Shown here: piece after piece, positions 1-33,778 of the stretch | Layout of the letters: each line of letters begins with the position of its first letter | How positions within the stretch are numbered: the first letter of the stretch is position 1 | Assembly (NCBI RefSeq): GCF_004569295.1 | Contig: NZ_SPQC01000030.1 | Coordinates: forward strand, 1 to 33,778 | Length of the DNA stretch: 33,778 nt | From: Rothia nasimurium | GTDB taxonomy: Bacteria > Actinomycetota > Actinomycetes > Actinomycetales > Micrococcaceae | Direction: 5' to 3' | Notes under the pieces: generated by a model | The model's database searches: none | What the model was told of the DNA's origin: nothing | Seen by the model: only the letters and a program-made list of their open reading frames with translations | Program-made: the position numbers and the translations under genes

Positions 1-1
1 A

Positions 2-1240
2 GTCAAAACCCCGCCCCAGGACGTCCCCTCCCAGCTGGTGGCAACCGAGAAGCCCTCAACCTTCGCCCGCATCGCAGGCGGCAACGTCGGCCTCTCCATC
101 GGCGCAGCCCTGGCTGCCTTCATCGTCGGTGGCCTGCTGATTGCAGCAACCGACCCCGCCACCCAGAAAGCGGCCTCCTACTTCTTTGCCCGCCCCATGG
201 ACACCATCAGCGCGGGCTGGACTGCCGCCTACGAGTCCTACTTGGCCCTGCTACAAGGCGCTATCTACAACCCCAACGGTAAGAGCTTTGTCCAGCAGAT
301 TCGCCCCATCACCGAAACCCTGACTGTAGCCACCCCGCTCATCTTTGCAGGCCTGGCCGTAGCCCTCTCTTTCCGAGCAGGTCTTTTCAACATCGGTGCC
401 CAGGGCCAGATTATCCTCGGTGCTATCGTCTCCGGCTGGGTGGGCCTCAACGCCGGTCTTCCCGCCATTATCACCATCCCCCTGGTTGTCCTGGGCGGCA
501 TCATCGGCGGCGCAATCTGGGGCGGTATCATCGGTGTCCTCAAGGCCAAGACCGGTGCCCACGAAGTGATCCTGTCCATCATGATGAACTACATCGCGGC
601 CAACCTGCTGGTCTACCTGCTCAAGACCCCCCTGCTCCAGCGCGAAGGTAGCTCCAACCCCATCTCCGAAAAGCTGCCCGAAAACGCAGTCTTCCCCCAG
701 ATTCTGGGCCCCTCCTTCCGCCTCCACCTGGGCTTCATCCTCGCCATCCTGGCCGTCCTCTTTATCAGCTGGCTCCTGAACCGATCCACCATTGGCTTCC
801 GCCTGCGTGCAGTCGGCGCTAACCCCAACGCCGCCCGCACCGCAGGTATCTCGGTTGCCTCCGGCTACATCATCGTCATGGCCATCTCCGGCGCCCTCGC
901 AGGCCTCGGCGGAACCGCCCAAGTCGCAGGCACCGAAAAGGTGCTCACCACCGGCATCGCAGGCACCCTAGGCTTCGACGCCATCACCGTAGCCCTGCTC
1001 GGACGCTCCACCCCCTGGGGCACCTTCTTCGCAGCCCTCCTCTTCGGCGCCTTCCGCGTAGGCGGCGTCTCCATGCAGGTCGCCACCGGCACCTCCATCG
1101 ACATCGTCCTCGTGCTCCAGGCCCTCATCGTCCTCTTCATCGCCGCACCCCCGCTGGTCCGCGCCATGTTCCGTCTGCCCGACCCCACCGGCAAGCCCAA
1201 GAAAAAGAAGTCAGTTAAGAAGAAGGCCGTGGAGGCATAA
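2..1240 (+). CDS. Nucleoside ABC transporter permease (BmpA/NupP type), 5' end cut by the window
   Basis: This is an inner-membrane permease of the BPD_transp_2 family, which carries nucleosides with a BmpA-type lipoprotein and an ATPase. The protein is strongly hydrophobic with about nine to ten membrane segments. The family hallmark FRAGLFNIGAQGQ lies at about residues 112-124, counted from the GTG at 38. It ends in a lysine-rich tail. The frame is open back to position 2 and the GTG at 38 has no well-spaced ribosome binding site, so the real start is probably upstream of the window. GTG 38 remains an alternative. The second permease follows after 2 bases, so the two are co-transcribed and probably form a heterodimer. 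The deaminases and phosphorylase downstream favour nucleosides over sugars as substrate. The family is sure; the exact substrate is inferred. Confidence 0.9.
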   Translation, partial: VKTPPQDVPSQLVATEKPSTFARIAGGNVGLSIGAALAAFIVGGLLIAATDPATQKAASYFFARPMDTISAGWTAAYESYLALLQGAIYNPNGKSFVQQIRPITETLTVATPLIFAGLAVALSFRAGLFNIGAQGQIILGAIVSGWVGLNAGLPAIITIPLVVLGGIIGGAIWGGIIGVLKAKTGAHEVILSIMMNYIAANLLVYLLKTPLLQREGSSNPISEKLPENAVFPQILGPSFRLHLGFILAILAVLFISWLLNRSTIGFRLRAVGANPNAARTAGISVASGYIIVMAISGALAGLGGTAQVAGTEKVLTTGIAGTLGFDAITVALLGRSTPWGTFFAALLFGAFRVGGVSMQVATGTSIDIVLVLQALIVLFIAAPPLVRAMFRLPDPTGKPKKKKSVKKKAVEA

Positions 1241-1242
1241 CC

Positions 1243-2535
1243 ATGAGCGTCACCGCAACTCCCGAAACCACCGCCAGCACTTCAGAAGAAAAGCTGGTCG
1301 TCAAAAACTGGAAGAACCCTATCATCTACGGGGTACTCGCCATCATCGGCACCCTGCTCATCGCCCTGCGCGCCCCCAAGAGCACCATCCGCATGGGCAT
1401 CAGCGACGGCGTCAGCTGGTTCTCCGCCGAACCCCTGAACATCAACCCCCAGGTCTACGGCTGGGTAGCCTCCATCGTCATGCTGGCCCTCGCAGGCTAC
1501 GCCCTGGTGACAACCAACGCCGGCAAGACCCTGGGCCGCTGGGTAGCCCCCCTCTTCTGGTTCGCCTTCGCCTCCGGCCTACTCATCTGGGCTATCGGCT
1601 CTACCGCCAAGCCAGAACTCTCCCTGGTCTCCCTGCTCAACGGCGCCGTGCTGCTCTCCATCCCCATGATCTTCGGCTCCATGGGTGGCCTGCTCTGCGA
1701 GCGCTCCGGCATCGTCAACATCGCCATCGAAGGCCAGCTCCTACTGGGCGCCTTCTCAGCCGTCCTGGTAGGTTCCATCACGAAGAACGCCTGGGCAGGC
1801 CTCCTTGCAGCCATGATCGGCGGCATGCTGGTCTCAGCCCTGCTGGCCCTCTTCTCCATCAAGTACCTGGTCGACCAGGTCATCGTGGGTGTCGTGGTCA
1901 ACGTCCTGGTCTCAGGCCTCACCGGCTTCCTCTTCAGCCGAGTCCTTGAACCCAACGCGTCCACCCTCAACTCAGCGCCCAAGCTGCCGGCCTTCGCCAT
2001 CCCCGGCCTCTCCGAGATTCCTGTTCTGGGCCCCGTCCTCTTCAACCAGAATGTGCTGGTCTACCTCATGTACATCGTGGTAGCCGTCATCTGGTTCGCC
2101 CTCAACAAGACCCGCTGGGGCCTGCGCACCCGCGCCGTCGGCGAACACCCCAAGGCCGCCGACACCCTGGGCGTCAACGTCAACCGCCTCCGCGCCACCA
2201 ACGTGCTGCTGGCCGGTGCTGTAGCCGGTATGGGCGGTGCCTTCTTCACCCTGGTCTCCGTATCCTCCTTCAACTCCGACATGACCGCAGGCCAGGGCTA
2301 TATCGCCCTCGCCGCCCTCATCTTCGGCCGCTGGACCCCCATCGGAGCCCTCTCTGCTGCCCTCCTCTTCGGCTTCTCCCTCAACCTGCAGTTCGTTCTC
2401 TCCATCCTGGGCACCAGCGTGCCCACCGAACTGCTCGCCATGCTGCCCTACCTGGTCACCATCTTCGCGGTAGCTGGTCTGGTGGGGCGCTCCCGCGGTC
2501 CCGCCGCAGTGGGCAAGCCCTACATCAAGGAGTAG
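1243..2535 (+). CDS. Nucleoside ABC transporter permease (NupQ type)
   Basis: This is the second permease of the same importer, 430 residues and hydrophobic throughout after a polar N-terminus of about 25 residues. The family motif CERSGIVNIAIEGQ is at about residues 152-165 and matches the equivalent segment of the preceding permease. It has an extra N-terminal hydrophobic region (about 27-120) before the conserved core. The ATG lies 2 bases after the stop of the upstream permease, so translation is probably coupled. In the NupNOPQ and BmpA systems of other bacteria the pair is made with an ATPase and a lipoprotein, which would be expected just upstream of this window. Downstream cytidine deaminase and thymidine phosphorylase support nucleoside uptake. 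Confidence 0.92.
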   Translation: MSVTATPETTASTSEEKLVVKNWKNPIIYGVLAIIGTLLIALRAPKSTIRMGISDGVSWFSAEPLNINPQVYGWVASIVMLALAGYALVTTNAGKTLGRWVAPLFWFAFASGLLIWAIGSTAKPELSLVSLLNGAVLLSIPMIFGSMGGLLCERSGIVNIAIEGQLLLGAFSAVLVGSITKNAWAGLLAAMIGGMLVSALLALFSIKYLVDQVIVGVVVNVLVSGLTGFLFSRVLEPNASTLNSAPKLPAFAIPGLSEIPVLGPVLFNQNVLVYLMYIVVAVIWFALNKTRWGLRTRAVGEHPKAADTLGVNVNRLRATNVLLAGAVAGMGGAFFTLVSVSSFNSDMTAGQGYIALAALIFGRWTPIGALSAALLFGFSLNLQFVLSILGTSVPTELLAMLPYLVTIFAVAGLVGRSRGPAAVGKPYIKE

Positions 2536-2564
2536 GCCCGGACGGACGCAGGGAGGTAAGTAGC

Positions 2565-2675
2565 GCCATTCGGGCATGCCGCCGCCGCGCAACCATTCTT
2601 TCTCCTCGCGCGGGGCGCTCGTCGAAATTCATCGCCAGGCCCGATCCACGCGCTGGCAGGCGGCATACCCTACCG
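2565..2675. repeat. Imperfect palindromic intergenic element (copy A)
   Basis: This element lies between the permease and cdd. The left arm around 2570-2590 (GGGCATGCCGCC core) matches in inverted orientation the right arm around 2650-2672 (GGCGGCATACCC core). The middle contains CTCGTCGAAATTCATCGCCAG at about 2619-2639, nearly the same as the middle of the element upstream of eno. It looks like a dispersed intergenic repeat of the REP or MITE kind; nothing in it looks coding. Confidence 0.5.
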
Positions 2676-2704
2676 GCGTTTGAGCTCCTTCTCTCTCTAA
2701 ACCG

Positions 2705-2739
2705 AGTGGCCGCTACCTTCATGTAGGGTAGCGGCCACT
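2705..2739. terminator. Strong hairpin between the permease operon and cdd
   Basis: A perfect 13-bp stem (2705-2717 with 2727-2739) encloses a 9-base loop. A moderately T-rich stretch follows, but no clean T run. It may end the transporter transcript, or act as a processing or attenuation hairpin ahead of cdd. Confidence 0.5.
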
Positions 2740-2823
2740 GCCGTCTTAACGTTCTTAAATTTCGGCTGCCGGGGCGTCCGCCTCCGCCTCCCCGTACCTG
2801 TAGAAAAACAAAGGAAGATACCA

Positions 2824-3249
2824 ATGACTGCACAAGACATTGACTGGGATCAGCTCACCGCTGCCGCCACCGCAGCCCTGGCGAACTCCTACTCGCCCTA
2901 CTCCAACTTCGCGGTGGGGGCCGCGGCCCTAACCACCGACGGACGCCTGATTATCGGTGCTAACATCGAAAATGCCTCCTACGGGATTACCCTCTGCGCC
3001 GAATGTTCCCTCATCTCCGAGCTCTTCCGCACCGGCGGCGGCAAGCTCGCAGCCTTTGCCTGTGTCGATAAGGACGGCAACGCCCTGATGCCCTGCGGCC
3101 GCTGCCGCCAGCTGCTCTACGAACACAGCATCCCCGGCATGCTCCTGCGCTCCACCAGCGGAGTGCTCACCATCGAGCAGATGCTGCCCGACGCCTTCGG
3201 CCCCGACCGCCTAGCTGCCCCTAACGTCCTTATCTTTCCCGTTCACTGA
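2824..3249 (+). CDS. cdd: Cytidine deaminase
   Basis: This enzyme hydrolyses cytidine and deoxycytidine to uridine and deoxyuridine in the cytoplasm. The 141-residue length fits the small homotetrameric class. Zinc ligands and the catalytic glutamate are visible as C58-A-E60 in the segment ITLCAECS, and as P-C91-G-R-C94 later. The substrate-binding asparagine and glutamate lie in GANIENASYG at about 45-54. The ATG at 2824 is preceded by an AAAGGAAG ribosome binding site. It stands between a nucleoside importer and thymidine phosphorylase, so imported pyrimidine nucleosides can be deaminated and then cleaved to base and sugar phosphate. Confidence 0.97.
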   Translation: MTAQDIDWDQLTAAATAALANSYSPYSNFAVGAAALTTDGRLIIGANIENASYGITLCAECSLISELFRTGGGKLAAFACVDKDGNALMPCGRCRQLLYEHSIPGMLLRSTSGVLTIEQMLPDAFGPDRLAAPNVLIFPVH

Positions 3250-3363
3250 CCGCTTTGCTCAGGCCAAGCCCCGGCGCAAACTGGCATACTGGAAGAGACG
3301 CCCGAACAACACGACATAACAGGGCAGGGGAGCGAAGCTGCACCCTGCCGGGAAGGTGAGCGC

Positions 3364-4662
3364 TTGAGCACCGAAGCTTTCGACGCCGTAGACATTATCC
3401 GCATCAAACGCGACCATGGAACCCTCACCAACGACCAGATTGACTGGGTCATCGACGCCTACACCCGCAGTGTCGTAGCCGACGAGCAGATGAGCGCCCT
3501 GGCCATGGCTATCTTCCTTAACGGCATGAACCGCGAAGAGATCGCCCGCTGGACCGATGCTATGATCCGCTCCGGCGAGCGCATGGACTTCTCATCCATC
3601 ATCGGCCCCGACAAAAAGCTTGCCACCGCAGACAAGCACTCCACCGGCGGCGTCGGCGACAAAGTTACCCTGCCTCTGGCCCCGCTGGTCGCCGTCTATA
3701 ACGTGGCCGTACCCCAGCTCTCAGGCCGCGGCCTGGGCCACACCGGCGGTACCCTCGACAAGCTCGAAGCTATCCCCGGCTGGCAGGCCAACATTTCCAA
3801 CGAAAAGACCCTCGATATTCTTGGCACCGTCGGCGCTGTTATCTCAGCCGCAGGCACCGGCCTGGCCACCGCCGACAAGAAGCTCTACGCCCTGCGCGAC
3901 ACCACCTCCACTGTCGAGGCAATCCCGCTCATTGCCTCGTCCATTATGAGCAAGAAAATTGCCGAAGGTACCGACTCCCTGGTGCTCGACGTCAAGGTCG
4001 GTTCCGGTGCCTTTATGAAGGACGCCGCGCGCGCCCGTGAGCTGGCAGAGGTCATGGTTGAGCTGGGCCAGGGTGCCGGCGTTAAAACCAGTGCCCTGCT
4101 CACCAACATGGATACCCCCCTGGGCCTGGCCGTTGGCAACGCCAACGAGGTGGCAGAATCCGTTGAGGTGCTCGCCGGTGGTGGGCCCGCCGATATTGTC
4201 GAACTGACCGTTGAGCTGGCCCGGGTCATGCTCAAAAACTCCGGTATCGACGCCGACCCCGCCGAGGCTCTTGCGGACGGCCGCGCCATGGACAAGTGGC
4301 GCGAAATGATTTCCGCCCAGGGCGGCGACCCCGATGCAGCCCTGCCTCAGGCCCGCGAAACCCACACCGTCTACGCTGACGCAAGCGGCACCCTAACCCG
4401 CCTGGACGCCCTGGCCGTGGGCGTGGCGTCCTGGCGCCTGGGCGCAGGCCGAGCCCGCAAGGAAGACGCCGTGCAGCTGGCAGCGGGCATCAACCTGCAC
4501 GCCAAGCCCGGCGACACCGTCACCGCAGGTCAGCCCCTGATGACCCTGATGACCGACACCCCTGAACGCTTTGAACGAGCCCTGGAATCCCTCAAGGACG
4601 CTTGGACTATCGGAGGCGATTACACCCCCACCGACCTGATTCTGGATAGAATCAACGCTTAA
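3364..4662 (+). CDS. deoA: Thymidine (pyrimidine-nucleoside) phosphorylase
   Basis: This enzyme splits thymidine or deoxyuridine with phosphate to give the base and deoxyribose-1-phosphate. The 432-residue length is usual for the family. Visible motifs are the phosphate-binding DKHSTGGVGDK at about 90-100 and the family signature beginning GRGLGHTGGTLDKLEAIPG at about 121-139. A C-terminal pyrimidine-phosphorylase domain follows from about residue 345. Translation probably starts at TTG 3364, because GGAAGGTGAG lies just upstream and no in-frame ATG is better placed. It follows cdd by about 114 bases and belongs to the same salvage block. The family also contains Pdp, which acts on uridine and thymidine, so substrate range is open. 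Confidence 0.95.
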   Translation: MSTEAFDAVDIIRIKRDHGTLTNDQIDWVIDAYTRSVVADEQMSALAMAIFLNGMNREEIARWTDAMIRSGERMDFSSIIGPDKKLATADKHSTGGVGDKVTLPLAPLVAVYNVAVPQLSGRGLGHTGGTLDKLEAIPGWQANISNEKTLDILGTVGAVISAAGTGLATADKKLYALRDTTSTVEAIPLIASSIMSKKIAEGTDSLVLDVKVGSGAFMKDAARARELAEVMVELGQGAGVKTSALLTNMDTPLGLAVGNANEVAESVEVLAGGGPADIVELTVELARVMLKNSGIDADPAEALADGRAMDKWREMISAQGGDPDAALPQARETHTVYADASGTLTRLDALAVGVASWRLGAGRARKEDAVQLAAGINLHAKPGDTVTAGQPLMTLMTDTPERFERALESLKDAWTIGGDYTPTDLILDRINA

Positions 4663-4698
4663 AACCTCCCTTCGACCCTGCAAGAAAAGAGAAGAACC

Positions 4699-6174
4699 GT
4701 GGGCCTATTTAGCCGCAAAAAAACTCAGGCACCTGCCCCCGCACAGAACACCGCTAGCGACACCGCCCAGCGGGATGTTCTGGCAACCGGCATCGACGCC
4801 GAACAGGCTCATACACCCAAGACTGCTGAGACTACCCCTGCCCCCACTCGCCTGGGCGCAGGCGAGGGCCTCAAGGCCGTTGTCAAGCTCATGCGTGCCA
4901 AGGCAGAGGGCCAGGTGACCCTGAACCTGACCCAGAACGCCAACGACATGAAGTACACCCTCTACCAGCGCGGCCAGGAAGTTGAATCTGGCCTGGTCAC
5001 CCCCGGTAGCGAGTGGTTCCAGGCCGTTGCTGACCTCTACGTTGAGGAAGAAAAGAGCGAGCGCGGCGCCTGGAACCGCGCCCTGATCGTGGTTAACCCC
5101 GCTATCGGCAGCGATGCGGCTGTGCACGCTTCTTTCATGAACACCGCCACCAGCAAGACCCACAACCTCAACTACGCCCTCGACATGGGCGCTGCCCAGG
5201 TTCAGCAGGCTGGCGAGGTCGGGCAGCCCGGTGAGGCCCAGCAGGGTAAGAACGCCGCCCCCGCCCCGGTCGCCGCAGGGCAGGGGGAAACCGCCGCCCA
5301 GGCTGAGGACCGCATGAGCCGTATCTCAGCCCGCCTGGCCCAGGAGAAGGCTGACCAGAACGAAGCGGAGAAGGCTGAAATCCCCGCTGAGGAAGCCTCA
5401 GACACCGCTGAAGAAGTGGCTGTAGAGCCTGCGCAGGAAGAGGCCCCCACAGCAGAAGCAGGCAGCGCTGAAGAAGCTGCTGCGGAAGAAGCTACCGCCG
5501 AGGAGACTCCCGAAGCAGATGCCGCTTACCAGCAGGGTGCCGTGACCGCCGCTGCCGCTGAGAACTACCCGGCGACTGCGAGCGTCCGCTCAGCAGAACC
5601 GGCAGAAGAAGCAGCCCCGACTCTGGACGCCCCCATGACCGGCACCAGCGTCGATATCGCCCCCTCCTACGCCGAGCACAGCCAGCCCAAGCCCTCTGCC
5701 ACCAAGAAGGCCAGTGGCAACCTGGTGCTGACCGAAGCCGAAGTTGTCTCCCGCTTCGCTCCGGCCTACGAGGCCCTGTTCGGTGCGGACGGCACCGCCC
5801 GTGATGTGTCCACCGTGCTCATCCGCGTGCGTACCCTGGGCTCCTACTACGACGCCCTTACCCACGTGCGCCGTAACGGCTTCTGGGAGCAGGTACGCAC
5901 CTTCGACCTGATCCCCGAAGAGACCCTGGCAATTCTGCAGCTCAAGGCCGACTCCTATAAGGAAGGCCACGGCTCACCCCTGGCCATCAACATCCGCTTC
6001 ACCCCCGGAACCCCGGTCGAAGCCTCCTTCGACTACGCCGATGAAGAAGCCTTCGTGCGCTACCCCGAACACCTGCCCGCCCAGCAGTACGTTGAAGAGC
6101 TGCGCATGTTCCCCCGTACCGGCGAGAACATCCCGGCCCACATGAGCGAAGCCCTAGCCTCCTGGACCTTCTAG
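4699..6174 (+). CDS. Uncharacterised acidic two-domain protein
   Basis: I do not recognise this 491-residue protein with certainty. It starts at GTG 4699 behind a purine-rich AGAGAAG. A basic start (GLFSRKK) leads to a folded region at about 55-165. A long low-complexity linker rich in Ala and Glu follows at about 170-335. A second folded region at about 343-491 contains VEASFDYADEEAF and ends FPRTGENIPAHMSEALASWTF. That C-terminal pattern (acidic tyrosine patch, then FPR and Pro) weakly recalls the YezG-like immunity fold; this is a guess. Both folded parts contain a V-x-A-S-F strand (about 142-146 and 440-444), which hints at an old internal duplication. There is no signal peptide or membrane segment. 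It lies 36 bases after deoA and may share its transcript. Confidence 0.8.
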   Translation: MGLFSRKKTQAPAPAQNTASDTAQRDVLATGIDAEQAHTPKTAETTPAPTRLGAGEGLKAVVKLMRAKAEGQVTLNLTQNANDMKYTLYQRGQEVESGLVTPGSEWFQAVADLYVEEEKSERGAWNRALIVVNPAIGSDAAVHASFMNTATSKTHNLNYALDMGAAQVQQAGEVGQPGEAQQGKNAAPAPVAAGQGETAAQAEDRMSRISARLAQEKADQNEAEKAEIPAEEASDTAEEVAVEPAQEEAPTAEAGSAEEAAAEEATAEETPEADAAYQQGAVTAAAAENYPATASVRSAEPAEEAAPTLDAPMTGTSVDIAPSYAEHSQPKPSATKKASGNLVLTEAEVVSRFAPAYEALFGADGTARDVSTVLIRVRTLGSYYDALTHVRRNGFWEQVRTFDLIPEETLAILQLKADSYKEGHGSPLAINIRFTPGTPVEASFDYADEEAFVRYPEHLPAQQYVEELRMFPRTGENIPAHMSEALASWTF

Positions 6175-6199
6175 GCCCACTTACCCCGCACCTGACACA

Positions 6200-6235
6200 C
6201 CCGCCCCGAAAGGGCTCCGGCCTTTTCGTGGCGGG
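6200..6235 (+). terminator. Imperfect GC-rich hairpin after the acidic protein
   Basis: CCCGCCCCGAAAGG pairs imperfectly with CCTTTTCGTGGCGGG across a short loop. It lies 25 bases after the stop codon and just before add. There is no T run after it, so termination may be partial. Confidence 0.45.
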
Positions 6236-6260
6236 CCACTACTGAAAGAACCTTCCCCGC

Positions 6261-7490
6261 ATGACCGCAGCCGCGCCCACCCTGACCTGGCTCCAGAAAC
6301 TCCCCAAAGTCTGCCTGCACGACCACCTCGACGGTGGACTGTTGCCCGAGACCCTCATCGAGCTAGCTGACCAGGTGGGCCACACCCTACCCGCGACCGA
6401 CCCGCAGGAACTGGGGGAGTGGTTCAAGCAGGCAGCGGACTCCCGCTCCCTGGCCCGCTACCTAGAAACCTTTGAGCACACCGTAGCCGTCATGCAAACC
6501 GCAGATAACTTGCGCCGGGTCGCCCTCGAGCACGTACTGACCCTGGCCGCAGACGGCGTCATCTACGGTGAAGTACGCTGGGCCCCCGAACTGCACCTGC
6601 GCGGCGGGCTCACCATGGCCCAGGCCGTTGAAGCGGTCGCCGACGGGCTCATGGACGGCATGGAGCAGGTAGCTCGGGCAGGCGGACGCATCCTGGTCAA
6701 CCAGATTCTGTGCGCCATGCGCCACCAAAACAACTCCCTGGAGGTCGTCAAAACCGCCCTGGCCTACCGGGCCCTGGGCGTGGTGGGCTTCGACCTGGCC
6801 GGGCCCGAGGACGGCTACCCCACAGCCCTGTGTGCCGAAGCCCTGAACCTTGCCGCCGAGCACTTCCTGCCCGTCACCCTCCACGCCGGTGAAGCCTTCG
6901 GCCTGGCCTCTATCCGTGAAGCCCTGGTCACCGGCCGGGCCCTGCGACTGGGCCACGGCGTCCGCATCACCGAAGACATCACAGCCCGTACCCTGGCAGA
7001 GATCGACCCCGACGGTTCCCTAATGCCCGGGGCAGACCCCAGCCAGACCGTCCTGCAGCTGGGCGAGGTCGCCGAAGCCGTCAAAAACCGCCGTATTGTG
7101 CTTGAAACCTGCCCCTGCTCCAACCTACAGACCGACGCTGCCGAAAAAGCCAGCAACGTGGGGCAGAAGAAGGCCTTTGAACCGGCCCTCAGCCACGAAG
7201 AGCACCCGGCAGCCCTGCTCCTGCAGGCCGGGTTCGCGGTCACCATCAACCCCGATAACCGCCTAATGAGTGCCACCAGCATGAACCGGGAATTCGCCGA
7301 ACTCGCCACCCACCAGGGCTTTGGCCTGCCCGAATTCTTTGAAGTCACCTACAACGCCATCAACGGAGCCTTCTGCTCCTTCGACGAAAAACAGGCCCTG
7401 CTCACCAGCATCCAGAGCGCCTACGGGCAGCTGGCCCTCGAAGAGCCCGGCCAGGCAGGCGCTGGCCAGAAAGAGCAGCGCGGCGCATGA
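6261..7490 (+). CDS. add: Adenosine deaminase
   Basis: This enzyme deaminates adenosine and deoxyadenosine to inosine and deoxyinosine. Metal and catalytic residues of the amidohydrolase fold are all present: H20-D-H22 (CLHDHLDGG), H208-A-G-E211, the active-site histidine H232 in LGHGVR, and D332 in TINPDN. At 409 residues it is somewhat longer than the roughly 340-360 common for the family, with an acidic insertion around 245-265. The ATG at 6261 fits the alignment of the N-terminal LPKVCLHDHLDGG motif. It overlaps the following mazG-like gene by 4 bases (ATGA), so the two are translationally coupled. It completes the nucleoside salvage set of this region. Confidence 0.95.
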   Translation: MTAAAPTLTWLQKLPKVCLHDHLDGGLLPETLIELADQVGHTLPATDPQELGEWFKQAADSRSLARYLETFEHTVAVMQTADNLRRVALEHVLTLAADGVIYGEVRWAPELHLRGGLTMAQAVEAVADGLMDGMEQVARAGGRILVNQILCAMRHQNNSLEVVKTALAYRALGVVGFDLAGPEDGYPTALCAEALNLAAEHFLPVTLHAGEAFGLASIREALVTGRALRLGHGVRITEDITARTLAEIDPDGSLMPGADPSQTVLQLGEVAEAVKNRRIVLETCPCSNLQTDAAEKASNVGQKKAFEPALSHEEHPAALLLQAGFAVTINPDNRLMSATSMNREFAELATHQGFGLPEFFEVTYNAINGAFCSFDEKQALLTSIQSAYGQLALEEPGQAGAGQKEQRGA

Positions 7491-8191
7491 CCCGGTCGAG
7501 ACAAGAGTACCCTGCCCCAGCACCAGAACCCGGTGACCTCGGGGGCAGCTTCGAGCACCTGATGGAACTCATGCAGACCCTCCGCAGCCCAGACGGTTGC
7601 GCCTGGACGTCCGCCCAAACCCACGCGTCCATCATGCACTACCTCATCGAAGAAACCTACGAGGTCGCCGAAGCCGTTGAAGCCCCTGGCGGAGTCAACC
7701 TGCCCCTGCTGCGCGAAGAACTCGGGGATGTGCTGCTCAACGTCATCTTCCACGCCACCATGGCCGCCGAAACCCCCGCCGCGCAGGGCGGCTTCACCAT
7801 GCAGGACGTCATCAACGGGCTCGCCGCCAAACTGGTGCGCCGCAACCCCCATGTCTTCGCGGCGACCGACCAGGGCAACGAAAAGCTCAGCGCCGCCGAC
7901 ATCTACGACGCCTGGGACCAGCTCAAACAAGCCGAAAAACCCGAACGCACCGGCCCCTTCGACGGGCTCCCACCGGCCCTGCCCGCGCTCGCCCTCGCCT
8001 CCAAGGTCGCGGAGAGAGCCGAGACCGCCGGGGCTGACCTTACGGGCGCGGACGCCGGTGGGCAGCTCCCAGACTTCGCTAACGAGCAGGAGCTGGGCGC
8101 CTACCTCTACGAGCTGGCAGCCTCTACCCGCACCGTTGGGCTCGATGCGGAGCGGGCCCTACGGACCTATGTGCAAGGGTTGATTCGGTAA
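7487..8191 (+). CDS. mazG: MazG-type nucleoside triphosphate pyrophosphohydrolase
   Basis: This protein hydrolyses nucleoside triphosphates to monophosphate and pyrophosphate, a house-cleaning role. The metal-binding helix pair is clear: E55-E-x-x-E59 in LIEETYEVAEAVE, and E78-x-x-D81 in REELGDVLLNVIFHA. The segment FEHLMELMQTLRSPDGCAW (about 22-40) is typical of MazG N-termini. At 234 residues it carries one MazG domain plus a divergent tail, and not the two full domains of E. coli MazG. It starts inside the end of add (ATGA overlap). A mazG gene just before eno is also found in Mycobacterium, which supports the assignment. Confidence 0.92.
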   Translation: MTRSRQEYPAPAPEPGDLGGSFEHLMELMQTLRSPDGCAWTSAQTHASIMHYLIEETYEVAEAVEAPGGVNLPLLREELGDVLLNVIFHATMAAETPAAQGGFTMQDVINGLAAKLVRRNPHVFAATDQGNEKLSAADIYDAWDQLKQAEKPERTGPFDGLPPALPALALASKVAERAETAGADLTGADAGGQLPDFANEQELGAYLYELAASTRTVGLDAERALRTYVQGLIR

Positions 8192-8200
8192 AAGTAATAC

Positions 8201-8322
8201 ACCGTATGCGGCACCGCTTAGCCCTCCGACCCTCTCATTCCTCGCCTGGCGGCTCGTCATGATTCACGCCAGCCCCTCACACCAGCCCCGCGCCAGCGGG
8301 CTGCTGCGGTGCCGCATACGGT
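8201..8322. repeat. Palindromic intergenic element (copy B), perfect 17-bp inverted arms
   Basis: The 356-base gap between mazG and eno begins with this element. Arms 8201-8217 and 8306-8322 are perfect inverted repeats (core CCGTATGCGGCACCGC) separated by 88 bases. The middle carries CTCGCCTGGCGGCTCGTC and GATTCACGCCAGCC (8261-8274). The latter occurs identically at 10056-10069 and nearly at 2627-2641. RNA from it would fold into a long branched hairpin that could end the mazG transcript. It looks like one copy of a dispersed repeat. Confidence 0.6.
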
Positions 8323-8445
8323 TCGGTGGCTTTTTATCCCATAAGGTAGTTGTGACCCGTTGGTCAGAATCCCACAAAACCTCAGAAGTACTGAAGAAAA
8401 CCGTTGGAAATGTTGAATTCCTGTGTGCTTATGTGGGTTTTTTGG

Positions 8446-8451
8446 TAGACT
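8446..8451 (+). promoter_or_regulatory. Candidate -10 box of the eno promoter
   Basis: TAGACT lies 97 bases upstream of the eno start, after a T-rich stretch (GGTTTTTTGG). The same TAGACT hexamer occurs in plausible -10 positions upstream of DUF501 (14381), greA and fumC in this window. No convincing -35 box is seen at 16-18 bases. Confidence 0.35.
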
Positions 8452-8502
8452 GGGGGCATAAACGCGCGCGGGCTCCACGGCCCGATCAGCAACCGGCTGT
8501 AG

Positions 8503-9827
<1,325 letters not shown>

Positions 9828-9828
<1 letters not shown>

Positions 9829-9898
9829 TCTGCCCCCCCTCTCTAAGGTAAGAGAATAAGGACGCCCGTGCCCCGGCCAGGTTGCCCCTGACCGGGGC
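9828..9898. repeat. Left direct repeat flanking the bacteriocin island
   Basis: This segment starts at the last base of the eno stop codon and matches 13534-13602 with only a few mismatches and a 2-base length difference in the C run. It includes the eno terminator. The two copies bracket the AT-rich island exactly, as expected for a duplicated insertion site or a recombination scar. Confidence 0.75.
9871..9897 (+). terminator. eno terminator hairpin
   Basis: CCCCGGCCAGG pairs with CCTGACCGGGG around a 5-base loop, with one C-A mismatch. It is followed by TTTGCG. The copy at 13575-13601 has a perfect stem. Confidence 0.65.
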
Positions 9899-9906
9899 TT
9901 TGCGTA

Positions 9907-10129
9907 CTTAAGAGGCTTATTCATAAGGGGGTTCCGCAGGCTCACGCTCGCTGTCGACCCTCTCGCCTGGTTCGCTAGCTGGCTCGTAGGCTCGCCAGAT
10001 TCGCGCCGAGATTTATTTTCCTCGCGCGCTCGGAATCTCGGTGCTCATCACAAGCGATTCACGCCAGCCGCCGAGCCAGCAGCTTCGCTGTGAGCCTGCT
10101 CCACCTACCCTAATGAATAAGCTTCTAAG
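9907..10129. repeat. Large palindromic element (copy C) with terminal inverted repeats
   Basis: The 559-base gap between eno and the bacteriocin gene contains this element. The terminal arms at 9907-9929 and 10108-10129 are inverted repeats with few mismatches (core GCTTATTCAT). A second pair (GCAGGCTCAC near 9937, GTGAGCCTGC near 10090) and a third (GCTGGCTCG near 9977, CGAGCCAGC near 10071) nest inside. The 14-mer GATTCACGCCAGCC at 10056-10069 is shared with copy B. It has no coding capacity and looks like a MITE or similar element. Its position at the island edge is notable. Confidence 0.6.
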
Positions 10130-10228
10130 AAGCTGATAGCTTTGATCGTATTTGCTGTACTACCTGGTGGTATCACCTAAAGATAAGGTTCTTCGTCTTT
10201 TTGTAATTCCTGAGCAGTTTCAGGTCAG

Positions 10229-10234
10229 TAGAAT
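10229..10234 (+). promoter_or_regulatory. Candidate -10 box of the bacteriocin promoter
   Basis: TAGAAT lies about 150 bases upstream of the bacteriocin start. A short hairpin (CCTGA with TCAGG at 10209-10224) covers the region where a -35 box would be. No good -35 match is visible. A 9-bp inverted repeat follows at 10321-10356. Confidence 0.3.
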
Positions 10235-10284
10235 TTGGTTAAAAACCTAAAAATGTATTGTATGTCACCAAGAGGGGGAGTAAT

Positions 10285-10473
10285 ATGGCTATACACCTCT
10301 CAGGAGGGGTAAAGAAAAAGATGCATGGAAGGTGGTTGGGCCTACAATCCATGCATCACAGTGAATTATCACTAAGGAGAATATATCATGCGAACTGTAA
10401 GATTTGCATCTTCACTAGTAGTTGCGGTACTGACATTTGTAGCTATGGCACCTGCGTCAGCTTTGTCAGCTGA
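10285..10473 (+). CDS. Possible small ORF overlapping the bacteriocin start (doubtful)
   Basis: A 62-codon frame starts at ATG 10285, 4 bases after a strong AGAGGGGGAG. It runs through the bacteriocin start codon (10388) in another frame and stops at 10473. Its product would be basic and rich in cysteine in its second half (five Cys in the last 24 residues). I know no family for it. The overlap could couple translation to the bacteriocin gene, but the cysteine-rich part may simply be the shifted reading of the signal-peptide codons. Treat it as a candidate only. Confidence 0.2.
   Translation: MAIHLSGGVKKKMHGRWLGLQSMHHSELSLRRIYHANCKICIFTSSCGTDICSYGTCVSFVS
10321..10356 (+). promoter_or_regulatory. 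9-bp inverted repeat in the bacteriocin 5' leader
   Basis: ATGCATGGA (10321-10329) pairs perfectly with TCCATGCAT (10348-10356) across 18 bases. It lies 31 bases before the bacteriocin start, just upstream of its ribosome binding site. It may be an operator or a leader hairpin; the sequence does not decide. Confidence 0.4.
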
Positions 10474-10792
10474 AAACTATGATTCTGTAGCACCTGTCCC
10501 AGTTGCAGCGGCTGTAGGTGAAGATTTCGGTAGGGAGATAGCCCCTCTGTGGACAGCACTGGGTATGAAATCTCAGCACCCGGATGAAGGTGGTACCTGG
10601 GAGTATGGCTTTCAAAATGCAAAAGTTCGTTCTTACTACACTGTGAACAAGTGCCATGGTTCAACTGTGCGGGATGGGGCAGGTCGTGAATCACGTAGCG
10701 TTAATACTGCTTCAGGTTATAAATCGATTGCAGAAATCTGGGCAATCAATTCTCCCAACCTTAATCCTAGCTACTACTACTGGATTTGTTAG
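10388..10792 (+). CDS. Lactococcin-972-like bacteriocin precursor
   Basis: This is a 134-residue secreted peptide precursor. Residues 1-28 form a Sec signal peptide: basic MRTVR, a hydrophobic stretch, then APASALSA with cleavage likely after A28. An acidic, alanine-rich spacer (about 29-66) follows. The C-terminal 67 residues carry the lactococcin-972 pattern: GGTWEYGF at 68-75, a VRSYYTVNKCHGSTV segment at 80-94, and an aromatic end SYYYWIC. The founding lactococcin 972 is a peptide of about 66 residues that binds lipid II and blocks septum formation. C89 and C134 could form one disulfide. AAGGAGA lies 8 bases before ATG 10388. Base composition is clearly more AT-rich than the flanking genes. 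The following DUF1430-like and ABC genes are the usual partners of this family, which makes the call firm. Confidence 0.88.
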   Translation: MRTVRFASSLVVAVLTFVAMAPASALSAENYDSVAPVPVAAAVGEDFGREIAPLWTALGMKSQHPDEGGTWEYGFQNAKVRSYYTVNKCHGSTVRDGAGRESRSVNTASGYKSIAEIWAINSPNLNPSYYYWIC

Positions 10793-10798
10793 TTGACG

Positions 10799-10829
10799 AT
10801 AGCCTAGCTAGTGGTGAGAGGCTATTTTT
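10799..10829 (+). terminator. Leaky terminator between bacteriocin and membrane partner
   Basis: ATAGCCT (10799-10805) pairs with AGGCTAT (10819-10825), and a run of five T follows. An alternative 9-bp stem (TGGTGAGAG 10812-10820 with CTCTCACCA 10838-10846) overlaps the 3' arm. The two cannot both form fully, so read-through into the export and immunity genes could be tuned. Confidence 0.55.
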
Positions 10830-10856
10830 GGGTTAGTCTCTCACCATAGTTAAAGT

Positions 10857-12881
10857 ATGAAAGGATGGGTGAAAGTGATACGGCGTTGTATGGCTTTTCT
10901 CAGTTTTCTAGCTGCAATTTTGATTGCCTTTTCGCTTTGGCAGGCCATGCAGGGTGTACAGTATTCTTACCCCGCTGGCAGTAATATCAGTTTTTCGCTC
11001 AACACAGCAGGTCAGCTTGAAAATAAACAGACTCTCACAAAGACTCTCAACGATTTAGCTCTTAAACACGATACCAATATTTATAAAATAACCAATGGGC
11101 AATCTGAAACCACTGAAACGCAACGCAACCTCGTAGTCTTTGGAAATCCCCAAAAAATTTCAGACCTGCATATTACAGAGGGAAAAATTCAGTGGGCTGC
11201 GCCAGAGGTTTCAGGAACCCTCGTCACCTATGACAGGCTAGGAGAAATCCCTCTTAGCGGTGATTATGTACTCAAAAATAATCCTGAACTAATTAGGGAT
11301 ATACAAGAAACACTTGCTCAGGCCGGAGTAGACGTTGCAATAGGTAATGAGTTGAATCCCCTTGTAAGAAGCGCAAGCTTGGTCGCTCAAAGTGGTGCTG
11401 GTGCAGCTCTCATAGCAACAACCTTAGCCACTGCTCTACTTATGACAGGCTACTTTGCCCGTAAAATGCGAGGCTGTTCTATCCGGTATCTAGGCGGACT
11501 GACATACCGTCAAATCCATCGCCAAGATATAGGAGCGACAGTGCCCCCACTGGGAATAGGCGCTCTACTCGGGGTAGTTTTCTCAGCTACGGGGCTTTAC
11601 TCGATGACAAACGTTGCAACCCTGCATGCATTATTACCGTTTATAGCAGGAGCAGTGCTCTTCTATCTTGTAATTCTTTTTTTCCTTACCGGAGGAATCT
11701 CATGGGTTTGCAAACCGACACTTCAAGCAGTGAGGGAACGCCGGGAAAATTATCGAAAAGTAACACTTTTGTTAGTACTTTTAGCGACTTTTGCCCTTGC
11801 GCTGACTACATTCACAACTGCGAATACTTTGGCGCTTAGTAAAGCTGCTTACAGAAGTCTGACACAAGCTAAAGAGCTCGAGCTCCTTGATGATGCCTAT
11901 GCTCTTAATGTCAACTCAAGTTATTTCGACAACCCAGAAAATTCCGACCAATTGGAGCTAACGCTCAATACCCTCGAGGCGCAGGGTAACCTTTACCTAT
12001 CCCTGGCTTTCAGCACTGCCTTTGAAGGAATGGAAACTACGAGCGGGGACGCATTTGATGACATCTTTCTAGTTAATACTGAGTACTTGGAAGCAACCGG
12101 AACTACTCCAGGGTTAGAAATAAGAGAGCTGGATCAAGATACCCTTCAGGGGAGCTTCATCGACTTCTGGAAACCCCAGCTAGAGATCCTGTTGAAGGAC
12201 CTCTCAACCTTCAACCAGGCTTTCTCCTTCTATACTCCTACCGAAGAACACATGGTTCTGGGGCTGGGAACAAACTTTCACTATGGGGGAAAGACCATCG
12301 AAAGTTCTGATGCTTTAGTAGTGCTAGTTCATAATCCTGTTCAATATTTGCAAGTGAACGGGGCTCTTATGCCTCTGATGACCACAGGGAATGTCTTCTT
12401 CGCTAATCCAGAAGAGACTCTGCGAATATTTGAAGCGGCTCCCTTTTATGCTCAAGGTGTTTACTCAGCGGACAGCATCAATGACAACTCTCTTACCAAA
12501 GCCCAAGGGTTTTGGCAGGAACTAGTTTTTTACCTGCTATCGGGAATTTTGCTTGTAGTTTCACTGATGGCCTTGGTTTACACCAGAGCACTTACTTGGG
12601 CTCGGTCTCAACGCGAAAGTATCTTTATTCTTCGTTGCGCCGGTAAACGTTACCGAAAAATCGTAAATAACCCTCTACGTATTCAGGTAGGGTACGGTGC
12701 TGGAGCTTTGCTGCTTGGAGCAGTCCTTGCTATAAGCATCGGTTCCTATTCAACTGCTATAGATGGAATACAGTCCTTCATCCTTATGCTAGGGCTCTAT
12801 CTACTGCTCCTGGTATCTTCCTATATTTTTGTTACCCGTCGTGAATTCAAATCTGCTGTACTGCGAGAGGAACAATCATGA
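10857..12881 (+). CDS. Bacteriocin-associated integral membrane protein (DUF1430-like)
   Basis: This 674-residue membrane protein has the layout of the lactococcin-972-associated family, related to FtsX/MacB permeases. There is one N-terminal membrane segment (about 11-31) and an extracytoplasmic region. Four segments lie at about 175-325, followed by a long extracytoplasmic domain (about 325-560). Three C-terminal segments occupy about 562-662. In characterised loci this protein works with the ABC ATPase in immunity, export or both. The ATG at 10857 has a poor ribosome binding site; GTG 10869, with AAGG before it, is a possible alternative. It overlaps the ATPase gene by 4 bases (ATGA). The gene is AT-rich and uses several TTA codons (for example at 11055, 11631, 11634, 11772 and 11781), unlike its neighbours outside the island. 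Confidence 0.82.
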   Translation: MKGWVKVIRRCMAFLSFLAAILIAFSLWQAMQGVQYSYPAGSNISFSLNTAGQLENKQTLTKTLNDLALKHDTNIYKITNGQSETTETQRNLVVFGNPQKISDLHITEGKIQWAAPEVSGTLVTYDRLGEIPLSGDYVLKNNPELIRDIQETLAQAGVDVAIGNELNPLVRSASLVAQSGAGAALIATTLATALLMTGYFARKMRGCSIRYLGGLTYRQIHRQDIGATVPPLGIGALLGVVFSATGLYSMTNVATLHALLPFIAGAVLFYLVILFFLTGGISWVCKPTLQAVRERRENYRKVTLLLVLLATFALALTTFTTANTLALSKAAYRSLTQAKELELLDDAYALNVNSSYFDNPENSDQLELTLNTLEAQGNLYLSLAFSTAFEGMETTSGDAFDDIFLVNTEYLEATGTTPGLEIRELDQDTLQGSFIDFWKPQLEILLKDLSTFNQAFSFYTPTEEHMVLGLGTNFHYGGKTIESSDALVVLVHNPVQYLQVNGALMPLMTTGNVFFANPEETLRIFEAAPFYAQGVYSADSINDNSLTKAQGFWQELVFYLLSGILLVVSLMALVYTRALTWARSQRESIFILRCAGKRYRKIVNNPLRIQVGYGAGALLLGAVLAISIGSYSTAIDGIQSFILMLGLYLLLLVSSYIFVTRREFKSAVLREEQS

Positions 12882-13504
12882 CCCGCCTTGAGGCACAAAA
12901 TATCACTGTAGTTATAAGAGAGAGAAAAATTATCCAGGAAGTTTCGCTTTCTGCTATGCCGGGACAGATTACGGCGCTTACAGGAATCAGCGGCAGCGGT
13001 AAAAGCACCCTACTAGCTACCCTCGGTCTTCTCGTAACACCAATATCGGGAAAAGTTACTATTGATGGCCATAACACAAGCCCGTGGCCAGAGAAGAAAC
13101 GGGCCCAGTTTTGGGCTCAGAAGGCAGCCTTCATATACCAGGATTACGGAACATTGACTGATGAAACAGTCGGAGCAAATGTAACCCTCTCAGACCGGGA
13201 TTTTAAACGTAACCGCCAGACTGTCGAAGAGGCCCTAACCCAGGTAGGACTGAAGGGGCGTAGCCTAGAACCAGCAACTGTACTTTCTGGAGGCGAAAAA
13301 CAGCGACTAGGCATTGCCCGAGCCTTGTATAAAAGGGCTGATGTTCTCTACGCCGATGAGCCCACAGCTTCACTAGATCACCACAATAGCCAACTAATAT
13401 ATGACTTACTCAGAAAAAGAGCAGACGCCGGCGCTACGGTACTTGTAGCAACTCACGATGACTGGCTCATCTCACGTTGCGATGCAGTCTACCAACTACC
13501 GTAA
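12878..13504 (+). CDS. Bacteriocin export/immunity ABC transporter ATPase
   Basis: This is a 208-residue nucleotide-binding subunit of the MacB/LolD kind, of the type found in lactococcin-972 loci. Visible in order are Walker A GISGSGKST at about 36-44, the Q-loop region IYQDYG near 88-93, the signature LSGGEKQRLG near 138-147, Walker B VLYADEPTASLD near 157-168, and the H-loop ATHDD near 190. It should power the DUF1430-like membrane protein, with which it is translationally coupled (ATGA overlap). It is shorter than a full MacB and has no membrane part of its own. Its stop codon is followed within 9 bases by a hairpin and then by the right direct repeat, so the island ends here. Confidence 0.93.
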   Translation: MTRLEAQNITVVIRERKIIQEVSLSAMPGQITALTGISGSGKSTLLATLGLLVTPISGKVTIDGHNTSPWPEKKRAQFWAQKAAFIYQDYGTLTDETVGANVTLSDRDFKRNRQTVEEALTQVGLKGRSLEPATVLSGGEKQRLGIARALYKRADVLYADEPTASLDHHNSQLIYDLLRKRADAGATVLVATHDDWLISRCDAVYQLP

Positions 13505-13512
13505 GCAAAGAA

Positions 13513-13535
13513 ACAAGGTAGGCGATATACCTTGT
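13513..13535 (+). terminator. Hairpin at the end of the island operon
   Basis: ACAAGGTA (13513-13520) pairs with TACCTTGT (13528-13535) across a 7-base loop, 9 bases after the ATPase stop codon. No T run follows; the stronger hairpin in the direct repeat lies 40 bases on. Confidence 0.45.
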
Positions 13536-13602
13536 CTGCTCCCTCTCTAAAGTAAGAGAGTAAGGACGCCCGTGCCCCGGCCAGGTTGCCCCTGGCCGGG
13601 GC
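13534..13602. repeat. Right direct repeat flanking the bacteriocin island
   Basis: This is the second copy of the segment at 9828-9898. The stretch from CTCTCTAA through the terminator hairpin differs at only three positions. It holds a perfect 11-bp stem terminator at 13575-13601. The island plus one repeat copy can be removed in thought to give an intact eno-terminator-ftsB junction. Confidence 0.75.
13575..13601 (+). terminator. Perfect-stem copy of the eno terminator
   Basis: CCCCGGCCAGG pairs perfectly with CCTGGCCGGGG around a 5-base loop. In the present arrangement it insulates the ftsB-like gene from the island transcript. Confidence 0.6.
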
Positions 13603-13699
13603 ACTGCCCTTTAAGGGCGAAGGCAGGAACCGTTCAGCGGATGCCCAGTTCAGACGGTAAAATAGGAAAATCACGGACGAGAGGGCAGGAAGAGCACTT

Positions 13700-14374
13700 A
13701 TGGCACGCACACCGGGTAAGAAACCCAACCCCATCGCAGCCTTTTTTGGCTTCGGCCTGGGGAAGCCGGCGTCCGCCCCCTCTCGAGAAAAGCAGGCCAA
13801 ACCCCGCCGCGCCCGGGCAGCTAAACCCCTGCGCGCCGAGACCACCGCAGAAACCCCCTCGCAGGAGCTGGGTACCCCGGTAGCCGCCCACTCCTTTAGC
13901 GGGCACTTCATCACCTTCGCCATCGTGCTGGTGATTATCGCCCTGTCGGTCTACACCCCGCTGACCTCCTTCATCCGCCAGCAAAACGAAATCAACGACG
14001 CCAAGGCCAGCATCGCCGCCCTACAAGCCGAGCAGGACTCGCTGAACGCCCAGGTCAGCTGGTGGCAGGACGACAACTATGTCAAGCAACAGGCTCGCAG
14101 CCGTCTCTTCTACGTACAACCGGGGGAGACCCCCTACCTGGTGGTAGGCGTGGACTCCACCAGCGAACTGGCGGACGACACCAGTGCGGCCGCTAAAACC
14201 GCCCCCGAAGACTCCTGGACCACCAAACTCTGGGGATCCCTGCAGCTGGCCGCCGAAGATACCTCTGTCAGCAGCCCGAGCCCCGACGCCTCAAGCAGCC
14301 CGAGCCCCGACGCCTCAAGCAGCCCTAGCGCCAGCCCCTCAGCTAGCTCTAGCGCTACCGCCACCAACCGCTAG
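13700..14374 (+). CDS. Septum formation initiator (FtsB/DivIC-like) protein
   Basis: This is a bitopic cell-division protein. It has a basic, proline-rich cytoplasmic tail (1-68) and one membrane segment at about 70-91 (FITFAIVLVIIALSVYTPLTSF). An extracytoplasmic coiled coil follows at about 93-125, then the family segment DDNYVKQQARSRLFYVQPGE at 124-143. By family it bridges FtsL and FtsQ in the divisome. The 224 residues include a Ser/Pro/Ala tail (about 188-224) encoded partly by a 24-bp tandem repeat. It is followed by DUF501 and ppx, the same order as after eno in mycobacteria. GGCAGGAAGAG precedes ATG 13700. Confidence 0.9.
   Translation: MARTPGKKPNPIAAFFGFGLGKPASAPSREKQAKPRRARAAKPLRAETTAETPSQELGTPVAAHSFSGHFITFAIVLVIIALSVYTPLTSFIRQQNEINDAKASIAALQAEQDSLNAQVSWWQDDNYVKQQARSRLFYVQPGETPYLVVGVDSTSELADDTSAAAKTAPEDSWTTKLWGSLQLAAEDTSVSSPSPDASSSPSPDASSSPSASPSASSSATATNR
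14270..14317 (+). repeat. 24-bp tandem repeat, two copies, inside the ftsB-like gene
   Basis: Two identical 24-bp units (14270-14293, 14294-14317) encode SSPSPDAS twice, followed by a decayed third unit. The length is a multiple of three, so copy-number changes would keep the frame and vary only the flexible tail. Confidence 0.8.
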
Positions 14375-14417
14375 CGCCGGTAGACTAGAGAAACCAGCAC
14401 CATCTTCTAAGGACACC

Positions 14418-14999
14418 ATGACCACACCCGCGAGCACCGACCACCAGCCCCATGGCTTCGGCGTCACCGCCGAAACCCTCACCCCCACCGAGCTTGACCT
14501 GAAAGTGCTCTCAGCCCAGCTGGGGCGCACTGTGCGCGATGTCGTAGAAATCCCGGCCCGCTGCGTCTGCGGCAACCCCCTGGTAGCCGCCACCGCCCCG
14601 CGCCTGGCCAACGGCTCACCCTTCCCCACCACCTTCTACCTGGCCCACCCCGTCATCACCGCCGCAGCCTCCCGCCTCGAAGCGGAGGGCGCCATGTACG
14701 AGATGACCGATGAGGTCACCGACGACGAGAGCAAGGCTGCCGCCTACCGGGGCGCCCACGAGAACTACCTGGCAGAGCGCGAACGCATTCGCGTCAAGGC
14801 CGGTCTAGAAGAAGTGCCCGAAATTGAGGGCGTTTCAGCCGGTGGCATGCCCACCCGCGTCAAGTGCCTGCATGCCGTGCTCGGCCACACCCTAGCCGTT
14901 GGCCGCGGCATCAACCCCTACGGCGACGCAACCCTCGACCTCATTGCTGAGTGGTGGACCCCCGAAACTTGCCACTGCGACCCCGACTGGCGCGACTAG
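14418..14999 (+). CDS. DUF501 family protein
   Basis: This is an actinobacterial conserved protein of unknown function, 193 residues from ATG 14418. I chose that start over upstream in-frame codons because CTAAGGACACC gives a well-placed ribosome binding site, and because upstream starts would overlap the ftsB-like gene. Residues 30-50 (LSAQLGRTVRDVVEIPARCVCG) and the NGSPFPTTFYLAHP segment at 65-78 are typical of the family. A cysteine pair (C49, C51) near the N-terminus and CHCD near the C-terminus could form a metal site; this is inference. There is no membrane segment. TAGACT at 14381-14386 may be a -10 box giving it a promoter of its own. It lies between the ftsB-like gene and ppx, as in Mycobacterium. 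Confidence 0.9.
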   Translation: MTTPASTDHQPHGFGVTAETLTPTELDLKVLSAQLGRTVRDVVEIPARCVCGNPLVAATAPRLANGSPFPTTFYLAHPVITAAASRLEAEGAMYEMTDEVTDDESKAAAYRGAHENYLAERERIRVKAGLEEVPEIEGVSAGGMPTRVKCLHAVLGHTLAVGRGINPYGDATLDLIAEWWTPETCHCDPDWRD

Positions 15000-15059
15000 C
15001 CGCCCACCGGCGTCCGCCCCACCCTACCTAACCTGCCCTACGAGTCACCGGGAGTAACC

Positions 15060-16016
15060 ATGCGCGTTGGTGCTATCGACTGCGGAACTAACTCAATTCG
15101 CCTGCTCATCGCCGAGGCCGAAGCCACCGAACACGGCTTTGTGCTCACCGACCTTGAGCGTCGCATGAAGATCGTGCGCCTGGGCAAGGGCGTGGACGCC
15201 ACCGGCTGGCTAGCCAAAGAATCCCTTGAACGCACCTTCGCAGCGGCCCGTGAATACGCTGAACTTCTGCGCGAGTACGGGGTAGAGCAGGTGCGTTTTG
15301 CTGCCACCAGCGCCACCCGCGACGCGGGCAACCGCCAGATTTTCATCGATGGCATCCGCGAGATTCTGGGGGTAGAACCCGAGGTCATTACCGGTCGGGA
15401 AGAGGCAGAACTGTCCTTTGCAGGTGCCGTCTCGTCGGTGGGTAATACCGACGAGATGACCCTGGTGATTGACCTGGGCGGCGGCTCCACCGAGTTCGTG
15501 CTGGGGAACAAGGACGGCCTGGCCGCAGCCCGCTCGGTTGATATCGGCTGCGTGCGTATGACCGAACGCCATATTAGCTCCGACCCCGCTAACGTCACCC
15601 AGGTTTCCCGCGTCATTGCAGATACCGACCGGGCTATCGCAACCGCAAGTGCCTCCGTGGACCTTTCTGCCGCTCGCCGCGTCGTGGGCGTAGCTGGAAC
15701 CGTCACCACTGTGGCAGCCCACGTGATGGGCCTTGACGCCTACGACCCCGAAAAAATCGACCGCGCCGAGATCGCCATCAAGGACATCTCCCGGGCCGCT
15801 GCCGACATGGTCGCTATGACCAGCGCCGAACGCGCCACCCTGCCCTTCATGCACGAGGGCCGGGTGGATGTCATCCCCGCAGGCTCGGTTGTCTGGGCTC
15901 GCATCGTCGAGCGCATCAGCGCCCTCACCGGGGGAGCGGTCACTAGCGCTATCGCCTCAGAAAAAGACATCCTCGACGGTCTGGCCCTGTCGGTTGCCGA
16001 ACGCGCCAGCCGCTAG
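15060..16016 (+). CDS. ppx: Exopolyphosphatase / guanosine pentaphosphatase (Ppx/GppA family)
   Basis: By family this protein removes terminal phosphate from polyphosphate or converts pppGpp to ppGpp. It has the ASKHA-type ATPase fold: phosphate-1 motif IDCGTNSIRLL at 6-16, SATRDAGNR at 84-92, the acidic TGREEAELSF at 111-120, and phosphate-2 motif IDLGGGSTEF at 137-146. The 318-residue length is the short, N-terminal-domains-only form usual in actinobacteria, without the HD-like C-terminal domain of E. coli Ppx. It starts at ATG 15060 behind GGGAGTAACC. The gap after DUF501 is 60 bases. Which of the two activities dominates cannot be told from sequence. Confidence 0.93.
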   Translation: MRVGAIDCGTNSIRLLIAEAEATEHGFVLTDLERRMKIVRLGKGVDATGWLAKESLERTFAAAREYAELLREYGVEQVRFAATSATRDAGNRQIFIDGIREILGVEPEVITGREEAELSFAGAVSSVGNTDEMTLVIDLGGGSTEFVLGNKDGLAAARSVDIGCVRMTERHISSDPANVTQVSRVIADTDRAIATASASVDLSAARRVVGVAGTVTTVAAHVMGLDAYDPEKIDRAEIAIKDISRAAADMVAMTSAERATLPFMHEGRVDVIPAGSVVWARIVERISALTGGAVTSAIASEKDILDGLALSVAERASR

Positions 16017-16025
16017 GAGCTGCCC

Positions 16026-17408
16026 ATGGCCTTTCGGCGACTCCCCACCGGCACCGCCCTGCTCGCAAGCGGCCTGGCTCTAGCTACTGCCCTGGTGCTC
16101 GGTGCCCTCCCTGCCCGAGCCACCACGGCGGGCCCCTCGGCTAGTGCCAGCGCCAGCCCTAGCTCCCTGGCCTCGGTACCCACCATCGCTGCCCCCAGGG
16201 GCGACTCTATCCGTGCCCGCGAGTATTGGCTCACCCAGTACGGCTTTACCGACCTGTGGAGTGAAACCACCGGCAAGGGCGTTACCGTCGCCGTCATCGA
16301 CACCGGCGTAGACGGCACCCACCAGGACCTCACCGGTAACGTGGTGAGCGGCTACGACGCCTCGACCGGAACCACCAAGAATAAGGGCTGGAAGGGCCTG
16401 GGTGTTGAACCCGAACACGGCACCTTAGTTGCCTCTGTCATCGCAGGCCACGGCCACGATGACGGCACAACCCCCGCAAACTTCGGCGAACCCGGGGAGT
16501 CCGCCGGCATGATCGGCGTAGCACCCGATGCCACCATTTTGCCTATTTCCCTAGAGCTCGGTACCACCAGCGCCACCACCCGCTCGGTCGACGAGCAGAT
16601 TCCGGACGCCGTGCGCTACGCCGTCGATAATGGGGCCGATATCATCAACCTGTCTGTGGGCTCCGATAAAACCAGCTGGCCCGAATCCTGGGACTCTGCC
16701 TTTGCCTACGCCGAAGAAAAGGGCGTCATTATCATCGCCTCTGCCGGCAACCGCGGTGCTGGTCTCACCCAGGTGGGCGCCCCCGCCACCATGCCCGGGG
16801 TGCTCACCGTTGGCGGCGTCGATAAGAACAAGCAGGACTCCTGGTCCTCATCCTCGCAGGGTATCTCTATCGCTGTCTCAGCCTCCAGCGAGTCCATGAT
16901 TGGCGCTATCCCCAACAACAAGTACGCCACCTGGTCAGGCACCTCAGCAGCCGCCCCCATCGTTGCCGGCCTTGCCGCCCTCATCATGGAAAAATACCCC
17001 GACCTGACCGGCAACCAGGTGATTCAGCGCATCATCGCATCCAGCGATGACGCCGGAGCGGACGGGCGCGATGCCCTCTACGGCTACGGCATCATCAATC
17101 CCAAAGCCGCCCTGGCCAGCTCCACCCCGGACGACACCGACACCAACCCGCTCGGCTCCATGAGCGACTGGATCAGCGTCCACCGCAAAAACACCGCCTC
17201 AGCCACACCCAGTTCCAGCGAAACCCCCGTGCACCAGGCCGGCGAAACCATCACAGAAGCAGCCGCCCCCACGCCCGTCCGCACCGTTGAAGACTCCGGT
17301 ATCCTGCCCTTCATCGTGCTCACCGCCTTCGCCCTCTGGGTCGGCATCATCACCTTCGGCTCCATCCACCAGCTCACCAACATCATCAAACGTAGCCGTC
17401 GCCGCTAG
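16026..17408 (+). CDS. Membrane-anchored subtilisin-like serine protease (mycosin-like)
   Basis: This is a secreted S8-family protease, 460 residues. A signal peptide spans about 1-35. A Ser/Ala-rich stretch precedes the catalytic domain (about 65-365), which has the triad D92 (VAVIDTGVDGTH), H131 (EHGTLVASVIAG) and S307 (GTSAAAPIVAGLAAL), plus the oxyanion asparagine N242 (ASAGNRG). A linker rich in Pro/Thr/Ser follows. A C-terminal membrane helix at about 426-447 with a KRSRRR tail anchors it facing outward. This is the architecture of mycosins, which in ESX loci process or stabilise type VII secretion, but no other ESX gene is in the window. The AGGAG ribosome binding site overlaps the ppx stop codon, so the two genes are probably co-transcribed. 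Confidence 0.92.
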   Translation: MAFRRLPTGTALLASGLALATALVLGALPARATTAGPSASASASPSSLASVPTIAAPRGDSIRAREYWLTQYGFTDLWSETTGKGVTVAVIDTGVDGTHQDLTGNVVSGYDASTGTTKNKGWKGLGVEPEHGTLVASVIAGHGHDDGTTPANFGEPGESAGMIGVAPDATILPISLELGTTSATTRSVDEQIPDAVRYAVDNGADIINLSVGSDKTSWPESWDSAFAYAEEKGVIIIASAGNRGAGLTQVGAPATMPGVLTVGGVDKNKQDSWSSSSQGISIAVSASSESMIGAIPNNKYATWSGTSAAAPIVAGLAALIMEKYPDLTGNQVIQRIIASSDDAGADGRDALYGYGIINPKAALASSTPDDTDTNPLGSMSDWISVHRKNTASATPSSSETPVHQAGETITEAAAPTPVRTVEDSGILPFIVLTAFALWVGIITFGSIHQLTNIIKRSRRR

Positions 17409-17423
17409 CCCGCACCCACCTCA

Positions 17424-17463
17424 TCTAGCCCTCATCAAATCTTCACCCTGCTCTGAAGGGCTA
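17424..17463 (+). terminator. Weak hairpin after the subtilase
   Basis: CTAGCCCT (17424-17431) pairs with AGGGCTAG (17456-17463) across 24 bases. No T run follows. It may end the ppx-protease transcript. Confidence 0.3.
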
Positions 17464-17598
17464 GACACCGGCAGGGCGAGAAACGCTCACAGCAAATACA
17501 CCGCCCAAAACTATGATTAAACCCCGCAAAAGTGGCAATATAAGCATGGAGACTTTTTGCCGGAACACCGGCACTACACCAACAGGAAGTTAACTCGC

Positions 17599-18984
17599 AT
17601 GGCATTCAACAAGATTGCACAGGACCGCCCCCGCGTCCTCATCGTCGGCGGCGGCTACGTCGGCTTCACCGTCGCAAAGAAGATCCAGAAGGTCATCAAG
17701 GAGTCCGGCGGCGTCGTCACCGTTGTCGACCCCAACCCCTACATGACCTACCAGCCCTTCCTCCCCGAAGTAGCTGCAGGCTCCATGGAAGGCCGCAACG
17801 CCACCGTACCCCTGCGCCAGCACCTGCGCGACTCAGAAATCATCGGCGGCCGCGTCGTGGCAATCAACCACGCTACCAAGACCGCAACCATCGAACCCAT
17901 CAACGCCGGTGAAACCTTCGAACTGACCTACGACGAAATCGTCCTGGGCGCAGGCGCCGTCACCCGTGCCTTCCCCATCCCCGGCCTGGCCGAGGTTGCC
18001 ATCGGTATGAAGACCGTTGAAGAAGCAGTCTCCGTCCGCAACTGGGTACTCGAGCGCATCGAAATCGCCTCCCTCACCACCGACGAGGACGAGCGCCGCC
18101 GTGCCCTCACCTTCGTCATCGTCGGCGGCGGTTTCGCAGGCGTCGAAACCATCTCCGAACTTGAAGACATGGCCCGTGAAGCCATCAACCGCAACGACCG
18201 CCTGCGCATCTCAGACCTGCGCTTCGTCATGGTCGAAGCGGCCCCCCGCATCATGCCTGAGGTCCCCGCAGACCGCGCCGAAAAGGTTGTCGCTGAACTG
18301 CGCGCCCGCGGCATCGAGGTCCTGCTCAACACCTCACTCTCCGACGCCACCGACGGCCACCTGCAGCTCATCAACATGGGCGACAAGTCACCCGCCGGTG
18401 AACTAGACACCGACACCCTGATCTGGACCGCCGGCGTTGCAGCGTCCCCCATGCTCAAGGACACCGACTTCCCCATCGACGAGCGCGGCCGCGTTCGCGT
18501 ACAGGCCGACCTGCGTGTTGCAGGCGATGAGGGCATCATCGAGGACGCCTGGGCAGCAGGCGACAACGCAGCTGTACCCGACCTCTCCGGTGGCGGCGTC
18601 GGCGGCTTCTGCGTCCCCAACGCCCAGCACGCCTCCCGCCAGGCCCTCAAGCTGGCAGAAAACCTGCTGGCCAAGCGCCGCGGCGAAGCACTGACCGACT
18701 ACTACCATGAGACCATCGGCGTCGTTGCCGGCCTGGGCCTGTGGAAGGGCGTAGCTAACTTCAAGGGCAAGACCATCGGCGGCCCCATCGCATGGCTCAT
18801 GCACCGCGGCTACCACGGCACCGCTATCCCCACCACCGAACGCACCGCACGCGTCATGGCCACCTGGGCACTCAACCAAATCTTCGGCCGCGACACCTCA
18901 TCGATCCGTCACCAGCGTTCACCCCGCCGCGCCTTCCAGCAGGCTACTGGCACCGCACCCGAAAAGACCAAGGCAAAGCTCTAG
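17599..18984 (+). CDS. ndh: Type II NADH:quinone oxidoreductase
   Basis: This is a single-subunit, non-proton-pumping NADH dehydrogenase feeding electrons to menaquinone at the inner face of the membrane. From ATG 17599, preceded by AGGAAG, it is 461 residues. The FAD-binding VLIVGGGYVGF is at about 13-23 and the NADH-binding FVIVGGGFAGVET at about 172-184. The segment QHASRQALKLAENL and the amphipathic C-terminus (from about 370, GLWKGVANFKGKTIGGPIAWLMHRGYHG) serve in membrane attachment. An upstream in-frame start at 17557 exists but lacks a ribosome binding site. Its tail ends in a basic, disordered stretch. It is monocistronic as far as can be seen. Confidence 0.94.
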   Translation: MAFNKIAQDRPRVLIVGGGYVGFTVAKKIQKVIKESGGVVTVVDPNPYMTYQPFLPEVAAGSMEGRNATVPLRQHLRDSEIIGGRVVAINHATKTATIEPINAGETFELTYDEIVLGAGAVTRAFPIPGLAEVAIGMKTVEEAVSVRNWVLERIEIASLTTDEDERRRALTFVIVGGGFAGVETISELEDMAREAINRNDRLRISDLRFVMVEAAPRIMPEVPADRAEKVVAELRARGIEVLLNTSLSDATDGHLQLINMGDKSPAGELDTDTLIWTAGVAASPMLKDTDFPIDERGRVRVQADLRVAGDEGIIEDAWAAGDNAAVPDLSGGGVGGFCVPNAQHASRQALKLAENLLAKRRGEALTDYYHETIGVVAGLGLWKGVANFKGKTIGGPIAWLMHRGYHGTAIPTTERTARVMATWALNQIFGRDTSSIRHQRSPRRAFQQATGTAPEKTKAKL

Positions 18985-19052
18985 GAACTTTTCTGGTATA
19001 AAGGTATAAGCGAAAGCGCTCGCCGGGTAAGATTCGGCGGGCGCCCGCTTAA

Positions 19053-19126
19053 GGCCCTATAGCCCAATTGGCAGAGGCAGAAGACTTAAAATCTTTGTGT
19101 TCCGGGTTCGAGTCCCGGTGGGGCTA
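19053..19126 (+). tRNA. tRNA with anticodon UAA (Leu codon UUA), short variable loop
   Basis: A full cloverleaf folds. The acceptor stem is 19053-19059 with 19119-19125, discriminator A at 19126. The D arm is at 19062-19078. The anticodon stem is GAAGA/TCTTT at 19080-19084 and 19092-19096 with loop CTTAAAA, anticodon TAA at 19087-19089. The variable loop is only 5 bases (19097-19101), and the T arm is CCGGG/CCCGG with loop TTCGAGT. CCA is not encoded. The anticodon reads UUA (Leu), but bacterial tRNA-Leu normally has a long variable arm, so the decoding assignment deserves care. Confidence 0.88.
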
Positions 19127-19134
19127 CAAAAATG

Positions 19135-19176
19135 GAGAGTACGTCAAGCGCAAAGCGCAGGCGTACTCTCTTTTTT
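19135..19176 (+). terminator. Rho-independent terminator of the tRNA
   Basis: GAGAGTACG (19135-19143) pairs perfectly with CGTACTCTC (19162-19170), followed directly by six T. The distance to the tRNA end is 8 bases. This is the clearest intrinsic terminator in the window. Confidence 0.9.
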
Positions 19177-19202
19177 AGCCAGTTATACCACCCCATACTT
19201 TT

Positions 19203-19238
19203 TCTCTTGACCCCGAGATAATCTATAGGGTCAAGAGA
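19203..19238. promoter_or_regulatory. 11-bp perfect inverted repeat upstream of the HAD gene
   Basis: TCTCTTGACCC (19203-19213) and GGGTCAAGAGA (19228-19238) are perfect inverted repeats with a 14-base spacer. TTGACC within the left arm could be a -35 box; if so the palindrome would overlap a promoter and could be an operator. A terminator role is less likely as no T run follows. Confidence 0.4.
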
Positions 19239-19327
19239 GAACGAGTAGGGTGAAGTTCTAGGTTCGGGAAAAGGACGCTGCGGCAGTAGTAGCTGCGGCT
19301 TCTAGGGTTTTCGATAGAGTAGAAGCT

Positions 19328-20206
19328 ATGAAGAAACCTCATCTCTACGCTGTTGACCTCGATGGAACCCTGCTCACCGACCACAAAACCTACAAGCACG
19401 AGCAGCTGGACCGCGTCCTGACCCTGCTAGCTGAACAGGGCTCCTACCTGGCGGTAGCAACCGGCAACCAGATGCCAAAAATCGAGGAATACCTGGCCGG
19501 GCATGAACACCACAAGAATCTGTACTACATCGCAGAGAACGGTGCCATTATTCATAACCAGGGCACCGACTTGGCCCTGTGGGGTTTTAGCCCTGACCTG
19601 GTAAACCAGGCTCTGACGGCTCTCGAGAACTTCCCCGCGCTGGGTATTATTCTTTCCTGCCGTCACCACTCTTTTATTCCCAGCGACCGGCTAGCGACCA
19701 TCGCCGGACGAGTACACGAGCAGGTCACCAAGGTAGGTATTGATCTGCCTGGCTGGGACCCGAAAACCCCCATCACCGCGATTCGTCCTTTCTACCCCAA
19801 TGTAGAGACCATCGAAGACCCCACCACCATCACCGAAACTATCGTCAAGATTGCCCTCAACGCCGACCCCGATGAGGGAATCTACGAGACCATCGAAAAG
19901 CTACACGATGCTCTACCTGAGGGAATTGCAGCGACCTCCAGCGGTTTCGGGGCTATCGACCTGATTCTGGAGGGCAACCACAAGGGCCACGGCCTGGCCT
20001 GGCTGGCTAAGCGCCTGGGGCTGAGCGCCGAACAGACCACGGCCTTTGGCGATTCGGGCAACGACCTTGAAATGTTCCACTACGCCGGGCGCGCTATCGC
20101 CATGGAGCACTCCGACCCGGCCCTCGCCCCGGTCACAGACTTAACCATTGGCTCGAACAACGACGGGGCCGTCCTCGACTTCCTCGAAGCTGAACTCACC
20201 GCCTAA
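19328..20206 (+). CDS. Cof-type HAD-IIB family phosphatase
   Basis: This is a cytoplasmic haloacid-dehalogenase-fold phosphatase that by family acts on sugar phosphates or flavin phosphates. Motif I is D10-L-D12-G-T (VDLDGTLLTD). Motif IV is GDSGNDLEMF at about 241-250. The C2-type cap lies between (about 85-200) and marks subfamily IIB. The 292-residue length is typical of Cof and YbjI relatives. The start ATG 19328 follows a purine-rich GAGTAGAAGCT. The gene stands alone between a tRNA and a membrane protein gene, so context gives no substrate hint. Confidence 0.88.
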   Translation: MKKPHLYAVDLDGTLLTDHKTYKHEQLDRVLTLLAEQGSYLAVATGNQMPKIEEYLAGHEHHKNLYYIAENGAIIHNQGTDLALWGFSPDLVNQALTALENFPALGIILSCRHHSFIPSDRLATIAGRVHEQVTKVGIDLPGWDPKTPITAIRPFYPNVETIEDPTTITETIVKIALNADPDEGIYETIEKLHDALPEGIAATSSGFGAIDLILEGNHKGHGLAWLAKRLGLSAEQTTAFGDSGNDLEMFHYAGRAIAMEHSDPALAPVTDLTIGSNNDGAVLDFLEAELTA

Positions 20207-20319
20207 TCCGCAGCCGCTCACGCCCTGAGAAAAACGGGAAGAAAAGCCGGGCAAGATTCGGTAGGGTAGAGTACAAGACTTTTACCACGACTACTTATTA
20301 CCACTAGGAGACAACAGCC

Positions 20320-21222
20320 GTGGCAGGTAACCCCCTGATCAACAACATGACTAAGCCCGCTGGCGACCCCCGCTTCGGGCAGTTCGGCGCTGGCGGCACA
20401 ACCACCGCCAACCCCTACGGGCAGCAGGCCCAGAACCCCTACGGAACCTACCAGCAGGGTAGCTACACCCAGCAGGCCCCCTACGGGTACGAGAACCAGC
20501 AGGTATCAGCTGGCCAGCTCAACGACATGTACAACGCCGGTACCGCCGGCCCCATTGATACCAACCGCATCACCATCAACGACATCATCATGAAGACCGG
20601 CCTCAACCTGGGTCTGGTTGTGGTGGGTGCTGTACTCGCCTGGTATATGCCCATCCTTATGTTTGTTGGTTTCATCGGCGGTCTGGTGCTGGGCTTCGTC
20701 AACGCCCTGAAGAAGAAGGTCTCACCTGCCCTGGTCATGACCTACTCGGTCATGGAAGGCCTGCTGGTCGGCGGTATCTCCCGCATGTTTGAGGCGTCCT
20801 ACCCCGGTATCGTGCTTCAGGCGGTTATGGCAACCGTCATTGTGTTCGCCACTATTTTGGCGCTTTACAGCTCCGGAAAGGTGCGGGCAACCCCTAAAAT
20901 GACCCGCTTCTTTATGATTGCGACGATCTCCTACGCTGTTTTCTGCCTGATCAACCTCGTAGCTTCCCTCTTCTTCGACTTCAACGCTCGCGGTGTTGAG
21001 GTCATGGGTATCCCTCTGGGCCTGATTATCGGTCTCTTCGCCGTCCTTCTGGCTACCTACTCCCTGCTGCTTGATTTCACCCACGCCTCTGAAGCTATCA
21101 AGATGGGCATGCCCGAGCGTGAATCATGGCGCATCGCCTTCGGCCTGATCGTGTCACTGGTCTGGCTCTACATCGAGATTCTGCGTGTTCTCTACTACGT
21201 TCGCGCTATGGCCGACGACTAA
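20320..21222 (+). CDS. Bax inhibitor-1 / YccA-like integral membrane protein
   Basis: The 300-residue protein has a soluble N-terminus of about 85 residues rich in Gly, Gln, Tyr and Asn (repeats such as NPYGQQAQNPYGTYQQG). About seven membrane helices follow from residue 88 to the end. The segment YSVMEGLLVGGISRMFEASYPGIV (about 142-165) and the acidic residues near the last helices are typical of the actinobacterial YccA branch. Its role is not established; relatives act as ion or calcium leak channels. It starts at GTG 20320 with CTAGGAGAC before it. TAGAGT at 20267 may be a -10 box. The Tyr/Gln-rich tail is unlike the E. coli relatives but common in actinobacteria. Confidence 0.88.
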   Translation: MAGNPLINNMTKPAGDPRFGQFGAGGTTTANPYGQQAQNPYGTYQQGSYTQQAPYGYENQQVSAGQLNDMYNAGTAGPIDTNRITINDIIMKTGLNLGLVVVGAVLAWYMPILMFVGFIGGLVLGFVNALKKKVSPALVMTYSVMEGLLVGGISRMFEASYPGIVLQAVMATVIVFATILALYSSGKVRATPKMTRFFMIATISYAVFCLINLVASLFFDFNARGVEVMGIPLGLIIGLFAVLLATYSLLLDFTHASEAIKMGMPERESWRIAFGLIVSLVWLYIEILRVLYYVRAMADD

Positions 21223-21261
21223 ACCTAGACTCTTCCTAGAGCGCTAGAGATAGAAACCTCG

Positions 21262-21295
21262 CCCGGGGCAGAAGCAGCTGTGCTTCTGCCCCGGG
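21262..21295. terminator. Perfect 15-bp hairpin after the YccA-like gene
   Basis: CCCGGGGCAGAAGCA (21262-21276) pairs with TGCTTCTGCCCCGGG (21281-21295) around a GCTG tetraloop. It is very stable. No T run follows, only GAGTTTCG. It lies upstream of ATG 21373, which argues against the earlier in-frame start at 21280 for the next gene. Confidence 0.65.
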
Positions 21296-21372
21296 TGAGT
21301 TTCGTCACGCTTGTGCCCGGGATACGAGCTGCCGCGGGGCAGATAGTAAGGAAACGTGGGAAGATAGAAAGT

Positions 21373-22626
21373 ATGAGTGTCACTATTCCTGAACCCCCTG
21401 ACCGGCAGACCGCATCTGACCGCCAGGTGTCCTTTGCCCTGCAGATCGCAGCGGCCTGGTCCTGGCATCTGATGATTGTGGGCATCGCGGCCGCAGCCCT
21501 CTACTGGATGCTGGCTAAGATCTCCCTGATCGTCATTTCGATTATGATTGCGGCCCTGCTTGCTGGCCTGATGTCGCCGGTTGTCTACTTCCTCCGCCGC
21601 AACCGTATCCACGCCGGTATTGCCACCGCTATCACTGAGCTGGGCCTGATTGCGGCTGTCGTCGGTCTGCTCGCCCTAGTTGGCCAGCAGCTCACCGCGG
21701 GCTTCTCCTCCCTCTCAGACCAGGTGGTTGAGGGCTGGAACCAAATCGTTGCCATGCTCAACAACCTGCCCATCGACTTGGGGGCAGACAAGATTGACCA
21801 GTACATCAGCCAGCTGGTCACCACCTTGCAGGACAACTCATCGAGTATCTTGAACGGCGTAGCCAGCGTAGGTTCTACTGCCGCCGATATCGGTACCGGT
21901 ATGGTGATTGTGCTCTTTACCCTGATCTTCTTCCTCATGGAGGGTGAGAAGATTTGGCTCTTTATCGTCAAGCTCTTCCCCCGTAACGCCCGCCGTGCTG
22001 TAAACGGTGCTGGCCGTCGTGGCTGGAAGTCCCTGGTCTCCTACGTGCGCGTGCAGGTCTTTGTGGCAGCGGTCGATGCCGTAGGTATCGGTCTTTCTGC
22101 CTTCTTCCTGGGCGTCCCCCTGGCCCTGCCCCTGGGCGTCCTGGTCTTCCTGGGCTCCTTCATCCCCGTGGTGGGCGCACTGCTGACGGGCGCCATCGCC
22201 GTCCTGCTGGCCCTGGTCGCCAACGGCCTGGTTAACGCACTGATCATGCTGGCTATGGTGCTGGTGGTGCAGCAGATTGAATCCAACATCCTGCAGCCCC
22301 TGGTCATGGGTAAGGCCGTAGCTCTGCACCCCCTGGCCGTTGTCATCGTGGTGGTTGCTGGCTCCATGCTTTACGGCATTGTGGGCGCCCTCTTCGCCGT
22401 GCCCGTCCTGGCAGTAGTCAACACCGTCATCAGGTACCTCGCCGGCCGTGAGTGGGAACACGACCCCGATATCCGTGAGGAAGAGTTCCTCTACCCGCAC
22501 GAACAACGCCGACGTGAGAAAAAAGCTATCGCTGAGAAGGTCAAGGAACGCCTAGAGCGCATCAAGGAAGCCGAAAAGGCCGACGAAGACGCCCTCGAAG
22601 CCATCAACAACGGCGCCCAGAAATAA
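21373..22626 (+). CDS. AI-2E family transporter
   Basis: This is a 417-residue multi-pass membrane protein of the AI-2E/PerM family. Two to three helices lie near the N-terminus (about 30-105). A soluble loop (about 110-160) and further helices in the second half follow (about 165-185 and 215-350). The family core is GVPLALPLGVLVFLGSFIPVVGALLTGAIAVLLAL, with QQIESNILQPLVMGKAVALHPLAVV after it. The C-terminal tail (about 365-417) is highly charged. Characterised members export autoinducer-2 or act as sodium/proton antiporters, so the substrate is open. I chose ATG 21373 because GGAAG lies 9 bases upstream. The following ilvA starts 17 bases after the stop, so they may be co-transcribed. Confidence 0.87.
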   Translation: MSVTIPEPPDRQTASDRQVSFALQIAAAWSWHLMIVGIAAAALYWMLAKISLIVISIMIAALLAGLMSPVVYFLRRNRIHAGIATAITELGLIAAVVGLLALVGQQLTAGFSSLSDQVVEGWNQIVAMLNNLPIDLGADKIDQYISQLVTTLQDNSSSILNGVASVGSTAADIGTGMVIVLFTLIFFLMEGEKIWLFIVKLFPRNARRAVNGAGRRGWKSLVSYVRVQVFVAAVDAVGIGLSAFFLGVPLALPLGVLVFLGSFIPVVGALLTGAIAVLLALVANGLVNALIMLAMVLVVQQIESNILQPLVMGKAVALHPLAVVIVVVAGSMLYGIVGALFAVPVLAVVNTVIRYLAGREWEHDPDIREEEFLYPHEQRRREKKAIAEKVKERLERIKEAEKADEDALEAINNGAQK

Positions 22627-22643
22627 GACAAGACGAGGTAACG

Positions 22644-23900
22644 ATGCAAGCACCCGCCCCGGTAGAGCTCCCCGTGAGCCTAGGTCAGATTGAAGACGCA
22701 GCCCACCTGCTCGACGGCGTCATTGAGCGCACCCCCGTGGCCCACTCCCGCGCCCTGAGCGAGCAGATTGGCTCCGAGGTTTTTCTCAAATGTGAGAACC
22801 TGCAGCGCTCTGGCTCCTTCAAGGTACGCGGCGCCTACGTGCGCATGGCTAAGCTCACCGAGGCTGAAAAGGCTGTGGGCGTGGTGGCAGCATCGGCAGG
22901 CAACCACGCCCAGGGTGTGGCGCTGGCAGCCTCCCGCCTGGGCATCGCCGCCCGCATCTATATGCCCCATGGTGCGGCCCTGCCCAAGATTGCAGCGACC
23001 CGCAGCCACGGGGCTGAGGTCGTGCTGCACGGGGTGAACGTGGACGAAGCCCTGGCAGAAGCCAAGCGCTACGCCGAAGAAACCGGCGCTGTCTTTGTGC
23101 ACCCCTTCGATAACGAAGACATCATTGCCGGCCAGGGCACCCTGGGCCTAGAAATCCTGGAACAGGTTCCGGACGTCGATACCATCTTGGTGGGCGTCGG
23201 CGGCGGCGGCCTGCTGGCCGGGCTCTCCATCGCGGTGCGCTCGCTGGAAGAAAAGCTGGGTAAAAAGATTCGCATCATCGGCCTCCAGGCCGAGCACGCG
23301 GCAGCCTACCCGCCCTCTCTTGCGGCAGACGCCCTGGTGCCCCTGAAAAAGGTCTCCACCATCGCCGACGGTATTGCGGTGGGCCGCCCCGGCCAGCTCC
23401 CCTTCACCATCATCAAGAACCTCGTGGACGACGTACACACCGTCTCTGAAGACGAAATTGCCCGCGCCCTCATCTTCCTGATGGAACGCAACAAGCTGGT
23501 CGTTGAACCGGCTGGCTCGGTCTCTGTAGCGGCGCTGATGAGCGGCTCACTCAAAGAAAAGTACGGCGACCTGGGTACCACGGTCTGCCTGCTCTCGGGT
23601 GGCAACATCGACCCTATGCTCATGCTCAAGGTGATTCAGCGAGGCCTGTCGGCTGCGGGCCGCTACATGACCATCAAGCTCATGCTCAACGACCGCCCCG
23701 GCGAGCTCACCACCATCTCCCGCATCATCTCGGAGCACGACGCCAACGTCACCGGCGTGGACCACACCCGCCTGGGCGGCGCCCTCTCCATGGGAGACGT
23801 CTCCATCACCATCGACATGGAAACCAAGGGTGTTGAGCACTGCCAGGAAGTCATCGCGGCTCTAGAAGCTGAGGGCTACAAGCCGATCGTGGTCTACTAA
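22644..23900 (+). CDS. ilvA: Threonine ammonia-lyase
   Basis: This PLP enzyme deaminates threonine to 2-oxobutanoate, either for isoleucine synthesis or threonine breakdown. The PLP lysine is K60 in NLQRSGSFKVRGAY. The phosphate-binding and substrate loops SAGNHAQGVA (about 88-97) and the glycine-rich GVGGGGLLAG (about 184-193) are present. The C-terminal region (about 337-418, starting RYMTIKLMLNDRPGEL) is a single ACT-like regulatory domain. At 418 residues it matches the one-ACT form seen in actinobacteria and in catabolic TdcB-like enzymes with an added ACT. Sensitivity to isoleucine cannot be read from sequence. GACGAGGT precedes ATG 22644. Confidence 0.94.
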   Translation: MQAPAPVELPVSLGQIEDAAHLLDGVIERTPVAHSRALSEQIGSEVFLKCENLQRSGSFKVRGAYVRMAKLTEAEKAVGVVAASAGNHAQGVALAASRLGIAARIYMPHGAALPKIAATRSHGAEVVLHGVNVDEALAEAKRYAEETGAVFVHPFDNEDIIAGQGTLGLEILEQVPDVDTILVGVGGGGLLAGLSIAVRSLEEKLGKKIRIIGLQAEHAAAYPPSLAADALVPLKKVSTIADGIAVGRPGQLPFTIIKNLVDDVHTVSEDEIARALIFLMERNKLVVEPAGSVSVAALMSGSLKEKYGDLGTTVCLLSGGNIDPMLMLKVIQRGLSAAGRYMTIKLMLNDRPGELTTISRIISEHDANVTGVDHTRLGGALSMGDVSITIDMETKGVEHCQEVIAALEAEGYKPIVVY

Positions 23901-23960
23901 ACACAGCAGTGTGTGGCAGGCATGCCTGCCACACTACTAACTACTGTGTGAAAGCAAACT

Positions 23961-24008
23961 GAAGCCCGGGCGTCCGCCCCTACAGAAGGGAAAGGACGCC
24001 CGAGCTTC
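23961..24008. terminator. Bidirectional terminator between ilvA and greA
   Basis: Stem 23961-23975 pairs with 23994-24008 with one mismatch in 15 bp (arms contain GGGCGTCC and GGACGCCC), with an 18-base loop. It lies between converging genes, so it can serve both strands. The left arm carries one of the seven GGCGTCCGCC copies of the window. Confidence 0.65.
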
Positions 24009-24031
24009 GGTATATCTGCCTGCGGCAGGTT

Positions 24032-24532
24032 TTAGCCCTGGAAGGGCTTAGCTGAGACAATCTTGACAGGGATCTGCTTGCCGTTGGGGGCTTCGTAGGA
24101 GAGCTCGTCGCCTACCTTGTGGCCGTTGATAGCGGCGCCCATGGGGGACTTCTCGGAAAAGACCTGTAGGTCTGAGCCGCCGACCAGGGTGTCGGCTACT
24201 TCGCGGGAGCCGAGCAGGAAGGTCATGGTCTTGCCCGCGATGTTCGCTTCAACGACCATGCCGGGCTCAACCACGCCGTCATCGGCTGCGGGCTTGTCTG
24301 AGACCTGGGCGGTTTCGAGCAGGTGCTGCAGCTGCTTGATACGGCCCTCATTCTTGCCCTGCTCTTCGCGGGCTGCGTGGTAGCCGCCGTTTTCCTTCAG
24401 GTCGCCTTCGTCACGGGCTGCTGAGATACGGTCGATGATTTCCTGGCGGTAGGGGCCTGAGAGGTGCTCAAGCTCAGCCTTGAGCTTGTCGTAGGCCTCC
24501 TGAGTGAGCCATGCGCCTTCGTTTTCTGCCAT
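24032..24532 (-). CDS. greA: Transcription elongation factor GreA
   Basis: GreA enters the secondary channel of RNA polymerase and stimulates cleavage of backtracked RNA. The 166-residue length from ATG 24532 is standard. An N-terminal coiled coil spans about 10-75 with the acidic tip SAARDEGDLKENGGYHAAREEQ. The C-terminal FKBP-like domain follows (PMGAAINGHKVGDELSYEAPNGKQIPVKIV). AAGGAG lies 8 bases before the ATG on this strand. An upstream in-frame start at 24643 would add 37 unlikely residues. TAGACT about 100 bases upstream is a candidate -10 box. GreA next to DUF4307 and mca matches the mycobacterial order. Confidence 0.96.
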   Translation of the reverse strand: MAENEGAWLTQEAYDKLKAELEHLSGPYRQEIIDRISAARDEGDLKENGGYHAAREEQGKNEGRIKQLQHLLETAQVSDKPAADDGVVEPGMVVEANIAGKTMTFLLGSREVADTLVGGSDLQVFSEKSPMGAAINGHKVGDELSYEAPNGKQIPVKIVSAKPFQG

Positions 24533-24687
24533 GTGTTTACTCCTTGTAAGCAAGGCCCCGCAGCCGGTGCGGCTGGGGACCGTGGGTGCGGACGGAGCGG
24601 AACGCCCCGTGTAAAAGGTCAGTCGTGAGCCTAGTCTACCCATAGGCGGGGTAAGCTCCCTAACTTTACCCCTAGAGAGAAAGGGAG

Positions 24688-25098
24688 CTAGTCAACCTTC
24701 CAGCAGCTATCGACGGTTGCTGTGGTTGCTTCGCCCAGTACCCTGAACTGCACGGTCTGTACCGAAATGCCGTTGCCGTTTTCATCGGCGTAGGGGCCAA
24801 TCGCGACTTCTTTCCAGCCGACGGGGGCACCCGAGGTGTTGAGGGCCTTGACCGCGCAGACTGCGGTATCTTCGGCCCGTTTGCTGACCTCGAAGGTTAC
24901 TGAGACTTCGTCGGCGTTGGTGAGAGTAAAGCCAACGTCGCGGCCGGTGGGTTCGTCGCTGGAGTCAGCCTGCACCCAGAATACAAAGGCGCCCCCCACA
25001 AGTACCGTTACCAGGGCCAGCGCATACCAGAACCACTGGGGCAGGGCTCGACGCTGGCGGGCGGTGCCGTAACGGGCAGATAGGTCAGGGGCGGTCAT
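24688..25098 (-). CDS. DUF4307 family membrane protein
   Basis: This is a 136-residue protein with a short cytoplasmic N-terminus, one membrane helix at about 21-42 (WFWYALALVTVLVGGAFVFWV) and an extracytoplasmic beta-rich domain. Two cysteines in that domain (in AVCAVKAL and in the final DSCWKVD) could form a disulfide. The function is unknown. It is an actinobacterial family known from the greA-mca neighbourhood, for example next to mycobacterial mca. I chose ATG 25098 with GAAAGG upstream; an in-frame ATG 18 bases earlier has no ribosome binding site. It is transcribed away from mca, sharing a divergent promoter region of about 150 bases. Confidence 0.85.
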   Translation of the reverse strand: MTAPDLSARYGTARQRRALPQWFWYALALVTVLVGGAFVFWVQADSSDEPTGRDVGFTLTNADEVSVTFEVSKRAEDTAVCAVKALNTSGAPVGWKEVAIGPYADENGNGISVQTVQFRVLGEATTATVDSCWKVD

Positions 25099-25174
25099 CA
25101 AGCCCACACCTTTCATACGGGGTAATAGAGAAAATGAGGAGCCCCACCACGCCAGGTAGAATTGACCAGTGTCT

Positions 25175-25204
25175 TTGAATGCGGGTTCCTTCCTCATTTA
25201 CGAT
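25175..25204 (+). promoter_or_regulatory. Candidate mca promoter
   Basis: TTGAAT (25175-25180) and TACGAT (25199-25204) are separated by 18 bases and lie about 45 bases before the mca start. Confidence 0.35.
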
Positions 25205-25249
25205 ACCCCAAACATTACTCGAGCTACCTTCGCACTAATGGAGTTTTGC

Positions 25250-26209
25250 ATGAGCAACACTGAATCACCCGCACCCGGCTTTGACCCTTCCCTGCTAGCG
25301 CCGCTAAAGGACGACTACACCGGCCTGCGTATTCTGGCGGTCCACGCCCACCCCGATGATGAGTCGTCTAAGGGCGCCTCAACCATGGCAGCCTACGTAG
25401 CCCGCGGGGCCCGTGTCATGGTGGCATCAATGACCGGTGGCGAGCGCGGCGATATCCTCAACGAGGCAGTCAACAACAACCCCGCCGCCCACCGTGACCT
25501 GGCAGGCGTCCGCCGCGCCGAAATGAAGCAGGCAGCTGAGGTTCTCGGTATTGAGCATCGCTGGATTGGTTTCGTCGATTCGGGCCTGCCCGAGGGCGAC
25601 CCGCTGCCCCCGCTGCCCTACGGTTCCTTCGCCAGCCTGCCGCTTGAGCAGGCGTCCGCCCCGCTCGTGCGCCTGGTGCGTGACTTCAAGCCCCACGTCA
25701 TCCTCACCTACGACGAAATCGGCGGCTACCCCCACCCCGACCACATTATGACCCACCGGGTCTCCGTAGAGGCCTTTGAGAGGGCGGGGGACGCGGATGC
25801 CTACCCCGGCACCGGCGAGCCCTGGCAGGTCTCAAAAATCTACTACGACCGCGCCTTCAACTTTGACCGAGTCATGGCTTTCCACAACTACCTCGAAAGC
25901 GCCGGCCTCGAATCACCCTTCGCCCAGTGGGTCGCTATGTCGATGGAAGAAGATATCGGGGGGCACCGTCCGCCGGTCTCCCGCCACCAGACCACCACCC
26001 GCATCTCATCAGCCGACTACTTCGAAAAGCGCGACGCGGCCCTGCTTGCCCACCAATCTCAGGTAGCTCCCGACTCCCTTTTCTTCGCCGTTTCCCCCGA
26101 GGTCCAGCGTAAAATCTGGCCCTTCGAAGACTATGTACTGGCCCAAAGCCGGGTTGAGAGCGAACTGCCCGAAACCTGCTTCTCCACCGGCATCGACTAC
26201 CACTCCTAA
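25250..26209 (+). CDS. mca: Mycothiol S-conjugate amidase
   Basis: Mca cleaves mycothiol S-conjugates of drugs and electrophiles to a mercapturic acid, which is exported, and GlcN-Ins, which is recycled. The zinc site of this LmbE-like family is visible: H34-P-D-D37-E in VHAHPDDESSKG, and H165 in GGYPHPDHIMTHR. SMTGGERGDILN (about 60-71) is also typical. The length is 319 residues. MshB deacetylase is a close relative, but the greA-DUF4307-mca order and the full-length C-terminus favour Mca. GGAG lies 6 bases before ATG 25250; an in-frame ATG 12 bases earlier is less well placed. Its presence implies that the organism makes mycothiol. Confidence 0.93.
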   Translation: MSNTESPAPGFDPSLLAPLKDDYTGLRILAVHAHPDDESSKGASTMAAYVARGARVMVASMTGGERGDILNEAVNNNPAAHRDLAGVRRAEMKQAAEVLGIEHRWIGFVDSGLPEGDPLPPLPYGSFASLPLEQASAPLVRLVRDFKPHVILTYDEIGGYPHPDHIMTHRVSVEAFERAGDADAYPGTGEPWQVSKIYYDRAFNFDRVMAFHNYLESAGLESPFAQWVAMSMEEDIGGHRPPVSRHQTTTRISSADYFEKRDAALLAHQSQVAPDSLFFAVSPEVQRKIWPFEDYVLAQSRVESELPETCFSTGIDYHS

Positions 26210-26307
26210 AGACAGGAAAGGCCCAGCCCCACCGCGTACAATGGGGACTACATGCCCAGCTAGGCCAATGCCCAGACAAAGCCCTGCACCCAAGACCAGA
26301 GGAAGCC

Positions 26308-26652
26308 GTGACCGTGTCAGCCCTGATCCCTCCATCACTTACGATCCTTGCAGCCGAAGCGACCCCCACCGTCATTACCACGGTCAACCCCGACGGGTCC
26401 TTCCGCGGCTCACCCGGCATCGTGGGCTTCATTGTCACCTTCTGCCTGGCCGTGGCTATCGTGCTGCTGGGACTCGATTTGACCCGTCGCGCTCGCCGTC
26501 TGCGCTACCGTAGCGAATACGCTATTGCACGTGAGGCTGAGGAGCGGGCGGCTGCTGAGGCTGCGGCCCAGGGAAAAACCGAGGAGCCCGTGCACGCCAC
26601 CGTGCGCGATGAGGCCGTGGTAGCTCAGGACCACCTGCACCGCCCCCACTAG
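26308..26652 (+). CDS. Small single-helix membrane protein (downstream of mca)
   Basis: This 114-residue protein has one membrane helix at about 38-58 (IVGFIVTFCLAVAIVLLGLDL). A basic segment (TRRARRLRYR) marks the cytoplasmic side. A charged, alanine-rich helix (about 70-90) and a histidine-rich end (DHLHRPH) follow. No function is known to me. A small membrane protein in this place next to mca also occurs in Mycobacterium. The start is GTG 26308 or GTG 26314; AGAGGAAG lies just upstream of both. It lies about 100 bases after mca and is followed by a strong bidirectional terminator. Confidence 0.75.
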   Translation: MTVSALIPPSLTILAAEATPTVITTVNPDGSFRGSPGIVGFIVTFCLAVAIVLLGLDLTRRARRLRYRSEYAIAREAEERAAAEAAAQGKTEEPVHATVRDEAVVAQDHLHRPH

Positions 26653-26672
26653 GTTCTTGAGGGAAGAGGAAA

Positions 26673-26708
26673 CAAGGACGTCGCACCCGGCCGGGTGCGG
26701 CGTCCTTG
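26673..26708. terminator. Near-perfect 18-bp bidirectional terminator
   Basis: CAAGGACGTCGCACCCGG runs directly into its inverted copy CCGGGTGCGGCGTCCTTG, with one G-T mismatch. It lies between the converging small membrane protein gene and the hemolysin III gene and suits both strands. Confidence 0.75.
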
Positions 26709-26732
26709 AGGTATAGGGGCCGTTGGCTCGGT

Positions 26733-27494
26733 CTAGAGGAAGATGCAGAACATCACGGCGATGTAGTGCTGGATAAAGCCGAGCACGGTAAAGACGTGGA
26801 AGAGCTCGTGGAAGCCGAAGATCTGCGGGGCCATGGTGGGGCGTTTGGTGCCGTAGAAGATAGCGCCGATGATGTAGCTGGCTCCGCCGGTGGCGATGAG
26901 TATGGTGGCGACGGGGGAGACCTGCCAGAAGTCGCCCAGGTAGAAGACCGCCATCAGGCCCATGACAACGTAGATGGGGGTGTAGAGCCAGCGGGGGGCT
27001 CCGGTCCAGAAGACCCTAAAGAGGGTGACGGAGAGGGCGCAGCCCCAGATGCTCCAGAGCAAGATAGCCTGCTGGGTGCCCTCAAGAAGGGTTAGGGCTA
27101 CCGGGGTATAGGTGCCTGCGATGAGCAGGGTGATATTGGCGTGGTCGAGCCGCTTGAGGAGCATACGGGCCCTGGCTGACCAGAAGCCGCGGTGGTAGAT
27201 ACCGGAGATACCAAAGAGCAGGACGCCGGTGAGAGCAAAAATGGCGCAACCGACACCGACGATTCCGCCGCCGGAAAGAGCGATGAGCACGATGCCGGCG
27301 ATAAAGGCTACGGGTGCAAAGCCTGCATGAATCCAGCCGCGGAGTAGGGGTTTGCCGTTCTCGCGGTAGAAATCGATAATTTCGCGTTGCACGTCGGTCA
27401 GTCGGTCAAGCACGCCCTGGTGGGGTGCGGCTGATGAGCCGGAGGTCTGGGAACGGTGAACAGGTGAAGCTATATATTTAGTATGGCAGGTCAA
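26733..27494 (-). CDS. Hemolysin III (PAQR-type) membrane protein
   Basis: This is a seven-helix membrane protein of the hemolysin III / YqfA / PAQR family. The membrane part starts near residue 50 (GWIHAGFAPVAFIAGIVLIAL). Family histidines occur in SGIYHRGFW, in the LDHANITLLIAGTYTPVAL segment, and in the final FGFHELFHVFTVLGFIQHYIAV, consistent with the metal-dependent hydrolase site of the CREST superfamily. True hemolytic activity is not implied. The N-terminus is uncertain. The longest frame starts at TTG 27494 without a ribosome binding site, and AT-rich, promoter-like sequence lies inside its first 15 codons, so translation may really begin near GTG 27413. Hemolysin III opposite uppS is also the mycobacterial arrangement. 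Confidence 0.85.
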   Translation of the reverse strand: MTCHTKYIASPVHRSQTSGSSAAPHQGVLDRLTDVQREIIDFYRENGKPLLRGWIHAGFAPVAFIAGIVLIALSGGGIVGVGCAIFALTGVLLFGISGIYHRGFWSARARMLLKRLDHANITLLIAGTYTPVALTLLEGTQQAILLWSIWGCALSVTLFRVFWTGAPRWLYTPIYVVMGLMAVFYLGDFWQVSPVATILIATGGASYIIGAIFYGTKRPTMAPQIFGFHELFHVFTVLGFIQHYIAVMFCIFL

Positions 27495-27661
27495 AATAAG
27501 CGCGGTCTAGGGGGTAGCTAGAAGCTGAAATGACGGGCAGGGAGCCGGGGTGCGGCGTCCGCCCACCTGTGAACGGGAGGGCAGGGGCCTGCCCGAGCCC
27601 GCCTTGCAGGTAGAATGAGCAGGGTAAAGACAACCTGCCACCCCATAACCAGGAGCAGCAC

Positions 27662-28423
27662 ATGAAGCTACCGCAGCCACTGTACACGGTGTATGAGCGG
27701 TCCCTGATTTCTGCGATTCCAGCGGAGAAACTGCCCCAGCACATCGGTGTGCTGGTCGATGGCAACCGCCGCTGGGCTGCCTTGCTGGGGGAGAGCACCA
27801 AGCACGGTCACGAGGCCGGCGCTGCCCGTATCATTGAGTTCCTGGGCTGGTGCACGGAATTGAAGATTCCGATGGTGACCCTCTACATGCTGTCTACCGA
27901 GAACCTCAAGCGCAGCAGCGACGAGCTCAACGACCTGGTTGAGGTGATTGAGGGGTTTGTGGGGCGTCTGACCGCCAGCGGCCTGGCCCGGGTGCGCCCG
28001 GTGGGTCAGCTGGAATCCCTGCCAGCGAGTCTGCGCTCTGCCTTTGAGGTGGCCGTTGAAGAAACGGCGGCGGTCAGCGGCCTGCAGGTGAACATCGCTG
28101 TTGGGTATGGCGGGCGCCAGGAGATTACGGACGCCGTGTGCGGCCTCTTACGTGAGGCGGCAGCTTCCGGCCGGAGCCTCGAAGAGCTCGCTTCGAGTCT
28201 GACCAGTGACGATATTTCCCGCCATCTCTACACCAGCGGTATGCCCGACCCGGACCTGCTGATTCGGACCTCGGGGGAGCAGCGCCTTTCGGGCTTTATG
28301 ACCTGGCAGTCGGCCTACTCCGAGTTTTATTTCTGCGAGGCGCTGTGGCCTGACTTCCGCCGGGTTGATTTCTTGCGGGCCCTGCGCGATTACGCTCAAC
28401 GTCAGCGCCGGTTCGGCTCCTAA
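27662..28423 (+). CDS. uppS: Cis-prenyltransferase (isoprenyl diphosphate synthase)
   Basis: This enzyme adds isopentenyl units in cis configuration to an allylic diphosphate, making the polyprenyl carrier of cell-wall synthesis or a short precursor of it. The catalytic aspartate is D33 in HIGVLVDGNRRWA. TENLKRS near 80 and LIRTSGEQRLSGFMTWQSAYSEFYF near 200-224 complete the family pattern. At 253 residues and next to hemolysin III it resembles the mycobacterial Z-farnesyl diphosphate synthase (Rv1086) in context, so a short-chain product is possible. The chain length cannot be settled from the sequence. AGGAG precedes ATG 27662, and TAGAAT at 27611 may be a -10 box. Confidence 0.93.
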   Translation: MKLPQPLYTVYERSLISAIPAEKLPQHIGVLVDGNRRWAALLGESTKHGHEAGAARIIEFLGWCTELKIPMVTLYMLSTENLKRSSDELNDLVEVIEGFVGRLTASGLARVRPVGQLESLPASLRSAFEVAVEETAAVSGLQVNIAVGYGGRQEITDAVCGLLREAAASGRSLEELASSLTSDDISRHLYTSGMPDPDLLIRTSGEQRLSGFMTWQSAYSEFYFCEALWPDFRRVDFLRALRDYAQRQRRFGS

Positions 28424-28440
28424 GGCTCGCCGGGGCGGCT

Positions 28441-28977
28441 ATGCTCGAACAGATATATAGCCTAGCGGCAGAAGGGCTGGGCGGACGCTGGCAGGCAGCC
28501 TTGGCCGCCTTGCTTTTGGCCTGGGTGCTGGTGTGCTACCTGGTGGCAGCGGCCCAGCTATGGGTTATTGATGTGCGCGAGCACCGCCTGCCCGACCGTA
28601 TCGTTCTACCCCTCTATGCTCTGGTGGGTCTACCTCTTTTCGGGGCCATCGTGCTGGTGGCCCCCGGCCCCTTTGCTCAGGCGCGGCAGACTGCCTACGG
28701 GGCGGCGGTGATGTTTGGCTTGTATGCGCTCATGCGCCTGGCATCTCGCGGGGCGCTAGGCTTGGGGGACGTGAAACTGGCCGGAGTTCTAGGTCTTTTG
28801 CTCGCCTATTTCTCGCCCCTGAACCTGCTCTGGGGCAACCTTCTCATTTTTCTGACCGGCGGCCTATATTCTCTTATACTCATACTGGCTCGTCGAGCTA
28901 CGGGCCGCACCCACATAGCTTTTGGCCCCTTCATGCTCCTTGGCACCACTGTAGCCCTGCTCTTTCCTGCAACCTAG
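28441..28977 (+). CDS. Prepilin peptidase-like (A24 family) membrane protein
   Basis: This is an aspartic membrane protease of the TadV/CpaA or short prepilin-peptidase kind, 178 residues. The two catalytic aspartates are D44 (WVIDVREHRLPDRIVLP) and D110 in the GLGDVKL motif. About five to six membrane helices are present. It lacks the N-terminal methyltransferase domain of full-length PilD-type enzymes. It lies 17 bases after uppS, so it may be co-transcribed. No pilin or secretion gene is present nearby. The ribosome binding site of ATG 28441 is poor, which also suggests coupling to uppS. Confidence 0.87.
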   Translation: MLEQIYSLAAEGLGGRWQAALAALLLAWVLVCYLVAAAQLWVIDVREHRLPDRIVLPLYALVGLPLFGAIVLVAPGPFAQARQTAYGAAVMFGLYALMRLASRGALGLGDVKLAGVLGLLLAYFSPLNLLWGNLLIFLTGGLYSLILILARRATGRTHIAFGPFMLLGTTVALLFPAT

Positions 28978-29040
28978 CTGGCCTTGCGCTGCTGCTGCCG
29001 CGGAGCGTCTGCACCGGGTGCCTGCCTACGAAAGGAAAAT

Positions 29041-29523
29041 ATGCCTACCCCACAATTTATTACCGACCTGCGTGCCAAAGTTGGCTCCGATATGCTCTGG
29101 CTTTCGGGCGCTACTGCCGTGATCCAGCGGGATAACGGCGACATTTTGCTGGTGCGCCGCAGCGATACCGGGGCCTGGACGCCGGTGACCGGCATCGTAG
29201 ACCCCGGCGAGAACCCCGCCCTGACCTGCCTGCGAGAAGCTGAAGAAGAAGCGGGCGTCATCATCGAGGTGGTGGGCTTTGCCCAGCTGAAAGCCGACCC
29301 GCCCATGACCTTCGGCAACGGGGATCGCTGCCAGTTTCTGGATCATACCTTCTACTGCCGCTATGTCTCGGGGCAGGCGCGGGTGAATGATGAAGAGTCG
29401 AGCCAGGTGCAGTGGGTGCCGATGGAGAAGCTCGCCGACTACTGTAGCGAACGCATGCTCGATAGAATCGACGCCGCCCTGCACTGGCAGAATGGCGCCC
29501 GATTCGATCTAGAAGCGCGATAG
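29041..29523 (+). CDS. Nudix hydrolase
   Basis: This is a 160-residue pyrophosphohydrolase. The Nudix box is complete at about 51-73 (GIVDPGENPALTCLREAEEEAGV, with REAEEEAG supplying the metal-binding glutamates). A preceding strand, ILLVRRSDTGAWTPVTG, is typical of enzymes acting on nucleotide sugars or similar diphosphates; the substrate is not predictable. AAAGGAAA lies before ATG 29041. An earlier in-frame start at 28984 has no ribosome binding site. Its TAG stop abuts, with no spacer, the stop codon of the converging marR gene. Confidence 0.9.
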   Translation: MPTPQFITDLRAKVGSDMLWLSGATAVIQRDNGDILLVRRSDTGAWTPVTGIVDPGENPALTCLREAEEEAGVIIEVVGFAQLKADPPMTFGNGDRCQFLDHTFYCRYVSGQARVNDEESSQVQWVPMEKLADYCSERMLDRIDAALHWQNGARFDLEAR

Positions 29524-30030
29524 CTAGGCTTCGGCTGAGAGTTTGCGTAGAAGCTCAACCAGCATGGTGCGCTCAACGGGGGTCAGTTTCTCGGCCCACA
29601 CGGTTTCAAGCTGGTTCTGCTGGGCAAAGATAGAGCTGACGAAGTCGGTACCGGCGGGGGTGAGCTCAACAAGGGTGCCACGCCCGTCCTCGGGGTCCTT
29701 AGCCTTGGTAATCAAGCCCTTGGTCTCTAGGGGCTTACTGATGTTTGAGACAGCGGCCCTGGTCATGCCGGTGATATTGGCCAGGGAGCTAGCCAAGATC
29801 GCCCCGGAGCGCCAAAGGGCAAAAAGCACCCGGTAAGCTGCCCAGGAGCTGCCGGCAGGGTGGTGCACTTTCGACTCAAATTCGTGGGTAATAGCCACGG
29901 ATGCGCGGTTCAGCGACATGGCAAGCAGGGTTGCGTCAACATTGACGGGTATATCGTTCTGGTCGGCAAGATTCTCGCCAACCCGGTCAATAAAAGACCA
30001 GTAGGTGTGGTTGCGGGGTGATGGTTCCAT
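29524..30030 (-). CDS. MarR family transcriptional regulator
   Basis: This is a 168-residue winged-helix regulator that should bind DNA as a dimer. The DNA-binding part lies at about 62-125: SLANITGMTRAAVSNISKPLETKGLI holds the recognition helix and EDGRGTLVELT forms the wing. N- and C-terminal helices form the dimer interface. It is divergent from the thiolase gene with 178 bases between them, so control of the thiolase and of itself is the natural guess. AAGGA touches the ATG at 30030 with no spacing, while TAGGCT lies 6 bases before it, so a leaderless message is possible. Confidence 0.88.
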   Translation of the reverse strand: MEPSPRNHTYWSFIDRVGENLADQNDIPVNVDATLLAMSLNRASVAITHEFESKVHHPAGSSWAAYRVLFALWRSGAILASSLANITGMTRAAVSNISKPLETKGLITKAKDPEDGRGTLVELTPAGTDFVSSIFAQQNQLETVWAEKLTPVERTMLVELLRKLSAEA

Positions 30031-30068
30031 TCCTTAAGCCTACTCATTGGGCGGCTGTGAGGGAAAAA

Positions 30069-30090
30069 TAAGCCACCTATTACAGGCTTA
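30069..30090. promoter_or_regulatory. Candidate MarR operator
   Basis: TAAGCC (30069-30074) and GGCTTA (30085-30090) form an inverted repeat centred in the marR-thiolase gap. A related TTAAGCC lies at 30034-30040, over the marR start. The position suits autoregulation and thiolase control. Confidence 0.35.
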
Positions 30091-30124
30091 AAGCGTGTGA
30101 GCAGCGCCTTTCACCGGTCTAGTC

Positions 30125-30153
30125 TTGACCGACATGGCGCCGGGGGTTAGTCT
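30125..30153 (+). promoter_or_regulatory. Thiolase promoter
   Basis: TTGACC (30125-30130) and TAGTCT (30148-30153) are separated by exactly 17 bases, 56 bases before the thiolase start. This is the best -35/-10 pair I saw in the window. Confidence 0.55.
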
Positions 30154-30208
30154 CTAAAAAAATCTATGAGATAGCCGGTGCAGCGACGCTGCTGCAGAAG
30201 GAAGAAAC

Positions 30209-31405
30209 ATGCAGACCCACAACAAGGACGTTGTCATTATCGGTGCTGCCCGCACCCCCCAGGGCAAGATTATGGGGGCCCTTTCATCGCTGAGCGCCGT
30301 TGAATTGGGCACCCGGGCCCTGGCTCAGGCGCTCAAGGCCAGCACTCTAGCCCTTGAACAGGTTGAAGCTGTTATCTTTGGCCAGGTGGTGCAGGCCGGT
30401 GCAGGGCAGAACCCCGCCAAACAGACCGCAAGTGCTGCCGGTATTCCTGTAGCTACCCCGGCGGTGACGGTCAATAGCGTTTGCCTCTCGGGTCTGCGCG
30501 CGGTGATAGATGCCGCCCGGCTAATCCGATCGGGTGAGGTCCAGGTCGCTGTGGCGGGCGGCCAGGAGTCCATGTCTCGTGCCCCTTTCTTACTGCCGGA
30601 TTTCCGCTCGGGGCGAGTCTTCGGCGCTACCGGCGTGCTCGATGCTGTTGAGCGTGATGCCCTCATCGATGCCCAGAGCGGGGAGTCGATGGGCGTGCTG
30701 ACCGAGGGGTCTAACGCCCGTTTTGAGGTGACCCGCCAGGAGCAGGATGCCATCGCGGCCGCTTCCCACCAGCGGGCCCACGCCGCTGCGTCCGCCGGGC
30801 TTTTTGAGGCCGAAATTGCCCCGGTGCAGGTGAAAGGACGCAAGGGGCAGGTAACCGAGGTCAGCGCCGACGAGGGGGTGCGCGAGGGAACCACGGTTGA
30901 GGTGCTCGCTCAACTACCGTCCGCTTTTGAGCAGGGCGGCACGATTACCGCAGGGAATGCCTCCCCGCTCTCTGACGGGGCAGCGGCCCTGGTGCTCTCA
31001 AGCCGCGAATTTGCTGAAGCGAACGGAATCAAGCCGCTGGCGACCGTCCTCGCTTGGGCTAATACCGCTGGCCCCGAGAACGTGCTGCACTATCAGCCCT
31101 CCCGCGCTATCGCCGCCGCTCTCGACAAGGCCGAGCTAACTGCGGCCGACCTAGACCATGTGGAAATCAACGAGGCTTTTGCTGCGGTTTCTGCGGTCTC
31201 TGCCCGTGAACTCGGTCTTGACCTTCGGATAGTCAACCCCCACGGTGGTGCTATCGCTCTGGGGCACCCGGTGGGAGCGTCCGGCGCCCGTCTGGTGGTT
31301 CATGCCGCTCACGCCCTCAGCCAGGATCCCGATGCTACCTACGCGGCTGTTGCCCTGTGCGGTGGTGGAGGCCAGGGCGATGCCCTGATTCTTCGCGCAG
31401 GCTAA
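30209..31405 (+). CDS. Acetyl-CoA C-acetyltransferase (thiolase)
   Basis: This enzyme joins two acetyl-CoA into acetoacetyl-CoA or cleaves 3-ketoacyl-CoA. The catalytic cysteines are C92 (VNSVCLSGLRAV) and C384 (CGGGGQGDA), with H353 in ALGHPVGASGAR and the VEINEAFA segment before it. The 398-residue length is standard for the homotetrameric type II class. AGGAAG precedes ATG 30209, and a TTGACC-17-TAGTCT promoter lies upstream. The divergent MarR gene suggests regulation by an acyl-CoA or fatty acid, which is inference. No other beta-oxidation or mevalonate gene is in the window. Confidence 0.93.
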   Translation: MQTHNKDVVIIGAARTPQGKIMGALSSLSAVELGTRALAQALKASTLALEQVEAVIFGQVVQAGAGQNPAKQTASAAGIPVATPAVTVNSVCLSGLRAVIDAARLIRSGEVQVAVAGGQESMSRAPFLLPDFRSGRVFGATGVLDAVERDALIDAQSGESMGVLTEGSNARFEVTRQEQDAIAAASHQRAHAAASAGLFEAEIAPVQVKGRKGQVTEVSADEGVREGTTVEVLAQLPSAFEQGGTITAGNASPLSDGAAALVLSSREFAEANGIKPLATVLAWANTAGPENVLHYQPSRAIAAALDKAELTAADLDHVEINEAFAAVSAVSARELGLDLRIVNPHGGAIALGHPVGASGARLVVHAAHALSQDPDATYAAVALCGGGGQGDALILRAG

Positions 31406-31426
31406 ATTTCTGCAATGAAACAGAAT

Positions 31427-31462
31427 AAGGGTGGGCTCCCCTAAATGGGGATCCCACCCTTT
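31427..31462. terminator. Bidirectional terminator between thiolase and fumC
   Basis: AAGGGTGGGCTCCCC (31427-31441) pairs with GGGGATCCCACCCTT (31447-31461) with one mismatch; TTT closes the + strand side. A smaller hairpin (CCGAGC with GCTCGG, 31468-31494) follows next to the fumC stop. Confidence 0.8.
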
Positions 31463-31502
31463 GTACGTCCGAGCGCCGCGCAGCGCCCGAAGCTCGGTAG
31501 GT

Positions 31503-32909
31503 TTAGAAGTTACCCAGCATCTTGGTGACGTCCAGGGCCTCATCGAGCTGGGCCTCGGTGACCTCGCCACGCTCAACATAACCCAGGGCAATGACGGCCT
31601 CGCGCACGGTGGTCTTGTTAGCCACCGAGTACTTGGCAATCTTGGCCGCTGCCTCGTAGCCAATCAGCTTGTTCATGGGGGTGACGGTTGAGGGGGAGGC
31701 CTCTGCCAGGAAGCGGGCACGCTCCACGTTGGCTTCCAGTCCGTCAATCATCTTGTCAGCCATCACGCGGGAGGTGTTGGCCAGCAGGCGGATGGACTGG
31801 AGCAGGTTGGCAGCCATCACGGGGATGCCCACGTTCAGCTCAAAGGCACCGTTGGTGGAGGACAGGGCGATGGTGGTGTCATTGCCAATAACCTGGGCGC
31901 AGACCATAATGGCTGCTTCACAGATTATGGGGTTGACCTTGCCGGGCATAATCGATGAGCCGGGTTGCAGGTCGGGGATATGCAGCTCGCCCAGGCCTGT
32001 GTTGGGGCCTGAACCCATCCAGCGAATATCGTTGTTGATTTTCATGAAGGAGTGGGCGATATTGCGCAGCTGGCCGGAGGTCTCAATCAGGCCGTCACGG
32101 TTGGCCTGGGCCTCAAAGTGGTTGCGGGCCTCGGTCAGGGGCAGGCCGGTTTCTTCAGCCAGCAGTTCAATGACGCGGGCAGAGAAGCCGTCGGGGGTGT
32201 TGATGCCGGTGCCAACCGCGGTGCCGCCCAGGGGAACCTCAGCGACACGGGGCAGGGAAGCGTGGATACGCTCAACACCGTAGCGAACCTGGGCTGCGTA
32301 GCCCGAGAACTCCTGGCCCAAGGTCACGGGGGTGGCGTCCATCAGGTGGGTGCGGCCGGACTTGACGACGTCCTTGAACTCCACAGCCTTTCGCTCCAGG
32401 GACTCAGCCAGGTACTCCAGAGCAGGGACCAAATCCTTGAGCAGAGCCTCGGTTGCAGCCACGTGCACGGAGGTGGGGAAGACATCGTTAGAGGACTGAG
32501 AGGCGTTCACATGGTCATTGGGGTGGACCTCAACGTCCTGCCCCTCCAGGGTCTGGTTGGCCAGGGTCGCCAGAACCTCGTTGGTGTTCATGTTCGATGA
32601 AGTACCAGAGCCGGTCTGGAAGACGTCGATGGGGAAGTGCTCATCGTAGTCACCAGCAGCTACCTTATCTGCAGCATCGCGGATAGCGGCGGCGCGGGTG
32701 GCATCAAGAACACCCAGCTCCTCATTGGCGCTCGCTGCTGCCTTCTTGATGAGGGCGAGGGCGCGAATGTGGGCAGACTCCAGCGTCTGGCCAGAGATGG
32801 GGAAGTTTTCAACGGCACGCTGGGTCTGGGCGCGGTAGAGGGCATCTACGGGTACGCGGACCTCACCCATGGTGTCGTGTTCAATGCGGTATTCAGTGTT
32901 TTCTGCCAT
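31503..32909 (-). CDS. fumC: Class II fumarate hydratase
   Basis: This oxygen-stable, iron-free fumarase of the TCA cycle interconverts fumarate and malate. From ATG 32909 it is 468 residues. Visible are [12 protein letters not shown] (about 101-112), the catalytic histidine H188 in [10 protein letters not shown], and the superfamily signature [11 protein letters not shown] at 317-327. Aspartase and argininosuccinate lyase share the signature, but overall similarity and length fit FumC. There is no ribosome binding site before ATG 32909, but TAGACT lies 7 bases upstream of it, as in leaderless actinobacterial messages. An upstream start at 32948 would add 13 residues that include this -10-like box and is less likely. 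Confidence 0.95.
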
Positions 32910-32927
32910 ACCAGCTAGTCTAATACG
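32910..32927 (-). promoter_or_regulatory. Candidate leaderless promoter of fumC
   Basis: On the minus strand TAGACT is followed by AGCTGGT and then the fumC ATG. GCGACA lies 18 bases before TAGACT as a possible -35 box. Transcription would begin at or next to the start codon. Confidence 0.4.
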
Positions 32928-33017
32928 TCCCCGTGACGGCTGTCGCATTGGGAGCTAAAAATGACGCGCTAGCAGGCTGCCTGCCCGAGGAACGTACCAC
33001 CAGGGAAGATAGCGGTT

Positions 33018-33641
33018 TTAGACGGTAATGAGCGGTGAGGACGAGTAAACCAGGTCGGCCTTGCCGTCGGCCAGGTGGTAGAAGACGCCGATGACGGCCA
33101 GGATGCCGTCTTCGATACCTTCACGGATAATCCCGGACTGCTCGGCAATGCGGGCCGCCGTCTGGCGGGTGTGTTCAATAACCATGTCGTTGATAGAGGC
33201 CCCCTCAGGCAGGTCGGTTGAGATGACTGAGGGGAGGATGCCTTCGACCAGGTTGCGGATGAAGCCACCGGGCATGTTGCCCGAGACGAGGGCCTGGTGG
33301 GTGGCGGTGATAGCGCCACAGGAGTCGTGGCCCAGCACCATAATGAGCGGGGTCTTGAGCTCGCCGCTGGCGTATTCCAGGGAGCCGAGGACGGCGTCGT
33401 CCAACACCTGCCCGGCGGTGCGCACCACAAAGGCGTCGCCCAGGCCGAGGTCGAAAATGATTTCAGCTGCGAGGCGAGAGTCGCCACAGCCGAAAATTAC
33501 GGCGAAGGGGTACTGGCCAGCTACCAGTTCAGCGCGGCGGGCGGCATCCTGATGGGGGTGGGAGCGGTTGCCCTCCACAAAGCGGGCGTTGCCTTCGACA
33601 AGACGTTCCCAGGCCTGGATGGGGGTTTCGATAGTGCTCAC
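33018..33641 (-). CDS. Beta-class carbonic anhydrase
   Basis: This zinc enzyme interconverts carbon dioxide and bicarbonate. The zinc ligands and catalytic pair are clear: C52-x-D54-x-R56 in FGCGDSRLAAE, and H105-x-x-C108 in LGHDSCGAI. The length is 207 residues from GTG 33641. That start has AAAGG 9 bases upstream, whereas ATG 33650 directly touches the AAAGG and is less likely; an even earlier frame opening at 33701 has no support. There is no signal peptide, so it is cytoplasmic. It lies 108 bases after the divergently spaced fumC start, on the same strand, and probably has its own promoter in the AT-rich stretch near 33690-33725. Confidence 0.93.
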   Translation of the reverse strand: MSTIETPIQAWERLVEGNARFVEGNRSHPHQDAARRAELVAGQYPFAVIFGCGDSRLAAEIIFDLGLGDAFVVRTAGQVLDDAVLGSLEYASGELKTPLIMVLGHDSCGAITATHQALVSGNMPGGFIRNLVEGILPSVISTDLPEGASINDMVIEHTRQTAARIAEQSGIIREGIEDGILAVIGVFYHLADGKADLVYSSSPLITV

Positions 33642-33778
33642 GGCGGGCATCCTTTCGCAGCGGTTTAGGTTTAACCTAGCAACCTGCCCACCTAAAGACA
33701 TGTGTAAGGCGAATTACATTTTTGAAAAAGGACGCCGGTGGGCGGCTTACTGGATTCCGCTTGAGGGGGTGGGGGAGG

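Follow-up and report, generated by a model that had tools for sequence, protein, structure and literature searches.

We analysed a stretch of 33,778 nucleotides from Rothia nasimurium (hereafter the window). Between eno, encoding enolase, and a gene for a DivIC/FtsB-like septum protein (hereafter divIC) lies an island of three genes, encoding in order a lactococcin-972-family precursor, a membrane protein and an ABC ATPase (Table 1). The membrane gene and the ABC gene overlap by ATGA, and all three reading frames are open in the window genome (G000). The GC content of the three genes is 45-49%, compared with 60-65% for their neighbours; in 500-base blocks, it is 0.44-0.50 across 10001-13500 and 0.53-0.68 in the rest of the window. 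GC3 is 0.34, 0.41 and 0.43 for the precursor, membrane and ABC genes, respectively, 0.70 for eno and 0.79 for divIC. The positions of the genes, their ATGA coupling and their AT-rich composition were all as given in the original prediction; its limits for the island (9899..13533) proved too narrow, as the unit is bounded by both copies of the eno terminator segment.

Table 1 Features of the island and its flanks in the window.
Feature	Position	Strand	Description
eno (enolase), left neighbour	8548-9828	+	TIGR01060, 684 bits
Left copy of eno terminator segment	9837-9903	+	direct repeat; hairpin with stem mismatch; -27.7 kcal/mol, z -1.9
MITE	9912-10125		214 bp; TSD TAA at 9909-9911 and 10126-10128; limits and TSD by eye
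5'-leader stem-loop before precursor gene	10320-10357	+	10-bp perfect inverted repeat
Lactococcin-972-family precursor gene	10388-10792	+	134 aa; PF09683 (Pfam), E 1e-8
Membrane protein gene	10857-12881	+	674 aa; about eight TM stretches by hydropathy, two large loops
ABC ATPase gene	12878-13504	+	208 aa; PF00005, E 7e-30
Hairpin after ABC gene, possible operon terminator	13513-13535	+	fold of 13500-13541, z -2.8
Right copy of eno terminator segment	13541-13607	+	perfect 14-bp stem; -42 kcal/mol, z -7.0
DivIC/FtsB-like septum protein gene, right neighbour	13700-14374	+	PF04977, E 4.3e-16

The precursor scored 36 bits against PF09683 (cut-off 22) and gave no match to any NCBIfam model, TIGR01653 included, even at E 10; its homologue in the relative G005 matched TIGR01653 at 2.4e-5 and 24.5 bits, below the cut-off of 32.1. 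Its layout comprises a signal-like stretch, a pro-region and a core at residues 55-134. Judged by hydropathy only, residues 10-28 form a hydrophobic stretch that follows basic residues, as in a Sec-type signal. The closest solved relative is PDB 9hkj ("Lactococcin 972 family bacteriocin"), matched at 3.3e-15 over residues 55-131, which has no Cys in the aligned part. The first residue of the 9hkj chain is a W aligned with W55 of the precursor, and we infer that the mature product starts at this residue. Lactococcin 972 itself (2LGN) gave no match to the window precursor at E 1, and matched the precursor homologue L103 at 2.4e-4. Two further PDB matches were taken as chance: 6xi1, a flagellin hook protein (5.1e-4, with no stretch passing alone), and 8ii8 (0.77).

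For the membrane protein, the 11 hydropathy windows listed merge into eight stretches. The protein had no meaningful Pfam or NCBIfam match at E 10, the best (0.24 and 0.54) being to unrelated models, and has a homologue in the membrane protein encoded by a lactococcin-972 locus of G005 (E 8.6e-32). An alignment was made from 16 of the 28 membrane-protein loci seen by then, leaving out split or incomplete loci (G017, G018, L068, L098, L112 and L113), repeats or near repeats (the second of L096, both of L097, and L107) and two loci whose frames were not settled (L101 and L109). When these 16 proteins, the window's included, were scanned, TIGR01654 was found in 12 and DUF1430 in two, the window protein matching neither. 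The label "DUF1430-like" given to the membrane protein therefore suits some of its homologues but not the protein itself. A profile of the 16 proteins searched against the PDB gave chance-like matches only (best E 0.031). Single-sequence AlphaFold models were too poor for use, both for the membrane protein (mean pLDDT 40.5) and for the precursor core (38.8). The ABC ATPase has a Walker A motif at residue 36 and LSGGE at residue 136. Its best NCBIfam model was L_ocin_972_ABC (TIGR03608), the family named in advance, although the score of 172 bits lies under the cut-off of 254.85.

The lactococcin-972 identity and the three-gene unit were upheld, and we regard family membership and operon anatomy as practically certain. 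The operon resembles that of lactococcin 972 (Lactococcus lactis pBL1, lcn972-orf2-orf3) in having a secreted precursor with a PF09683 core and two partner genes; a passage of PMC4055356 states that orf2-orf3 encode a putative ABC transporter. It differs in its precursor, which is longer and has a pro-region and two Cys, in its chromosomal position between terminator repeats, and in its membrane protein, which has diverged too far to match the family models. Passages of PMC11796350 and PMC12345188 present streptococcin B (scbABC) and mediterrocin as active family members whose partners are a membrane protein and an ABC protein, and place streptococcin B under competence control in the majority of isolates; unlike competence-controlled streptococcin B, the window island showed no regulator gene. 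A second lactococcin-972 locus, L066 in G005, has the same gene order as the window, and the cores of the two precursors share 58% identity over 96 aa. It differs in its chromosomal place, in having an additional gene (116 aa) after the ABC gene, and in a membrane protein only ~23% identical to the window's.

The 67-bp direct repeats that flank the island are the left and right eno terminator segments, identical to each other at 62 of 67 positions. Two copies were present in all four carriers of the island (G000, G004, G017 and G018), and a single copy in all five empty sites where the segment was recognised (G005, G016, G019, G028 and G030). The flanking repeats thus represent a doubling of a target that occurs singly at empty sites, as in an integrase-borne genomic island. 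Five empty-site relatives have a gap of 169-170 bp between eno and divIC, which bears out the claim that the island was inserted at an otherwise intact eno-divIC junction. No integrase or transposase gene was seen by eye inside 9837-13607 among the listed open reading frames of at least 50 aa beyond the three genes. In G017, both terminator copies have one stem variant, which is missing from the right copy in the closely related G018; the variant common to both G017 copies suggests that the copies may have undergone exchange.

Four of the 34 junctions seen carry the island, which is thus absent from most relatives. The outcomes opposed to the original prediction were a precursor without a family match, or an island of native composition in all relatives, and neither was found. 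Compared with the window's precursor, those of G004 and G017 show 95 and 98% identity, respectively, and have no stop. G018 has lost the precursor (no match found), and its membrane gene is missing the beginning, with stops at codons 4, 6 and 29 and a 644-aa frame open behind them. In G017, an IS apparently interrupts the membrane gene, as judged from two contig ends; its precursor is intact and its ABC frame is open, with 202 of 208 residues as in the window protein. Two of the four carriers, G017 and G018, therefore look broken.

The MITE ahead of the precursor has inverted ends, a TSD and no gene, with 58 matching pieces in the window genome, itself included. Its ends resemble those of a related autonomous IS with a DDE_Tnp_4 transposase, and its first 12 bases are those of the IS end in G017. 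It is missing from the G004 copy of the island; MITEs precede the precursor in three of the four carriers, in G018 at the place where the precursor would be. The 5' leader folds well (10315-10392, z -4.09, with 0 of 200 shuffles as good), and its hairpin is unchanged among G000, G004 and G017. The G018 hairpin has two substitutions, and a second MITE lies right at its 3' edge. A search of 9820-13720 found no sigma-70-like promoter on the + strand and two sites on the - strand, with 4.5 expected by chance, and Rfam gave no match over 8200-14500. The MITE, the 67-bp repeats and the leader hairpin were absent from the original prediction.

Very probably, the island is a self-contained bacteriocin operon of the lactococcin-972 family that was acquired horizontally and is segregating and decaying within the Rothia nasimurium group. 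In the proposed mechanism, the precursor would be exported by Sec, followed by removal of the signal peptide and then of the short pro-region, giving a mature protein of ~80 residues that would start near W55 and contain a Cys89-Cys134 pair. By analogy with the family, this protein would bind lipid II of related Gram-positive cells and block septum formation; whether it kills neighbours in this way is, in our estimate, an even call. The membrane protein and the ATPase would form an FtsX/LolCDE-like ABC complex handling the peptide at the membrane, most likely for self-protection or release, as a Sec substrate requires no transporter for its export. We are equally divided on immunity as the role of this pair. 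That the pair instead exports or matures the peptide is a less probable reading, favoured by the name of TIGR03608, a putative bacteriocin export ABC transporter, and by G017. An intact precursor alongside an apparently split membrane gene would be tolerable if that gene served export, not if it were the sole immunity, and with its open ABC frame G017 weighs against a simple immunity role of the membrane protein. However, the N terminus of the precursor is itself signal-like, and orf2-orf3 are described as immunity genes in lactococci in a passage of PMC4055356, although a passage of PMC11796350 calls the B and C functions unverified in any lactococcin-972-type locus. Counted against the bacteriocin operon as the best explanation were the model searches (precursor without an NCBIfam match, ABC protein below its cut-off, membrane protein without a model match), the lack of a + strand sigma-70-like promoter and the apparent split in G017.

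The operon lies at the eno-divIC junction together with a second terminator copy, where relatives without the operon have one. This arrangement would insulate both eno and divIC from the operon, and the empty site would be recovered exactly if the copies recombined. The operon appears to be eroding in some lineages, given the gene losses in G018 and the probable IS in the G017 membrane gene. Such erosion, together with the MITEs ahead of the precursor position, would also be expected of a bacteriocin unit that has become a decaying relic since its acquisition, now without selective benefit and kept only by linkage. We consider this unlikely, as all three frames are open in the window genome, the G004 and G017 precursors are closely similar and stop-free, and the leader hairpin is conserved in the same three genomes.

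It is distinctly improbable that the operon is ancestral at the junction, with loss from most relatives. The carriers do not form a clean clade in the flank trees, and over the long flanks the empty-site G005 (94.4 and 94.9%) is nearer to G000 than is any other carrier (92.6-94.3%); both points would fit such loss. However, not only four close relatives but also the more distant G016 have a single terminator copy, and the island is AT-rich. The upstream and downstream trees disagree and so do not tell gain from loss inside the close group, where the operon may have been lost repeatedly. The membrane gene is 95.5-96.9% identical to that of G000 in G004, G017 and G018, above the long flanks of the same pairs (92.6-94.3%), a weak sign that it may have spread by recombination. 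Over 10127-13540, identity to G000 is 95.7% for G004, 97.2% for G017 and 93.8% for G018. Near-flank identity is 97.2-98.1% for eno and 95.5-95.7% from divIC to ppx (G004, G018); the near flanks are thus about as alike as the island, which makes the identity argument for lateral spread weak.

The eno-divIC gap exceeds 800 bp in seven of 32 relatives, two of which hold the island and five other cargo, including an Abi_2 gene, glycosyltransferases and small ORFs. The next two junctions exceed 800 bp in none of the 32, a weak control, as both probably lie inside one operon. Since other Rothia hold other cargo here, divIC is probably an incidental neighbour, and the meaning attached to its proximity in the original prediction found no support. 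A functional position, with the island co-regulated with or acting on divIC, was considered and dropped as scarcely credible: only adjacency speaks for it, but the junction accepts other cargo and the right terminator copy, the stronger fold of the two, separates the island from divIC. More speculatively, and in our view improbably, the junction may be a Rothia integration spot with the terminator as recombination site, where bacteriocin cassettes, as cargo only, would enter and leave between duplicated terminator segments without a recombinase of their own, both neighbours remaining insulated throughout.

The cassette type is already known; the informative part is its siting, its gain and loss, and its decay among relatives. 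The terminator-flanked insertion illustrates a way for a small cassette to be placed between core genes yet not be wired to either. As the roles of the two partner genes are said to be unverified in the passage of PMC11796350 cited above, the Rothia group offers useful natural variants: intact operons, clean empty sites, one operon without a precursor (G018) and one with a precursor and an apparently split membrane gene (G017).

Lactococcin-972-family loci were found in 18 of the 295 genomes of the taxonomic family, and the gene order precursor, membrane protein, ABC ATPase is repeated in other loci. Searches of 396 genomes each, at order level with the membrane protein and at phylum level with the precursor core, gave 12 and three genomes, respectively, the window's included, and no close donor. 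Neither the precursor nor the membrane protein had a relative on plasmids at E 1e-3, and the precursor had none in phages at 0.01. The best outside precursor in the phylum-level search, from G813, is 53% identical over 80 aa and lies in a more GC-rich locus. At the DNA level, a 71-base match between the island and one Rothia plasmid lies inside the MITE.

Three plus-strand genes lie between eno and a DivIC-family gene, bearing out the original prediction of a three-gene unit between eno and an ftsB-like gene. A 67-bp segment a little 3' of the eno stop codon, holding two hairpins and referred to here as a terminator, is repeated beyond the third gene with 62/67 identity; the next-best match in the window, with both strands compared, is 36/67. 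RNA folding gave -27.7 kcal/mol for the left copy and -42 kcal/mol for the right.

Features of the island and its flanks (window coordinates)
Feature	Position	Strand	Remarks
eno	8548-9828		left neighbour of island
Terminator, left copy	9837-9903
MITE	9912-10125		matching pieces elsewhere in genome
Leader hairpin	10320-10357	+	just 5' of precursor ribosome site
Gene 1, precursor	10388-10792	+	134 aa; signal-like N terminus, C-terminal lactococcin-972 domain
Gene 2, membrane protein	10857-12881	+	674 aa
Gene 3, ABC ATPase	12878-13504	+	Walker A, LSGGE
Terminator, right copy	13541-13607
DivIC-family gene	13700-14374		right neighbour of island
Tandem 24-bp repeats	14270-14341		near DivIC gene 3' end, in Ser/Pro-rich tail

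The precursor matched PF09683 over residues 68-129 (E 1e-8; 36 bits, cut-off 22), confirming its predicted lactococcin-972 membership, while NCBIfam TIGR01653 gave no match to it. The nearest solved structure was 9hkj ('Lactococcin 972 family bacteriocin'; E 3.3e-15, residues 55-131). Because the 9hkj chain starts at a tryptophan aligned with precursor W55, and the homologue from the relative G005 aligns likewise, the mature protein probably begins near W55, behind a pro-region. The window precursor has two cysteines, whereas none shows in the aligned stretches of 9hkj or 2LGN. Judged by eye, both the Cys of the CHG(S/A)(T/S) motif and the C-terminal Cys recur in related loci L066, L069, L096, L097, L103 and L109 and in L144, from another taxonomic family; the first is absent from L099, L101, L106, L108, L111 and L112. 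In L066, the second lactococcin-972 locus of G005, a C run (region 5473-5875) marks a change of frame between a signal-like start and the mature part, which may reflect phase variation or a sequencing error. The leader hairpin, for which an Rfam search gave no match, is unchanged in carriers G004 and G017.

The membrane protein has 11 hydropathy windows resolving into eight stretches, ordered TM1-loop-TM2,3,4 / TM5-loop-TM6,7,8, an arrangement that we take to resemble FtsX/LolC-type permeases. It had been described as 'DUF1430-like', a label that suits some homologues better than the protein itself: a Pfam/NCBIfam scan returned no meaningful model for it, but it is homologous (E 8.6e-32) to the membrane protein of the G005 lactococcin-972 locus, which matches TIGR01654 (7.5e-5). 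Among 16 such proteins scanned, from 16 of the first 28 loci seen and including that of the window, TIGR01654 matched 12 and DUF1430 two. The top NCBIfam model for the ABC ATPase was TIGR03608, with a score under the model's cut-off. A fourth gene, not seen in the window, belongs to some of the lactococcin-972 operons of Rothia (L066 8652-9002, L069 9135-9584; 116-149 aa), and its product shows one hydrophobic stretch by eye; the L066 protein had no match in a Pfam/NCBIfam scan.

Of 35 Rothia genomes, 34 yielded eno. Comparison of the eno-ftsB junction among relatives, as originally proposed, located the island in four junctions (33 fetched plus the window): those of the window's own genome (G000), G004 ('Candidatus Rothia avicola'), and G017 and G018 (both labelled R. 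nasimurium). In five relatives (G005, G016, G019, G028 and G030) the site is empty: divIC follows eno after 169-170 bp, and there is a single terminator copy. In a genus-wide search the right copy was matched in 10/35 genomes, and copy counts hold only for these: every carrier has two long matches (at least 60 bases) and every empty-site genome has one, all lying 3' of eno or 3' of the island, and the others are pieces of 25 to 37 bases, among them the only ones of G020. The second G017 copy is on a separate contig, C10, where it follows the remainder of the membrane gene and an ABC frame that is open (208 aa, 202/208 residues the same as in the window).

The original prediction considered the siting beside a division gene notable. 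The eno-to-divIC gap, taken from protein matches where a single contig spans the two genes (G017 and the window standing outside the count), exceeds 800 bp in 7/32 fetched genomes and 500 bp in 9/32, G002 and G006 falling between; at the next two junctions, which serve as controls and are probably within an operon, 0/32 exceed 500 bp. Two of the seven are the carriers G004 and G018, and five hold other content: an Abi_2 protein (1.6e-6) matching defence model PD-T4-5 (7.5e-10) in G023 (L042 4300-5121), Core-2/I-Branching glycosyltransferases in G014 (L047, 9.9e-15) and G027 (L052, 6.7e-13), and small ORFs in G008 and G020, two of which, from G008, had no match in a Pfam and PADLOC scan. Given this other cargo, the nearness to divIC is best read as chance.

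Entry by single crossover of a circle carrying one terminator copy, one-sided entry anchored by homology, and the action of an integrase in trans would all leave this same arrangement; no integrase was seen inside the island among window ORFs judged by eye. A stem mismatch occurs in the left terminator copy of three of the four carriers, and in G017 also in the right copy. One stem variant is shared by the two copies of G017 but is confined to the left one in G018, a pattern suggesting that copies have exchanged sequence. Membrane-gene identity to G000 is 95.5-96.9% in G004, G017 and G018, against 92.6-93.4% upstream and 93.0-94.3% downstream for the long flanks of the same pairs, which hints weakly at spread by recombination among lineages, since close to the island the flanks show similarity equal to its own: 97.2-98.1% for eno and 95.5% (G004) and 95.7% (G018) for divIC to ppx, against 95.7% (G004), 97.2% (G017) and 93.8% (G018, a figure taking in a deletion and a MITE) for 10127 to 13540.

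Three of the four carriers, G004 being the exception, have a MITE 3' of eno and ahead of the precursor or the spot that it once occupied; 58 pieces of the G000 genome match it in full or in part, and in some cases two of them belong to a single copy. The first 12 bases of the MITE are identical to those at an end of a related IS, and copies of that end occur in G000, G017 and G018, and the adjoining transposase has DDE_Tnp_4 and HTH_Tnp_4 domains (one G018 copy scanned). In G017 the membrane gene appears to be interrupted by this IS at codons 556-559, with 3 bases duplicated, as read from two contig ends, where an assembly fault is possible. G018 lacks the precursor gene and has a second MITE immediately 3' of the leader hairpin. 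Its membrane gene is interrupted by stops at codons 4, 6 and 29, after which a 644 aa frame, lacking the first TM stretch, remains open; the ABC frame is open.

PMC11796350 cites lipid II binding and a septation block for lactococcin 972 and states that B and C gene functions are verified in no such locus, while PMC4055356 calls orf2-orf3 immunity genes. By homology, lipid II binding and the septation block may extend to the window protein. Precursor loss together with membrane-gene damage in G018 fits a shared function. G017, where the precursor is intact and the membrane gene apparently split, is at odds with simple immunity, except if that genome makes no peptide or if the role of the ABC pair is export.

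The portions of open-licence literature on Rothia with lactococcin that we consulted, PMC8765612 included, held no description of the window locus, and neither 'lactococcin' nor 'bacteriocin' occurs in the text of PMC13347742, which deals with three new species of Rothia. PMC12188740 reports lactococcin-972 homologues in four Corynebacterium species, and lactococcin-972 genes were present in 18/295 genomes of the taxonomic family.
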